NCBI RefSeq assembly: GCF_000277125.1
Contig: NC_016946.1
Span: 3,720,001 to 3,784,000, forward strand
Length of the DNA: 64,000 nucleotides
Direction: 5' to 3'
Source of the DNA: Mycobacterium intracellulare ATCC 13950
GTDB lineage: Bacteria; Actinomycetota; Actinomycetes; Mycobacteriales; Mycobacteriaceae
Shown: positions 1 to 64,000 of the stretch, piece by piece
Position numbering within the stretch: position 1 is the stretch's first letter
Layout: each line of letters begins with the position of its first letter
Position numbers and translations under genes: made by a program
Notes under the pieces: generated by a model
Told to the model about the DNA's origin: nothing
The model's database searches: none
Seen by the model: the letters and a program-made list of their open reading frames with translations, nothing else

Positions 1-189
1 GGCGGCTGCGACGCCAACGGAAACTGCGGCTCGGGAGGCCAGTTCAACGGTCCCGGCGGCGGACCCGGTGGTCAGGGCTGCGTCCCGGGTGTGGGCTGCG
101 GCTCCGGCGGCCAGTTCGCCGGCCCCGGCGGAGTGCCCGGCGGCACCGGCTGCCTGCCCGGCGTCGGCTGCGGCTCCGGCCACGGATAA
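1..189 (+). CDS. Cys/Gly-repeat protein, 3' end only
   Basis: The frame is open from the window edge to TAA at 187-189, so only the last 62 residues are visible. They form 24-residue (72-bp) repeats beginning with Cys at bases 7, 79 and 151. Each unit has two Cys about six residues apart, then a GSGGQF-x-GPGG-x-PGG tail; the last unit is cut short and ends CGSGHG. The paired Cys suggest a secreted or wall-associated low-complexity protein with disulfides, but the N-terminus that would show a signal peptide lies outside the window. I do not recognise the family. Confidence 0.6.
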   Translation, partial: GGCDANGNCGSGGQFNGPGGGPGGQGCVPGVGCGSGGQFAGPGGVPGGTGCLPGVGCGSGHG

Positions 190-202
190 TCGCTCAAACC
201 CG

Positions 203-246
203 GTCAGCCTCCCGAGAGCCTGGTGATCCAGGCCCGGGAGGCTGAC
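203..246. terminator. Bidirectional hairpin terminator inside the 3' end of the carboxylase gene
   Basis: A 12-bp perfect inverted repeat (GTCAGCCTCCCG at 203-214 and its complement at 235-246) encloses a second 6-bp stem, GCCTGG/CCAGGC, with a TGAT loop at 218-233. It lies just after the stop of the plus-strand repeat protein and contains the last codons and stop of the converging carboxylase gene. There is no clear U-run, as is usual for mycobacterial hairpin terminators. Confidence 0.6.
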
Positions 247-3200
247 GGGTCTATCACGTCGTCCAGCTCGAACGTGGTGGCCGCCCGCAACGCTTTGCCG
301 TGCTCGTAGGCGGCGGCCACGAGGCGATCGAAGAGACTCTGCCGTTCGGCGGGATCGCCTGAATTTTCCGCCGCGGCCAATTCCTTGCTGTAGCCAAGGC
401 GCACAGCGCCTTCCAATCCCATGCCGCCGATCTCGCCGGTCGGCCAGGCGATGGTGAACTGGGGCGCTCGGAAGGAGCCGGCGGCCATCGCCATCGCGCC
501 GAGCCCGTATGCCTTGCGCAAGATGATCATGCCCAGCGGCACCGTCAGCCGCGCGCCGAGTACGAACATGCGGCCGAAGCGGCGCACCGCCGCCTGGGTC
601 TCCGCGTCAGGACCCACCATGAAGCCGGGGGTATCGCACAGCGAAATCACCGGCAGCCCAAACGATTCGCACAGGGCCAGGAAGTCGCCCGCCTTGTCGG
701 CCGCCTCGGCATCGATCGCGCCGCCCAGGTGGTGGGTGCTGTTGGCGATCAGCCCGTACGGCACCCCTTCGACGCGCACCAGCGCGGTGACGATGCCCAC
801 GCCGTAGTCTGCCCGCAGCTGAAGGACCGATCCGACGTCGACGATCGCCTCGATCGCCCGGTGCACGTCGTAGGCGCGTAACCGGTTCTGAGGCACCACA
901 TGCCGGGCCAGCCGGGGGTCGGGCGCTTCCCACTCACCCAGGCTGCCCTGAAAGTAGGACAGGTACTGCTTGGCCAGCGCCACGGCGTGCGCCTCGTCCC
1001 GGGCGACCAGGCCGACCACGCCGTTGCGGCGCTGCACACCGATCGGCCCGATCGCCTCCGGCGGGTACACGCCCAGCCCGCCGCCCTCGATCATCGCCGG
1101 CCCGCCCATCCCGATGTTGGCGTCCGGCGTGGCGATGATCACGTCGCAGACCCCGGCCAGGGCGGCGTTGCCGGCAAAGCATCGGCCGGACACGATCGAC
1201 ACCAGCGGCACCTCGCCGCGCAGCCCGGCCAGCATCCGGAAGGTCGGCACGTCCAGCCCGGCAGCGCCGCCGACGTCGGTGTCGCCCGGACGGCCCCCGC
1301 CGCCCTCGGCGAACAGCACCACGGGCAGTCGCTTGCGCGCGGCCAGGTCGAAGGCGCGATCGGTTTTGGCGTGGTTGCGCATGCCCTGCGTGCCGGCCAG
1401 CACGGTGTAGTCGTAGGACACCACGACGGCCTCGGCGGCGGCCCGCCCGAACCGCTCCGCGCCGATGGTCGCCAGGCCGGCGACCAGGCCGTCGGCCGGG
1501 GTGTTGGCGATCAGGTCCTCTTCGGAACGGCGGCTGCGCTGCGCCGCGATGGCCAACGCGCCGTATTCGACGAAGCTGCCGGGATCGACCAGATCGGCGA
1601 TGTTCTCCCGCGCGGTGCGGCGGCCCTGCTGGTGCCGCTTGGCGACGGCCGCCGCACGGCCCTCGTCCAGGGTGAGCGCGTGGCGCCGCGTCACCTCGTC
1701 GAGGTCGGCGCGAGGCCGGTCGAGATCGGTTGCGGCCCTCGCGGATTCTCCGCCGTCCCCCGCGTCCGTGCGGGTGAAGATCAGCAGCGGGTCGCCGGTG
1801 CCGACGACCTGCCCGGGCGTCACCAGAATCCGGACGGTCCGCAGCGCGTCCGGCGCGACGAGCACGTGCTGCATCTTCATCGCCTCCAGGACGACCAGTT
1901 GGCTTCCGGCGGCGTACTGCGCCCCCTCGGGCGCCACCTCGACCACGGTGCCGGCCAGCTGCGCGCGCAGCGCGTCCTCGCCGGGATAGAGCTCGACCTC
2001 CGCCGGCGGCGGTTCTTGCACGTGTGATTGCGCGGCGCGGGCCAGCTCGGGAAGTTTCTCGTCGACGAAACCGGTGCTCACCCAACCGGATTCGACGCGG
2101 TCCGCGCGCAGCAGCTCGCGGAGGAATCCGATGTTGGTGTGGATGCCCTCGATGCCGAACTCGGACAGGGCGGTGCCGGCTTTGCGTAGCGCCGCCGGCC
2201 ACGACGTCCCCCGCACATGGACGATGACCTTGGCCAGCAGCGAGTCGTACTGGGGGCTCACGACCAGCCCGGGCCGGCCATAGGTGTCGACCCGCACGCC
2301 CGGCCCGCTGGGCGGGGTGAACGCCGTGAGCGTGCCCGCCGACGCCAGCACGGAGAAGTCGGGCCCGAAAGTCTCCGCGTTGACCCTGAGCTGAATCGCG
2401 ATGCCGCGCTGGGCGGCCGGCTCGCCGATGACTTCGAGCCCGTCGGACGCGATCCCGGCCGGCAACCCCAGCCCATAGAAGGACGCGCCGCCGGCGATCG
2501 CCAGCTGGACGGCCACCAGGTCGAGTCCGGTGGTTTCCTCGGTGATGGTGTGCTCCACCTGGATGCGCGGGTTGACTTCGAGGAAGACGAAATCCTCGCC
2601 GGTGACCAGGAATTCGACCGTGGCCAGCCCGCGCAGGCCCACGCGCGCGCACAGCCGCACCGCCGCCTGATGCAGCGCCCGGCGCAGCTCATCCGAAAGC
2701 CCTTGGGCGGGGGCTATTTCGACCAGCTTCTGGTAGCGGCGCTGGATGCTGCAGTCGCGATCCCCGACCGCCAACGCGTGCGTCTGGTGGCCGGCCGGCG
2801 CGGCGACGACCTGCACCTCGATGTGGCGGGCGTCGTCGAGGAGCGCCTCGGCGTACAGCGCCGGTTCGCCGAAACCCAGCTGCGCCTCGGCCGCACAGCG
2901 CTGGTAGGCGTCGTCGATCTGATCGGCGCGGTGCACCTTGCGCATTCCCCGTCCGCCGCCGCCGGCGAGGGCCTTGAGCATGATGCCGCCCTGCTGCGCC
3001 GCGAAGAACGCCTTGACGTCCCCGACGCTGCTCGCCCCGTCGGTCGCGGGAAGCACCGGCACCCCGGCGGCCAGCGCGGCGCCGCGGGCCGCGGTCTTGT
3101 GGCCGAGCAACCCGAGCACCCCGGGGTCGGGACCGACGAACGTGAGGCCGCCGGCCGCGCACGCGTCGGCGAATTCGGCGTTCTCGCTGAGGAATCCGTA

Positions 3201-3440
3201 TCCGGGGTGGATGAGGTCCGCGCCGGAGCTCTTCGCCACCGCCAACACGGCGGACTGGTCCAGGTAGGCCCGCGGGCCGCTGCCGGGCAACCCGATCGCC
3301 TCGTCGGCCGCGTGCACGTGCGGGCTCTGCGCGTCGTCGCCGGCGTACACCGCGATGGTCCGCATGCCCAGTTCGGTTGCGGTGCGGATGATCCGCAGTG
3401 CGATCTCGCCGCGGTTGGCGACCAACAGGCTCGCGCTCAT
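204..3440 (-). CDS. Single-chain biotin-dependent acyl-CoA carboxylase (LCC type)
   Basis: This 1078-residue protein carries all three parts of an acyl-CoA carboxylase on one chain. The biotin carboxylase domain is N-terminal, with HPGYGFLSEN near 78, ATP-grasp GGGGRGM at 160-166 and EVNPRIQVEH near 300. The biotin carrier domain has EAMKM with the biotinyl Lys at residue 522. The carboxyltransferase domain runs from about 600 to the end. Such single-chain enzymes are known from M. avium subsp. paratuberculosis as long-chain acyl-CoA carboxylases; substrate preference cannot be read here. I chose ATG 3440 because it forms an ATGA overlap with the upstream ligase stop; an in-frame start at 3458 would add six residues. 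The coupled ligase probably supplies its acyl-CoA substrate. Confidence 0.9.
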   Translation of the reverse strand: MSASLLVANRGEIALRIIRTATELGMRTIAVYAGDDAQSPHVHAADEAIGLPGSGPRAYLDQSAVLAVAKSSGADLIHPGYGFLSENAEFADACAAGGLTFVGPDPGVLGLLGHKTAARGAALAAGVPVLPATDGASSVGDVKAFFAAQQGGIMLKALAGGGGRGMRKVHRADQIDDAYQRCAAEAQLGFGEPALYAEALLDDARHIEVQVVAAPAGHQTHALAVGDRDCSIQRRYQKLVEIAPAQGLSDELRRALHQAAVRLCARVGLRGLATVEFLVTGEDFVFLEVNPRIQVEHTITEETTGLDLVAVQLAIAGGASFYGLGLPAGIASDGLEVIGEPAAQRGIAIQLRVNAETFGPDFSVLASAGTLTAFTPPSGPGVRVDTYGRPGLVVSPQYDSLLAKVIVHVRGTSWPAALRKAGTALSEFGIEGIHTNIGFLRELLRADRVESGWVSTGFVDEKLPELARAAQSHVQEPPPAEVELYPGEDALRAQLAGTVVEVAPEGAQYAAGSQLVVLEAMKMQHVLVAPDALRTVRILVTPGQVVGTGDPLLIFTRTDAGDGGESARAATDLDRPRADLDEVTRRHALTLDEGRAAAVAKRHQQGRRTARENIADLVDPGSFVEYGALAIAAQRSRRSEEDLIANTPADGLVAGLATIGAERFGRAAAEAVVVSYDYTVLAGTQGMRNHAKTDRAFDLAARKRLPVVLFAEGGGGRPGDTDVGGAAGLDVPTFRMLAGLRGEVPLVSIVSGRCFAGNAALAGVCDVIIATPDANIGMGGPAMIEGGGLGVYPPEAIGPIGVQRRNGVVGLVARDEAHAVALAKQYLSYFQGSLGEWEAPDPRLARHVVPQNRLRAYDVHRAIEAIVDVGSVLQLRADYGVGIVTALVRVEGVPYGLIANSTHHLGGAIDAEAADKAGDFLALCESFGLPVISLCDTPGFMVGPDAETQAAVRRFGRMFVLGARLTVPLGMIILRKAYGLGAMAMAAGSFRAPQFTIAWPTGEIGGMGLEGAVRLGYSKELAAAENSGDPAERQSLFDRLVAAAYEHGKALRAATTFELDDVIDPSASRAWITRLSGG

Positions 3441-4969
3441 CGCAGCGGCTCCCCCCACCGCACCTGTTCGCGGAGCCTGGCCTTGAGCAGCTTGCCGCCG
3501 GCGTTGCGCGGCAGCGCGGTATCGACCACCGTGACGTATTGCGGCACTTTGAAATCGGCGAGCCGGCCGCGGCAGTGCTCCAGCACGGCCGGCACGTCGA
3601 TGTCGTCGTCACCGCCGAACAACACCGCCCCCACCTTCTCCCCCATGACGTCGTCGGCGACCCCGAGCACGCAGGCGTCCGCGACGTGGGGCGCCCCCAG
3701 CAGCACGGCCTCGACCTCGACGCTGGAGACGTTCTCGCCCCCGCGGTTGATGATGTCCTTGAGCCGGTCGATGAGGTGCACCCTGCCCGCGTCGTCGACG
3801 CGCACCACGTCGCCGGTGTGCAGCCAGCCGTCGGCAAAGGTCGTCGCCGTGGCTTCGGGCCGGTTCCAGTAGCCGGCGGTGACGTTGGCGCCGCGGGTCA
3901 CCAGCTCACCCACGCCGGGCTCGTCCCCCAACGGGATCAGCCCGAGGTCCACCGACGGGACCGCGTACCCGACCGAGTCGGCGTGTTCGACGGCCTCGCC
4001 GTCGGGCAGCACCGTCATCAGCGATGCCGTCTCGGTCATGCCGTAGCCGTTGAACACGGTGGCGTGGCCGAACGCGTTCTTCACCGTCCGCACCAGCGAC
4101 GGGGCGATGGGGGCCCCGCCGTATCCCACCCACCGGATCCCCGAGACGTCGGTCCCGGCAAACCCCTTGTGCCGCAACAACAGTGAGTAGATCGCCGGCA
4201 CCGTCACCAGCACCGACACGCGCTCGGCGCCCAGCGCGGCGATCAACGCGTCGAGGTTCAGGGTGGGCATGATCACCGACGCTCCCCCGAGCCGTGCGGC
4301 GGCCAAAAGTTGTGAATTGCAACCCGTCACGTGGAACAGGGGAACCGAGATCAGCGTCCGCATTCCCTCGCCCAGGTCCCGCGGTTGTTGCAGACACCGG
4401 ATCGCGTTCTCGGTGTTGGTCAGGAACGCCTCGTGGGTGGTGGGCACCCCTTTGGGGTGGCCGGTGGTGCCCGACGTGTAGAACAGGGCGGCCACGTCGG
4501 TGCGGCCGAGTTGCTCGCTGACGTACGGCGGCCCTTCGGGCAGCGGGGAATCCGGCGCCAGATCGAGCCCCGCACCCGAGTCGGACAGGACGAAGTCGAC
4601 CTCCGGTTGAGCGGAGCGCGTATTGACCGCCACCGCAATGCCGCCGGCCATCACGACGCCCCAGAACGCGAGCACCCAGTCGATCCCCGCGGGGTACCGC
4701 ACCGCGACCCGGTCGCCCCGCTTGATACCTTCCGCGCGCAGCCCACCGGCCACCCGCGCGGCGCGGTCCCAGAGTTGTCGGTACGTCAGCCGGCCGCCGC
4801 CCAGCTCGACCAGCGCCTCGCTGCCCGGACGGGTGTCGACGTGTTCGGCGAGCATGTCCAGCAGGGTGGCGGGCAGCTCGTCGTAGCGCGGGACGCCGTC
4901 GGGGCCGCGGGACACGCCGACCGTCGGGAACGGGTTGTGGTCGCGCGCGATTTCGATCACTGGAGGCAT
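3437..4969 (-). CDS. Acyl-CoA synthetase, AMP-binding family
   Basis: This 510-residue class I adenylate-forming enzyme should activate a carboxylic acid with ATP and load it on CoA. Visible motifs are the P-loop YTSGTTGHPKG at 164-174, NGYGMTE at 307-313, a TGD motif in the hinge region and the catalytic Lys in PRNAGGK at 493. Length and motifs are complete. It overlaps the carboxylase start by 4 bp (ATGA), so the two are translationally coupled and the acyl-CoA product is the likely carboxylase substrate. A divergent thioesterase shares its 29-bp upstream region. Chain-length preference is not predictable from what is visible. Confidence 0.88.
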   Translation of the reverse strand: MPPVIEIARDHNPFPTVGVSRGPDGVPRYDELPATLLDMLAEHVDTRPGSEALVELGGGRLTYRQLWDRAARVAGGLRAEGIKRGDRVAVRYPAGIDWVLAFWGVVMAGGIAVAVNTRSAQPEVDFVLSDSGAGLDLAPDSPLPEGPPYVSEQLGRTDVAALFYTSGTTGHPKGVPTTHEAFLTNTENAIRCLQQPRDLGEGMRTLISVPLFHVTGCNSQLLAAARLGGASVIMPTLNLDALIAALGAERVSVLVTVPAIYSLLLRHKGFAGTDVSGIRWVGYGGAPIAPSLVRTVKNAFGHATVFNGYGMTETASLMTVLPDGEAVEHADSVGYAVPSVDLGLIPLGDEPGVGELVTRGANVTAGYWNRPEATATTFADGWLHTGDVVRVDDAGRVHLIDRLKDIINRGGENVSSVEVEAVLLGAPHVADACVLGVADDVMGEKVGAVLFGGDDDIDVPAVLEHCRGRLADFKVPQYVTVVDTALPRNAGGKLLKARLREQVRWGEPLR

Positions 4970-4993
4970 ACCCGGTCCTTACTATCCGGTGTC

Positions 4994-5005
4994 CTATCGT
5001 GATAG
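4994..5005. promoter_or_regulatory. Candidate operator between the ligase and thioesterase genes
   Basis: CTATCGTGATAG is a 12-bp inverted repeat (CTATC/GATAG, 2-bp centre) in the very short divergent intergenic region. A TACTAT sequence at 4980-4985 could be a plus-strand -10 element, which would put the repeat at the transcription start. No local regulator gene is seen in this block. Confidence 0.35.
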
Positions 5006-5838
5006 CGGTGACGAACGATTCCGCCATCATGCCCGAGGCGTTTTTCACTGTAGACGGCGACTCCTACGTTCCGGGCGCGATGACGCAAGGGCCGTGGGGC
5101 GCGGCCATGGGCGGCCAGATCGTCGGCGGCCTGTTGGGTTGGGGCATAGAGCAATCCGGCGTCGATCCGGACCTGCAGCCCGCCCGGTTCACGGTCGACC
5201 TGTTGCGCCCGGCGCTGATGTCGCCGGTGCAGATCCGGACATCGGTCCTGCGGGAGGGTCGGCGCATCAAGCTGGTCGACGGCGAGCTGGTACAAAACGG
5301 CACGGTCGTCGCGCGGGCCAGTGCGCTGTTCCTCCGTCGCGGCGATCATCCGGACGGCCGGGTGTGGTCCTTCCCGGTCGAGATGCCGCCGCCGCCGACA
5401 TCCTCCGACGGCTTCCCGGAGGCCATGCCGTTCCTCATCTGGGGGTATGGGGCCACCCGCGACGGCAGCCCGGGCATCGCCGCCGGCGAGTGGGAGCAGT
5501 CCGACTCGCAGAAGTTCGCGTGGGCCAGGATCTTTCGACCGATGGTGCAGGGCCACCCGCTGACCCCGTTCACCCGGCTGGCGTTCGTCGGTGACATCAC
5601 GAGTTCGCTCACCCATTGGGGCACCGGCGGATTGCGCTACATCAACGCCGACTACACCGTCACCGCTAGCCGGTTGCCCGACGGCGAATTCCTGGGGTTG
5701 GCCGCCCAGAGTCACTACGGCACGGCCGGGGTCGCCACCGGGGCGGCCACCCTGTTCGACCGGCGCGGCCCGCTCGGCACCAGCTCGGCGCTGGCCCTGG
5801 CGCAACCGGCCGACGCGTTCAAGCCGACCTACGCGTAA
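4999..5838 (+). CDS. Acyl-CoA thioesterase-like hotdog protein
   Basis: The 279-residue product looks like a double-hotdog acyl-CoA thioesterase. The N-terminal half has the GGQIVGGLL segment followed by ARFTVDLLRPAL, typical of thioesterase-superfamily proteins that use substrates of acyl-CoA metabolism. It is transcribed away from the acyl-CoA ligase and carboxylase, so it may hydrolyse the same acyl-CoAs. GTG at 4999, GTG at 5008 and ATG at 5029 are all possible starts; the operator-like repeat covers the first, which favours a downstream one. The 3' end overlaps the converging flavodoxin-like gene by 10 bp. Confidence 0.75.
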   Translation: MIAVTNDSAIMPEAFFTVDGDSYVPGAMTQGPWGAAMGGQIVGGLLGWGIEQSGVDPDLQPARFTVDLLRPALMSPVQIRTSVLREGRRIKLVDGELVQNGTVVARASALFLRRGDHPDGRVWSFPVEMPPPPTSSDGFPEAMPFLIWGYGATRDGSPGIAAGEWEQSDSQKFAWARIFRPMVQGHPLTPFTRLAFVGDITSSLTHWGTGGLRYINADYTVTASRLPDGEFLGLAAQSHYGTAGVATGAATLFDRRGPLGTSSALALAQPADAFKPTYA

Positions 5839-6282
5839 TCCATCAACTGGGCGGCGACCGTCGCCCCGAGTTCCCAGCACGCCTGCAGCTGCTCCTTGCC
5901 GGGCTTGCCCGAAACCACCACCGTCTCAGCGGCTTTGGACCAACCCAGCCCGGTCGTGATGGTGTCGACCGCGCGCTCGGCGCCCTCGGTGCCCTCGTTG
6001 CCGTGCAGGTACAGCCCGAATGGTCGCCCGCGGGTGGAGTCGAGCAGCTGGTAGTAGGAGCAGTCGAACGCGTGCTTGAGGGCGCCCGAGATGTAGCCGA
6101 GATTGGCCGGGGTGCCCAGCAGGTAGCCGTCGGCGGCCAGCATCTCGGCCGGCGACACCGTCAACGCCGGGCGGCGCAGCACCTCCACGCCCTCGATCTC
6201 GGGGTCGGTCGCGCCGGAGACGACCGCCTCGAACATCTCGTGCGTGTGCGGCGACGGCGTGTGGTGCACGATCAGCAGCGTC

Positions 6283-6290
<8 letters not shown>
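5829..6290 (-). CDS. Flavodoxin-like protein (Rv2771c type)
   Basis: The 153-residue protein starts with the flavodoxin-type strand and loop KTLLIVHHTPSPHTHEM and contains YLLGTPANLGYISGALKHAFD, which fits an FMN-binding flavodoxin/NADPH-FMN-reductase fold. The likely role is soluble electron transfer or quinone reduction; the partner is unknown. It is the last gene of a tight operon, overlapping the upstream membrane-protein gene by 8 bp, behind dapB. The same order (flavodoxin-like, membrane protein, dapB) is found in M. tuberculosis as Rv2771c-Rv2773c. Confidence 0.75.
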
Positions 6291-7526
<1,236 letters not shown>

Positions 7527-7566
7527 TTATCTCAATGACAGCTCGGACGTGGGTTTCTCGCGCCGA

Positions 7567-8109
7567 TCAGGTGTGGACGATCCAGGCCGCTTCGGTGTAG
7601 GGAGCGGGTTGCGAGGGATCGTTGATCGTGATGTACAGCTCGCCTCCCGTCGGCATAGCGAAACCGACGAATCCATGTGCGGTCTGCCCGTCGTGAAGGC
7701 CACCGGATTCCAGCGGGGGCATCTTGTTCAGTCTCTGGTAGTCGACCGCCATCGTCGCCGGCTGGGGGGCGTCGTTGCCGCCGCCGTATCCGGCGAACAT
7801 ATAACGCTGGTCGAACTGGAAGAAGTAGTGGGACGTCGCGGTGATCGTCATTTCCACCACGTTGCATGCGGAGCCAGGCGTCGGACTCGCAAAATGCGAG
7901 GCGCACCCCGGCGGTAACCACGTTGCACTGTCGATAGTGATGTCGGCGGTCGCGCCGCCGGCCGCCCGCGCATGCACGGGCACGCCCATCTGACCGGTCG
8001 GGAACGGTGGGCTCTCGGACGCGGGGTCGGCCGAACCGGAGGGACACGAGCATGTGGCAATGACCGCCGCGGCCGCGGCTGCCGCACCTACAAATCCCGC
8101 GCGCACCAC
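7567..8109 (-). CDS. Secreted protein with an MPT63/DUF4352-like fold
   Basis: The 180-residue product has a positively charged start, an Ala-rich hydrophobic core (residues 5-17) and a Cys-Ser-Cys stretch at about 20-22. It is therefore exported; the lipobox is poor, so cleavage after SADP is equally likely. The mature part is rich in beta strands, and LHDGQTAHGFVGFAMP near the end resembles the Ig-like fold of DUF4352/MPT63-type secreted proteins. Two adjacent GTG codons are possible starts. No partner gene is evident and no function is assigned. Confidence 0.55.
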   Translation of the reverse strand: MVRAGFVGAAAAAAAVIATCSCPSGSADPASESPPFPTGQMGVPVHARAAGGATADITIDSATWLPPGCASHFASPTPGSACNVVEMTITATSHYFFQFDQRYMFAGYGGGNDAPQPATMAVDYQRLNKMPPLESGGLHDGQTAHGFVGFAMPTGGELYITINDPSQPAPYTEAAWIVHT

Positions 8110-8170
8110 GGGTGGTTACCCGCGGCGCTGCCACGAGAAACGCGTGGCTGGCGGCGGTGCGACGCCTCGC

Positions 8171-9253
8171 CTACTTTTTGAACCGCCCGGCGAAGCCGCG
8201 CAGCGGCAGGTCGGCGCTGGTGATCAGCCCCGGCGGCGCCGCGATCACCGACTTGATCGCGGCGAGGGCGGGCATGCCGGTCACGGTCATGCCGATCGAG
8301 GCGAAGCTGTCCGGGTTGGACAGGTCCACGCCGGGCTTGGGAAAGATCATGTGCTTGTTGTAAATGCACGGATCACCCTTGATCTGGGTGATGTAGCAGC
8401 CCTTGATGTTCCAGCTGGGGTCGGTGTGCGGGGTCATCTGCCATTCCAGGTGTGTCTCGACCCGCGGCACGCCGTCGACCATGCCCTGGTACTTGATGTA
8501 GTTGCCGCCCAGCGAACCCTTGGGCAGCGTGTACCAGCCCAGGTCGACGTCCTTGGTGCAGGCGCCCAACTCGTAGCTGAACGTGACCTCGTCGAGTGTC
8601 AGGTCGAAGCAGTCGGCCATCATGTACACGCTGTCGGCGAAGACGCGGGTGTACTTCTCGAGCTTCGACGGGATGTCGGGATCGTCGACCGGCTGGCCGT
8701 AGCCCACCTCGATCCAGGTGTCCTTGGAGTGGTGGCACGACACGTCGACGGACTCGATGGTGGTGATGTTCTCGATGTCGGCGACGTCGGCCGAACACAC
8801 CACGCCCAGAATCTGATTGAGCCCCGGGTTCATTCCGGTGCCGTAGAACGTGGCACCGCCCTTCTCACAGGCCTCGGCCAGCAGCTTGCTCACCGGTTTG
8901 CCCGACGGATGCGGGTGATTGGTGTCGCGATGCCAGCCGGTGATCCAGTCCGCGGTGGTGACGATATCGATGCCCGCCTCGAGCACGTGTAAGTAGAGGT
9001 CCTCGTCGGGGAACACGCCGTGGAAGGTCAGCACGTCCGGCTTGGCGGCGATGATCTCCTCGATGGTGCCGGTGAACTTCACCCCGTTGGTGCCCACGCC
9101 GGCGAACTCCCCGGTGTCCGTGCCGACCTTCTCCGGCGAATAGGCATGCACGCCAATGAGTTCGAGATCGGGCTGGGTCGCGATCCGCCTGATCATCTCC
9201 GAGCCGACGTTGCCGCTTCCGACCTGAAAGACGCGGATCGGTGCTGTACTCAT
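8171..9253 (-). CDS. DapB-like NAD(P)-dependent dehydrogenase
   Basis: The 360-residue protein has a DapB-type Rossmann start (IRVFQVGSGNVGSEMIRR). It is longer than DapB and resembles the 2,4-diaminopentanoate dehydrogenase/amine-dehydrogenase-like family often annotated as dihydrodipicolinate reductase. A bona fide dapB is also present, so this is a paralogue with another substrate. ATG 9253 overlaps the stop of the upstream Rieske oxygenase gene (ATGA), which marks them as one pathway: oxygenation followed by, or preceded by, an NAD(P)-linked redox step. The actual substrate is unknown. Confidence 0.7.
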   Translation of the reverse strand: MSTAPIRVFQVGSGNVGSEMIRRIATQPDLELIGVHAYSPEKVGTDTGEFAGVGTNGVKFTGTIEEIIAAKPDVLTFHGVFPDEDLYLHVLEAGIDIVTTADWITGWHRDTNHPHPSGKPVSKLLAEACEKGGATFYGTGMNPGLNQILGVVCSADVADIENITTIESVDVSCHHSKDTWIEVGYGQPVDDPDIPSKLEKYTRVFADSVYMMADCFDLTLDEVTFSYELGACTKDVDLGWYTLPKGSLGGNYIKYQGMVDGVPRVETHLEWQMTPHTDPSWNIKGCYITQIKGDPCIYNKHMIFPKPGVDLSNPDSFASIGMTVTGMPALAAIKSVIAAPPGLITSADLPLRGFAGRFKK

Positions 9254-10257
9254 TGCGCTAAGCCTTCCTGCGATACGAACGCCTCGGGATAGAACTGCTT
9301 GGCCCACTGGCGAATTGCCGTGAATCCCTCGTACTCGTCGGGGGCCAGTGCGGGTGGATCCGAATACCGTTGGTGCTGCCAGATTTCGATGTCCTGGGTG
9401 AACTGGCGGATCACTTCCTGGCCGAATTCGTCCGCCTTGCGCTCGGCGCGTTCCGAATCGCCGCCCGGCGCGCGGCCGATGTAGACCATGAACCGGACGT
9501 CGGAGGTGCGCTCGTCCACCGGGGTGATCGCGGAGATGGTGCGGTTGTCGATCATCCCCCAGCTCTTGGTCACCGCGATGCCCAGGCCGCCGTTGATGGC
9601 CTGCACGCCGCTGTTGACGTCCTCGATCAACTGGGCGTCGTCGCCCTCGAAGGTGATGGTGAAATCGACGTACGACACCGGCTCGGCGAAGTCGTGGCGG
9701 GTGAACACCGGCACGATCGGGGTCTTGTGCACGAACTTGAAGTGCGCGAAGTCCACCCCGTTTTCCAGCACGTACTGCGGGTGCATTTCCAGGGTTTCGC
9801 GGTACAGCCGCTGCTGCGGGTAGTAATCGTCGGCGCTGCTGCCGTCGTCGAAGGCGGCGAACACATCCGGCGGCTCGAAGTACGGTTCGCGGCGCTCGAC
9901 GTCGTGCCAGATGTAGACCGACGCGTTGCGTTCGACCACCGGGTAGGTGCGCATGCGCCGGCCGCGGTTGGGGCGGTCCTGGTACGGGATGCAGACGTTG
10001 CGCCCGTCGGTGCTCCACTGCCAGCCGTGGAACGGGCACTGCAGCACCTCGCCGACGACGGTGCCGCCGTACCCCAGGTGCGCCCCGAGGTGCTCGCAGT
10101 AGGCGTTCATCACGGTGAGTTGGCCCGATTCCGCGCGCCAGGCGACCATCTCGGAGTCGAAGTACTTTATCTTGTGCACGTCGCCGACGCCGATCTCGTC
10201 GGACCAGGCGACCTGGAACCAACCGGTCGGCTTCATCGACAACGGCGGCTTAGCCAT
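9250..10257 (-). CDS. Rieske non-haem iron oxygenase
   Basis: This is an oxygenase alpha-subunit-like protein of 335 residues. The Rieske cluster ligands are visible as C54-x-H56 and C74-x2-H77. A DFAHFKFVH segment follows, fitting the mononuclear iron site. The overall shape recalls KshA-type oxygenases of steroid catabolism, but steroid specificity is not shown. I chose ATG 10257, which places the Rieske domain at the expected distance; an upstream in-frame start at 10377 would add 40 unlikely residues. It is coupled to the DapB-like gene and diverges from a TetR gene. It needs a reductase; the one at 11033-12109 is the nearest candidate. Confidence 0.82.
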   Translation of the reverse strand: MAKPPLSMKPTGWFQVAWSDEIGVGDVHKIKYFDSEMVAWRAESGQLTVMNAYCEHLGAHLGYGGTVVGEVLQCPFHGWQWSTDGRNVCIPYQDRPNRGRRMRTYPVVERNASVYIWHDVERREPYFEPPDVFAAFDDGSSADDYYPQQRLYRETLEMHPQYVLENGVDFAHFKFVHKTPIVPVFTRHDFAEPVSYVDFTITFEGDDAQLIEDVNSGVQAINGGLGIAVTKSWGMIDNRTISAITPVDERTSDVRFMVYIGRAPGGDSERAERKADEFGQEVIRQFTQDIEIWQHQRYSDPPALAPDEYEGFTAIRQWAKQFYPEAFVSQEGLAQ

Positions 10258-10284
10258 CGAACCCTGCCATGTGAGCTGCCCTCC

Positions 10285-10329
10285 CTCGGGTACGAATATA
10301 AGCCGCGCCCCGAGAAAATCAAAGTACCC
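10285..10329. promoter_or_regulatory. Divergent promoter region, Rieske operon / TetR gene
   Basis: The 119-bp divergent region holds two interleaved inverted repeats. CTCGGG at 10285-10290 pairs with CCCGAG at 10308-10313, and GGGTAC at 10288-10293 pairs with GTACCC at 10324-10329. An AT-rich GAATATAA lies between. These are possible TetR sites, but the spacings are long. Confidence 0.25.
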
Positions 10330-10376
10330 TCTATGAAACGTCGGCGGCCTGCCCGCCCGATGGATAAGATCACCCA

Positions 10377-11027
10377 ATGACCCCTCAGACCAGCGGAGCC
10401 GGGATCGCGGGCCGGCGCCCGAACCGGCGGGGCCATGCGACTCGCGAAAGCATGCTCGAGGCCGCGCTGCGCTCGCTGGCCTCCGGCGAGCCGGGCTCGG
10501 TATCGGCCAACCGCATCGCCAAGGACATCGGCGCCACCTGGGGCGCGGTGCAGTACCAGTTCGGCGACACCGACGGGTTCTGGGCCGCGGTGCTGCACCG
10601 CACCGCCGAACGCCGCGCCGCGACGTTCTCGACGCTGTCGGCCCCGATCTCGCCGGACGCCCCGCTGCGCGAACGCGTCGGCGCCATCATCGACACCCTC
10701 TACACCGGCCTGGCATCGGCCGATTCGCGCGCGATCGAGAACCTGCGCGCGGCGTTGCCCCGCGATCCCGACGAGCTCGAACGCCTCTATCCGCGCACGG
10801 CCGCCGAGCTGTTTTCCTGGGGCAAGAGCTGGCTGGAGACCTGCCAGCAGGCCTTCGCCGGTCTGGCCGTCGACCCCGACCGGGTCCGCGAGGTGGCCGC
10901 CCTGATCCCCGGCGCGATGCGTGGCCTGGTGTCCGAGCGCCAGCTGGGCTCCTACGCCGACCTCGACATGGCGCGCCGGGGCCTGACCAACGCGCTGGCC
11001 GCCTACCTGGAGCCGTCCCGGCCGTAA
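10377..11027 (+). CDS. TetR/AcrR family transcriptional regulator
   Basis: The 216-residue protein has a TetR-type helix-turn-helix in its first 60 residues (RESMLEAALRSL...SVSANRIAKDIGATWGAVQYQFGDTDGFWAAVL). A helical ligand-binding domain follows. It diverges from the Rieske oxygenase/DapB-like operon and converges on the flavoreductase gene, leaving only a 5-bp gap. It is the natural candidate repressor for the oxygenase operon and perhaps for the wider cluster. The ligand is unknown. Confidence 0.82.
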   Translation: MTPQTSGAGIAGRRPNRRGHATRESMLEAALRSLASGEPGSVSANRIAKDIGATWGAVQYQFGDTDGFWAAVLHRTAERRAATFSTLSAPISPDAPLRERVGAIIDTLYTGLASADSRAIENLRAALPRDPDELERLYPRTAAELFSWGKSWLETCQQAFAGLAVDPDRVREVAALIPGAMRGLVSERQLGSYADLDMARRGLTNALAAYLEPSRP

Positions 11028-11032
11028 CCGGC

Positions 11033-12109
11033 TCAGGCGTCGATGACCACCCGATCGCCGCCGGCCCGCGACACGCACACCAGCATGCCGTCGTCCCCGG
11101 GCGAGGCACGGCCGCGGTGATCCACCTGCCCGGCAAGCACTTTGACCCGGCACGTGCCGCAGAACCCCTGCCGGCACGAGTAGGGCGTCGTCGGGTCGCG
11201 GTCCAGCATGACGTCCAGCGCCGTGCGGTTGGCCGGCACCGCGAGCACCCGCCGGGAGCGCGCGAGCTCGAGTTCGAACGGAACCCCGTCGACAACGGGC
11301 GCCGGGCTGAACCGCTCGTAATGCAGTGGCGCCCCGGCATATTGGTCGCGGGCGATCCGCACGGCCTCGAGCATGGCGCTCGGGCCGCACACGTAGACGG
11401 CGGTCGCCGGGCCGGCGCCGGCCAGCAGTTCCGCCACGCTCGGGAAGCGGCCGTGCTCGTCGTCTGCCCACACCGTCACCCGGTCCGGGTCCACCGACAC
11501 CACCTCGTCGAGCAGAGGCATGTACTCGCGGCTGCGCCCGGTATAGATTGCGCGCCAATCGATCCCGCGCTGCGCGGCCGCGCGGATCATCGGCAGGATG
11601 GGGGTCACGCCGATGCCGCCGATGACGAACAACACGTCGCGCTCGGCGGTGCCGAGATAGAACGCGTTGCGCGGGCCTTCGAATTCGCACGTGTCGCCCA
11701 CGCCGAAAGCCTCGTGCATCTCGATGGATCCGCCGCCGCCGCCGGCGATGCGGCGCACCGCGATGCGGTAGTCGGTGCGCCGCCCGGGCGGACCGCACAG
11801 CGAGTACTGCCGGCGCCGGCCGGAGGGCAACAGGACGTCGATGTGCCCGCCGGGCGTCCAGGAGGGAAGCAGCCCGCCGTCGGGGTCGGCCAACGTCAGC
11901 GCGACGACATCGGGCGCGACGAGCTCGCGTTGGGTCACGACCGCGGTCAGCGTGCGCTGCACCGGCTTCACCCGCGAGGGTTCCCACCGCGACACCGAGG
12001 CGAATCCCTCGAACACCGCCCGCACACCCCACAGCAACGACCCGAAGCGGTCGTGGGCGCGCCGGCCGTACAGGTCGGCGGGCCTGCTGGCCCAAATGCT
12101 TTCCGGCAC
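11033..12109 (-). CDS. Flavin/[2Fe-2S] oxygenase reductase (PDR/VanB type)
   Basis: This 358-residue reductase has a ferredoxin-reductase FAD/FMN domain (RQYSLCG), an NAD domain (VIGGIGVTPILPMI) and a C-terminal plant-type [2Fe-2S] domain with C-x4-C-x2-C (SCRQGFCGTC) and a final Cys near LVCVS. It would pass electrons from NAD(P)H to an oxygenase such as the nearby Rieske protein or to a partner in its own operon. GTG 12109 is preceded by a strong AGGGGGA Shine-Dalgarno at the end of the upstream gene. It is the third gene of an operon with the hydrolase-SDR fusion and the PF10118 protein; Rv2776c is the likely M. tuberculosis counterpart. Confidence 0.85.
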   Translation of the reverse strand: MPESIWASRPADLYGRRAHDRFGSLLWGVRAVFEGFASVSRWEPSRVKPVQRTLTAVVTQRELVAPDVVALTLADPDGGLLPSWTPGGHIDVLLPSGRRRQYSLCGPPGRRTDYRIAVRRIAGGGGGSIEMHEAFGVGDTCEFEGPRNAFYLGTAERDVLFVIGGIGVTPILPMIRAAAQRGIDWRAIYTGRSREYMPLLDEVVSVDPDRVTVWADDEHGRFPSVAELLAGAGPATAVYVCGPSAMLEAVRIARDQYAGAPLHYERFSPAPVVDGVPFELELARSRRVLAVPANRTALDVMLDRDPTTPYSCRQGFCGTCRVKVLAGQVDHRGRASPGDDGMLVCVSRAGGDRVVIDA

Positions 12110-12117
12110 CGGTCCCC

Positions 12118-13869
12118 CTAGGTCTGCCGAATGTCCAACCGCGCGAACAGCCGGACCGCCCCCGGGCTGATGCGTCGCATCGCGTAGCCGATCCTGGATT
12201 CGGCGGCGATCGGCAGCACCGCCGGTCCGGTCTTGACGGCCTTCACGATCGCCTTGGCGGTCGCCTCGGGGGTGAAGTTGCGGCGCCGGTAGGCGGCGTC
12301 GGCCTTGCCCCGCGCCCGCTCCTGCTGCTCGGCGCTCATCCCGGCGTAGATGGTGCTCTTGGCGATGTTGGTGTTGACGAAGCCCGGGCACACCGCGGTG
12401 ACGCTGATGCCCTCGTCGGCGAAGTCGGCGCGCAACGATTCGCTGAGCGCCAGCACCGCCGCCTTGGTGGTGCTGTAGGCGACCATCGACTTCGACGGCA
12501 GGAAGGCCGCGGCCGAGGCCACGTTGATGATCGTTCCGCCCTCGCCGCGCTCGACCATCTGCGCACCGAACGCCCGGCTGCCGGAGATGACGCCGCCGAC
12601 GTTGACCCCCATGATGTTTTCCCAATTCGCCGAGCTGGTCTCCAGGAAGCGGCCCGCCATCCCGATGCCGGCGTTGTTCACCAGGATGTCGACCACACCG
12701 TGCTCGTTACGCACTTGTGTGGCAAGGTCGTTCATCGCGGCCTCGTCGCTGACGTCGACCTGGTAGACCGCGGCCTCGGCGCACGCGGCGCGGACCGCGT
12801 CGGCGGTCTCGTCGGCGGCCGTCCGATCGCGGTCGGCCAGCACGATTTTGCGGGCGCCGCGCCGGGCCAGCTCCACCGCGGTGGCCCTGCCGATCCCGGC
12901 ACCGGCGCCGGTGACCAGGGCGAGCTTGCCGCGCACCTCTCCCCGTTCGCCGCGCGACTCGACCGCGGGGGGCGCACCGGCGACGGTCCGGTCGACCCAC
13001 TCGGCGGTCAGCCGGGCGACGACGTCGGGGCGCGAGGTCACCACCCAGTGCCCGCCCTCGATCGCGATCACCCTGGCGCCCTGAGGAATTGCGCCGGTGA
13101 AGCGCTGCAGTGCGGGGGTGACGAAGACGTCCCGCCGCGGAACCACCGTCTGGACCGCGACGGAGGTCTCGGGGAGTTGCGGGCCCGGCGCCAGCATGGG
13201 CGCGGGCATGTTCTGCCGGTACAGGTTGAGCCCGTTGACATAATCGGTGAGCGACCGCCTGGTGTCGTGGCGCTGGCTGCGGGTGCTGGAGCGGCCGATG
13301 CGCTCAAGGGCCTCAATGACTTTCACGCCGACGTGCGAGCGAAACGACAGCTCGGGCACCCCCGGGCACAAGAAGAAGCCGATGTAGCCCGAGGAGATCA
13401 GCTGCCTGGCGACCTGGGCCACGGCCCGTGGGGTGCGCGCGGACCGCAGAAACGCCCCCGCGTACTGCAGGTGCGGGCCCGAGATCGACGTGAACGAGGC
13501 CACCCTGGGCATCACCGAGTCGTCGGTGACCGCCGCCCAGGCCTGGATCGAGCCCCAGTCGTGGCCCAGCAGGTGGACCCGCTCGACGCCCAGGCTGTCG
13601 ATGACCGCCTCGATGTCGGAGACGAGCTGCGCGAACCGGTACCCGGAAGGCTCTGCGGGAGAAGATGATTCACCGGCCCCGCGCACGTCGTAGGCGACGA
13701 AGTTGTAGGGTCGGCCGGCCAGCTCGCCGGCGACGCCGTCCCACACGTGGTGGTTGTCCGGGAAGCCGTGGATCGCCAGGATGGTCGGGCGCGCCGGGTC
13801 GATGTCGGTGTAGCGGTGCACGGCCAGCGTGACGCCGTCGCTGGCGGTGATGCGAGACGTGGTGCCCAT
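12118..13869 (-). CDS. Alpha/beta hydrolase-SDR fusion (EphD-like)
   Basis: This 583-residue protein joins two enzymes. Residues 1 to about 290 form an epoxide-hydrolase-type alpha/beta hydrolase, with HGFPD at 34-38 and nucleophile motif GHDWGS at 102-107 (Asp104). From about 305 there is a short-chain dehydrogenase with TGAGAGIGRA, NNAGIG and the catalytic YSTTK. The same fusion is known in mycobacteria as EphD, implicated in mycolic-acid metabolism. It could open an epoxide and oxidise the resulting alcohol. The gene starts 3 bp after the PF10118 gene and is followed by the reductase. Confidence 0.82.
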   Translation of the reverse strand: MGTTSRITASDGVTLAVHRYTDIDPARPTILAIHGFPDNHHVWDGVAGELAGRPYNFVAYDVRGAGESSSPAEPSGYRFAQLVSDIEAVIDSLGVERVHLLGHDWGSIQAWAAVTDDSVMPRVASFTSISGPHLQYAGAFLRSARTPRAVAQVARQLISSGYIGFFLCPGVPELSFRSHVGVKVIEALERIGRSSTRSQRHDTRRSLTDYVNGLNLYRQNMPAPMLAPGPQLPETSVAVQTVVPRRDVFVTPALQRFTGAIPQGARVIAIEGGHWVVTSRPDVVARLTAEWVDRTVAGAPPAVESRGERGEVRGKLALVTGAGAGIGRATAVELARRGARKIVLADRDRTAADETADAVRAACAEAAVYQVDVSDEAAMNDLATQVRNEHGVVDILVNNAGIGMAGRFLETSSANWENIMGVNVGGVISGSRAFGAQMVERGEGGTIINVASAAAFLPSKSMVAYSTTKAAVLALSESLRADFADEGISVTAVCPGFVNTNIAKSTIYAGMSAEQQERARGKADAAYRRRNFTPEATAKAIVKAVKTGPAVLPIAAESRIGYAMRRISPGAVRLFARLDIRQT

Positions 13870-13872
13870 CGG

Positions 13873-14781
13873 TCAGTGCGAGGCCCGCGCGGCCGGTGAG
13901 ACGGCCAGGTAGTCCACGGCCAGTCCCAGCCCGCCGAGCTGCGAGGGGTGGAAGCCCGGGCGGTAGTAGTTCCCGATCGCGCGCACGAATCGCAGTGGCC
14001 CGGGCACCAATCCGCGGCGCGCGGCGGCGAAGTAGTCCCGCCAGCGCGGCTTGGCGCCCGGCGGCAGGTAGGGATCCAGCGAGTACAGGAACCGCACGCC
14101 GCGAATCCACAACAGCAGCATGGCGGGCGACACGACCAGCTGGGCGCGGACCTGCCGCCAGTGGCCGGCCCGCAGATGCTTCATGGTGTCGAAGGCCACC
14201 GCCTTGTGTTCGACTTCCTCGGCGCCGTGCCAGCGCAGCATGTCCAGCATCACCGGATCGGTGCCGATCGCGTCGTGGGCCGGCGAATTCAGGATCCACT
14301 CGCCCAGGATGGCGGTGTAGTGCTCGATGGCGGAGACCACGGACACCTGCTCGAGCAGCCAGCTGTGCTGGCGGCGCTCGCTCCAGTGGGGCCGCGGGCC
14401 GAGCAGCTTGTCGAACAGCCACTTGATCTGGCCGGTATAGGGGGTCAGGTCGATGCCCCGCGCGGCGAAGTGGGCGAGCACGCCGGCGTGCGCCTGGGAG
14501 TGCACCGCCTCCTGCCCGATGAATCCCTGGACGTCGAGCCGCAGCTGATCGTCTTTGATCAGCGGCAGGGTCTTCTTGAACACGTCGACGAAGAACTCCT
14601 CGCCCGCGGGCAGCAGCAGGTGCAGCACGTTGAGGACGTGGGTGGAGAACGGCTCGCCGGGCACGTAATGGAACGGCAGTGCCGCCCAATCGAAGTGCAC
14701 GTCGCGCGCCTCGAGGACCAGCCGTTCGTGGTCGAGCGACGCGTCGTGCGGACCCGCCGCCTGGTCGTCAACGGTCAGCAT
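13873..14781 (-). CDS. PF10118-type metal-dependent hydrolase family protein
   Basis: The 302-residue product belongs to the predicted metal-dependent hydrolase family PF10118. It shows repeated Glu/His motifs on helices, such as GQEAVHSQAH near 90 and GAEEVEHKAVAFD near 195, a ferritin-like di-metal arrangement. One hydrophobic helix occurs near 225-240. The reaction is not established for the family. It leads the three-gene operon with the hydrolase-SDR fusion and the reductase, so a di-iron oxygenase role fed by that reductase is conceivable, but this is inference. Confidence 0.7.
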   Translation of the reverse strand: MLTVDDQAAGPHDASLDHERLVLEARDVHFDWAALPFHYVPGEPFSTHVLNVLHLLLPAGEEFFVDVFKKTLPLIKDDQLRLDVQGFIGQEAVHSQAHAGVLAHFAARGIDLTPYTGQIKWLFDKLLGPRPHWSERRQHSWLLEQVSVVSAIEHYTAILGEWILNSPAHDAIGTDPVMLDMLRWHGAEEVEHKAVAFDTMKHLRAGHWRQVRAQLVVSPAMLLLWIRGVRFLYSLDPYLPPGAKPRWRDYFAAARRGLVPGPLRFVRAIGNYYRPGFHPSQLGGLGLAVDYLAVSPAARASH

Positions 14782-14822
14782 TATTGCCCCCTACCTCGGC
14801 GTTTCCGACGCCGCGCGCTGCC

Positions 14823-14851
14823 AGTATAGTTGCGCAACCAAGTATGCGGAA
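14823..14851 (-). promoter_or_regulatory. Promoter with GTTGCGCAAC operator in the spacer
   Basis: Upstream of the PF10118 gene, the minus strand has a good -10 TATACT (14823-14828) and a weak -35 TTCCGC (14846-14851), 17 bp apart. The perfect 10-bp palindrome GTTGCGCAAC (14829-14838) fills part of the spacer. A repressor bound there would block the three-gene operon. The gene start at 14781 is about 35 nt downstream of the predicted transcription start. Confidence 0.45.
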
Positions 14852-14883
14852 CCGGCGGTACCGGGTTTTGTCCCGGCCGGTGT

Positions 14884-16341
14884 CTAGGGCGCGACCGGGC
14901 GCAGGTCGTAGGATCCCGGATCGGTGTTGGCCAGCATGGCGCGATGCGCGGCCGGGGTGAACGGCCACACCTCGGGCACCCCGTCCTTGTTGAGATACCA
15001 GCTGTCACAGCCGGTGGTCCACACGGTGTTCGGCATCGCGGCCCGCAGCCGGGCGTTGAAGCTGTCGGTCGCCGAGCGTGTCGGTTCGACGGTGTCGAAT
15101 TCCCCTCGGCGCCAACGCTGGATCCACCCCAGGATGTGATCGGCCTGCGATTCGGCGACGGTCGTGAGCGCCAGGTTGCCGACCGGGCTGTGCGGCCCCA
15201 GCATCATGAAGAAGTTGGGGAAACCCGGCATCGCGACGGTCTGATAGGCACGCGGCCCGTCGCGCCACACGTCGTCGGCGGCGATGCCGTCGCGGCCGAT
15301 CAGCCGCATCGGCCGAAAGAACGCGTGGGTGTCGAAGCCGGTGGCGAGCACGATGATGTCGACGTCGTGCAGGACGCCGTCGTCGGTCACGATGCCGCGC
15401 CGCTCCACGTGGTCGATGCCGGCGGTGACCAGGTCGACGTCGTCGCGCTGCATTGCGCGGTAGAAGCCGCCCGACATCACCAGCCGTTTGCACATCGGCG
15501 TGTAGTCGGGGGTCAGCGCCCGGCGCAGTTCGGGGTCGCGGACCTCGCGGAGGCTGGCGCGGCACAGCGCGCCCATGATCTTTCGGCGCACGCCGGGCTT
15601 GGTCAGCCCCACCGCGAAGAGGTCGAACACCATGCTGTAGCCGCGGTACGCCCCCCGGTCCAGCCACGGAAACCGGTTGCGGGTGATGCCGGTCAACCGG
15701 GTGTAGCGGGGGTTGGGCAGCTTGAGCACCCACTGCGCCGTGCGCTGGAACAACATGACCCTGCCCGCCACGCCGGCCAGGCCGCAGACGAGTTGCACCC
15801 CCGTGGACCCGTTGCCGACGATCGCGATCCGCCGGCCGGCCAGCTCGACGGAATGGTCCCAGCGCGCCGAGTGAAAGACGTGGCCGCCGAAGTCGTCCAG
15901 GCCGGCGATCGACGGCATCCGGGGATGGTGCAACACGCCGGTGGCCGTGATCAAAAAGTCCGCCGCGCACTGTTCTCCGGCGGCGGTGCGCAGGGACCAG
16001 CGCCCGTTCTCGAAACGGGCGTCGGTGATTTCGGTGCCGAACCGGATGCGGTCCCGCAGGCCGAACCGGTCCGCGATTTTCCGGAAGTAGTCCTGGATTT
16101 CACCGCCCGGTGAGAACATGTGCGACCAGTGCGGGTTGGTGGCGAACGTGTACTGGTAGACCCGGGACGGTATGTCGCAGGTCAGGCCCGGATAGGTGTT
16201 GTCGCGCCAGGTGCCGCCCACCTCGTCAGCCTTTTCGAAGATCGTCACATCGGTAATGCCGCTGCGCAGCAACGCAATTGCGACGCACAGCCCGGACATG
16301 CCCGCTCCGACGACCGCTACGGCGGGATCGCGTCGCGTCAT
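14884..16341 (-). CDS. FAD-dependent Baeyer-Villiger-type monooxygenase
   Basis: The 485-residue flavoprotein has an FAD Rossmann motif (VGAGMSGL at 11-18), GGTW, a second NADPH Rossmann motif (IVGNGSTG) and the BVMO fingerprint FGGHVFHSARWD at 151-162. It should insert oxygen next to a ketone or oxidise a soft heteroatom, like EtaA-family enzymes. ATG 16341 starts directly before the FAD motif; longer reading frames upstream run into the SRPBCC gene. It is 22 bp downstream of that gene and probably cotranscribed. The substrate is unknown. Confidence 0.85.
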   Translation of the reverse strand: MTRRDPAVAVVGAGMSGLCVAIALLRSGITDVTIFEKADEVGGTWRDNTYPGLTCDIPSRVYQYTFATNPHWSHMFSPGGEIQDYFRKIADRFGLRDRIRFGTEITDARFENGRWSLRTAAGEQCAADFLITATGVLHHPRMPSIAGLDDFGGHVFHSARWDHSVELAGRRIAIVGNGSTGVQLVCGLAGVAGRVMLFQRTAQWVLKLPNPRYTRLTGITRNRFPWLDRGAYRGYSMVFDLFAVGLTKPGVRRKIMGALCRASLREVRDPELRRALTPDYTPMCKRLVMSGGFYRAMQRDDVDLVTAGIDHVERRGIVTDDGVLHDVDIIVLATGFDTHAFFRPMRLIGRDGIAADDVWRDGPRAYQTVAMPGFPNFFMMLGPHSPVGNLALTTVAESQADHILGWIQRWRRGEFDTVEPTRSATDSFNARLRAAMPNTVWTTGCDSWYLNKDGVPEVWPFTPAAHRAMLANTDPGSYDLRPVAP

Positions 16342-16363
16342 CGGAACTCCCGCGGCTCTTCGG

Positions 16364-16825
16364 CTACTCGGTTTCGGCGCGCTGCTTGAGGCGCTGCAGG
16401 GTGAGCCGGATGTGCTCGGTGTTGGCGGCCACCCGATCGCTGACGCCGGTGGCCTTGCCGGCGACCTTGCGGAACCACCCGGGCCGGCGGTCCCAGGTGC
16501 TCTCGGTGACCTCGCAGCCGCCGTCCGCCGCGACGATGTCGTACTGCCAGCGGGCGACGGGAAGGATGCTGTAGCGCACGTCGAAGGCGAAGCGGCGGCC
16601 CGGTTCGGCGTCGGTGACGGTGCATCTGGTGCTCCAGCGCCGGCCGCGGTTCTCGTTGTGGCCCGCGAAAACCGCGCCCGGGGCGACCGCCTCACCCTTG
16701 CGCCACTGCATCGCCACCGCCTCCTCGGCCAGCGAAGCCAGGGTGGGCAGGTGGGTGATGAGCCGGTACACCACGTCGGGGCGGGCGTCGATCTGCACGG
16801 TGGCCGAAACGCACGGGGCGGTCAT
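16364..16825 (-). CDS. SRPBCC (polyketide cyclase-like) protein
   Basis: This 153-residue START/SRPBCC-fold protein has the usual pattern: IDARPDVVYRLITHLPTLASLAEEA at the start, a central beta sheet and a long C-terminal helix. Such proteins bind hydrophobic ligands. ATG 16825 gives the standard start; an upstream start at 16861 adds an unconvincing peptide. It precedes the monooxygenase in an operon and matches Rv2778c in size and position, next to ald. Confidence 0.72.
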   Translation of the reverse strand: MTAPCVSATVQIDARPDVVYRLITHLPTLASLAEEAVAMQWRKGEAVAPGAVFAGHNENRGRRWSTRCTVTDAEPGRRFAFDVRYSILPVARWQYDIVAADGGCEVTESTWDRRPGWFRKVAGKATGVSDRVAANTEHIRLTLQRLKQRAETE

Positions 16826-16874
16826 CCGCCGATCATAGCCAGCGGGCGATGCGATGCACATCGATTGCGGGCCC

Positions 16875-16891
16875 TGTGAAGTTTCTTCACA
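16875..16891. promoter_or_regulatory. Palindromic operator upstream of ald
   Basis: TGTGAAGTTTCTTCACA is a perfect 7-bp inverted repeat with a 3-bp centre, 33 bp before the ald start. It is flanked by the weaker outer pair TCGATT (16861-16866) and AATCGA (16891-16896). In M. tuberculosis the Lrp-family regulator AldR binds upstream of ald; whether this exact sequence is its site is not known to me. Confidence 0.5.
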
Positions 16892-16923
16892 ATCGAAAGT
16901 GACTGCGCGAACGAGGGGCGATC

Positions 16924-18039
16924 ATGCGAGTCGGCGTACCGACCGAGACCAAGACGAACGAGTTTCGCGTGGCCATCACCCCCGCCGGTGTCGCCGAGTT
17001 GGTCCGCCGCGGACACGACGTGCTCGTCCAGACCGGCGCCGGCGAGGGATCGGCGATCGCCGACTCCGAGTTCAAGGCGGCGGGCGCGCAACTCGCCGAT
17101 ACGGCCGAACAGGTTTGGGGCGACGCCGACCTGCTGCTCAAAGTCAAAGAACCCGTGCCCGCCGAGTATGAGCTGTTGCGGCGCAACCAGATTCTGTTCA
17201 CCTACCTGCATCTGGCCGCCTCGCGCGCGTGCACCGAGGCCTTGCTGGCGTCCGGAACGACGTCGATCGCGTACGAGACGGTCCAAACCGCCGACGGCAC
17301 ACTGCCGTTGCTGGCGCCGATGAGCGAGGTGGCGGGCCGGCTGTCCGCTCAGGTGGGGGCGTATCACCTGATGCGCACCCACGGCGGGCGCGGCGTGCTG
17401 ATGGGCGGCGTGCCGGGCGTCAAGCCGGCCGACGTCGTCGTGATCGGGGCGGGTACCGCGGGCTACAACGCGGCCCGCGTCGCGAACGGCATGGGGGCGA
17501 TGGTGTCGGTGCTCGACGTCAACATCAACAAGCTGCGGTTGCTCGACGCCGAGTTCGGCGGGCAGGTCCGCACCCGGTACTCGTCGGCCTACGACTTGGA
17601 GGGCACCGTCAAGCGCGCAGACCTGGTGATCGGCGCGGTGCTGCGCCCCGGCGCCAAGGCCCCCAGCCTGGTCTCGAATTCCCTTGTCGCGCAGATGAAA
17701 CCGGGCGCGGTGCTGGTCGACATCTCGATCGACCAGGGCGGCTGCTTCGAGGACTCGCGGCCGACCACGCACGACGACCCGACCTTCGCCGTGCACGACA
17801 CGCTGTTCTACTGCGTGGCCAACATGCCCAGCGCGGTGCCCAAGACGTCGACGGTGGCGCTGACGAACGCGACCATGCCGTATGTGCTCGCGCTCGCCGA
17901 GCGCGGCTGGCGTGCGGCGTGCCGATCGGATCATGCTCTGGCCAAAGGCCTTTCGACGCACGACGGCGCGCTGCTGTCCGAGCAGGTGGCCGCCGATCTC
18001 GGGCTACCGTGCACCGACCCCGCCGGCGTGCTGGGCTAA
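16924..18039 (+). CDS. ald: Alanine dehydrogenase Ald
   Basis: Ald interconverts L-alanine and pyruvate with NAD and ammonium; in mycobacteria it also handles glyoxylate/glycine. The 371-residue product is full length and shows the substrate-binding KVKEP near 75, catalytic His in TYLHLA near 96 and the NAD motif GAGTAGYNAA near 177. It is monocistronic and converges with the nitronate monooxygenase-like gene. A palindromic operator lies upstream, but the divergently placed aldR of M. tuberculosis is missing; an SRPBCC gene occupies that place. Confidence 0.95.
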   Translation: MRVGVPTETKTNEFRVAITPAGVAELVRRGHDVLVQTGAGEGSAIADSEFKAAGAQLADTAEQVWGDADLLLKVKEPVPAEYELLRRNQILFTYLHLAASRACTEALLASGTTSIAYETVQTADGTLPLLAPMSEVAGRLSAQVGAYHLMRTHGGRGVLMGGVPGVKPADVVVIGAGTAGYNAARVANGMGAMVSVLDVNINKLRLLDAEFGGQVRTRYSSAYDLEGTVKRADLVIGAVLRPGAKAPSLVSNSLVAQMKPGAVLVDISIDQGGCFEDSRPTTHDDPTFAVHDTLFYCVANMPSAVPKTSTVALTNATMPYVLALAERGWRAACRSDHALAKGLSTHDGALLSEQVAADLGLPCTDPAGVLG

Positions 18040-18059
18040 TCGGCTAATCGGCTAATCGG
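18036..18059. repeat. Triple CTAATCGG repeat across two convergent stop codons
   Basis: Three exact 8-bp copies of CTAATCGG run in tandem. The first contains the ald TAA stop (18037-18039) and the last contains the stop of the converging gene (18052-18054). All copies carry stop codons on both strands. Confidence 0.8.
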
Positions 18060-19077
18060 TGGCCACGAGGCCGGCGATGATGTCGGCCGCGGGGCCGGCG
18101 CTGGCGTGCTTGAAGGCCGCCCCGGCCCACAGCGGTATCCCGTTCGGGTCCTCGAGGGCGGCGGCGGCTTCCCGGATGGGCGATGTCATCTGGTTGACCT
18201 CGGGGTAGCCCAGCGGCGCCACGTGGTCGAGCATGCGGGTGAAGTCGTTTTCCAGCCCGCGCGCGTAGCGGCCCGAGAAGGCCCGTGTCACAACGGTGGT
18301 CGCGAAGAGCGGGTTCTTCAGGGCGGTGCGGTGGGCGGGGTTGGTGCCGGCCTCGTCGGCGAGCAGCAGCGCGGTGCCGACCTGCGCGGCCACCGCTCCC
18401 CGGCGCAGGGCGGCGCCGATCTCGTCGGCGGTGCCCAGCCCGCCGGCGGCGATGATCGGGATGTCATGGGTGTTGCGGATGCGGTCGATGAGCTGGTGCA
18501 GCGACTCGTTGGCGGGTTCCATGTCGGGCGCGAACGTGCCGCGGTGCCCGCCCGCGGCGGGACCCTGGACCACCAGGCTGTCGGCGCCGGCCGCGACGGC
18601 CACCCCGGCCTCGTACGCCGAGGTCACCGTGACCATCACCAGCAGGCCCAGCGCGCCGAGGCGCTGGATCACGTCGGGCGGCGGGACGCCGAAGGTGAAC
18701 GACACCAGCTCGGGCCGGACGTCGGCGACCACCTCGAGCTTCTGTTCCCACCCGTCGTCGTCGCCGTAACGCGGGTGACCGACCTCCACCTGGTAGTGAT
18801 CGGCGATCTCTTCGAGTTCGGCCGCGTAGTAGTCCAGGGCCACCCAGTCGGCCACACTGGGCTGGGGCACAAACAGATTCACGCCCAGCGGGCCGGTGGT
18901 GGCCTTGCGCGCGGCGGCGATGTCGTCGGCGAACCGCTCGGCGGTGAGGTACCCGCCGGGGACGAAACCGAGCCCACCGGCGTTGGACACCGCCGCGGCC
19001 AGCGCGGGAGTCCCGGGCCCGCCGGCCATCGGGGCACCCACGATGGGCACCGCGATGTCCCAAAAGCCCAGTACCAT
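18052..19077 (-). CDS. Nitronate monooxygenase-like FMN protein (Rv2781c type)
   Basis: The 341-residue TIM-barrel flavoprotein starts with the family's PIVGAPMAGG. It has VVQGPAAGGHRGTF and AAGGLGTADEIGAALRRGA, the FMN phosphate-binding loops of the 2-nitropropane dioxygenase family. It probably oxidises alkyl nitronates such as propionate-3-nitronate, or an unknown substrate. It sits between ald and pepR as in M. tuberculosis. A 60-bp gap separates it from pepR, so cotranscription is possible. Confidence 0.83.
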   Translation of the reverse strand: MVLGFWDIAVPIVGAPMAGGPGTPALAAAVSNAGGLGFVPGGYLTAERFADDIAAARKATTGPLGVNLFVPQPSVADWVALDYYAAELEEIADHYQVEVGHPRYGDDDGWEQKLEVVADVRPELVSFTFGVPPPDVIQRLGALGLLVMVTVTSAYEAGVAVAAGADSLVVQGPAAGGHRGTFAPDMEPANESLHQLIDRIRNTHDIPIIAAGGLGTADEIGAALRRGAVAAQVGTALLLADEAGTNPAHRTALKNPLFATTVVTRAFSGRYARGLENDFTRMLDHVAPLGYPEVNQMTSPIREAAAALEDPNGIPLWAGAAFKHASAGPAADIIAGLVATD

Positions 19078-19137
19078 TCGGCTAGTCCGCCGACGGCGAG
19101 CGCCGAGGGGGCGCGAGTGAGGAGGCGGACATTCGAG

Positions 19138-20499
19138 CTAGCCTACCATCGCCCGAAGTTGTTGGGGCAGTGACCGTTTGGCGGCATAGGGGCCGAGAAC
19201 CGCGGCGCCGTAGCGCTGCCCGAGCAGCCGGCGGGCGACGGCGTTGACCTCATCGACGGTCACCTGGTCGATCTGCCGCAGGGTGTGCTCGATGCTGCGG
19301 TGCTTGCCGTAGTTGAGCTCGCTGCGGCCCAGGCGGCTCATCCGCGAGCCCGAGTCCTCCAGGCCGAGGACCAGGCCGCCGCGCAGCGAGCCCTTGGCGA
19401 TCCGGCACTCCGCCTCGGTGATGCCGTCGCGCGCGACGGCGTCGAGGACCGCACCGGTCACCTCCATGACCTCGGCGAAACGTTCGGGCTGGCAGGCCGC
19501 GTACACGGACAGCGCGCCGCTGTCGGCGAAGATGTCCACCGTCGAGTACACCGAGTAGGCCAGCCCGCGCAGCTCCCGGACCTCTTGGAAGAGCCGAGAA
19601 CTCAGGCCGCCGCCCAGCGCGGTGTTGAGCACCGACAGCGCCCAGCGGTGCTGCCAGCCGCGGCCGGGCGTGCGCACCCCCAGCGACACGTGCGTCTGCT
19701 CGGCGTCCCGGTGGCCCAGCGCCAGCCCGGGCCGGCCGTTGACCCGCCCGGCGCCCTTGCGCGGCGCGATGGGTGCGCGCCCGCGGACCAGATGCGGGCC
19801 GAAGTGCTCGCGCACCAGCGCGACCACCTCGTCGTGGTCGACGTTGCCGGCCACCGCCACCACCATGCGTTCGGGCGTGTAGCGCCGGACGTGAAACGAG
19901 TGCAGCTGGCTACGCGTCATCGACGTCACCGACCGCGCGGTGCCGATGACGGGCCGGCCCACCGGGTGGTCGCCGAACAGCGCGCCCAAGAACATGTCCC
20001 CGAGCGCGTCCTCGGGGTCGTCGTCGCGCATCGCGATCTCCTCGAGGACCACGTCGCGTTCCAGTTCGACGTCCTCGGCGGCGCAGCGGCCGTTGAGCAC
20101 CACGTCGGCGACCAGGTCGACGGCCAGCGCCAGGTCGCTGTCGAGCACGTGCGCGTAGTAGCAGGTGTGCTCCTTGGCGGTGAACGCGTTCAGCTCTCCC
20201 CCGACGGCGTCCATCGCCTGGGCGATGTCCACCGCGGTGCGGCTGGGGGTCGACTTGAACAGCAGGTGCTCGAGGAAGTGGGCCGCGCCGGCGACGGTGG
20301 CACCCTCGTCGCGCGAGCCGACCCCGACCCACACCCCGACCGAGGCGGAACGCACCGCCGGCAGGTATTCGGTGACCACCCGCAAGCCGCCCGGCAGCGT
20401 CGTGCGCCGCAGTGCGGCGTGCGGGTCCGCCGCGGCCGTGTGGTTACCCCGCCGCAGCGCGGGGTCAGCTGCTCGCTTTCCCGAATCAGCTCGCGGCAT
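19138..20499 (-). CDS. pepR: M16 family zinc protease PepR
   Basis: This processing-peptidase-like M16 protease of 453 residues has the inverted zinc motif HFLEH at 74-78 and the downstream Glu in [13 protein letters not shown]. The N- and C-terminal M16 domains are both complete. The ATG at 20499 overlaps the pnp end by 14 bp; a start eight codons earlier is possible, so the N-terminal 30 or so residues, which are low in conservation, are uncertain. It follows pnp directly and is almost certainly translated from the same message. Confidence 0.88.
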
Positions 20500-22747
20500 C
20501 GGCAGGGGCGGCCGCCGGGGCATCGGCGGGCGCCGAGTTGTCGTCCTCCACCAGCACCAGCGAGATCTTGCCGCGCTTGTCGATGTCGGCGATTTCGACG
20601 CGCAGCTTGTCGCCGACGTTCACCACGTCCTCGACCTTCGCGATGCGCTTGCCCTTGCCGAGCTTGGAGATGTGCACCAGGCCGTCGCGACCGGGCAGCA
20701 GCGAGACGAAGGCGCCGAAATCCGTTGTCTTGACCACGGTTCCGAGGAAACGTTCGCCGACCGTCGGCAGCTGCGGGTTGGCGATGGCGTTGATCCGGTC
20801 GATCGCGGCCTGCGCCGAGGGCCCGTCGGTGGCGCCGACGAACACGGTGCCGTCGTCCTCGATGGAGATCTGCGCGCCGGTCTCCTCGGTGATGCCGTTG
20901 ATCACCTTGCCCTTGGGGCCGATGACCTCACCGATCTTGTCCACCGGAACCTTGATGGTGGTGACCCGCGGGGCATACGGGCTCATCTCGTCGGGCGCGT
21001 CGATGGCCTCGGCCATGACCTCGAGGATCGTCAGGCGCGCGTCTTTGGCCTGGCCCAGGGCGCCCGCCAGGACCTGCGACGGGATGCCGTCGAGCTTGGT
21101 GTCCAGCTGCAGCGCGGTGACGAAGTCCTTGGTGCCGGCGCACTTGAAGTCCATGTCGCCGAACGCGTCCTCGGCGCCCAGGATGTCGGTCAGCGTGACG
21201 AACCGCCGCTCGGTGCGACCGTCGATCTCGACGTCGTCGGAGACCAGGCCCATCGCGATGCCGGCCACCGGCGCCTTCAGCGGCACACCGGCGTTCAGCA
21301 GCGACAGGGTGGACGCACAGACCGACCCCATCGACGTCGAGCCGTTGGAGCCCAGCGCCTCGGAGACCTGGCGGATGGCGTACGGGAAATCCTCGACGCC
21401 GGGCAGCACCGGGATCAGGGCCCGCTCGGCGAGCGCGCCGTGCCCGATCTCGCGCCGCTTGGGCGAACCCACCCGGCCGGTCTCGCCGGTGGAGAACGGC
21501 GGGAAGTTGTAGTGGTGCATGTAGCGCTTGGAGGTTTCCGGCCCCAGCGAGTCGATCTGCTGGGCCATCTTGACCATGTCGAGCGTGGTCACCCCCAGGA
21601 TCTGGGTCTCACCGCGCTGGAAGAGCGCGCTGCCGTGCGCGCGGGGCACCACGGCGACCTCGGCCGAGAGCGCGCGGATGTCGGTGATGCCGCGGCCGTC
21701 GATGCGGAAGTGATCGGTGAGGATGCGCTGGCGCACCAGCTTCTTGGTCAGCGAGCGGAACGCGGCGCTGACCTCTTTCTCGCGGCCCTCGTAGGTTTCG
21801 GCGAGGCGTGCGAGCACCTCGGCTTTCAGCTCGTCGGTGCGCGCGTCGCGCTCGGCCTTGCCGCCGATGGTCAGCGCCTTGGCCAGCTCGTCGGTGGCCA
21901 CCGAGGCGACCGAGTAGTAGACGTCTTCCTGGTAGTCCGGGAACGTCGGGAACTCGCCGACCGGCTTGGCGGCCGCCCCGGCCAGCTCCTCCTGCGCGGT
22001 GCACAGGGTGGCGATGAACGGCTTGGCGGCCTCGAGCCCTTCGGCCACAACGGTTTCCGTCGGCGCCTGGGCGCCGCCCTCGACGAGCTCGATGACGTTC
22101 TCGGTGGCCTCCGCCTCGACCATCATGATCGCTATGTCTTTTTCGGCGGCGCCGCCGCCGACTATGCGGCCGGCCACCACCATGTCGAACACCGCCCGCT
22201 CGAGCTGCTCGACGGTCGGGAACGCCACCCACTGGCCGTCGATGAGCGCGACCCGCACGCCCCCGATCGGACCCGAGAACGGCAGCCCGCTCAGCTGGGT
22301 GGAGGCCGACGCGGCGTTGATCGCCAGCACGTCGTACAGGTCGTTGGGGTCCAGGCTCATGACCGTGACCACGACCTGGATCTCGTTGCGCAGTCCGCTG
22401 ACGAACGACGGGCGCAGCGGGCGGTCGATGAGCCGGCAGGTCAGGATCGCGTCGGTGGAGGGACGGCCCTCGCGGCGGAAGAACGAGCCGGGGATGCGAC
22501 CGGCGGCGTACATCCGCTCCTCGACGTCGACGGTCAGCGGGAAGAAGTCGAAGTGCTCCTTGGGGCTCTTGCTGGCGGTGGTCGCCGACAACAGCATGTT
22601 TTCGTCATCCAGGTACGCGACCACGGCGCCGGCGGCCTGCTGGGCCAGCCGGCCGGTCTCGAAACGGATGGTGCGGGTGCCGAAGCTCCCGTTGTCGATG
22701 GTGGCGGTCGCCTCGAACACGCCCTCTTCAATTTCAGCGACAGACAT
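20486..22747 (-). CDS. pnp: Polynucleotide phosphorylase / guanosine pentaphosphate synthetase
   Basis: PNPase degrades RNA 3'-5' phosphorolytically and can add tails; in actinobacteria it is also called GpsI. The 753-residue protein has two RNase PH-like domains (for example [15 protein letters not shown]), a KH domain near 590-650 ([12 protein letters not shown]) and an S1 domain near 665-735 ([19 protein letters not shown]). ATG 22747 gives MSVAEIEEG, close to the usual start. It is followed by pepR with overlap. A 389-bp gap separates it from rpsO. Confidence 0.96.
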
Positions 22748-23136
22748 GGACGTCCGTACGGCCTCTCTTATTCGGCTGTTTCGCGTCGTCACGCGCAACC
22801 TGGAGAGGGTCCGCAGCACCCGTTGGGGCCTGCGAGTCACCCTGGGAGCTATCCCGAAGAGCCAGTCTGAATGCGGCTACGGCCATCGATCGAAGCGGCC
22901 GAGAAGCCCCAGATCCGGAGAGCCCGGCAGCCACTACCGAAGACCGCCCGATGCAGACTGGGCTGCTCCCTCGAAGGTGCGTAGTGACACGCTGGAACGG
23001 CGCACGCGGATCTGCGTGGCCGCACCGTTTTGCTCGGGCCGAACCGGCCCAGAACGTCCTTACTCTACACGGGCGGGCCCGCCCCGCCAGCATCGCGCGG
23101 GATCGGGCGGGCGTCATAGCCCCGGTGACGGCGGCG
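22748..23136. other. 389-bp gap between rpsO and pnp, no gene found
   Basis: I see no convincing gene here. M. tuberculosis has the lipoprotein gene lppU at this place; no lipobox-bearing frame is visible here. The stretch holds small GC hairpins: GGGCC/GGCCC at 23036-23050, the 14-bp palindrome at 23071-23084, and CCCGCCC (23078-23084) with GGGCGGG (23105-23111). They may end the rpsO message or form the pnp leader. A TAGAGT on the minus strand at 23062-23067 is a possible -10 element. Confidence 0.4.
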
Positions 23137-23406
23137 TCAGCGGCGCAGGCCGAGGCGCTCGACCAGCGAGCGGTAGCGCTCCACGTCGATCTGGGCGACG
23201 TATTTGAGCAGCCGGCGACGGCGCCCGACCAGCAGCAACAGGCCGCGCCGCGAGTGGTGGTCGTGCTTGTGCACCTTGAGGTGCTCGGTCAGGTCGGCGA
23301 TCCGCTTGGTCAGCAGCGCGACCTGCGCCTCCGGGGAACCGGTGTCGGTGTCATGCAGGCCGTAGGTGCCCAGGATTTCTTTTTTCTGCTCGGCTGTCAG
23401 CGCCAC
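23137..23406 (-). CDS. rpsO: 30S ribosomal protein S15
   Basis: The 89-residue protein is a full-length uS15, with the rRNA-binding segments [35 protein letters not shown] and RRRLLKYV. It binds 16S rRNA and organises the platform of the small subunit. As in many bacteria, it lies upstream of pnp on the same strand, though separated here by 389 bp. Confidence 0.97.
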
Positions 23407-23538
23407 GAACTATCTCCATCAATCGGTGCCGCGAAAATTTCGGTCGTGGCCGCCGCGGACTGCAGCACACTCCGTATCGGGGGGCGAGTCTATCAGCGGC
23501 CGCGATGTTCGCCGAAATCGCAGGCCAGCGCCGCACAC

Positions 23539-23568
23539 TTGACAACATACAACCATTTGGTTGTATGT
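23539..23568 (+). promoter_or_regulatory. arsR promoter with operator between -35 and -10
   Basis: A perfect -35 TTGACA (23539-23544) is followed 16 bp later by TTGTAT (23561-23566). The space is filled by a 24-bp perfect palindrome with 11-bp arms (ACATACAACCA) at 23545-23568, overlapping the -10. The expected transcription start is about 23573-23576, which coincides with the first GTG codon of the regulator. This is a textbook self-repressed arrangement. Confidence 0.7.
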
Positions 23569-23575
23569 TTGCCGG

Positions 23576-23917
23576 GTGGACGTGGACGAAGAGGACCGGG
23601 TGGACGCCCTGTTCCACGCGCTCGCCGACCGAACCCGGCGCGACATCATGCGACGGACGCTGGCCGGGGAACAATCGGTTTCCACGCTCGCCCGCAAGTA
23701 CGACATGAGCTTCGCCGCGGTGCAGAAGCACGTCGTCGTGCTCGAGAAGGCCGGCCTGATCACCAAACGACGCAGCGGTCGAGAGCAGCTGGCCAGCGGT
23801 GACGTGACCGCCGTGCGGTCGGTGGCCTCGATGCTCGCCGAGTTGGAACTCCTCTGGCGCGACCGGATCGCACGCATCGACGAACTCATCTCATCCGACT
23901 CAACCAAGGAGGACTGA
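23576..23917 (+). CDS. ArsR-family transcriptional repressor
   Basis: The 113-residue winged-helix protein has the ArsR pattern LFHALADRTRRDIMRRTLAGEQSVSTLARKYDMSFAAVQKHVVVLEKAGLI. No Cys metal-site motif is present, so it is not a classical metal sensor; it fits the subgroup paired with SRPBCC genes. I chose GTG 23576 because the promoter elements overlap any earlier start; a GTG two codons later is also possible. The mRNA would be leaderless. It lies 3 bp before the SRPBCC gene and probably represses the pair through the palindrome in its own promoter. Confidence 0.82.
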   Translation: MDVDEEDRVDALFHALADRTRRDIMRRTLAGEQSVSTLARKYDMSFAAVQKHVVVLEKAGLITKRRSGREQLASGDVTAVRSVASMLAELELLWRDRIARIDELISSDSTKED

Positions 23918-23920
23918 ACC

Positions 23921-24406
23921 ATGCCCGTGACCGGCGTCGAGCACGATCCCGACAACCTGACGCTGACCATCACCGCGGACTTCGCCGCGCCGGTGCACCG
24001 GATCTGGCAGGTCTACGCCGACCCGCGTCAACTGGAGAAGGTGTGGGGGCCGCCGTCCCATCCGGCGACCGTCGTCGACCACAGCCTGACGCCCGGAGGT
24101 CGCACGACGTACTTCATGACCGGTCCGGACGGCGAGAAATACGCCGGATATTGGGAGATCACGGCCGTCGACGAGCCGACGAGCTTCTCGTTCCTCGACG
24201 GCTTCGCCGACCTGGACTTCAACCCGAACCCCGGACTGCCGGTCTCGAGGAACGTCTACACCTTCACCGAGCACGACGGCGGCACTCGCGCGACCTACGT
24301 GAGCGCCTTCGAGTCCGCCGAGGCGCTGCAGCAGGTGCTGGACATGGGGGTGGTCGAGGGCTCATCGTCGGCCATCAACCAGATCGACGACCTGGTCGCT
24401 TCCTGA
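23921..24406 (+). CDS. SRPBCC/AHSA1-like protein
   Basis: This 161-residue protein has the activator-of-Hsp90-ATPase-like SRPBCC fold: FAAPVHRIWQVYADPRQLEKVWGPP at the start, then KYAGYWEITAVDEPTSFSF, and a C-terminal amphipathic helix. Such proteins bind small hydrophobic ligands and often pair with ArsR repressors in actinobacteria. It follows the regulator by 3 bp and has a good AAGGAGG ribosome-binding site overlapping the regulator's end. The ligand is unknown. It converges on ribF. Confidence 0.8.
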   Translation: MPVTGVEHDPDNLTLTITADFAAPVHRIWQVYADPRQLEKVWGPPSHPATVVDHSLTPGGRTTYFMTGPDGEKYAGYWEITAVDEPTSFSFLDGFADLDFNPNPGLPVSRNVYTFTEHDGGTRATYVSAFESAEALQQVLDMGVVEGSSSAINQIDDLVAS

Positions 24407-24419
24407 AAACAGCGGTGGA

Positions 24420-25397
24420 TCAGTCCTGCGTCGACAGGATGGTGCGGGCCCGTTCGGTGTCCTCGCCCATCGCGACGATGAGTTCCTCGACGGAGTCGAA
24501 CTTGTGCTGCCCACGGATGCGGCCGACGAAATCCAGCGCCACGTGCTGCCCGTACAGGTCGGCGTCGGTGTCCAGGACGAACGCCTCGACGGTGCGGGTG
24601 CGCCCCGAGAAGGTCGGGTTGGTGCCGACGGAGACCGCGGCCTGGTAACGCTCGCCCGGGATGACGGTGCCGGTCACCGGGCCGTGGCCGAGGACGGTGA
24701 ACCACGCGGCGTACACGCCGTCGGCCGGGATGGCCGAATACATCGGCGGCGCCACGTTCGCGGTCGGGAAGCCCAGTTCGGCGCCGCGGCCGTGACCCCG
24801 CACCACCACGCCCTCGACCCGGTGCGGGCGACCCAGGGCCTCGGTGGCCGCCACCACGTCGCCGGCGTCCACGCAGGACCGGATGTAGGTGGACGAGAAC
24901 GTGACGGTCTCGTTGCTGTGGTGCTCGGAGAGCAGCGACATCGACTCCACGGCGAACCCGAATCGATCGCCGGCGCGCCGCAGGGTCTCGACGTTGCCGG
25001 TCGCCTTCTTGCCGAAGGTGAAGTTCTCCCCCACGACGACCTCGACCACGTGCAGGTTCTCCACCAGCAGCTCGTGCACGTAGCGGTCCGGCGTGAGTTT
25101 CATGAAGTCGGTGGTGAACGGCATCACCAAGAAGACGTCGATGCCCAGCTCCTCGACCAGCTCGGCGCGCCGCGTCAGCGTCGTCAACTGGGCCGGATGG
25201 CTGCCGGGATAGACCACTTCCATCGGGTGCGGGTCGAACGTCATCAACACCGTCGGCACGCTGCGCGCCCGCCCCGCTTTCACCGCATGCGCGATCAGCT
25301 CCGCGTGCCCGCGATGCACACCATCGAACACACCGATGGTGAGCACACACCTGCCCCAGTCCGTGGGAATCTCGTCTTGGCCGCGCCACCGCTGCAC
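24420..25397 (-). CDS. ribF: Bifunctional riboflavin kinase/FMN adenylyltransferase
   Basis: RibF turns riboflavin into FMN and FAD. The 325-residue protein has the N-terminal adenylyltransferase nucleotide motif GVFDGVHRGH at 22-31 and the C-terminal kinase motif GRGAELGFPTANV near 198-210. Both domains are complete. It diverges from the DtxR-type regulator gene with a 113-bp gap, as in M. tuberculosis (Rv2786c). Confidence 0.95.
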   Translation of the reverse strand: MQRWRGQDEIPTDWGRCVLTIGVFDGVHRGHAELIAHAVKAGRARSVPTVLMTFDPHPMEVVYPGSHPAQLTTLTRRAELVEELGIDVFLVMPFTTDFMKLTPDRYVHELLVENLHVVEVVVGENFTFGKKATGNVETLRRAGDRFGFAVESMSLLSEHHSNETVTFSSTYIRSCVDAGDVVAATEALGRPHRVEGVVVRGHGRGAELGFPTANVAPPMYSAIPADGVYAAWFTVLGHGPVTGTVIPGERYQAAVSVGTNPTFSGRTRTVEAFVLDTDADLYGQHVALDFVGRIRGQHKFDSVEELIVAMGEDTERARTILSTQD

Positions 25398-25510
25398 GAC
25401 CGCAAGCCTACGGCGCCGAGTGCCCGGCCGGGAGATCCAGAGGGCCCGACACCCGCCAGGCTGGCGGGGAACACGCCGGATTTGGATGGGGTTGCCTAAA
25501 CTTTGTCGTT

Positions 25511-26203
25511 GTGAGTGCTGACGAAGAGCGTGGCGGTCTCACCGCGGTCGGCCAGGACTACCTCAAGGCGATCTGGAATGCCCAGGAGTGGTCCCCCGAC
25601 AAGGTCAGCACGAAGATGCTGGCCGAGAAGATCGGGGTGTCGGCCAGCACGGCCTCGGAGTCGATCCGCAAACTCGCCGAGCAGGGCCTCGTCGACCACG
25701 AGAAGTACGGCGCGGTGACGCTGACCGAGGCCGGACGGCGCGCGGCGCTCGAGATGGTGCGCCGGCACCGGCTGCTGGAGACCTTCCTGGTCAACGAGCT
25801 GGGCTACGCGTGGGACGAGGTGCACGACGAGGCCGAGGTGCTCGAGCACGCGGTGTCGGATCGTCTGGTTTCCCGCATCGACGCCAAGCTGGGATTCCCG
25901 CAGCGCGATCCGCACGGCGACCCCATCCCCGCCACCGACGGGCAGGTGCCCACCCCGCCGGCGCGCCAGCTGTGGGCGTGCGGCGACGGCGACGCCGGGA
26001 CGGTGGCCCGCATCTCCGACGCCGACCCCGAGATGCTGCGCTATTTCACCGACGTGGGCATCAACCTCGACTCCCGGCTGCGGGTGCTGACCCGCCGCGA
26101 GTTCGCGGGCATGATCTCGGTGGCGATCGAATCCGGCGACGGCGACGAGACGACCGTCGACCTGGGCAGCCCGGCCGCGCGGGCGATCTGGGTGACCGCC
26201 TAG
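25511..26203 (+). CDS. sirR: DtxR/MntR-family metal-dependent repressor
   Basis: This 230-residue protein has a winged-helix DNA-binding domain (QDYLKAIWNAQEWSPDKVSTKMLAEKIGVSASTASESIRKLAEQGL). The metal-binding and dimerisation domain follows, with ETFLVNELGYAWDEVHDEAEVLEHA, and then a C-terminal SH3-like/FeoA-type segment. It should repress metal-uptake genes when Mn or Fe is sufficient; the M. tuberculosis counterpart is annotated sirR (Rv2788). GTG 25511 starts the protein; the stop abuts the converging fadE21 stop, separated by a single base. Confidence 0.88.
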   Translation: MSADEERGGLTAVGQDYLKAIWNAQEWSPDKVSTKMLAEKIGVSASTASESIRKLAEQGLVDHEKYGAVTLTEAGRRAALEMVRRHRLLETFLVNELGYAWDEVHDEAEVLEHAVSDRLVSRIDAKLGFPQRDPHGDPIPATDGQVPTPPARQLWACGDGDAGTVARISDADPEMLRYFTDVGINLDSRLRVLTRREFAGMISVAIESGDGDETTVDLGSPAARAIWVTA

Positions 26204-26204
26204 C

Positions 26205-27449
26205 TCAGTCGGCCAGCAATCCCTTGGCGATGTGGGTGACCTGCACCTCGTTGCTGCCGGCGTAGATCATCAGCGACTTGGCGTCGCGGGCCAGCTGCTC
26301 CACCCGGTACTCGGCCATATATCCGTTGCCGCCGAACAGTTGCACGGCCTCCATGGCCACCTCGGTCGCCGCCTCCGACGAGTACAGCTTGATCGCCGAC
26401 GCCTCGGCCAGCGTCAGCGGTTTACCGGCCTGTTGGCGCTCGATGGTGTGAAAGACCATGTTCTGCACGTTCATTCGCGCGATTTCCATCTTGGCCAGCT
26501 TGAGCTGGATCAGCTGGAACTGCCCGATGTTCTTGCCCCACAGCGTGCGGCTCTTCGCGTAGTCGACGCACAGCCGGTGGCATTCGTCGATGATGCCCAG
26601 GGCCATCATGGCGATCCCGATCCGCTCGGCAGCGAAGTTGGCGCGCGCGCTGTCGCGGCCGTCGCCGTCGGTGTGCTGTTCGCTCTCGCCGAGCAGCCGG
26701 TCCGGGCTCAGCCGCACGTTGTCGAAGAACAGCTCGCCGGTCGGCGAGGACATCATGCCCATCTTCTTGAACGGCTTGCCCTGCGTCAGGCCCGGCATGC
26801 CGGCGTCGAGCACGAACACCAGCACCGGGCGGTTGCGCTTGTCCACCTTCGTCGGGCCGGCGTCGCCCTCGTCGAGTTTGGCGTACACGACCAGGACGTC
26901 GGCGCAGGGCCCGTTGGTGATGAACGTCTTCTGCCCGTTGAGGATGTAATCGGCACCGTCGCGTTTGACGTAGGTCTTCATGCCGCCGAACGCGTCCGAG
27001 CCCGAGTCCGGCTCGGTGATGGCCCACGCCGCAATCTTTTCCAGCGTCATCAGCTCGGGCAGCCAGCGCTCCTTTTGGGCCAGCGTGCCGCGGCTCATGA
27101 TGGTCGCCGCGCCCAGACCGAGGCTCACCGACGCGGTGCTCAGCAACCCGATGCTGACCCGGGCGATCTCGGAGACCAGCACCGCGATCATCGATCCCTG
27201 GGCTCCGCCGCCGAAACCGCTTGCCTCGCCGTCGCTTTGACGCTCTCCCGAGCGCTCCCGGTCCAGCATCTTCTTGACCGATTCGGCGGCCATGGCGTCG
27301 AGGCCGAACTGGCTGAACAGCTTGCGCGCGATCGGATAGGGCGACATCGTGCCGGTTTCCAATTCGTCGAGATGCGGGCGGATCTCCTTGTCGACGAACT
27401 GCCGAACGGCGTCGCGGACCATCAGGTCGGTGTCGGACCACTCGATCAT
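26205..27449 (-). CDS. fadE21: Acyl-CoA dehydrogenase FadE21
   Basis: The 414-residue flavoprotein oxidises acyl-CoA to enoyl-CoA or a related CoA ester. It has the family signature AWAITEPDSGSDAFGG, the C-terminal LFGGNGYMAEYRVEQLARDAKSLMIYAGSNEVQ and a full alpha-beta-alpha layout. The usual catalytic Glu region is the YRVEQLARD segment. It is 8 bp downstream of ltp1, so the two probably form a beta-oxidation-like operon. Confidence 0.9.
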   Translation of the reverse strand: MIEWSDTDLMVRDAVRQFVDKEIRPHLDELETGTMSPYPIARKLFSQFGLDAMAAESVKKMLDRERSGERQSDGEASGFGGGAQGSMIAVLVSEIARVSIGLLSTASVSLGLGAATIMSRGTLAQKERWLPELMTLEKIAAWAITEPDSGSDAFGGMKTYVKRDGADYILNGQKTFITNGPCADVLVVYAKLDEGDAGPTKVDKRNRPVLVFVLDAGMPGLTQGKPFKKMGMMSSPTGELFFDNVRLSPDRLLGESEQHTDGDGRDSARANFAAERIGIAMMALGIIDECHRLCVDYAKSRTLWGKNIGQFQLIQLKLAKMEIARMNVQNMVFHTIERQQAGKPLTLAEASAIKLYSSEAATEVAMEAVQLFGGNGYMAEYRVEQLARDAKSLMIYAGSNEVQVTHIAKGLLAD

Positions 27450-27456
27450 GGCGCCC

Positions 27457-28659
27457 TTAGCGTTCGGCGCGCTGGTAGGCGGTGACGACGGCGGCGCCGC
27501 CCAGTCCGATGTTGTGTTGCAGTGCGGCGCTGACGTTGTCGACCTGACGCGCCTCGGCCGTCCCGCGCAGCTGCCAGGTCAGTTCCGCGCACTGCGCCAG
27601 CCCGGTCGCGCCCAAGGGATGCCCCTTGGAGATCAGGCCACCGGAGGGGTTGACCACCCAGCGGCCGCCGTAGGTGGTGTCGTTGTTGTCGATCAGCTTG
27701 GGCGCCTCACCCGGCCCACACAGGCCCAGCGCCTCGTAGAGCAGCAGCTCGTTGGCCGAGAAGCAGTCGTGCAGTTCGATCACCTGGAAGTCCTGCGGAC
27801 CCAGCCCGGACTGGTCGTAGACCTGTTGTGCGGCTTGCACATTCATGTCGTAGCCGATGAGGTTCTTGGCGCTCCCGTCGAACGTCGAGGCGAAGTCGGT
27901 GGTCATGGCCTGACCGACGATCTCGACGGCCTGGCCCGCCAGCCCGTGGCTGTCGACGAAGCTCTCCGAGGCCAGGATGGCCGCGCCCGAACCGTCGGAG
28001 GTCGGCGAGCACTGCAGCTTGGTCAGCGGGTCGGAGATCATCCGCGCCGCCAGGATGTCCTCGAGCGTGTAGGACTCCTGGAACTGCGCGAACGGGTTGT
28101 TCACCGAGTGCTTGTGATTCTTATAGCCGATCTTGGCGAAATGCTCTGCGGTGGAGCCGTATTGCTTCATGTGCTCGCGGCCGGCGGCGCCGAACATCCA
28201 CGGCGCGACGGGCATCGCGAACTCGTCGATCGCGGCCATCGCCTTGACGTGCTTGCCCATCGGCGATTCGCGGTCCTGAGCTCCGCCGCCCAGCGAACCG
28301 GGCTGCATCTTCTCGAAACCCAGCGCGATCGCGCAGTCGACGATGCCGCCGCGGATCGCCTGCGCGGCCAGGAAGAGCGCGGTGGAGCCGGTGGAGCAGT
28401 TGTTGTTGACGTTGACCACCGGGATACCCGTCATGCCGAGCTCGTAGAGCGCGCGCTGCCCGGACGTCGAATCCCCGGCGACGTAGCCGACGTAGCCCTG
28501 CTGCACCTCGTGGTAGGCGATGCCTGCGTCGGCCAGCGCGTTGGTCCCCGACTCGCGCGCCATGTCGGGGTAGTCCCAGCCCTCGCGGCGACCCGGCTTC
28601 TCGAATTTCGTCATGCCGACGCCGATGACGTAAACCTTGTTGGACATCTTGTTGGACAT
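27457..28659 (-). CDS. ltp1: Thiolase-like lipid-transfer protein Ltp1
   Basis: This SCP-x/thiolase-family protein of 400 residues has the nucleophile motif [16 protein letters not shown], the [12 protein letters not shown] segment and the C-terminal [14 protein letters not shown]. It would cleave or condense acyl-CoAs, perhaps in sterol side-chain or branched-chain lipid metabolism. The N-terminus MSNKMSNK is a doubled start: a 12-bp direct repeat gives two in-frame ATGs at 28659 and 28647. It is cotranscribed with fadE21. Confidence 0.88.
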
Positions 28660-28758
28660 CGTTGTCCCTTCCCGTGGGCCGCCTGGATACCCCAGTCTGC
28701 AACGTAGCCCAACCAACCGCTCGGCCGGGACCCGTTAGCGCGTCCTAGAGCGTCGCCG

Positions 28759-28778
28759 GGCGGGATCGATGGCCCGCC
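28759..28778 (-). terminator. Hairpin downstream of truB
   Basis: GGCGGG at 28759-28764 pairs with CCCGCC at 28773-28778 across an 8-bp loop, just after the truB stop on the minus strand. It lacks a U-run. It probably separates the truB operon from ltp1. M. tuberculosis carries insertion-element genes at this junction; none is present here. Confidence 0.4.
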
Positions 28779-28784
28779 TCCTCC

Positions 28785-29690
28785 TCAGTCCGTTCCGGAC
28801 TGCATCGTCGCCGGGCGGACCACCACCACCGACTTGGTCCGCGCCCCCTCGTCGCGCAACAGCGCAACCACCCGGCCGTCGGGGTCACAGGCGGCGTAGA
28901 CGCCGTCGATCCCGGCCGCCGGCAGGGACCGGCCGTTGGCGGCGGCGTCGGCCTCCCCGGCGGACAACTCGCGGCGCGGGAAGATCAGCAGGCAGGCCTC
29001 GTCGAGGCTGTAGCTCAGCCGCGGCCGCTCGGCGAGCTCGTCGAGCGAATACGCCTGGTCCAGCCCGAAGCGGCCGGCCCGGGTGCGGCGCAACGCCGTC
29101 AGGTGCCCGCCCACTCCCAGCGCGGCACCCAGATCGCGGGCCAGCGCACGGATGTAGGTTCCCGACGAGCAATCGACCTCGACGTCGACGTCGAGCACGT
29201 CCAGGCCGTGCGGTCCGGGGCGAATGTCGCGCACGTCGAACCGGTCGATGCGCACCGGGCGGGCCTCGAGCTCGACGGCGTGGCCCTCGCGGGCCAGGCG
29301 GTAGGCGCGCTTGCCGCCCACCTTGATGGCGCTGACGGTCGAGGGCACCTGCGCGATGTCACCCCGCAGCCCCTCGACGGCGGTCTCGATCGCCTCGGCG
29401 GTCAGGTGCCCGGCCGGGACGCTGTGCACCGGCTCGCCCTCGGCGTCGTCGGTCGACGTGCTCTGGCCCAGGCGGATGGTGGCCGCGTACGACTTCGAAG
29501 AAGCCGACAGCAGGCCGAGGATCTTGGTGGCGCGCTCGACGCCGATCACCAGCACCCCCGTGGCCATCGGGTCCAGGGTCCCCGCGTGCCCCACCCGCCG
29601 GGTGGAGAAGATCCGGCGGCAGCGGCCCACCACGTCGTGGCTGGTCATCGCCGGCGGCTTGTCGACGACGACGATGCCCGGACCGCTCAT
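28785..29690 (-). CDS. truB: tRNA pseudouridine-55 synthase TruB
   Basis: TruB makes the universal pseudouridine in the tRNA T-loop. The 301-residue protein has [11 protein letters not shown] and the catalytic [14 protein letters not shown] with Asp40, then the long SYAATIRLG and [14 protein letters not shown] segments. The start is coupled to pptT by an ATGA overlap at 29687-29690, so three genes (pptH, pptT, truB) form one unit. Confidence 0.95.
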
Positions 29691-30370
29691 AGGACGATGG
29701 CGGTCAGCACCAGCCCGCGCTCGACCGACCAGCGGCCCGCCAGCTCCGTCAGCGGCGGACCGGACAGCGCCGCCGGATCGATCAGGATCCGCGAGACGAA
29801 CCGGCCCGTCGCCGCGCCGGGGCCGTCGGACTCGAACGTGATGTGGGCGTCCTCGAAGCCCAGCCACCGCTTGGTCAGCGGGAACCACGCCTTGTACGTC
29901 GCCTCCTTGGCGCAGAACAGGATTCGGTCCCAATGCAGATCCCCCGACAGGTGGGCGGGGATCTCGGTGCGTTCGGCCGGCAGGCTGATCGCGTTGAGCA
30001 CGCCGTCGGGCAACACGTCGTGCGGTTCGGCGTCGATCCCCACCGAGCGCAGCGCGTCGGTGCGGCCCACCACCGCGCCGCGGTACCCCGTGCAGTGGGT
30101 GAGGCTGCCGACCACGCCGTCGGGCCAGCAGGGTTCTCCCTTCTCGCCCTTGAGGATCGGCACCGGCGGCAGGCCGAGCTCGCCCAGCGCGATGCGGGCG
30201 CAGTGCCGGACGGTGATGAACTCGTTGCGCCGCTTGGCCACCGATCTCGCGATCAACGGCTCCTCTTCGGGCAGCGGGGCGAGATCGGGCGGATCGGAAT
30301 ACACCTCCGAGTAGGCCAGGCCGTCGGTGGCCGGCAACACGGAGGACACCAGCGTGTGCTCCCCCGTCAT
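29687..30370 (-). CDS. pptT: 4'-phosphopantetheinyl transferase PptT
   Basis: This Sfp-type transferase of 227 residues moves phosphopantetheine from CoA to carrier proteins of polyketide and lipid synthases, which makes it essential in mycobacteria. The metal-binding SVGIDAEP and the [13 protein letters not shown] motif are intact. It overlaps both neighbours by 4 bp. Upstream is the metallophosphoesterase known in M. tuberculosis to undo its reaction, so enzyme and counter-enzyme are made from one message. Confidence 0.94.
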
Positions 30371-31344
30371 CGTGATTGCCGCTGCCGCAACCGTTCCCGG
30401 AACTGCGTGGCCTGCTGTCGCATCTCGGGGGTGATCTCGAAGTGGCCGCCGAAGTCGTTGAGGTCACCGGGCGCGTACTGGGGATCCGGCAGCACCTGGC
30501 GCAGCCAGCTGGGCGGCTTGCGGCGCCGCCACTCCCGCGGATAGCCCACCGACACCTCCTCGAAGCGCACGTCGTCATACCAGGTGGTGCGCGGGATGTG
30601 CAGGTGACCGTAGACCGAGCAGACGGCGTTGTAGCGGGTGTGCCAGTCGGCGGTCTTGGTGGTTCCGCACCACAGCGAGAACTCCGGGTAGAACAGCGCG
30701 TCGCAGGGATCGCGGACCAACGGGAAGTGGTTCACCAGAACGGTCGGCGTCATCCAGTCCAGCTCTTCGAGGCGGGCACGGGTGATCTCCAGACGCTCGC
30801 GGCACCACGCCTCGCGGGTGGGATACGGCTCCGGGGAGAGCAGGAACTCGTCGGTGGCCACCACGTTGCGGTCCCGCGCGATGGTCAGCCCCTCGGCTTT
30901 GCTCGTGGCCCCCTCGGGCAAGAAGCTGTAGTCGTAGAGCAGGAACATCGGCACGATCGTGGCCGGACCGCCGCGCTCGGTCCAGACCGGGAACGGATGC
31001 TCCGGCGTGATCACACCCATCTCGTCGCACATGTTGACCAGGTAGTCGTAGCGCGCCTTGCCGAAGACCTGCACGGGGTCGCGGGTGGTGGTCCACAGCT
31101 CGTGGTTGCCGGGCACCCAGATCACCTTGGCGAACCGCCGTCGTAGCAGGTCAAGGGCCCAGCGAATCTCGTCGGTGCGCTCGGCGACGTCGCCGGCGAC
31201 GATCAGCCAGTCGTCCGGCGACGACGGATGCAGCGATTCGGTGACCGGCTTGTTGCCGAGGTGACCGGTGTGCAGGTCGGACACCGCCCACAGCGTCGGT
31301 TGCCCACCGTTGGTCGAGTCCTGCCCCGATCTATGCCCAGCCAC
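30367..31344 (-). CDS. pptH: Metallophosphoesterase, PptH-type phosphopantetheinyl hydrolase
   Basis: The 325-residue protein has all calcineurin-type motifs: SDLHTGH, AGDVAE, PGNHELW, NHFP and YGHLH. The orthologue Rv2795c has been described as PptH, which removes phosphopantetheine from carrier proteins and so opposes PptT; here the assignment rests on position and family. The stop overlaps the pptT start (ATGA). The upstream 147 bp holds a perfect palindrome that may regulate this operon or the divergent one. Confidence 0.88.
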
Positions 31345-31399
31345 GAATAACCACCCTAACGACTCGGGCCGGGCGATCTGTTTTCGCGCCCGGCCGGCG

Positions 31400-31421
31400 G
31401 GTGAACTAGAACAAGTTCACC
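31400..31421. promoter_or_regulatory. Palindrome with KstR-like core between pptH and a secreted-protein gene
   Basis: Perfect 8-bp arms GGTGAACT (31400-31407) and AGTTCACC (31414-31421) flank AGAACA. The right part reads TAGAACAAGTTCAC, which matches the KstR-type core TnnAACnnGTTnnA except at the last base. It lies 56 bp from pptH and 71 bp from the divergent gene. It could serve either operon. Confidence 0.45.
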
Positions 31422-31491
31422 TTTGCCTGTGACCTCGAGCGCGCGACTTGTACACTCCCCCGAAAGGACCGCTGCGGCGTCAGGGGGTGTC

Positions 31492-32082
31492 GTGTTCGCC
31501 AATGTTCGTCTGATGGGGGCGCTCGGTGCGCTGCTCACAGCGGCCATCGGGGGCACGGTGGGCGTGTTGTCCGGTTCCCCTTCTCTACCGGGTGGCGGCG
31601 ATCGCCCGGTCGAGCTGCGGTCGACCGCCCAGCCGATGGAAACCACGATGAAGAGCCCGATCGTGGCGACCACCGATCCGCGCCCGTTCGACGCGTGCGA
31701 GGACATCCCGTTCGACGTCGTCCAGCGCCTCGGGCTGGGATTCACGCCGCCCGAGCACGAGGACGGGCTGCGCTGCCACTTCGACGCCGGCAACTATCAG
31801 GTGGCCGTCGAGCCGATCATCTGGCGCACCTACGAGGCCTCGCTGCCCGCCGACGCCGTCGAGACGACGATCGCGGGCCACCGCGCCGCGCAGTACTGGG
31901 TGCTCAAGCCGACCTATCACAACAGCTACTGGTTCTACTCCTGCATGGTCGTGTTCAAGACCAGTTACGGGGTGCTGCAGCAGGCGCTGTACTACTCGAC
32001 CGTCTACTCCGACCCCGAGGTCGATTGCATGCAGACCAACCTGCAGCGCGCCAACGACCTCGCTCCGTATTACAAGTTCTAG
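31492..32082 (+). CDS. Membrane-anchored or secreted DUF3558-like protein
   Basis: This 196-residue product has an N-terminal hydrophobic segment (about residues 7-27, LMGALGALLTAAIGGTVGVLSG). An extracytoplasmic part follows with three Cys (DACEDIPFDVVQRLGL, then GLRCHF and DCMQTN), resembling DUF3558 surface proteins. GTG 31492 follows an AGGGGG ribosome-binding site; no Cys lipobox is present, so it may stay anchored. It lies 1 bp before the CocE-type hydrolase gene and corresponds in position to Rv2799. The function is unknown. Confidence 0.65.
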   Translation: MFANVRLMGALGALLTAAIGGTVGVLSGSPSLPGGGDRPVELRSTAQPMETTMKSPIVATTDPRPFDACEDIPFDVVQRLGLGFTPPEHEDGLRCHFDAGNYQVAVEPIIWRTYEASLPADAVETTIAGHRAAQYWVLKPTYHNSYWFYSCMVVFKTSYGVLQQALYYSTVYSDPEVDCMQTNLQRANDLAPYYKF

Positions 32083-32083
32083 G

Positions 32084-33805
32084 GTGAGCATCACCTCGAT
32101 CCGTCCCGCGCAGCCGACCCTGCACACCCTGAATCACTTGGGCGGCAAGGCCCTTGGCCGGTTGCTGGGTCTGCCGCCGGCGACCACCGACTACACCGTG
32201 GAGCGCGTGCGCGTGCCGATGCGCGACGGGGTCGCCTTGGTGGCCGACCATTACACGCCCGCCACCCCCGTCGGCACCCTGCTGATCCGCAGTCCCTACG
32301 GACGCGGATTCCCGTTCACCCTGATATTCGGCGCGCTGTACGCGGCGCGCGGCTACCACGTGGTGCTGCAGAGCGTGCGCGGAACGTTCGGGTCCGGCGG
32401 GGTTTTCGAGCCGATGGCCGACGAGATCGCCGACGGCGCCGACACCGTCGCATGGCTGCGTGAGCAGCCCTGGTTCACCGGCCGCTTCGCCACCATCGGC
32501 ATGTCGTACCTGGGATTCACGCAGTGGGCCCTGTTGCAGGATCCCCCGCCGGAACTGTCCACCGCGGTGATCGCGGTGGGACCGCACGACTTCAACGAAT
32601 CGACTTGGGGCACAGGGTCGTTCGCGGTCAACGACTTCCTGGGCTGGAGCGACATGGTGGCGCACCAGGAGGACGCGGTGCGCGCCCGCGCCGCGCTGCG
32701 CCAGTTGCAGACCCGCCGCAAGGTGCCGCGGGCCGCGGCCGCGACGCCACTGGGCGACGCCGCCCGGGCCCTGCTCGGCACGGGCGCACCTTGGTTCGAA
32801 TCGTGGGCCGAACACAGCGATCCCTGCGATCCCTTCTGGAATGCGTTGCGCTGCAACGAGGCGCTGGACCGGGTGCAGGTGCCCGTGCTGCTCATCGGCG
32901 GCTGGCAGGACCTCTTCATCAGGCAGACGCTGCGGCAGTACGCGCATCTGCACGGCCGGGGAGTCGATGTCGCGCTCACCGTCGGCCCGTGGACGCACAC
33001 CCAGCTGCTCACCACCGGGCTCGCCACCTGCGCCCGGGAGACGCTGGATTGGCTGGGCACCCACCTGGGCGGGGCCCCCGCCCGCCGGCCCGCCCCGGTC
33101 CGGGTCTACGTCACCGGCGTGGGTCGGGGCCAAGGGTGGCGCAGCCTGCCCGCGTGGCCGCCCGTCACCACCGAGCGCGCGCTGTACCTGCGGCCCGGTG
33201 GCTACCTGGGTGAGACCGCCCCGACGCTGAAAGGGCTGTCCCCGGCCACGTTTCGCTACGACCCGGCCGATCCGACACCCACCATCGGCGGCCCGATGCT
33301 GTCCGCCAACGGCGGTTACCGCGACGACGGCCGGCTCGCGTCGCGCGCCGACGTGCTGGCGTTCACCAGCGCCACCCTCACCCAGGACCTGTACGCCTAC
33401 GGAACCCCGGTCGTCGAGCTCGCACACGGCGCCGACAATCCGCACGTCGACCTGTTCGTGCGGGTGAGTGAGGTCGATCCGAAGGGCCGGTCGCGCAACG
33501 TGAGCGAGGCCTACCGCCGGTTGGCCACCGCGGCGAAGACGAAGTCGGAGAAGGTCGTTCGCCTCGACCTCGACGGCATCGCCCACCGGTTCCGCGCCGG
33601 GTCACGCATCCGGGTTCTGATCGCCGGCAGTTGGTCCCCGCGCTACGCGCACAACCTCGGCGGCGACGAACCGGTGCTGACCGCCCGGCGCGCCACGCCG
33701 GTCACCCACAGCGTGCGCTACGGACGCTCCCGGCTGGTGTTGCCCGTCGGCCCGGCGGAGTTGTCAGCCGACGGCGTCGCGGACGCGGGCGGCGACGGCG
33801 TCTAG
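32084..33805 (+). CDS. CocE/NonD-family alpha/beta hydrolase
   Basis: The 573-residue protein is an X-Pro dipeptidyl-peptidase/cocaine-esterase type hydrolase. The nucleophile is Ser141 in GMSYLG; GGWQDLF carries the Asp and GPWTHTQ the His. The C-terminal jelly-roll domain follows, with FVRVSEVDPKGRSRNVSEAYRR. No signal peptide is visible, so it is probably cytoplasmic. It corresponds to Rv2800. The natural ester or amide substrate is unknown. Its last 42 bp overlap the 3' end of the converging DUF1802 gene. Confidence 0.85.
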   Translation: MSITSIRPAQPTLHTLNHLGGKALGRLLGLPPATTDYTVERVRVPMRDGVALVADHYTPATPVGTLLIRSPYGRGFPFTLIFGALYAARGYHVVLQSVRGTFGSGGVFEPMADEIADGADTVAWLREQPWFTGRFATIGMSYLGFTQWALLQDPPPELSTAVIAVGPHDFNESTWGTGSFAVNDFLGWSDMVAHQEDAVRARAALRQLQTRRKVPRAAAATPLGDAARALLGTGAPWFESWAEHSDPCDPFWNALRCNEALDRVQVPVLLIGGWQDLFIRQTLRQYAHLHGRGVDVALTVGPWTHTQLLTTGLATCARETLDWLGTHLGGAPARRPAPVRVYVTGVGRGQGWRSLPAWPPVTTERALYLRPGGYLGETAPTLKGLSPATFRYDPADPTPTIGGPMLSANGGYRDDGRLASRADVLAFTSATLTQDLYAYGTPVVELAHGADNPHVDLFVRVSEVDPKGRSRNVSEAYRRLATAAKTKSEKVVRLDLDGIAHRFRAGSRIRVLIAGSWSPRYAHNLGGDEPVLTARRATPVTHSVRYGRSRLVLPVGPAELSADGVADAGGDGV

Positions 33806-34324
33806 CGCGGGATCGTCGTGCACCGGCGCCGCCAACGGTGCGTGCACCGGCAGCTCCACCCAGCTCTTGCAGCCGGCGTATTCGGGCGTCCGGGCGATGC
33901 GCGCCGGGTCGGCCAACGGGATCACCGACACCACCAGCACGGCCAGCTTGTGCTTGGGGCGAAAATCGAGCCGGTCGGCACGCACCGACTCGGGCGTCCA
34001 GATGTGCAGGTCCTCGATGGCCGCCAGGCCGTCGGGCCGCTCAACAGCCACCGCCGCAACGACTTTCGCGGCGGCGCGGATCACCAGCTCGTCGTCGGTG
34101 CTGTCGGCGGCGGCGGGTTCGAGCAGGTCTCGATGTTCGGTGCGCACCCGCTCGGCGTGGCTGTGCGCGACCGTCGGGAACAACAGGAATTCGCGGGCGG
34201 CAAGGTCGAACCGCTTCTCCCCGATGCCCCCCTTGCGCAGCAGCACCCGTTGGCGGCCGTCGAGCAGGGCGTGGACCGCGGCGCTCCACTCTTTGAGCGC
34301 GGGCATCGTGGCGGTCACCGTCAT
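33764..34324 (-). CDS. DUF1802 family protein
   Basis: This 186-residue protein fits DUF1802: LLDGRQRVLLRKGGIGEKRFDLAAREFLLFPTVAHSHAERV at the start and EDLHIWT in the middle. These proteins occur widely in actinobacteria and cyanobacteria and have no assigned role. It overlaps the upstream DUF2277 gene by 4 bp and the converging CocE gene by 42 bp at its 3' end, so the last 13 codons are read on both strands. Confidence 0.75.
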   Translation of the reverse strand: MTVTATMPALKEWSAAVHALLDGRQRVLLRKGGIGEKRFDLAAREFLLFPTVAHSHAERVRTEHRDLLEPAAADSTDDELVIRAAAKVVAAVAVERPDGLAAIEDLHIWTPESVRADRLDFRPKHKLAVLVVSVIPLADPARIARTPEYAGCKSWVELPVHAPLAAPVHDDPALDAVAARVRDAVG

Positions 34325-34590
34325 GTCGCACCCGCCAACCGGGCCACCACCTCGGGCCGGCGCAACGGCGGCACCGTCTTGGGCGGCTGACGCCGCGGGG
34401 CCAGCCGCCCGAGCAGCCGGGTCGTCGTCTCGGTGACCTCGGCGACCGCCTGCTCGAACGCCTCGGCGTTGACGGCCGACGGGTGGGTGATGCCGCTGAC
34501 CTTGCGCACGTACTGGCGAGCCGCCGCGGCGATTTCCTCCGCGGTGGCCGCCGGCTGAAGACCCCGCAGTTCAGTGATGTTCCGGCACAT
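34321..34590 (-). CDS. DUF2277 family protein
   Basis: This 89-residue protein starts MCRNITELRGLQPAATAEEI, the hallmark of DUF2277, and contains AARQYVRKVSGITHPSAVN. No function is established. ATG 34590 gives the family's exact N-terminus; an ATG three codons earlier is unlikely. It leads a two-gene operon with the DUF1802 protein. Confidence 0.85.
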   Translation of the reverse strand: MCRNITELRGLQPAATAEEIAAAARQYVRKVSGITHPSAVNAEAFEQAVAEVTETTTRLLGRLAPRRQPPKTVPPLRRPEVVARLAGAT

Positions 34591-34661
34591 GGTCCCCACG
34601 ATAAGCGCTGCCCCGCCGTACCGCCTCCGGTCGCAACGGACGGCTGACTACGGTTGCATTC

Positions 34662-35411
34662 ATGACCGACGAGATCCTGCTGATCCACACCGAGGAACGG
34701 GTCCGCACCCTGACCCTGAACCGACCCCAATCGCGCAACGCGCTGTCCTCGGCGTTGCGGGACCGCTTCTTCGGCGCGCTGGCCGACGCCGAAACCGACG
34801 ACGACGTCGACGTCGTCATCGTCACCGGCACCGACCCGGTGTTCTGCGCGGGACTCGATCTCAAGGAGCTCGGCGGCTCGTCGGCGCTGCCGGACATCTC
34901 GCCGCGGTGGCCGGCGATGACCAAGCCGGTGATCGGCGCCATCAACGGCGCCGCGGTGACCGGCGGGCTGGAGCTGGCGCTGTACTGCGACATCCTGATC
35001 GCCTCGGAGAACGCCCGCTTCGCCGACACGCACGCCCGGGTGGGCCTGCTGCCCACATGGGGGCTGAGCGTGCGGTTACCGCAGAAGGTGGGCATCGGCC
35101 TGGCCCGGCGGATGAGCATGACCGGCGACTACCTGTCCGCCGCCGACGCGCTGCGCGCCGGCCTGGTGACCGAGGTGGTGCCCCACGAGCGGCTGCTGGG
35201 TGCCGCGCGCCAGGTCGCCGCGTCGATCGTGGGGAACAACCAGGACGCGGTGCGGGCGCTGCTGGCGTCCTATCACCGCATCGACGACGCGCAGACCGGC
35301 GCGGGGCTCTGGCAGGAGGCGATGGCGGCCCGGCAATTCCGGACCAGCGGCGACGACATCGCCGCCAACCGCGAGGCCGTGCTGCAACGCGGGCGGGCCC
35401 AGGTTCGCTGA
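34662..35411 (+). CDS. echA16: Enoyl-CoA hydratase/isomerase-family protein EchA16
   Basis: The 249-residue crotonase-fold protein has the oxyanion segments VFCAGLDLKEL and NGAAVTGGLELALYCDILIAS. The first catalytic Glu (in GGLELA) is kept, but the position of the second Glu of classical hydratases is a His in FADTHARVGLLP. It may therefore not be a standard hydratase. Size and sequence match echA16 (Rv2831), here placed directly after the Rv2798c-Rv2800-like genes. Confidence 0.85.
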   Translation: MTDEILLIHTEERVRTLTLNRPQSRNALSSALRDRFFGALADAETDDDVDVVIVTGTDPVFCAGLDLKELGGSSALPDISPRWPAMTKPVIGAINGAAVTGGLELALYCDILIASENARFADTHARVGLLPTWGLSVRLPQKVGIGLARRMSMTGDYLSAADALRAGLVTEVVPHERLLGAARQVAASIVGNNQDAVRALLASYHRIDDAQTGAGLWQEAMAARQFRTSGDDIAANREAVLQRGRAQVR

Positions 35412-35460
35412 TCGGGCGGTCCGGTCGGGCCGATTTCCGGCCACCCAATACGATCAGGTG

Positions 35461-36023
35461 ATGCGCGCGGTTGTGGGAATCAGCAGGGCGCTCGCCTGCC
35501 TGGCGCTGGCGGCATCGGCGATCGCGGCCGGTGGCCCCCTCGCGGCCGCGCAGCCGCCGCCCAAGTTCCCCAACCTCGACGGCTACACCGCCGTCCCGGC
35601 CGAGGGCTACCTCAGCACCGGCGCCTCGCCGCGGATCGCCTTTTCCGCCCCGTACGCGCTGGTCTGTGACTTTTACGGCGGGCCGGCGCCCGCGCCGCAA
35701 CCCTCGCAGGACATCAAGTGCAAGGGCGACATGTCGGGCATGGACGACGTCCCCATCCCCGGGGGCCACCCGCGGCCGGGCGATTGCGTCGTGGGTTCCG
35801 TCGACTTCAAGGGCCCCGGCTACCAATTGAGCCGCATGTCCTACAGCGGATGCGACGGCAACCCGCCCGCGCTGCCCACGGGCGCCAAGCTGTTGGCCGC
35901 GGGCCAGAAGTTGACCTACCTCAACGTCACCTGCGCGGTGGGAGCCGACAACCTGGTCGCCTGCCTGGACACCACCAGCGGCGACCACGGATTCGTCGTG
36001 CAGCGCTCGGGCAGCTGGGCGTT

Positions 36024-36027
<4 letters not shown>
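35461..36027 (+). CDS. Secreted Cys-containing protein
   Basis: This 188-residue product has a clear Sec signal peptide (RAVVGISRALACLALAASAIAAGGPLAAAQ, cleavage near residue 31). Six Cys follow in the mature part, probably as disulfides: CDFYGG, IKCKG, GDCVVG, SGCDG, VTCAV and ACLDT. No catalytic motif is seen. It is typical of small mycobacterial exported proteins without known function. Its TAG stop shares bases with the converging dinF stop (CTAG at 36024-36027). Confidence 0.7.
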
Positions 36028-38819
<2,792 letters not shown>

Positions 38820-38825
38820 GCCGGG

Positions 38826-41597
38826 TCACGACCGTTCCTTTTGGACCAGCTCGTAGGACTCGATGATGTCGCCTTCCTTGATGTCGGAATAGCCCAGCGT
38901 CATACCGCATTCGAAGCCCTCGCGGACCTCGGTCACATCATCCTTTTCGCGTCGCAGCGAGTTGATCGTGAGGTTCTCGGTGACCACGACGTTGTCGCGC
39001 AGCAACCGGGCCTTGGCGTTGCGCCGCACCACGCCGGAGCTGATCATGCAGCCGGCGATGATGCCGACCTTGGAGGACCGGAAGATCGCCCGGATCTCGG
39101 CGCGACCCAGCTGGTTCTCCTCGTAGATCGGCTTGAGCATGCCGCGCAGGGCCTTCTCGATCTCGTCGATCGCCTGGTAGATCACCGAGTAGTAGCGGAT
39201 CTCCACGCCCTCGCGGTTGGCCAGCTCGGTGGCCTTGCCCTCGGCCCGCACGTTGAAGCCGATGATCACCGCGTCCGACGCCGACGCCAGGTTGACGTTG
39301 GTTTCGGTGATGCCACCGACGCCGCGGTCGATGACGCGCAGCGCCACCTCGTCGTCGATCTGGATGCCCATCAGGGCCTCTTCGAGCGCCTCGACCGTAC
39401 CGGCGTTGTCGCCCTTGAGGATCAGGTTCAGCTGGCTGGTTTCCTTCAGCGCCGAGTCCAGGTCCTCCAGGCTGATCCGCTTGCGCGAGCGGGCCGCCAG
39501 CGCGTTGCGCTTGCGGGCGCTGCGCTTGTCGGCGATCTGGCGGGCGATGCGGTCCTCGTCGACGACCAGCAGGTTGTCACCGGCGCCGGGCACCGACGTG
39601 AACCCGATGACCTGCACGGGCCGCGACGGCAACGCCTCTTCGACGTCGTCGCCGTGCTCGTCGACCATGCGGCGCACGCGCCCGTAGGCGTCGCCGGCGA
39701 CCACCGAGTCGCCGACGCGCAGCGTGCCGCGCTGCACCAGCACGGTCGCGACCGGCCCGCGGCCGCGGTCCAGGTGCGCCTCGATCGCGACACCCTGGGC
39801 CTCCATGTCGGGGTTGGCCCGCAGGTCCAGGGCGGCGTCGGCGGTCAGCAGGACCGCCTCGAGCAGCGCGTCGATGTTGGTGCCCTGCTTGGCGGAGATG
39901 TCGACGAACATCGTCTCGCCACCGAAATCCTCTGCCACCAAACCGTATTCGGTGAGCTGGCCGCGGATCTTGGCCGGGTCGGCGCCCTCCACGTCGATCT
40001 TGTTGACCGCGACCACGATGGGCACGTCGGCGGCCTGCGCGTGGTTGATGGCCTCCACCGTCTGGGGCATGACACCGTCGTCGGCGGCCACCACCAGGAT
40101 CGCGATGTCGGTGGCCTTCGCGCCGCGGGCACGCATGGCGGTGAACGCCTCGTGACCCGGGGTGTCGATGAAGGTGATCGGCCGCTCGTCGCCGTCGTGC
40201 TCGACGGACACCTGGTAGGCGCCGATGTGCTGGGTGATGCCGCCCGCCTCGGCCTCGCGCACGTTGGCCTTACGGATGGTGTCCAGCAGCCGGGTCTTAC
40301 CGTGGTCGACGTGACCCATCACGGTCACCACCGGCGGGCGGGTCTGCAGGTCTTCCTCGGTGCCTTCGTCCTCGCCGTAGGTCAGATCGAAGGACTCGAG
40401 CAGCTCGCGGTCCTCGTCCTCCGGGCTGACGACCTGGACGACGTAGTTCATCTCGCTGCCCAGCAGCTCGAGCGTCTCGTCGCCCACCGATTGGGTGGCC
40501 GTCACCATCTCACCGAGGTTGAACAGCGCCTGCACCAGCGAGGCCGGGTTGGCGTTGATCTTGTCGGCGAAGTCGGAGAGCGACGCGCCGCGGGCCAGCC
40601 GGATCGTCTCGCCGTTGCCATGCGGCAACCGCACACCGCCGACGACCGGGGCCTGCATGTTCTCGTACTCGGCGCGCTTCGCCCGCTTCGACTTGCGGCC
40701 ACGCCGGGGCGCGCCGCCGGGACGGCCGAACGCGCCGGCCGCACCGCCGCGCTGGCCGGGACGGCCGCCGCCGCCACCGGGCCGGCCGCGGAAACCGCCG
40801 CCGCCTCCGGGCGGGGCGCCGACTCCGCCGCCACCGCCGCGGTAGTTGCCGCCTCCCCCGTCACGACCGCCGGGACCACCGGGCCGGCCGCCGCCGGGCC
40901 GCGGGGCGCCGGGGCGCGGCGGGCGGCCCTGTCCGGCGGCGCCGGCGGGCCGGGGTGGCATGTTGCCCGGGGAGGCGCCGGGCCGCGGCGCGCCCGGGCG
41001 GGGCGCTCCGGGACGCGGCGCCGCCGGGCGCGGGATGGGCCGGTCGACGGGTTGCGCCGACGAGAACGGGTTGTTGCCGACGCGCGGGGCGCGGGGCTTG
41101 GGGATGGGGCCGGGGCGCGGGCCCGGCGTCATGCCGGGGTGCGGCGCCTGGCCGGGAGCGGGCGGCTTCGGCTGCCCTGGCGACGGCGCCGACGGGCGCG
41201 CGGGGGCCGGCCCCGGTCGCGCCGGGGCGTCGCTCGGCGCGGCGCCGGAGGCCTGGGCGGCGGCAGCGGGCGCCGCGCCACCGGGCTGGGCCGGCGACGC
41301 GGTCGCTTCGCCGTTGCCGGCGGGCTTGTTGATCGCGTTGTCGAGGGCCGCGTCGAGCGACTTGTCGGGGGCCTTGGCGGACGCCTTGGCGTCGCCTTTC
41401 GCGGCCTTCGCGGGGGCCTTCTCGGCCGCGGGCTTGCCGCCCCCGAAGGACTCGCGCAGCCGGCGAGCGACCGGTGCTTCTACCGTCGACGATGCGGATT
41501 TGACGAATTCGCCCTGATCATTCAGTCGGGCGAGGACTTCCTTGCTGGTGACACCGAGTTCCTTAGCCAACTCGTGTACGCGGGCCTTACCTGCCAC
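38826..41597 (-). CDS. infB: Translation initiation factor IF-2
   Basis: IF-2 is the GTPase that brings fMet-tRNA to the ribosome. The 923-residue protein has an IF2_N domain at 1-50 and a long Ala, Pro, Gly and Arg-rich linker from about 55 to 305. The G domain has GHVDHGKT near 428, DTPGHEAF and NKID, followed by domains II, III and IV. Poly-Gly/Arg stretches in the linker (about 215-300) make it low complexity. It begins a unit with rbfA, nrnA and dinF, downstream of ylxR and nusA. Confidence 0.97.
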
Positions 41598-41672
41598 TAC
41601 ATCTCCTGTCTATGAGGCGACAGTCGTGGGGCCGCGCCTCGGGTTTAGCTATGACACATTGTCATCGGGACT

Positions 41673-41993
41673 TCACGGTGTGCTCATGTTCTTTGCTACC
41701 TGTTCTGTTGCCGGGCGATCGGGCGCACTCAGCGACTCTATGTGCTCGACCACCGCGGAGGTGTCCGGTGAACCGGTGATGCGCAGCGCCTTGGTGAAAG
41801 CCCGCCGCCGGATCGCCTGTTGTGCGCAGTGCGGCACGGGATGCAGCCACGCACCCCGCCCCGGCAGGCGACTGCCTGTGTCAACGATCACGGCGAATTC
41901 GCCGTTCCCGGTCGGCACAGCCACCACGCGAAGCAGTTCGACGGCCAACTCTCGCTTTCGGCACCCGATACACGTCCGCACGGGTCCACCCAT
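41673..41993 (-). CDS. YlxR-family RNA-binding protein (DUF448)
   Basis: This small basic protein (106 residues from ATG 41993) has the family signature RTCIGCRKRE and the GRGAWLHP motif. It lies between nusA and infB, as in most bacteria. YlxR homologues bind RNA or RNase P RNA and influence gene expression. A GTG at 41981 gives a 102-residue form, closer to the shorter homologues; an upstream GTG at 42035 has no ribosome-binding site. Confidence 0.85.
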   Translation of the reverse strand: MGGPVRTCIGCRKRELAVELLRVVAVPTGNGEFAVIVDTGSRLPGRGAWLHPVPHCAQQAIRRRAFTKALRITGSPDTSAVVEHIESLSAPDRPATEQVAKNMSTP

Positions 41994-42104
41994 GTGTCGG
42001 TGCGCCCTTCTGGGTTTCGGAGGCCGAAGGCTCACGCTGGATCAGAAATAGTCTAGCGTCACCGGATCGATGGTCAGCACCGCCCGAGGATGTGCGGGTA
42101 CGCC

Positions 42105-43151
42105 CTAGCGGTCGTGGGCCATTCCGTGGGTGGCGCCGTGTTCGGGCTCGTTCTCCGGATGCCCGCCGGGCGAGTCCCCGCGGATGTCGATGCGCCAGCC
42201 GGTGAGCCGGGCGGCCAGCCGCGCGTTCTGGCCCTCCTTGCCGATGGCCAGTGACAACTGGAAGTCGGGGACGACCACCCGGGCGGCGCGGGCGGACGGG
42301 TCGATGATCGACACCGAGACCACCTTGGCGGGTGACAGCGCGTTGGCGACGAAGCGGGCCGGGTCCTCGTCGTAGTCGATGATGTCGATCTTCTCGCCGG
42401 AGAGCTCGCTCATCACGTTGCGGACCCGCTGACCCATCGGGCCGATGCAGGCGCCCTTGGCGTTCAGGCCGGGCAGGTTCGACTTCACCGCGATCTTGGA
42501 GCGATGGCCGGCCTCGCGCGCCACGGCCACGATTTCGACCGACTCGTCGGCGATCTCGGGCACCTCCAGGGAGAACAGCTTGCGAACCAGGTTGGGGTGG
42601 GTGCGCGACAGCGTGATCAGCGGCTCGCGGGCCCCGCGGGTCACCCCGATCACGTAACACCGCACGCGGTTGCCGTGTTCGTAGCTTTCGCCGGGGACCT
42701 GCTCGGCCGCCGGGATCACGCCCTCGGACGCCTTCGTCTCGGTGCCCATCCGCACCACCACCAGGCCGCGCGCGTTGGCCCGGCTGTCACGCTGGATCAC
42801 GCCAGCGACGATCTCGCCCTCACGCGTGGAGAACTCACCGTAGGTGCGCTCGTTCTCGGCATCGCGAAATCGCTGCAGCATCACCTGGCGTGCGGTGGTG
42901 GCGGCGATGCGCCCGAAGCCCTCGGGGGTGTCGTCCCATTCGCTGATGACGTTGTCGTCTTCGTCGGTCTCCCGGGCGATCACCCGGACGACGCCGGTCT
43001 TGCGGTCGATCTCGATCCGCGCGTCGTTCTGATGGCCCTCGGTGTGCCGGTAGGCGGTGAGCAGCGCGGACTTGATGGTCTCGAGCAGCTCGTTGACCGA
43101 GATGCCCCGATCCACCTCGATCGCATGCAGTGCGGCCATGTCGATATTCAT
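42105..43151 (-). CDS. nusA: Transcription termination/antitermination factor NusA
   Basis: NusA binds RNA polymerase and nascent RNA and controls pausing, termination and rRNA antitermination. The 348-residue protein has the N-terminal polymerase-binding domain, an S1 domain near 110-190, and two KH domains to about 330. There are no C-terminal acidic repeats, as expected for actinobacteria. ATG 43151 is coupled by an ATGA overlap to the last MIRU mini-ORF, and its Shine-Dalgarno AAGGAG lies inside the last repeat unit. Confidence 0.95.
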
Positions 43152-43204
43152 CTGCGCCGCTCCTTCTCATCGCTACGCTCTGCATCGTCGCCGGCGCGGT
43201 TCAT
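43148..43204 (-). CDS. MIRU mini-ORF 3, coupled to nusA
   Basis: An 18-codon frame starts at the TGATG junction at 43202-43206 and ends in a TGA overlapping the nusA ATG. It encodes the repeat peptide ending ERRR. It carries AAGGAG eight bases before the nusA start. Whether the peptide has a role is unknown; passing ribosomes to nusA is the likely function. Confidence 0.35.
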
Positions 43205-43257
43205 CAGCACCGCTCCTTCTCATCGCTACGCTCTGCATCGTCGCCGGCGCGGTTCAT
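43204..43257 (-). CDS. MIRU mini-ORF 2
   Basis: This 17-residue frame ([17 protein letters not shown]) starts at the TGATG that ends mini-ORF 1 and stops at the TGATG that starts mini-ORF 3. AAGGAG lies eight bases before the next start. It is identical to mini-ORF 1. Confidence 0.35.
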   Translation of the reverse strand: MNRAGDDAERSDEKERC

Positions 43258-43310
43258 CAGCACCGCTCCTTCTCATCGCTACGCTCTGCATCGTCGCCGG
43301 CGCGGTTCAT
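43257..43310 (-). CDS. MIRU mini-ORF 1, coupled to rimP
   Basis: This 17-residue frame has the same sequence as mini-ORF 2. Its ATG shares one base with the rimP TGA stop (TGATG at 43308-43312), so a ribosome finishing rimP can restart here. Confidence 0.35.
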   Translation of the reverse strand: MNRAGDDAERSDEKERC

Positions 43311-43834
43311 CAGCACCGCTCCTCCCCAGCCCCACGCTTCGCCAGTGCCAGTTCGGCGTCGGCAGGGGGCGAAAACTCCACCTGGACAACAGCTTTGACG
43401 ACATCACCGAGCGAGATTTCGCGGATCGCCCAGTCTCGGCCGGTGCGAACCACCAGCGCGACGGCGTCCTCGTTCGTCTCGCCGATGCGGCCGGTCAGCG
43501 TCGATCCGTCGGAGAGGGTGACGTCGACCTTGCGGCCGCGGGCGCGGCGGAAGTGCTTCGCGCTGGTCAGGGGGCGGTCAACGCCGCGCGAGGAGACCTC
43601 GAGCACGTAGTGGTCGCCGATGGTGTCCAGATCGTCGAGCAGCGCCGACGCCGAGCGTGACAGCGTGGCGGCCGTGTCCAGGTCGAGGCCGTCGTCGCCG
43701 TCGGCGATCACCGTGATGCGTGGGGGCCGGGTGCGTGCGTCGATGACCACGTCTTCGATCTCGTATCCCGCGCGCGCAAACTCTGCATCGAGTAGCTCGA
43801 TCACCTGCGTCTGCGACGGTAGCCCGGTGGTCAC
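43310..43834 (-). CDS. rimP: Ribosome maturation factor RimP
   Basis: RimP acts in 30S subunit assembly. The 174-residue protein has the two-domain RimP layout ([49 protein letters not shown], then an SH3-like domain). GTG 43834 follows a GAGGAG ribosome-binding site. The last residues (GEERC) and the stop already lie in the MIRU repeat, so the repeat has defined the C-terminus. It is first in the nusA-infB operon. Confidence 0.92.
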
Positions 43835-44041
43835 GGCGAGCTCCTCATCTTGAGTTGTCCGGTCATCTGGCGGATGTCGCCGCCGCGATGGCTTCGCGTC
43901 CGGCTTCCGGTGTCCCGGCGGAGAACGTGCTGGCTGTCCTCTGCGAGAACCAGCTATCCACGATACGCCAGGAATCGCGGATGGCGGCGCGATCGCGTGC
44001 TGGCTTCGTGCCCGCCGACGCACCGGTGGCAGGATGTGCTT

Positions 44042-44569
44042 GTGCCTAGCGCAGTTCCGTTCGTCAACCGGCGAGACGTCCTCTCCGGCGGCGTCGCTTT
44101 GGCCGCGCTCGGTGTGGTGTCCGCGTGCGGAAAGTCCGCGCCCAAGCCCCCGCCCGTCGAACAACTGCTGGGCCCGTTGGACCAGGCGCGCCACGACAGC
44201 GCGCTGGCGAGTGCCGCCGCCTCGGCCGTCGGGAACCCCCCGCAGGTCGCCGCCGCGCTGACGGTGGTGGCGAGCCAGCGCGCCGCGCACGCCCGCGCGC
44301 TGTCCACCGAGATCGCGCGGGCCGCCGGCAAGCTCGCCGCGCCGTCGTCGAGCGAAACGCCCAGCCCGAGTCAGGCCGAGCCGGCCGGTCCCCCGCCTCC
44401 CCCGCCGCCGGTGGCCGACGTGATCAACGCGCTGCACGCCTCGGCCGACAGCGCCGCTCGCCTGGTGGGCACCGAATCCGGCTACCGGGCCGGGCTGCTC
44501 GCCTCGATCGCCGCGTCCTGCACGGCGTCCTACACCGTGGCGCTGGTGCCCGGGGGACCGTCGATATGA
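44042..44569 (+). CDS. Tat-type lipoprotein (Rv2843 type)
   Basis: This 175-residue product has a twin-arginine signal ([16 protein letters not shown]) ending in a lipobox-like VSAC, so it is probably an exported lipoprotein anchored at the new N-terminal Cys (residue 29). The rest is Ala-rich and helical with a Pro-rich linker near 120. It overlaps the next gene by ATGA at 44566-44569; both resemble helical-bundle proteins and may form a pair. The function is unknown. Confidence 0.7.
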
Positions 44570-45012
44570 GCTCGGGGAAGGACGCCGACAACGCCGCGCT
44601 GTCCGACGCGCTGGCCATCGAACACTCGACGATCTACGGCTACGGCATCGTCTCGGCCATGTCGCCGCCCAGCGTCAACGGCATGGTGGTGGAGGCGCTC
44701 GAGCAGCACCGGCAGCGCCGCGACGACGTCATCGCGATGCTGACCGCCCGCAAGGTCACCGCCCCGGTTGCCGCCGCCGGCTACCAGCTGCCCCTGGTGG
44801 TCGGCAGCCCGGCGGACGCGGCGCGGCTGGCCGCGCGGATGGAGAACGACGGCGCCGGCGCGTGGCGCGTTGTCGCCGAACACGCCGAGACCGCCGAGGA
44901 CCGGGCGTTCGCTTCGACGGCGCTGGTGCAAAGCGCGGTCATGGCCGCCCGGTGGAACCGGGTGTTGGGCGCCTGGCCGATCACGACGAGCTTCCCGGGC
45001 GGCAACGACTAG
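44566..45012 (+). CDS. DUF4439 ferritin-like protein (Rv2844 type)
   Basis: The 148-residue helical protein fits DUF4439, a ferritin-like four-helix bundle, with [31 protein letters not shown] and a helix carrying [13 protein letters not shown]. Glu/His positions could bind metal, but the family has no known activity. No signal peptide is visible. It is translationally coupled to the lipoprotein gene. Its stop shares CTAG with the converging proS stop. Confidence 0.75.
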
Positions 45013-46760
45013 CCCGTCTCAAGCGCCGCCGCGATGTCGGCGGCCAGCGACGCCCCCGTCGCCAGTTCGCGGGTTTGCCCGCCGAAGCGGTCGCGCAGTT
45101 CCACCACGCCGTCCGCCCAGCCGCGCCCCACCACCACGATCCAGGGCACGCCCAACAGCTCGGCATCCTTGAACTTCACGCCGGGTGACGCCTGGCGGTC
45201 ATCGAGCAGCACGTCGACGCCCAGCCGGTCGAGCTCGCCGGCGAGCTCGGTGGCCCCGGTGCGGGCCCGGTCGTCCTTGTTGGCGATCACCAGGTGGACG
45301 TCGAAGGGCGCGACCGACGACGGCCACCGCAGCCCCAGCTCGTCGTGGTGCTGCTCGGCGATCACGGCCACCATCCGCGAGACGCCCAGGCCGTAGGAGC
45401 CCATCGTCAGGCGCACCGGCTTGCCGTCCTCGCCGAGCACGTCGGCGGTGAAGGCGTCGGTGTATTTGCGGCCGAGCTGGAAGATGTGCGCGACCTCGAT
45501 GCCGCGCGCCGACACCAGCGGGCCCGCGCCGTCCGGCGACGGGTCCCCGTCGCGCACCTCGGCGGCCTCGATGGTGCCGTCGGCGGTGAAATCGCGGCCG
45601 GCGACCAGCCCGACGACGTGCCGGCCAGGCTCGTCGGCCCCGGTGATCCAGCTGGTGCCGTCGACCACGCGTGGATCGACCAGGTAGCGAACACCGTTGT
45701 CGCGCAACGCTTTCGGGCCGATGTAGCCCTTCACCAGAAAGGAATACTTGGCGAAGTCGGCGTCGTCGAGCATCGCGTATTCGGCCGGTTCGAGCGCCGC
45801 GCCCAGCCGCTTGTCGTCGACCTCGCGGTCGCCGGGCAGCCCGATGGCCAGCAGCTCCCAGTCCCCACCGGGCTCGCGCACCTTGAGCAGGACGTTCTTC
45901 AACGTGTCGGCCGCGGTGACGGTGCGGCCCAGGTCGGCGGTGTTGGCCCAGTCCACCAGGGTGGCGATGGTCGGGGTGTCGCCGGTGTCGTGGACCACCG
46001 CCTCGGGCAGCCCGTCGATCGGCTGCGCCTCCGGGCGCGCGGTGACGACGGCCTCGACGTTGGCCGCGTAGCCGGACTCCAGGCAGCGCACGAAGGTGTC
46101 CTCGCCGACCGGGCTTTCGGCCAGAAACTCCTCGGAGGCGCTGCCGCCCATGGCGCCGGAGACCGCCGAGACGATGACGTAGCGCACCTGCAGGCGCGCG
46201 AAGATGCGCTGATAGGCCTCGCGGTGCGCGTGGTAGGCGGCCTTGAGCCCGGCGTCGTCGACGTCGAACGAGTAGGAGTCCTTCATCAGGAACTCCCGCA
46301 CGCGCAGGATGCCGGCGCGCGGCCGCGCCTCGTCGCGGTACTTGTTCTGGATTTGGTAGAGCAGGACCGGAAAGTCTTTGTAGGAGCTGTATTCGCCCTT
46401 GACCGTCAGGGTGAACAACTCCTCGTGCGTCGGGCCCAGCAGGTAGTCGTTACCGCGGCGGTCTTTGAGCCGGAACACCGAGTCGCCGTATTCGGTCCAC
46501 CGGTTCGTCGCCTCGTAGGGCGCGCGGGGCAGCAGGGCGGGAAACAGGATCTCTTGCCCGCCAATGGCATTCATCTCCTCGCGGACGATGCCCTCGATGC
46601 GGCGCAGCACCCGCAGGCCCAGCGGCAACCAGCTGTACAGCCCGGGCGCGACGGGCCGGATGTAGCCGGCCCGGATCAGCAGCTTGTGGCTGGCGACTTC
46701 GGCGTCGGCGGGATCGTCGCGCAACGTGCGCAAAAACAGCTGGGACATCCGGGTGATCAC
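45009..46760 (-). CDS. proS: Prolyl-tRNA synthetase
   Basis: ProS charges tRNA-Pro. The 583-residue class II synthetase is of the bacterial type: motif 1 and 2 regions ([44 protein letters not shown]), an inserted editing domain near 225-390, motif 3 ([13 protein letters not shown]) and the anticodon-binding domain. ATG 46760 gives the usual [21 protein letters not shown]. Confidence 0.97.
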
Positions 46761-46846
46761 AGCGGGCTAGCCTAGCGGTGACGCGGGGCCCGGTATCCGG
46801 CAGCCCGAGACTGCAACCAGCGACGCGTTTCCCGAGTAGGACGTAG

Positions 46847-46880
46847 GTAGCTGCACTCTCGCGGAGGGTCAGCGAGCTAC
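46847..46880 (-). terminator. Hairpin overlapping the efpA stop
   Basis: GTAGCT at 46847-46852 pairs with AGCTAC at 46875-46880 around a GC-rich loop; the second arm contains the efpA stop codon. It is a weak terminator candidate between efpA and proS. Confidence 0.3.
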
Positions 46881-48484
46881 AGCTCCCCGGCGTCCATCGC
46901 TTCCTTGACCTCTTGCGCGTGCGCGACCTGGTCGGGTGTGTAGCCGATGAGCAGCGCCGCACCGCCGACGATGACGGCCACCCCGGCCACCCACAGCAGG
47001 CCGTAGGTATAGCCGTGGTCGAGCGCCTGCAGCTGCGCGTCGGTCATGTTCTTCACCGGGCCGGTGGTGCCGCCCAAATACAGTGTCCGCGAAGTGATCA
47101 CGGCCTGGATGACGGCCAACACGAGCGGGCCACCCAGGCTCTGCAGCATCAGCGTGACCGCGGAGACGGGACCGATCTGATCGAAACCCACACCGGCGAT
47201 GGCCGACAGCGTCAGGGGCACGACGGCCATGCCGATGCCGATCCCGCCGACCACGATCGGCAACACCAGGTTGGGGAAGTAGGCGACGCCGCGGTGCATG
47301 AACGCCCAGCCGTAGAGCATCGCCCAGAAGAGCAGGATGCCGCCGCCGATGGTCAAGACCCGCGGCGAGAACCGCGACACCAGCTGCGAGGAGATGCCGA
47401 GGCCGATCCCCATCGCGATGACGAACGGGATGAAGCCGACGCCGGCGTGCAGCGCGCTGTAGCCCAGGATGTCCTGCACGTACAGGCCGATGCACACGGT
47501 CAGGCTGAACATCAGCCCGCCGGCCAGGAAGATCGCGGTGAACGTGACCAGGCGGTTGCGGTCGCGGAACAGATCGAACGGCACGACGGGGTTCTCGGCG
47601 GTGCGCTCCACGATGATGAAGCCCAGCCCGGCGAGCATCGCCACCACACCCGAACCGATGGTGGTGATCGAAACCCACCCCTTTTCCGGCCCCATCGAGA
47701 AGGCGAACACCGCGGCGGTGCACGTCAGGGTGGCCAGCATGGCGCCGGTGGCGTCCAGCTTCATCCGCTCGCGGTTGGTCTCGCGCAGCGCGGTGCGGGC
47801 CAAATACATCATCACCAGGCCGATCGGCACGTTCACCAGGAACGCCAGCCGCCACGACACCTCGGTGAGCGCTCCCCCGACCACGAGGCCCATCACCGAG
47901 CCGACGGCCGTCATCGCGGCGAAGACCGCGGTCGCGAAGTTGCGCGCCGGTCCCTTGGGGAAGGTGGTCGCCACCAGCGCCAGGCCCGTCGGCGAGGCGA
48001 TGGCCGACCCGACGCCCTGCGACAGTCGGGCGATGACCATGGTCGCCTCGTCCCAGGCGACGGCGCACAGCACGGAGGAGATGGTGAACAGGGCGACACC
48101 GACGATGAAGGTGCGCTTGCGCCCGATGGTGTCGCCGAGCCGCCCGCCGAGCAGCATCAGCCCGCCGAATGTCAGCACGTAGGCGGTGATCACCCAGCTG
48201 CGGCCGGCGTCGGACAGGCTGAGCTCGTTTTGGATCTTGGGGAGCGCGACGATCGCGACGGTGCTGTCCATCGTCGCAAGCAGCTGCATACCGCCGATGG
48301 CGATGACGGCCGCGATGAAGCGTCGCGAGGGCAGCCACGCCGGGTAGTACTTGCTGATGCGATTGGAGGCGGTCTCCGCCGGGGGTTTTGCGGCGGTCTC
48401 CGCCGTGCGCACCGGGGCCGGACGATCGGGGCGTGCAGACGTCCAGTTTTGGACAGCGCGCTCTGAGTCGTTGAGAGCCGTCAT
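46877..48484 (-). CDS. efpA: MFS drug efflux transporter EfpA
   Basis: EfpA is a 14-helix DHA2-type major facilitator, an essential and drug-inducible exporter in M. tuberculosis that has also been linked to lipid transport. The 535-residue protein has the long cytoplasmic N-terminus (about 50 residues), motif A (GGRLGDTIGRKR) and the LSQGVGSAIASPTGLAL motif C region. It starts 33 bp after the siroheme synthase gene. The gap is AT-rich and contains palindromes. Confidence 0.93.
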   Translation of the reverse strand: MTALNDSERAVQNWTSARPDRPAPVRTAETAAKPPAETASNRISKYYPAWLPSRRFIAAVIAIGGMQLLATMDSTVAIVALPKIQNELSLSDAGRSWVITAYVLTFGGLMLLGGRLGDTIGRKRTFIVGVALFTISSVLCAVAWDEATMVIARLSQGVGSAIASPTGLALVATTFPKGPARNFATAVFAAMTAVGSVMGLVVGGALTEVSWRLAFLVNVPIGLVMMYLARTALRETNRERMKLDATGAMLATLTCTAAVFAFSMGPEKGWVSITTIGSGVVAMLAGLGFIIVERTAENPVVPFDLFRDRNRLVTFTAIFLAGGLMFSLTVCIGLYVQDILGYSALHAGVGFIPFVIAMGIGLGISSQLVSRFSPRVLTIGGGILLFWAMLYGWAFMHRGVAYFPNLVLPIVVGGIGIGMAVVPLTLSAIAGVGFDQIGPVSAVTLMLQSLGGPLVLAVIQAVITSRTLYLGGTTGPVKNMTDAQLQALDHGYTYGLLWVAGVAVIVGGAALLIGYTPDQVAHAQEVKEAMDAGEL

Positions 48485-48517
48485 AAAGGGTTACCTTACA
48501 GTAATCTTAAGAAGCGT
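48485..48517 (-). promoter_or_regulatory. AT-rich efpA upstream region with palindromes
   Basis: The 33-bp gap holds TTACAGTAA (48496-48504) and GGTTACC (48489-48495), both palindromic, and a minus-strand TAAGAT (48504-48509) that could be a -10 element. It is strikingly AT-rich against its surroundings. A promoter and repressor site for efpA is plausible. Confidence 0.35.
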
Positions 48518-49723
48518 TTAAACCCCGAAAGCCGCCACGGCGCCGATCACGATGATCGCGGGAGGTCGGATCCCCTCGGCGCGAATCTTTTCGGGCGTGT
48601 CGGCGAGGGTGGCCCGCAAAGTGTGTTGAGCGGCCGTCGTTCCGTGCTGAACGACAAGCACGGGCGTATCCGCTGGTCGACCGCCTGCCAAAAGGGCTTC
48701 GGCGAAAAGTTCGATGCGTTCGACGGCCATCAGCAAAACAATCGTGCCGGACATCGCGGCCAGCGCATCCCAATTCACTAACGATTCGGGATGCCCGGGT
48801 GGGAGATGGCCGCTGACCACCACGAACTCGTGGTTGATCGCCCGATGGGTGACGGGGACACCCGCCAGTGCGGGCACCCCTATGGCGCTTGTCACACCCG
48901 GCACCACGGTGACCGGGATCCCGGCCTCGGCGCACGCGAGCACCTCCTCGTAGCCGCGGGCGAAGACGAAGGGGTCCCCCCCTTTGAGGCGCACCACGAA
49001 GCTTCCGGCCCGGGCGCGTTCGATCATCACGTCGTTGATGGCGTCCTGGGCCATCGCCCGCCCGTACGGGATCTTGGCGGCGTCGATGACTTCCACGTGT
49101 GGGGGCAGTTCGGCGAGCAGTTCCGGCGGCGCGAGGCGGTCGGCGACCACGACGTCGGCCTGGGCGAGCAGCCGGCGCCCGCGCACGGTGATCAGTTCGG
49201 GGTCGCCGGGACCGCCCCCGATCAGCGCCACGCCGCCCTTGACGGCATCGGAGCCCACCGGGCCCTCGGGGGTGATGACCCCGGTCTGCAGCGCCTCCCG
49301 GATGGCCGAGCGGATCGCCGCCGAACGCCGGTGCTCGCCGCCGGCCAGGACGCCGACGGACAGCCCCGCATAGCTGAAAGACGCTGGCGTCACCGCGGTT
49401 CCCTCGACGGCGATGTCCGCCCGGACGCAGAAGATCTGGCGGCTTTCGGCCTCGGCGACCACGGCCTCGTTGACGCGCGGGTCGTCGGTGGCCGCGATCG
49501 CGTACCAGGCGCCGTCGAGGTCGCCGTCGCGGTATTCGCGCAGTGCCAGGGTGATTCCGGTCATGGCCTCGACCGACCGGGTGGCGCTGCGGGAGATGAC
49601 GTGGACGTCGGCGCCGCTGGCGATGAGCAACGGCAGCCGGCGCTGGGCGACGGTGCCGCCGCCCACGACGACGACCTTCTTACCGGTCAGCCGCAGCCCT
49701 ACGAGGTAGGCGCTCTCAGTCAC
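48518..49723 (-). CDS. cysG: Siroheme synthase CysG-like
   Basis: The 401-residue protein joins a precorrin-2 dehydrogenase/ferrochelatase part (VVVVGGGTVAQRRLP near 15-29) to a uroporphyrinogen-III C-methyltransferase part (LIGGGPGDPELITVRGRRLL near 170 and RLKGGDPFVFARG near 245). It makes siroheme for sulfite and nitrite reductases and precorrin-2 for B12. It follows the cob genes after a terminator-like hairpin, so it probably has its own promoter. Confidence 0.9.
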   Translation of the reverse strand: MTESAYLVGLRLTGKKVVVVGGGTVAQRRLPLLIASGADVHVISRSATRSVEAMTGITLALREYRDGDLDGAWYAIAATDDPRVNEAVVAEAESRQIFCVRADIAVEGTAVTPASFSYAGLSVGVLAGGEHRRSAAIRSAIREALQTGVITPEGPVGSDAVKGGVALIGGGPGDPELITVRGRRLLAQADVVVADRLAPPELLAELPPHVEVIDAAKIPYGRAMAQDAINDVMIERARAGSFVVRLKGGDPFVFARGYEEVLACAEAGIPVTVVPGVTSAIGVPALAGVPVTHRAINHEFVVVSGHLPPGHPESLVNWDALAAMSGTIVLLMAVERIELFAEALLAGGRPADTPVLVVQHGTTAAQHTLRATLADTPEKIRAEGIRPPAIIVIGAVAAFGV

Positions 49724-49761
49724 CCGGCAAGCTTAGTGGTTCGTGGCCTTGGCATCGCGCG

Positions 49762-49809
49762 CGTAACGCCGCGGCGAAGTTCGGCCGGATTTTTCGCCGT
49801 GACGTTACG
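49762..49809 (-). terminator. Terminator hairpin after cobB
   Basis: CGTAACG (49762-49768) pairs with CGTTACG (49803-49809), and an inner GGCGAA (49773-49778) pairs with TTCGCC (49793-49798); an AT-rich ATTTTTC lies inside. The outer arm contains the cobB stop codon. It should end the cob operon transcript before cysG. Confidence 0.55.
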
Positions 49810-51202
49810 TCCGCGAACCCGCTCGCCGGGCCGCGTGGGCGACGAAGCGCGCCACCGCCTCCGGCGCGGCGGCCGGGTGGGTGTGCAGATACGACGCGTG
49901 CACGCCGGCGTGCACGACGCCGTCGCGCACGGCCGCGCCGGCATCGTCGGCGTCGTCGGCGTCGGGGGCCCGGTACATCCATGCCGGCTGGTAGCTGTCG
50001 CTGAATGTGACTGCGGTGCGGTGGAATTCGTGCCCGACGGCCCGCTGGCCCGCAGTGTACAGCGGGGAATCGGCCACGGCGACGGCGTCGCGGTAGGCCA
50101 GCGTCAGCTGCGGGGTGAACCGGGCCCGTCCGGCCAGCACGCCGCACATCGGGTGGCCGTCGAGTTCGGCGGCCAGGTAGATCAGCCCGGCGCACTCGGC
50201 GTGCACGGGCGCCCCGGCGGCGGCCAGCTCCTTGATCTGCCGGCGCACGACCTCGTTGGCGGACAGCTCGGCGGTGAACTGTTCGGGAAAGCCGCCGGGC
50301 AGCAACACCGCATCGCTGCCGTCGGGCAACGCGTCGCTGAGCGGATCGAATGCGACGACGTCCGCGCCGGCGGCCGCCAGCAGCTCCGGGTGCTCGGCAT
50401 AGCCGAAGCTGAAGGCCTTCCCGGCCGCCACGGCCACGGTGGCGCGCCGCCGCGCCGACTCCCCCACCGCCGCCGCCGGATCCCACGGCTCCCCGGCCGC
50501 CGGGGCCCGCGCGACCGCGATCACCGACGCCAGGTCGACGTGGGCGGCGACCAACGCGGTCATCGCGTCGACCGCCTGCCGGGCCCGGCGGCCGTACTCC
50601 ACGGCGGTGACGAGCCCCAGATACCTTGTGGGAAGCTCCAATTCGGCCGCCCGCGGGATGGCCCCCAGCACCGGGACACCGGCCTGCTCGCAGGCCTGCC
50701 GCAACACCTGCTCGTGGCGGGTCGAGCCGACCCGGTTCAGGATCACGCCGGTGACCCGCGTGGCGGTGTCGAACGTCGAAAAGCCGTGCAGCAGCGCGGC
50801 GATGCTCTGGCTTTGACCGCGCGCGTCGATGACCAGCACGACGGGTGCGCCCAGCAGGCGGGCGACGTGGGCGGTCGATCCGGCGGCGGGGCTGGCGGCG
50901 GACGGCCCGATCCGGCCGTCGAACAGCCCCATCACGCCCTCGATCACCGCGATGTCCGCGCCGGCGGCGCCGTGCGCGTACAGCGGGCCAATGAGGCCCT
51001 CCCCGACCAGCACCGGGTCGAGGTTGCGGCCCGGCCGGCCTGCGGCCAGGCCGTGATAGCCGGGATCGATGAAGTCCGGGCCCACCTTGAACGGCGCGAC
51101 GGTGTGACCCGCCCGGCGCAAAGCGCCGATCAAACCCGTTGCCACGGTGGTCTTTCCGCTGCCGGACGAGGGTGCGGCGATGACCATGGCGGGAACAATC
51201 AC
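49805..51202 (-). CDS. cobB: Cobyrinate a,c-diamide synthase
   Basis: CobB amidates the a and c side chains of cobyrinate (or hydrogenobyrinate) using glutamine and ATP. The 465-residue protein has the P-loop APSSGSGKTT near 9-18, and a C-terminal class I glutamine amidotransferase domain with the Cys in HAECAGLIY. GTG 51202 forms a GTGA overlap with the cobO stop; an ATG five codons later is possible. It is last in the GNAT-chelatase-cobO-cobB operon. Confidence 0.94.
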   Translation of the reverse strand: MIVPAMVIAAPSSGSGKTTVATGLIGALRRAGHTVAPFKVGPDFIDPGYHGLAAGRPGRNLDPVLVGEGLIGPLYAHGAAGADIAVIEGVMGLFDGRIGPSAASPAAGSTAHVARLLGAPVVLVIDARGQSQSIAALLHGFSTFDTATRVTGVILNRVGSTRHEQVLRQACEQAGVPVLGAIPRAAELELPTRYLGLVTAVEYGRRARQAVDAMTALVAAHVDLASVIAVARAPAAGEPWDPAAAVGESARRRATVAVAAGKAFSFGYAEHPELLAAAGADVVAFDPLSDALPDGSDAVLLPGGFPEQFTAELSANEVVRRQIKELAAAGAPVHAECAGLIYLAAELDGHPMCGVLAGRARFTPQLTLAYRDAVAVADSPLYTAGQRAVGHEFHRTAVTFSDSYQPAWMYRAPDADDADDAGAAVRDGVVHAGVHASYLHTHPAAAPEAVARFVAHAARRAGSRT

Positions 51203-51813
51203 CACTCGATGCCCTTCTGCCCCTTGCGCCCGGCGTCCATCGGATGCTTGAGCTTGGTCATCTCGGTGACCAGGTCGGCCGCATCGATCAGCGGCCGCGG
51301 GGCGTCGCGTCCGGTGATGACGACGTGCTGGTGGCCGGGCCGCGCCGCGAGCACCTCGACCACCTCGTGGACGTCCACCCAGCCCCACTTCAGCGGATAG
51401 GTGAACTCGTCGAGCACGTAGAAGTCGTGGCGCTGGTCGGCCAGCCGGCGCGCGATTTCGGCCCAGCCGTCGGCCGCGGCCGCCGCGTGATCGGTGTCGC
51501 TGCCCGCCTTGCGCGTCCAGGACCAGCCCGCACCCATCTTGTGCCATTCGACCGGCGCGCCGGCGCCGTGTTGTTCGTGCACGTCGCCGAGCGCGGCGAA
51601 CGCCGCCTCCTCGCCGACCTTCCACTTCGCGCTCTTGACGAATTGGAACACCGCGACGGAAAGCCCGGCGTTCCAGGCTCGCAACGCCATTCCGAACGCC
51701 GCCGTCGACTTCCCCTTGCCGGCGCCGGTGTGCACCGCCAGCACCGGCGTGTGACGTCGCGCCCGGGTGGTCAGGCCGTCATCGGGAACCTGGACTGGAA
51801 CTCCTTGCGGCAT
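51199..51813 (-). CDS. cobO: Corrinoid adenosyltransferase
   Basis: CobO transfers the adenosyl group of ATP to the corrinoid cobalt. The 204-residue CobA/CobO-type protein has the P-loop HTGAGKGKSTAAFG near 29-42, and FYVLDEFTYPLKWGWV near 131. It sits 15 bp after the chelatase gene and overlaps cobB. Confidence 0.95.
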   Translation of the reverse strand: MPQGVPVQVPDDGLTTRARRHTPVLAVHTGAGKGKSTAAFGMALRAWNAGLSVAVFQFVKSAKWKVGEEAAFAALGDVHEQHGAGAPVEWHKMGAGWSWTRKAGSDTDHAAAAADGWAEIARRLADQRHDFYVLDEFTYPLKWGWVDVHEVVEVLAARPGHQHVVITGRDAPRPLIDAADLVTEMTKLKHPMDAGRKGQKGIEW

Positions 51814-51828
51814 AACGGGTTACCTTTC

Positions 51829-53670
51829 TCACGCCACGTCGCGTACCGCACGCGTCAATGAATCGGCGTGCAGCTGCTCCAGCCGAACGGCGGGTGCGCC
51901 GAGTTGGCGGGCCAGCTGCTCGGCCAGGCCCAGCCGCACGAACGACGTCTCGCAATCCACGACCACCGCGGCCGCGCCTTCGGCCACCAGCCGGGCCGCC
52001 GCGGATCGGGTGCGGCCCAACGGATCCGGTCCTGCGGTGGCCCGGCCGTCGGTGAGCACCACCACCAGGGCGCGGCGGGCCCGGTCGCGCGCCTTCTCCC
52101 GGACGATCAGCTCGCGCGCGGCCAGCAGGCCTTCGGCGAGCGGCGTCTTGCCGCCGGTGTCGAAGCGGGCCAGTCGCCGCCCGGCGATGTGGGCCGAGGA
52201 GGTCGGCGGTAGCAACAATTGCGCCTGCTGGTGCCGGAAGGTGATCACGGCGACCTTGTCGCGGCGCTGGTAGGCGTCGCGCAGCAGCGACAGCGTGGCG
52301 CCGCTGACCGCCGCCATCCGGTCGCGGGCGGCCATCGAACCGGAGGCGTCCACCACGAAGATCACCAGGTTGCCCTCGCGTCCCTCGCGCACGGCGCGGC
52401 GCACGTCGTCGGGCCCGGGCCGCAGCGGCCCGGCCCCGGCGCGCTCGGCGGCCGAGAGCAGCGTGGCGAACACGTGCAGTCCGTGCCCGCCGCAACTGGT
52501 GTCGTCCCCGTCGGTGGCGGCGATGACGCTGCCGCCGGCGTTGCGCGCCCGCGACCGCCGCCCGGGCGCGCCCTCCCCCACCCCGGGGACGCGCAGCGCG
52601 CGGGTGCGGAAGGTTTTCGACGGAGGCGCGCTGGGCTTGGACTTCGGCGGCTTCGCCGTGGTGCTGTCCCCCGAGTCCCGTTGTGGCCCAGCCTGTTCGG
52701 TGTCCGGCGTTTGACCGCCGCCGGGCGGGTCGGGCTCGGGGTCCGGCTCGGAGCCGGCCTGCGCCAGGGCTTCGTCCAGCTGGTCGCGGTCGATCCCCGG
52801 ATCGTCGAAGGGGTCGCGGCGGCGCCGGTGCGGCAGCGCCAGCTCGGCGGCGACCCGGATGTCCTGTTCCTCGACGGCGGGCGCCCCGCGCCAGGCGGCG
52901 TGGGCGACGGCGGTGCGGGCCACCACCAGGTCCGCGCGCATGCCGTCGACATCGAACGCCGCGCACAGCGCCGCGATGCGCCGTAACTCGTTGTCGGGCA
53001 ACGCCACATCGTCGACGAGCGCGCGGGCCGCGGCGATGCGCCGGGCCAGCTCGGCGTCGGCGGCGGCGTATCGCTCCGCGAAGCCGTCCGGGTCGGCCTC
53101 ATACGCCATTCGCTGCCGGATGACCTGCACCCGCACGTCGACGTCGCGTGAGGCGTGCACGTCGACGGTGAGCCCGAAGCGGTCCAACAGCTGCGGACGC
53201 AGTTCGCCCTCTTCGGGATTCATGGTGCCGATCAACACGAACCGCGCCTCATGCGAATGCGAGATGCCGTCGCGTTCGATGTGCACCCGCCCCATCGCCG
53301 CGGCGTCGAGCAGCACGTCGACGAGATGATCGTGCAGCAGGTTGACCTCGTCGACGTAGAGCACCCCGCCGTGCGCGCGGGCCAACAGGCCCGGGGAAAA
53401 AGCGTGCTCGCCGTCGCGCAGCACCCGCTGCAGATCCAGCGAGCCGATGACCCTGTCTTCGGTTGCCCCGAGCGGCATTTCGACCAGGCCGGAATCGCTG
53501 CCGGTCGCCGCGCACAGCAGCGCCGCCAGGCCGCGCACGGCCGTCGACTTGGCGGTGCCCTTCTCGCCGCGGATGAGGGCGCCCCCGATCTCAGGGCGCA
53601 CGGCGCACAACAGCAGGGCGAGACGCAGCTGGTCGTGCCCGACGATGGCGCTGAACGGGTAGGGCCTCAC
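51829..53670 (-). CDS. Mg/Co-chelatase-type AAA+ and VWA protein
   Basis: The 613-residue protein fuses a ChlI/BchI-like AAA+ domain (GEKGTAKST near 35; [10 protein letters not shown]) to a Pro-rich acidic linker (about 330-400) and a ChlD-like VWA domain with the MIDAS DASGS. It resembles Rv2850c. With cobO and cobB next to it, it may power cobalt insertion, but the large catalytic subunit (CobN-like) is not in this window. GTG 53670 overlaps the upstream GNAT stop (GTGA). Confidence 0.88.
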
Positions 53671-54137
53671 GGCTTGGCCGCCAGACCGGAGCCCGGCCGC
53701 AGCATGGGCACGTGCGGGACGCCGTCGTCGACGAAATCGTCGCCGTCGCGCACGAATCCGTGCTGCGCGTACATGTCGGCCAGATAGGTCTGCGCGTTGA
53801 TCCGGCACGGGTAGTCACCCACCTCAGCCAGGGCCGCGCGCAGCAGCCGGGTGGTGTGGCCCTGGCCACGGGCGCTGCGCTTGGTGCACAGGCGCCCGAT
53901 GCGGAACGCCTTCTCGCCTCCGGCGTGCTCCTCCATCAGCCGCAGCGTACAGATCACCTCGCCGTCGGCCGTCTCCAGCCAGAAGTGCCGGGTTTCGGCG
54001 AGGAGGTCACGGCCGTCCAGTTCGGGATACGGGATCGCCTGTTCGACGACGAACACCTCCACCCTCAACTTGAGCAGCTCGTAAAGTGTCTGGGCATCAA
54101 GGTCTTTGGCCCAGATACGCCGCAGTGCTTCAGTCAT
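53667..54137 (-). CDS. GNAT-family acetyltransferase (ElaA type)
   Basis: This 156-residue N-acetyltransferase has [27 protein letters not shown] at the start and the acetyl-CoA loop [18 protein letters not shown]. It resembles ElaA-type GNAT proteins of unknown substrate. ATG 54137 overlaps the mqo end by 8 bp. It is placed first in the cob operon, as Rv2851c is in M. tuberculosis. Confidence 0.85.
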
Positions 54138-55620
54138 TGACATCCAACCCCAGTACCTTCGTTCCCCACGAAAAGACCTCGTCGTAGAGCGCCGGCTCGT
54201 CCGACAGCGACGCCCCCAAAGAGGGAACCATCTCCTTGAGCGCGGGCAACCACGACTGAAAACGGTTGGCAAAGCACCGCTGCAACACGTCGAGCATGAT
54301 CGGCACCGCGGTCGACGCCCCGGGCGAGCCGCCGAGCAGACCCGCGATGCTTCCGTCGGCGGCCCCCACCACCGTGGTGTCGAAGTCGAGCACCCCGCCC
54401 TTTCGCCTGTCGCGCCGGATCACCTGCACGCGCTGACCGGCCACGGTCAACTCCCAGTCGGAACCCGCTGCGGTGGGCGCGAATTCGCGCAGCATGCGCA
54501 GCCGGTCCGGCTCGGAGAGCCGCAATTGGCCGAGCAGGTACCGAAGCAGCGTCAGCTGGGTGGCGCCGACCCCGAGCAGGGAGGCCAGGTTGTGCGGCTT
54601 CACCGAGCGGGGCAGGTCGGTGAAGTGCCCGTGTTTCAAGAACTTCGGTGACCAGCCGGCGTACGGGCCGAACACCAGCCACGGCTTGCCGTTGACGTAG
54701 CGCAGGTCCAGATGCAGCGCCCCCAGGGGCGGTGCGCCGGGCGCGGGCGCCCCGTACACCTTGGCCCGATGCGCGGCGGTGAGCGCCGGCTTGTCGGCGC
54801 GCAGGAACCGGCCACCGATCGGGAATCCGGCGAAACCCCTGACCTCGCTGATGCCGGACTTCTGCAGCAGGGGCAGCGCGTCGCCGCCGGCCCCGACGAA
54901 GACGAATTTGGCGTGACAGCGGCGCTTTTGGCCGGTGCGGCGATTGCGGATCGACACCGTCCAGCCGCCGTCGGACCCGCGGGTCAGGTTGCGGACCTCG
55001 TGCCCGAACAGGGCCGTCGCGCCGCCCCGCACACAGAATCCGACCAATTGGCGCGACAGCGCACCGAAGTCGACGTCGGTGCCGTGGGCGGCCCAGTTGA
55101 GTGCGGTCGGCGTGGAGAAGTCGCGATGGGCGGCCATCAACGGCAGCCGGCGGGCGAACTCGCCCGGGTCCTCGATCAATTCGATGCCGGCGAACAGCGG
55201 GTTGGCCGCCAGCGCGTCACGGCGCCGCCGCAGATAGTCCACGCGCTGCGCCCCGCGCACGAAGCTCGCGTGCGGGATCCGGGTCAAAAAGCTCCGATCG
55301 GTCAGGATGCCGTTCTCCACGGCGTGAGCCCAGAACTGGCGGGTCACCTGAAACTGCTCGTTGACGCGCACCGCTTTGCTGATGTCGATCGAGCCGTCGG
55401 TGCGCTGCGGGGTGTAGTTCAGCTCGCACAGCGCCGAATGCCCCGTGCCGGCGTTGTTCCAGGGGCTGCTGCTTTCCGCGGCGACGGCGTCGAGGCGTTC
55501 GACGAAGGTCAGCGACCACTCCGGCTGCAGCCGGCGCAGCAACGCGCCCAGCGTCGCGCTCATGATGCCCGCGCCCACCAGCACGACGTCCGTCCGCGCG
55601 GTTGTGGCTAGCGATGACAC
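54130..55620 (-). CDS. mqo: Malate:quinone oxidoreductase
   Basis: Mqo is a peripheral membrane FAD enzyme that oxidises malate to oxaloacetate and reduces menaquinone in the TCA cycle. The 496-residue protein has the FAD motif [13 protein letters not shown] near 12-24 and the family segments [21 protein letters not shown] and [12 protein letters not shown] prefer GTG 55620, preceded by AAGGA; a frame open up to 55713 adds a non-conserved stretch. Confidence 0.94.
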
Positions 55621-55729
55621 CGGCTTGCTGGTCCTTCCCTCGACTGGGCCGATCCCCAGGTTATCCCGAGGCAAAGTGGGCGCGAACGACGTGCGGCTCC
55701 CCGTGCCCAGCAAAAGCTAAGCTTGCCTC

Positions 55730-56743
55730 GTGACTGGCTGGGTGCCCGATGTCCTCCCCGGATATTGGCAGCGCACCATCGCGCTCGGCCGCGATCCCGC
55801 CGGTGAGAGCGACATCGTCGCGACCCTGATCCGGCGCGGGCCGGCACAGGCGGGCCCGGCCGGGCGCGCGGTGCTGGCGGTGCACGGCTACACCGATTAC
55901 TTCTTCCACACCGAGCTGGCCGACCATTTCGCCGCGCGCGGCTTCGCCTTCTACGCGCTGGACCTTCACAAGTGCGGCCGGTCGCGGCGCGACGGCCAGA
56001 CGCCGCACTTCGTCACCGACCTCGCCAACTACGACACCGAACTCGAGCACGCCCTGGACGTCGTGCGCGCGCAGGCCCGCGACGTGCTGGTGTACGGGCA
56101 TTCCGCGGGCGGGCTCATCGTGTCGTTGTGGCTGGATCGGTTGCGCCGCCGCAACCCGGACGCGCACGCCGACATCGGCGGGTTGGTGCTCAACAGCCCG
56201 TTTTTGGATCTGCCCGGCCCGGCCATCCTGCGGCATTCGGCGACCGTGGCGCTGCTCGGGGGTCTGTCGCGGGTGCGGTCCAAGGGCGTGGCCAGGTCGC
56301 CGGGTGAGGGCGGCTACGGCACCACGTTGCACCGCGACTATGGCGGGCAATTCGACTACAACCTGCAGTGGAAACCCGTGGGTGGCTTCCCGATCACCTT
56401 CGGTTGGCTGCACGCCGTCCGCCGCGGCCAGGCCCGGCTGCACCGCGGCCTCGACGTCGGCGTGCCGAATCTGATCCTGCGCTCGGACCACAGCGTGCGC
56501 GAAACCGCGGACCCGGAGCCCATGCGGTGCGGCGACGCCGTTCTCGACGTCACCCAGATCGCCAGGTGGGCAGGCTGTGTCGGAAACCGCAGCACCATCG
56601 TCCCGGTGGTCGATGCCAAGCACGATGTGTTCTTGTCGTTGGAGGGCCCGCGCGACGTCGCCTATCGGGAACTGGATCTCTGGCTGGACGAGTACCTGCC
56701 CACCAACAACAGCGACGCCCCGGCGTCGTTCGGAAGGGGGTGA
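55730..56743 (+). CDS. Alpha/beta hydrolase (Rv2854 type)
   Basis: This 337-residue serine hydrolase is of the monoglyceride-lipase/lysophospholipase kind (Hydrolase_4). HGYTDY carries the oxyanion part, GHSAGG the nucleophile Ser near 125, and DAKHDVF the His near the end. The substrate is unknown. It lies 4 bp before the mycothione reductase gene, so the two are probably cotranscribed. M. tuberculosis has PE_PGRS48 between mqo and this gene; here only 109 bp remain. Confidence 0.85.
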   Translation: MTGWVPDVLPGYWQRTIALGRDPAGESDIVATLIRRGPAQAGPAGRAVLAVHGYTDYFFHTELADHFAARGFAFYALDLHKCGRSRRDGQTPHFVTDLANYDTELEHALDVVRAQARDVLVYGHSAGGLIVSLWLDRLRRRNPDAHADIGGLVLNSPFLDLPGPAILRHSATVALLGGLSRVRSKGVARSPGEGGYGTTLHRDYGGQFDYNLQWKPVGGFPITFGWLHAVRRGQARLHRGLDVGVPNLILRSDHSVRETADPEPMRCGDAVLDVTQIARWAGCVGNRSTIVPVVDAKHDVFLSLEGPRDVAYRELDLWLDEYLPTNNSDAPASFGRG

Positions 56744-56747
56744 CGGT

Positions 56748-58127
56748 GTGGAGACCTACGACGTCGCGATCATCGGAACCGGTTCGGGCAACAGCATTCT
56801 CGATGAACGCTTCGCCGACAAACGGGTGGCCATCTGCGAACAGGGCACGTTCGGGGGCACGTGCCTGAACGTCGGGTGCATCCCGACCAAGATGTTCGTC
56901 TACGCCGCCGAGGTCGCCCAGAGCATCCGGGAGGCGGCGCGCTACGGCATCGACGCCCGCATCGAGCGGGTGCGCTGGGACGACATCGTCTCGCGCGTGT
57001 TCGGGCGCATCGACCCGATCGGGGTCAGCGGCGAGGACTATCGCAACGCCGCGCCCAATATCGATGTGTACAAACAGCACACCCGGTTCGGCGCGGTCCA
57101 ACCCGATGGGCGCTACCTGTTGCGCACCGACGCCGGCGACGAGTTCACGGCCGATCAGGTGGTGATCGCGGCTGGGGCGCGCGCCGTGGTCCCGCCCGCG
57201 ATCCTCGAGTGCGGCGCGACGTACCACACCAGCGACACGATCATGCGAATCCCTGAACTGCCCGAGCATTTGGTGATCGTCGGCGGCGGTTTCGTCGCAG
57301 CCGAATTCGCCCACACTTTCTCCTCCCTGGGCTCGCGGGTCACCCTGGTGGTCCGGGGCTCCACATTGCTGCGGCACCTCGACGACGTCGTCGGCGAACG
57401 CTTCACCCGCATCGCGGCCAGCAAGTGGGAGCTGCACACCCACCGCAACGTCGTGGGTGCCGAAAACCAGGGTTCGGGCGTCGCGGTGCAACTCGACGAC
57501 GGTCGCACCGTGAACGCCGACGCGCTGCTGGTGGCGACCGGCCGCGTGCCCAACGGCGATCTGCTCGACGCCGAGCAGGCCGGCGTCACCGTCACCGACG
57601 GCCTGGTGGTCGTCGACGAGTACCAGCGGACCACGGCGCGTGGCGTTTTCGCGCTCGGCGACGTCTCCTCGTCGTATCAGCTCAAGCACGTCGCCAACCA
57701 CGAGGCGCGCGTCGTGCAGCACAACCTGCTGTGCGACTGGGACGACACCGAAGCCCTGGCCGCCACCGACCACCGCTACGTGCCCGCGGCGGTGTTCACC
57801 GATCCCCAGATCGCCTCCGTCGGGCTGACCGAAAACCAGGCCATCGCACAGGGTTTCAAGATTTCGGTGAAGATCCAGAATTATGGCGACGTCGCCTACG
57901 GCTGGGCGGCCGAGGACACCACCGGGATCGTCAAGCTCGTCGCCGAGCGCGGCACCGGCCGCCTGCTGGGTGCGCACATCATGGGTGATCAGGCCTCGTC
58001 GATCATCCAGCCGTTGATCCAGGCGATGAGCTTCGGGCTGACCGCCCTGCAGACGGCCCGCGGGCAATACTGGATTCATCCGGCCCTGGCCGAGGTGGTG
58101 GAGAACGCGCTACTGGGTCTGCACTGA
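56748..58127 (+). CDS. mtr: Mycothione reductase
   Basis: Mtr reduces oxidised mycothiol with NADPH and FAD. The 459-residue protein has the FAD motif AIIGTGSGN, the redox disulfide GGTCLNVGCIPTK, the NADPH domain VIVGGGFVAAEFAH and the C-terminal HPALAEVVENAL with the catalytic His. GTG 56748 gives VETYDVAIIGTG and exactly the length of the M. tuberculosis enzyme. It overlaps nothing and follows the hydrolase by 4 bp. Confidence 0.96.
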   Translation: METYDVAIIGTGSGNSILDERFADKRVAICEQGTFGGTCLNVGCIPTKMFVYAAEVAQSIREAARYGIDARIERVRWDDIVSRVFGRIDPIGVSGEDYRNAAPNIDVYKQHTRFGAVQPDGRYLLRTDAGDEFTADQVVIAAGARAVVPPAILECGATYHTSDTIMRIPELPEHLVIVGGGFVAAEFAHTFSSLGSRVTLVVRGSTLLRHLDDVVGERFTRIAASKWELHTHRNVVGAENQGSGVAVQLDDGRTVNADALLVATGRVPNGDLLDAEQAGVTVTDGLVVVDEYQRTTARGVFALGDVSSSYQLKHVANHEARVVQHNLLCDWDDTEALAATDHRYVPAAVFTDPQIASVGLTENQAIAQGFKISVKIQNYGDVAYGWAAEDTTGIVKLVAERGTGRLLGAHIMGDQASSIIQPLIQAMSFGLTALQTARGQYWIHPALAEVVENALLGLH

Positions 58128-58270
58128 CCTCGGCGGCGGCTCGGGCGTGAGCGGTTCAGTGTCGAGGGCCAAGAATCCGCGCTTCACTTGCATCCGGCGC
58201 GGCGGGGAACTTACAGTCGTGGCCGGTTGTTCTCAGCCCGATACCGCAAGGACGCGCCGGAAGGACCCCA

Positions 58271-59410
58271 GTGGCCAGCACCGAGATCGACCGGCGGCCG
58301 TCACGGGTGACCAGACTTCTCGGCGCCCTGACCACAGCGGAGTGGTGGCGGCTGGCCGCGATGCTCGCGTCCATCGTCGCGCTGCACCTGCTCGGCTGGC
58401 TCACCCTGGTGTTCTTGGTGGCACCGGCCCAATACAGCTTGGGCGGCAAAGCTTTTGGTGTCGGGATCGGATTGACGGCCTATACGCTGGGTATGCGGCA
58501 CGCCTTTGACGCCGACCACATCGCCGCCATCGACAACACCACCCGCAAGCTGATGAACGACGGGCAGCGCCCGCTGGCCGTCGGCTTCTTCTTTTCGCTG
58601 GGCCACTCCACCGTGGTGTTCGCGTTGGCGCTGTTGCTGGCGGGCGGGGTGAAAACGGTCGTCGGGCCGGTCGAGGACGACTCCTCGACGCTGCACCACT
58701 ACACCGGGTTGATCGGCACCAGCGTCTCCGGCGTCTTCCTGTATGCGATCGCCCTTCTCAACCTCATCGTCCTGGCCGGCATCCTGCGCGTGTTCGCGCG
58801 GTTGCGCCGCGGCGAATTCGACCCCGAGACCGACGGGGCCGAGCTGGAGCGGCAATTGCAGAGCCGCGGACTGATGAACCGGGTGCTCGGCCGGCTCACC
58901 AAGTCGATCACCAAGTCGTGGCACTGCTACCCGATCGGGTTGTTGTTCGGGCTGGGCTTCGACACCGCCACCGAGATCGCACTTCTGGTGCTCGCCGGCA
59001 CCAGCGCCGCCGCCGGGCTGCCGTGGTACGCCATCATCTGCCTGCCGGTGCTGTTCGCCGCGGGCATGTGCCTGCTGGACACCATCGACGGTTCGTTCAT
59101 GAACTTCGCCTACGGCTGGGCGTTTTCCAATCCGGTGCGCAAGATCTACTACAACATCACCATCACCGCGCTGTCGGTGGCCGTCGCCCTGCTGATCGGG
59201 AGCGTCGAACTGCTCGTCCTGTTCGCCGACCAATTCGGTTGGCGGGGCGCCTTCTGGACCTGGATCGGCGGGCTGGACCTCAACGCGGTCGGCTACGTCG
59301 TCGTCGGCATGTTCGTCGTCACCTGGGCGGTGGCCCTGCTCGTCTGGCGCTACGGCCGCATCGAGGAAAAGTGGGGCCCCACCGACCTGGGGGCCGAATC
59401 CGCGACCTAG
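58271..59410 (+). CDS. nicT: Nickel/cobalt permease NicT (NiCoT family)
   Basis: This 379-residue membrane protein has about eight transmembrane helices and the NiCoT signature RHAFDADHIAAIDNTTRK near 76-93, together with LGHSTVVF and GLGFDTATEIALL. It imports Ni2+ and perhaps Co2+. GTG 58271 follows GGAAGGACCCC. Hydrogenase-maturation genes follow downstream, which points to nickel supply for a hydrogenase or urease. No riboswitch is evident in the 143-bp upstream gap. Confidence 0.93.
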   Translation: MASTEIDRRPSRVTRLLGALTTAEWWRLAAMLASIVALHLLGWLTLVFLVAPAQYSLGGKAFGVGIGLTAYTLGMRHAFDADHIAAIDNTTRKLMNDGQRPLAVGFFFSLGHSTVVFALALLLAGGVKTVVGPVEDDSSTLHHYTGLIGTSVSGVFLYAIALLNLIVLAGILRVFARLRRGEFDPETDGAELERQLQSRGLMNRVLGRLTKSITKSWHCYPIGLLFGLGFDTATEIALLVLAGTSAAAGLPWYAIICLPVLFAAGMCLLDTIDGSFMNFAYGWAFSNPVRKIYYNITITALSVAVALLIGSVELLVLFADQFGWRGAFWTWIGGLDLNAVGYVVVGMFVVTWAVALLVWRYGRIEEKWGPTDLGAESAT

Positions 59411-59713
59411 CGGCTCACCGGGCGCGGGCGTGCGAGGCGCGCGAAGCGTTGACAACGCTCGGCAGCGGGAGTAGACCCAAAAAACAGCGCCGCGCAAGTG
59501 GGCCGACGTTCGACTCCGGCGGTGCAGGAGCCCCGGCCCGGCTCCGGAAAGCTGCAGCATGCCAACGGAAGCGGCAGTCCAGACAGCACCACCGTTGACC
59601 CGTGTTCTGCGCGGCAAGGTCTCGGGCGCCGCGTCGCGTGTGCACGGCACCGTGATTCGAAGTTCGAGGGGTATCACGGAACGCACCGTCGACACGGTCG
59701 GGGGGTGACGGCC
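59411..59713. other. 303-bp gap after nicT
   Basis: No convincing gene is seen. It holds a promoter candidate at 59445-59477, a hairpin with arms CCGTGAT/ATCACGG near 59650-59680, and ACCGT/ACGGT near 59688-59701. The stretch may be the leader of the hydrogenase-maturation transcript, or a relic of a lost hydrogenase gene. Confidence 0.4.
59445..59477 (+). promoter_or_regulatory. Promoter candidate for the hydrogenase-maturation genes
   Basis: A perfect -35 TTGACA (59449-59454) is centred in the palindrome AGCGTTGACAACGCT (59445-59459). A weak -10 TAGACC follows after 17 bp (59472-59477). The palindrome could be an operator or the nicT terminator. Confidence 0.35.
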
Positions 59714-59812
59714 ATGGCGGATCGCCCGGTGCAGCCGACGGGAACTTCAGCACGGGCGGCGCAGTGGCGCGAGGCGGACGATCAAAGCCGGCGGACTGCG
59801 GTGCCGGCATGA
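59714..59812 (+). CDS. Small ORF coupled to the hydrogenase protease gene
   Basis: This 32-codon frame (starting MADRPVQPTG) ends in a TGA that overlaps the ATG of the protease gene (ATGA at 59809-59812). The overlap suggests translational coupling. The peptide is polar and not recognised. It could be a leader peptide or the tail of a decayed hydrogenase-operon gene. Confidence 0.35.
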   Translation: MADRPVQPTGTSARAAQWREADDQSRRTAVPA

Positions 59813-60306
59813 CAGCCCGCATCTTGGTAGCCGGGATCGGCAACAGCTTCCTGGGGGATGACGGATTCGGCTCCGAAGTGGTCCGCAATGCCGAACTGCC
59901 GCAAGATGATCCGATGGTCCAGGTCATCGACTACGGAATCAGGGGGATGCACCTGGCCTATGACCTGCTCGAGGAGTGGGACACGCTGGTCCTCGTCGAC
60001 GCCGTACCCAGCCGCGGCCATCCCGGCACGCTGCACGTCTTCCAGGCCGATCACGAAACACCCTCGCGGACAAGCGGTCTGGACGGCCACAGCATGGACC
60101 CCGCCGCCGTCTTCGCCAGCCTGCGGGCGCTGGGCGGCCGTCCGCCCTACACCGTCGTCGTCGGGTGCGAGGCCGGCAGCGTCCAGGAAGGCATCGGGCT
60201 GACCGAACCGGTCGCCAAGGCCGTCCCCCGGGCGGCGCGGGCGGTCGAAGAGATCGTCGCGGCGTTGCACGGGGCGGCACTACCCGCGGCCGAAGACGGG
60301 TACTGA
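59809..60306 (+). CDS. Hydrogenase maturation endopeptidase (HyaD/HupD family)
   Basis: This 165-residue protease should clip the C-terminus of a [NiFe] hydrogenase large subunit after nickel insertion. The metal-sensing residues are visible: GNSFLGDDGFG (Asp17/Asp18 at the Glu16 position of HybD), Asp64 in VDAVPSRGHPG and His94 in GLDGHSMDP. No hydrogenase subunit gene lies in this window, so its target is elsewhere. It is followed at 3 bp by the HypF-like gene and lies downstream of nicT. Confidence 0.88.
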   Translation: MTARILVAGIGNSFLGDDGFGSEVVRNAELPQDDPMVQVIDYGIRGMHLAYDLLEEWDTLVLVDAVPSRGHPGTLHVFQADHETPSRTSGLDGHSMDPAAVFASLRALGGRPPYTVVVGCEAGSVQEGIGLTEPVAKAVPRAARAVEEIVAALHGAALPAAEDGY

Positions 60307-60309
60307 ACC

Positions 60310-61197
60310 ATGTGCCCGGCACCAGGGGGGCCGCTGGATCTCGTTCAGCACCACCGCGCCGACGTGGTGTCGCTGCTGGCCGAGCGCGGGCGCATCGGCG
60401 AACCCATCGTCGGGGTCTGCTTCGACGGCACCGGTAACGGCGGTGACGAAACGATCTGGGGCGGAGAGATTTTGGCGCTGGGCGCCCGGAGCCGGCAGTT
60501 CGTCCGGGTCGGCCACCTGCGGCCGGTGCCGATGCCCGGCGGCGATGCGGCGGTGCGCGAACCGTGGCGGATGGCGCTGTCCCAGTTATGGACGGCCGAC
60601 ATCGATTGGACCCCGGATCTGGCGCCCGTCGCCGCCGCGACCGATGACGCACTGCGCCTGGTCCGTTCGCAACTGGAGACCGGGACGGGCTGTGTGCCGT
60701 GCTCGAGCATGGGACGGCTGTTCGACGCGGTCGCTTCCCTGCTCGGCGTGCGGCATCGCATCGACTACGAGGGGCAAGCCGCGGTCGAGCTCGAGGCGCT
60801 GGCGGAGTCGGCGGGCTGCGATCCCGGGCGGCCCCGGCCGTCGTTGCCGCTGGCGGTGCGCCCCAACGGGGTGATCGATCCGGTACCGATGGTGCAGACG
60901 ATGGTCGCGGCGCTGTACGCCGGGACGCCGCGCGCGGTGCTGGCCGCGACGTTCCACCTCGCGGTCGCGGACGCGGTCGCCGACGTGGTGGCGCGGGTGG
61001 CCGGCGACACCCGGCTGGTGGGGCTCACCGGCGGGGTGTTCCAGAACGTTCTGCTGACGCGCGCTTGCCGTGACTTATTGCAGCGCAACGGTTTCGAGGT
61101 CCTCACCCACCGCACCGTGCCGCCGAACGGCGGCGGACCGTCGCCGGGACAGGCCGTGGTCTCGGTGCTGACGGCGCGGGAGGGGGCCACGCGGTGA
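60310..61197 (+). CDS. HypF C-terminal (Kae1-like) domain protein
   Basis: This 295-residue protein matches only the C-terminal part of HypF, the carbamoyltransferase that makes the cyanide ligands of [NiFe] hydrogenase. FDGTGNGGDETIWGGEIL, CSSMGRLFDAVASLLG, YEGQAAVELEALA, LTGGVFQNVLL and PPNGGGPSPGQAVV are all present. The acylphosphatase, zinc-finger and YrdC-like parts, some 450 residues, are absent. The conserved HHHAH reads HHRAD here (residues 14-18), losing one predicted metal ligand. It is either a stand-alone partner of a separate HypF or a decaying remnant. Confidence 0.82.
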   Translation: MCPAPGGPLDLVQHHRADVVSLLAERGRIGEPIVGVCFDGTGNGGDETIWGGEILALGARSRQFVRVGHLRPVPMPGGDAAVREPWRMALSQLWTADIDWTPDLAPVAAATDDALRLVRSQLETGTGCVPCSSMGRLFDAVASLLGVRHRIDYEGQAAVELEALAESAGCDPGRPRPSLPLAVRPNGVIDPVPMVQTMVAALYAGTPRAVLAATFHLAVADAVADVVARVAGDTRLVGLTGGVFQNVLLTRACRDLLQRNGFEVLTHRTVPPNGGGPSPGQAVVSVLTAREGATR

Positions 61198-61244
61198 CCG
61201 ACCGGCGACTGGCGCGCGTCTAGCTTCGACGTCAGACTGGCCCG

Positions 61245-62369
61245 GTGCCCGGTTCCCTGCGTGACGTGCTGCCCGCCGCGGCCGCCCTGCTCGGCGTTCC
61301 GGGCGCGGTCGACACCCTGGCGGTGACGGAGCGGGCCGGCTCCGATCGGATCGACCGGGTGCTCGTCGTGCTGGTGGACGGGCTGGGCTGGCACCTGCTT
61401 CCGCAGCTGGCGGGCGGCGCGCCGCTGCTGGCCTCCGTGCTGGGGGGCGCCACCGGCCGGCTGACCCGGCTGGAGTGCACCTTCCCGTCGACCACGCCGA
61501 CCAGCCTGGTGTCCCTGGGCACCGGTGCGGCGCCCGGCGAGCACGGGGTTCTGGGCTTCACCCTGCGGGTGCCGGGCACCGAGACCGTGCTCAACCACGT
61601 CCGGTGGCGCGACGATCCCTCGCCGGCCGTCTGGCAGCCGGTGCCGACCTGGTTTCAGCGGCTCAAAGAGGCCGGCGTCAGCGCCCGCGCGGTGCTGCCG
61701 GCGCTGTTCCTCGGCAGTGGGCTGACCGAGGCCGCGTACCGCGGCGCGGAATTCCGCCCGGCCGGCCCCGCCGACGACTACGCCCAGCTGGTGGTCGACG
61801 ACCTGCGCTCGGCGCCCGGACTGGTCTACGGCTACACCGCCGAACTCGACACCGCGGCCCATGTCTTCGGCGTCGGCTCCGAGCAGTGGCACGCGGCCGC
61901 GGCGAGCGTCGACACGCTGCTTTCGCGCCTGCTCGAGGCGCTGCCGCCGAACGCGGCGCTGCTGGTGACCGCCGACCACGGCGGCCTCAACGTCCCGCCG
62001 GAGGCCCGCATCGACCTCGACGCCGACGCCCGGCTGGCCCGGGGCGTCCGGGTGGTCGCCGGCGAGCCCCGGGTCCGCTACCTGCACACCGAGCCGGGCG
62101 CCGCGCCCGACGTGCGGGCCGCGTGGGCCGAGGTGCTCGGCGGCCGGGCGACCGTGTACAGCCGCGAGCAGGCGGTGGGCACCGGGATGTTCGGGCCGGT
62201 CGCCGCGCCGCACCTGGAGCGGCTGGGCGACGTGGTGGTGGTCTGCTCGGGCGACACGGCGGTGCTGGCCAGCGCGCACGAGCCGCCGGAAGCCTCGCGC
62301 CTGATCGGTTTCCACGGCGGAGCCAGCCCGGCCGAGATGGCGATCCCGCTCATCGTTTTCCGCCCCTAG
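61245..62369 (+). CDS. Alkaline-phosphatase-superfamily phosphodiesterase
   Basis: The 374-residue protein belongs to the type I phosphodiesterase/nucleotide pyrophosphatase family. VLVDGLGW carries the first metal-binding Asp (near 45), FPSTTPTSLVSLGTG the Thr nucleophile, AELDTAAHVFG and TADHGGLN further metal ligands, and GFHGGASPAEMAIPLI the final His. No signal peptide is visible. GTG 61245 is the likely start. No functional link with the HypF-like gene is evident. Confidence 0.82.
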   Translation: MPGSLRDVLPAAAALLGVPGAVDTLAVTERAGSDRIDRVLVVLVDGLGWHLLPQLAGGAPLLASVLGGATGRLTRLECTFPSTTPTSLVSLGTGAAPGEHGVLGFTLRVPGTETVLNHVRWRDDPSPAVWQPVPTWFQRLKEAGVSARAVLPALFLGSGLTEAAYRGAEFRPAGPADDYAQLVVDDLRSAPGLVYGYTAELDTAAHVFGVGSEQWHAAAASVDTLLSRLLEALPPNAALLVTADHGGLNVPPEARIDLDADARLARGVRVVAGEPRVRYLHTEPGAAPDVRAAWAEVLGGRATVYSREQAVGTGMFGPVAAPHLERLGDVVVVCSGDTAVLASAHEPPEASRLIGFHGGASPAEMAIPLIVFRP

Positions 62370-62451
62370 CTGCACCGACCGTGGATTCGGACCGACTTCA
62401 CAGCTCGTTCCGACCGGTTTACCACGATTCGCGTTGTACATTCGGCGCACT

Positions 62452-62913
62452 GTGTTGTTCCGGGTTGGCGGTCAGACTCGGCGGTGGCGGCCCGCCACCG
62501 CGATCGTCGCAGCCCTGGGTGTGTTCATCGCCCTGATAGCCGGTTCGTCGCTGCGGCCTCAGTTCGCCGCGTCCAGCCTGCCCGAGCCTGCCGCCTGGTC
62601 CGGCCCGGCCGCCGGGGTCGGCGCGCATGCGCTCCCCCGGGGCCTCCACTCCGCCGTCGGCCGCCCGGCGCCGGCCGCGTGGGAGTCGCCGGCACCGGCG
62701 GACAACACCAACAAGAAGCCGTTCCACAGCATGTGGATGACGAAGGAACGGCCCCAAACCTGGAACCGTTCGTCAGCGCAAGTGGCCCTGTCACCGGCGC
62801 CGACGACGTTCGGCCCGGTGCGGGCGGCGCCCGACCACGCCCAATCCCGTTCTCCCGCAATCATTGCCACCGACCGAGATACGTTGACCCGGCTCTGCAT
62901 CGCCCGCGTCTGA
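62452..62913 (+). CDS. Single-pass membrane or secreted protein
   Basis: This 153-residue product has an N-terminal hydrophobic helix (ATAIVAALGVFIALIAGSSL, about 15-34) after a basic start, and a polar Pro/Ala-rich remainder without known motifs. It is probably anchored with the C-terminus outside, or secreted. TACATT at 62437-62442 could be a -10 element close to GTG 62452, which would make the message nearly leaderless. A TTG at 62434 is an alternative start. I do not recognise the family. Confidence 0.5.
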   Translation: MLFRVGGQTRRWRPATAIVAALGVFIALIAGSSLRPQFAASSLPEPAAWSGPAAGVGAHALPRGLHSAVGRPAPAAWESPAPADNTNKKPFHSMWMTKERPQTWNRSSAQVALSPAPTTFGPVRAAPDHAQSRSPAIIATDRDTLTRLCIARV

Positions 62914-63030
62914 TCGCCGCACGCCGCGCATTCGCGCGACAGGGCTCATATCTCCCGTGTCTATCTCGTGAAGGACGCCCCCAATGTTTTCGAGCATCAA
63001 CCACACCGCCCGCCCCCGGCGGAGGCTGTA

Positions 63031-63990
63031 ATGGATTTCGCGACGCTGCCCCCGGAGATCAACTCCGCGCTGATGTATTCGGGTCCCGGTGCGGGATCGA
63101 TGGTCGCGGCCGCCGCGGCGTGGGACAAGCTTGCCGCGCGGCTCTGCACCGCGGCGGCCGACTACCGGGCGGTGACCGCGAAGCTGGCGGCGCAATGGGA
63201 GGGCCCGGCGCCCTCGGCGCTGCGCGAGGCCGCCCGCTACGTCGACTGGCTGGACGCCAACGCCGCACGGAGCCAGGAGGCGGCCGTGCAGCTGGGCGCG
63301 GCGGCCGGGGCGCACGAGGCGGCGTTCGCGGCGACGGTGCCCCCACCGGCGATCGCGGGCAACCGCGCGCGCCGCACGGCACTGGTGTCGGCGAACTGGC
63401 TGGGCCAGCACAGCGCGGCGATCGCGGACGTCGACACCGACTACGACGCCATGTGGGCGCGCAACGCCGGCGCCATGTACGCCTACGCCGACGCCGCCGC
63501 CGGCGCGGCGACGTTGGCCCCGTTCACCCCTCCGCCTTCCGACGCCGGTGCGCGCGCAGACAGCTGGCCGTTGAAGGCGGCGCCCGACGTCATATCGGCC
63601 GGCCGCCGCGTGATGTCGGCCATTCCCGGCGCGCTCGAGCACCTGTCGTCGGCATCGCGCACCACGTTCGAGGCGTCCCTTTCCTCGGTGACACCGTCGC
63701 TGTCGAAGCTGAATTCGCTGACCGCGCCGTCGGATTTCGCGATCGGCCACCTGAATTCGATGAACAAGGCGGCGGCGCTGCGCACACTGTTCCCCAGGCC
63801 GGCCGCCGTCGACGGGGTGAACGCGCGCGTGGGCCGCGGGGTGTCGCTGGGCGCGCTGTCGGTGCCGCCCAGCTGGACGACGGCCGCGTCCGCCGCGCAA
63901 GGCCTGGGCGGGGACCGGCGGGCGAAGGCGCCCGCGTGGTCGGGGCCGGTGGGTGCCACCGTTAGAGCGGAGTCACGTAGGCCGAGCTGA
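63031..63990 (+). CDS. PPE family protein
   Basis: This 319-residue protein has the PPE N-terminal domain (MDFATLPPEINSALMYSGPGAGSM, then AQWEGPAPSALREAA with the WxG turn, and the helical pattern up to YAYADAAAG near 160). A C-terminal part of about 140 residues contains SLGALSVPPSW, the mark of the SVP subgroup. PPE proteins are exported by type VII secretion with a PE partner; no PE gene lies directly upstream. ATG 63031 follows a CGGAGG ribosome-binding site. Confidence 0.93.
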   Translation: MDFATLPPEINSALMYSGPGAGSMVAAAAAWDKLAARLCTAAADYRAVTAKLAAQWEGPAPSALREAARYVDWLDANAARSQEAAVQLGAAAGAHEAAFAATVPPPAIAGNRARRTALVSANWLGQHSAAIADVDTDYDAMWARNAGAMYAYADAAAGAATLAPFTPPPSDAGARADSWPLKAAPDVISAGRRVMSAIPGALEHLSSASRTTFEASLSSVTPSLSKLNSLTAPSDFAIGHLNSMNKAAALRTLFPRPAAVDGVNARVGRGVSLGALSVPPSWTTAASAAQGLGGDRRAKAPAWSGPVGATVRAESRRPS

Positions 63991-64000
63991 TGCCGCCGTC

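Follow-up and report, generated by a model that had tools for sequence, protein, structure and literature searches.

The 64,000-nucleotide stretch of Mycobacterium intracellulare ATCC 13950 DNA that we analysed (the window) carries on its reverse strand rimP (43310..43834; 174 aa, read from the sequence with a GTG start at 43834) and nusA (42105..43151; 348 aa, starting at 43151), joined by three tandem 53-bp units of the MIRU repeat. Each unit holds a mini-ORF on the same strand. That of unit 1 (43257..43310; 54 nt, 17 aa) overlaps the rimP stop by one base (-1), that of unit 2 (43204..43257; 54 nt, the same 17 residues) overlaps unit 1 by -1, and that of unit 3 (43148..43204; 57 nt, 18 aa) overlaps unit 2 by -1 and nusA by -4. 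As a first-pass annotation of this DNA had reported, the A that closes the rimP TGA (43312-43310) also opens the first ATG (43310), giving TGATG. The same TGATG forms the joints between units 1 and 2 and between units 2 and 3, while unit 3 meets nusA at an ATGA that contains the nusA start. The annotation had also described three identical units whose 17-18-residue frames are all chained in this way. The three 53-bp units and frames of 17, 17, and 18 residues hold, but only units 1 and 2 are identical; unit 3 carries two changed bases near its 3' end (TGCTG to CGCAG), so that unit 3 joins nusA through a -4 ATGA overlap and not TGATG. AAGGAG does lie eight bases before each following start, on the coding strand at 43266-43271, at 43213-43218, and, ahead of the nusA ATG, at 43160-43165; GAGGAG is read eight bases upstream of the first mini-ORF ATG (43310). 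The 53-base period was also detected by a plain repeat search of the window, and 53 is 2 mod 3, which is what chains with -1 or -4 overlaps require. An array of three 53-bp units is known at this junction from one assembly.

The C-terminal residues of RimP, EERC, resemble the 3' end of a MIRU. A MIRU profile gave a weak match at 43308-43364 (10.5 bits, E 0.034), the sole support from the model for a MIRU-derived RimP tail. The array may accordingly be read as three units preceded by the end of a fourth one, now part of RimP.

The identification of the units as MIRUs, already made in the first-pass annotation, was borne out by both profile and DNA searches, in which the units matched a repeat family interspersed through this genome. 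With a profile trained on 25 units, window unit 3 among them, the three units were recovered from the window at E 4.2e-18 to 6e-17, and they scored 57.8 to 61.5 bits among the 93 own-genome matches at E up to 1. The DNA search returned 37 matches to the unit in the genome (5,402,402 bases, single contig). The junction also shows the traits of MIRUs: sense orientation, a gene (nusA) directly downstream, and ends that overlap stop and start codons (NTGA or TGATG). A further, weak MIRU-like match (14.5 bits) lies elsewhere in the window, at 31168-31203.

We then examined 39 MIRU loci of this genome. By a codon-usage score, a co-directional gene lay just downstream at 35 of them and an antisense gene at two, with two left unassigned. 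Strict relays, in which a MIRU frame is chained into the next gene, were found at 19 of the 39, among them two doubtful cases (L126 and a partial copy in L017 at 1624096) and two whose frame belongs to the upstream gene as its tail (L009, L015). The other 20 comprised four near relays, two in-frame fusions, seven frames that run on, three that end early, and four without a usable start. One of those scored as running on, L003, nevertheless relays into a 1503-nt open frame; apart from it and the strict relays, 19 of the 39 loci remain. At L244, L246, and L126, MIRUs are in frame into the downstream gene and could be N-terminal extensions. We rejected a general rule of 2 mod 3 periods for MIRU arrays, given a period of 58 bases at L012, one of 48 at L244, and spacings of 51 and 54 in arrays of G007. 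With the E cutoff set at 1e-8, the profile matched 6 of 13 genomes, and none of the four genomes outside the genus. The two ends of the repeat were compared at the 16 usable loci, after 23 of the 39 had been set aside for an end that departed from the pattern. Both bases after NTGA agreed at 7 of 16 loci (2.07 expected, p 0.0009). Taken singly, agreement was seen at 12 of 16 for the first base (p 0.0007), 8 of 16 for the second (p 0.13), and 11 of 16 for the base before TGA (p 0.45). This pattern hints at a duplication of the target upon MIRU insertion, with the second base alone not standing out.

MIRUs are said to have been first described by Supply et al. in 1997, in the senX3-regX3 operon, and a 53-bp form is known. 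According to the accessible text of PMC12548453, which cites Supply 1997, they insert at start codons in such a way that gene and MIRU ORF become coupled at a -4 spacing. The units described here are like those of the senX3-regX3 type in that they are short sense repeats with an open frame, overlapping stop and start codons, and a coupled next gene (PMC12548453, same excerpts). They differ in lying between rimP and nusA as three 53-bp units, at a junction that in relatives is empty, holds one or two units, ends RimP in a MIRU-like tail, or is read through by RimP. Mycobacterial small ORFs coupled by RTGA, with TGA overlapping the next start, are reported in the available part of PMC4633059, including one example that keeps the layout and not the peptide; those ORFs lie at leaderless transcript starts, whereas the repeats here lie inside an operon, and that part of the paper makes no mention of MIRUs. 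A link between MIRUs and nusA was likewise absent from the searched text of PMC7022546 and PMC11133741, and we found no prior report joining intracellulare VNTRs with nusA, or MIRUs with DTGA, in a literature search that left most subscription journals uncovered. MIRU-mediated coupling is already described, and the rimP-nusA array is a new and well-conserved example of this kind of layout.

To place the array among its relatives, we assembled 80 named nusA loci (the best 80 of 312) and 70 from further genomes. Thirty of these 70 were among the matches listed in a search of 297 genomes of the genus (the window's own genome being one of the 297); of the 40 added to them, 37 were chosen for a match extending upstream of nusA, which the other three lacked. 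The set is therefore enriched for MIRUs, and the class counts that follow are no measure of frequency. Together with the window there were 151 loci, of which L105, L109, L189, and L207 could not be parsed, and merging of duplicates gave 115 distinct junctions. No MIRU was present in 71, where the rimP TGA overlaps the nusA ATG directly (ATGA). An intact relay was found in 27: 25 with one unit, one with two (L064), and the window with three. Another 15, defined by their tail pattern among the overlapping junctions, have no separate mini-ORF and a RimP with a MIRU-like ending such as EERR or KERR. One relay is broken, its stop lying 12 nt before nusA (L072), and one junction, from M. lepromatosis, has a decayed rimP (L106). 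At L033 one unit is absorbed into RimP and one serves as a relay. Longer MIRUs of 68 to 137 bases lie upstream of nusA at L041, L044, L047, L050, L079, L088, L162, and L164; their GC-rich inserts look hairpin-like by eye, and the relay phase is kept. This one operon junction thus offers a natural series, from no unit through one to three relay units to RimP tail, in-frame fusion, and one broken case. With it, the published view that MIRUs maintain coupling becomes directly testable.

The first-pass annotation had described the repeats as turning the junction into a chain. They do not, however, give rise to the coupled layout, since the 71 MIRU-free junctions already overlap by ATGA, and a comparison of L032 (empty) with L031 (one unit) places the MIRU at the very stop/start overlap seen in the site without it. 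The related proposal, that the relay drives nusA, keeps its force in part: the relay anatomy, the MIRU identity, and a putative coupling from rimP to nusA fit the comparative data. We consider it likely that the tandem array preserves an older translational coupling from rimP to nusA through reinitiation on the mini-ORFs, with unit number and peptide being minor. From the sequences we infer both the reinitiation at the array and the following order of events. A MIRU would have entered the ATGA formed by the rimP stop and the nusA start, supplying a short open frame along with a Shine-Dalgarno sequence. On leaving rimP, ribosomes would then reinitiate on successive mini-ORFs and finish at the nusA start, and because relayed ribosomes would end there, the older coupling would be kept. 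What is constrained would be the arrival of translation at the nusA start, the number of units and their peptide carrying little weight. In the available portion of PMC10666635, termination-reinitiation in six E. coli/Haloferax gene pairs needed an overlap or a very short gap, and a gap of about 20 nt all but abolished it. Of the 115 junctions, 113 join nusA by a -4 or -1 overlap, with or without a MIRU, L072 and L106 being the exceptions.

A point against the relay is that nusA could start without coupling, through its own Shine-Dalgarno sequence. The AAGGAG of the last unit pairs with the anti-Shine-Dalgarno at -9.3 kcal/mol; the corresponding values are -11.6 at a typical empty junction (L160) and -9.3 at L032, via pairing further upstream. 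On this basis the array might be a neutral tandem repeat from whose last unit nusA starts, the open frames being a leftover of the family consensus. In keeping with this, M. intracellulare isolates carry 0 to 7 copies at seven other loci (Table 2 of PMC2861668, a source available in part), and MIRU states change frequently on a nusA tree. We regard this account as unlikely, given the near-universal overlap into nusA and the behaviour of the units themselves. The units at L187, L196, L199, and L202 still relay despite 11 to 13 base differences from the consensus and, in two of the four, a 3-base deletion as well. Phase is also kept when length changes: 8 of the 9 distinct unit lengths other than 53 are 2 mod 3, the ninth (54) belonging to the broken junction.

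To set an expectation, each junction's own number of substitutions and indels was placed randomly on the consensus unit. Intact frames were found in 25 of 26 single-unit junctions (the 25 intact ones plus the broken L072, with two- and three-unit junctions outside the test) against 16.2 expected. The excess has a p of 8e-7 if rows are taken as independent, which overstates it, since rows share ancestry and the indel lengths and GC-rich inserts were chosen by us. Across 15 units of 53 bases, variable columns were spread evenly over the codon positions (10, 8, and 9), and selection on the mini-ORF peptide was accordingly rejected. Together, the kept phase, the 25 of 26 intact frames, and the even codon-position variation indicate that the constraint seems to be on frame rather than peptide. 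Other loci of the genome point the same way as to the peptide not mattering, in that the relay uses another frame of the repeat at L008, L018, and L243, and a shifted joint at L004.

It had also been suggested that copy number could tune NusA output relative to RimP; on this view each joint would lose or add ribosomes. Such an effect would follow from the anatomy if the joints are not fully efficient, and unit number does vary (three in the window, two at L064, one relay plus one in RimP at L033). However, 25 of the 28 mini-ORF junctions have one intact unit, 71 of 115 have none, and the array of the relative G046 has fused with RimP. Although possible, a copy-number effect on NusA thus has no support, and we hold it to be improbable as an explanation of the array. 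A composite reading, in which an old, selected translation adaptor would keep flow into nusA, switch between relay (53 bp) and RimP tail (54 bp) by one base per unit, and shift the RimP:NusA ratio through copy number, appears doubtful. MIRUs have been assigned regulatory roles elsewhere, and an independent nusA promoter inside the repeats had been named as an alternative in the first-pass annotation. Consensus scans lent it no support: TANNNT was absent on the nusA strand in 43101-43420, a sigma-70-like site was absent in 43050-44100, and neither promoter nor terminator was found at the junction. We give this alternative very little credence. Unusual RNA structure was also considered and rejected (z-score -0.71).

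The neighbour of the window on a quick nusA tree (support 82) is G046, where 2.9 copies of a 54-bp MIRU unit lie within the RimP reading frame (L142 1657-1811). The C-terminal residues of this RimP repeat the MIRU peptide, and its stop again overlaps the nusA start. Here a repeat has added new codons at the end of the gene for a conserved protein of ribosome assembly. Close neighbours on the tree differ in having no unit or one, and the starred branches require the one-unit label to change at least 13 times. Overall, 22 changes were counted between any MIRU or RimP-tail remnant and an empty site, and 19 between units and none with remnants left out, on a tree that cannot separate gain from loss. 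These many changes prompted us to consider repeated independent insertion, which was set aside on the basis of a shared base. In counts limited to fixed-pattern units, with long and diverged units uncounted, T follows GAGCG in 3 of 3 of the window's own junction units, 8 of 8 of the named set, and 15 of 16 of the G set (the sets overlap), whereas away from the junction it does so in 3 of 30 units of this genome and 1 of 20 of other genomes. The data are better explained by a single old lineage with repeated losses, or by exchange between species, than by repeated insertion. Because the diagnostic base is common to junction units and rare elsewhere, the sequences suggest one old insertion, recurrent loss, and, in the window's own lineage, local amplification; instead of an old insertion with loss, there may have been exchange between species.

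The MIRU-VNTR loci of M. intracellulare described in the accessible part of PMC2861668 consist of tandem units of 53 to 57 bp, like the rimP-nusA array. The MIN 19 and MIN 33 primers given there match L002 and L005 exactly, with four units each, equal to the published ATCC 13950 values. Across the window and 60 own-genome loci, none of the seven published primer pairs had an exact match at the rimP-nusA array, and the available text is therefore silent on variation of the array among isolates. The MIN 20 primers fall at 28617-29019 in the window, around one MIRU-like unit (28775-28816), against five given there for ATCC 13950, a mismatch that may reflect a differing strain or collapsed repeats. 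In the MIN 33 array (L005 1503-1717), two of the four units carry an in-frame TAA; the relay is broken inside the array, and the last unit still meets the gene.
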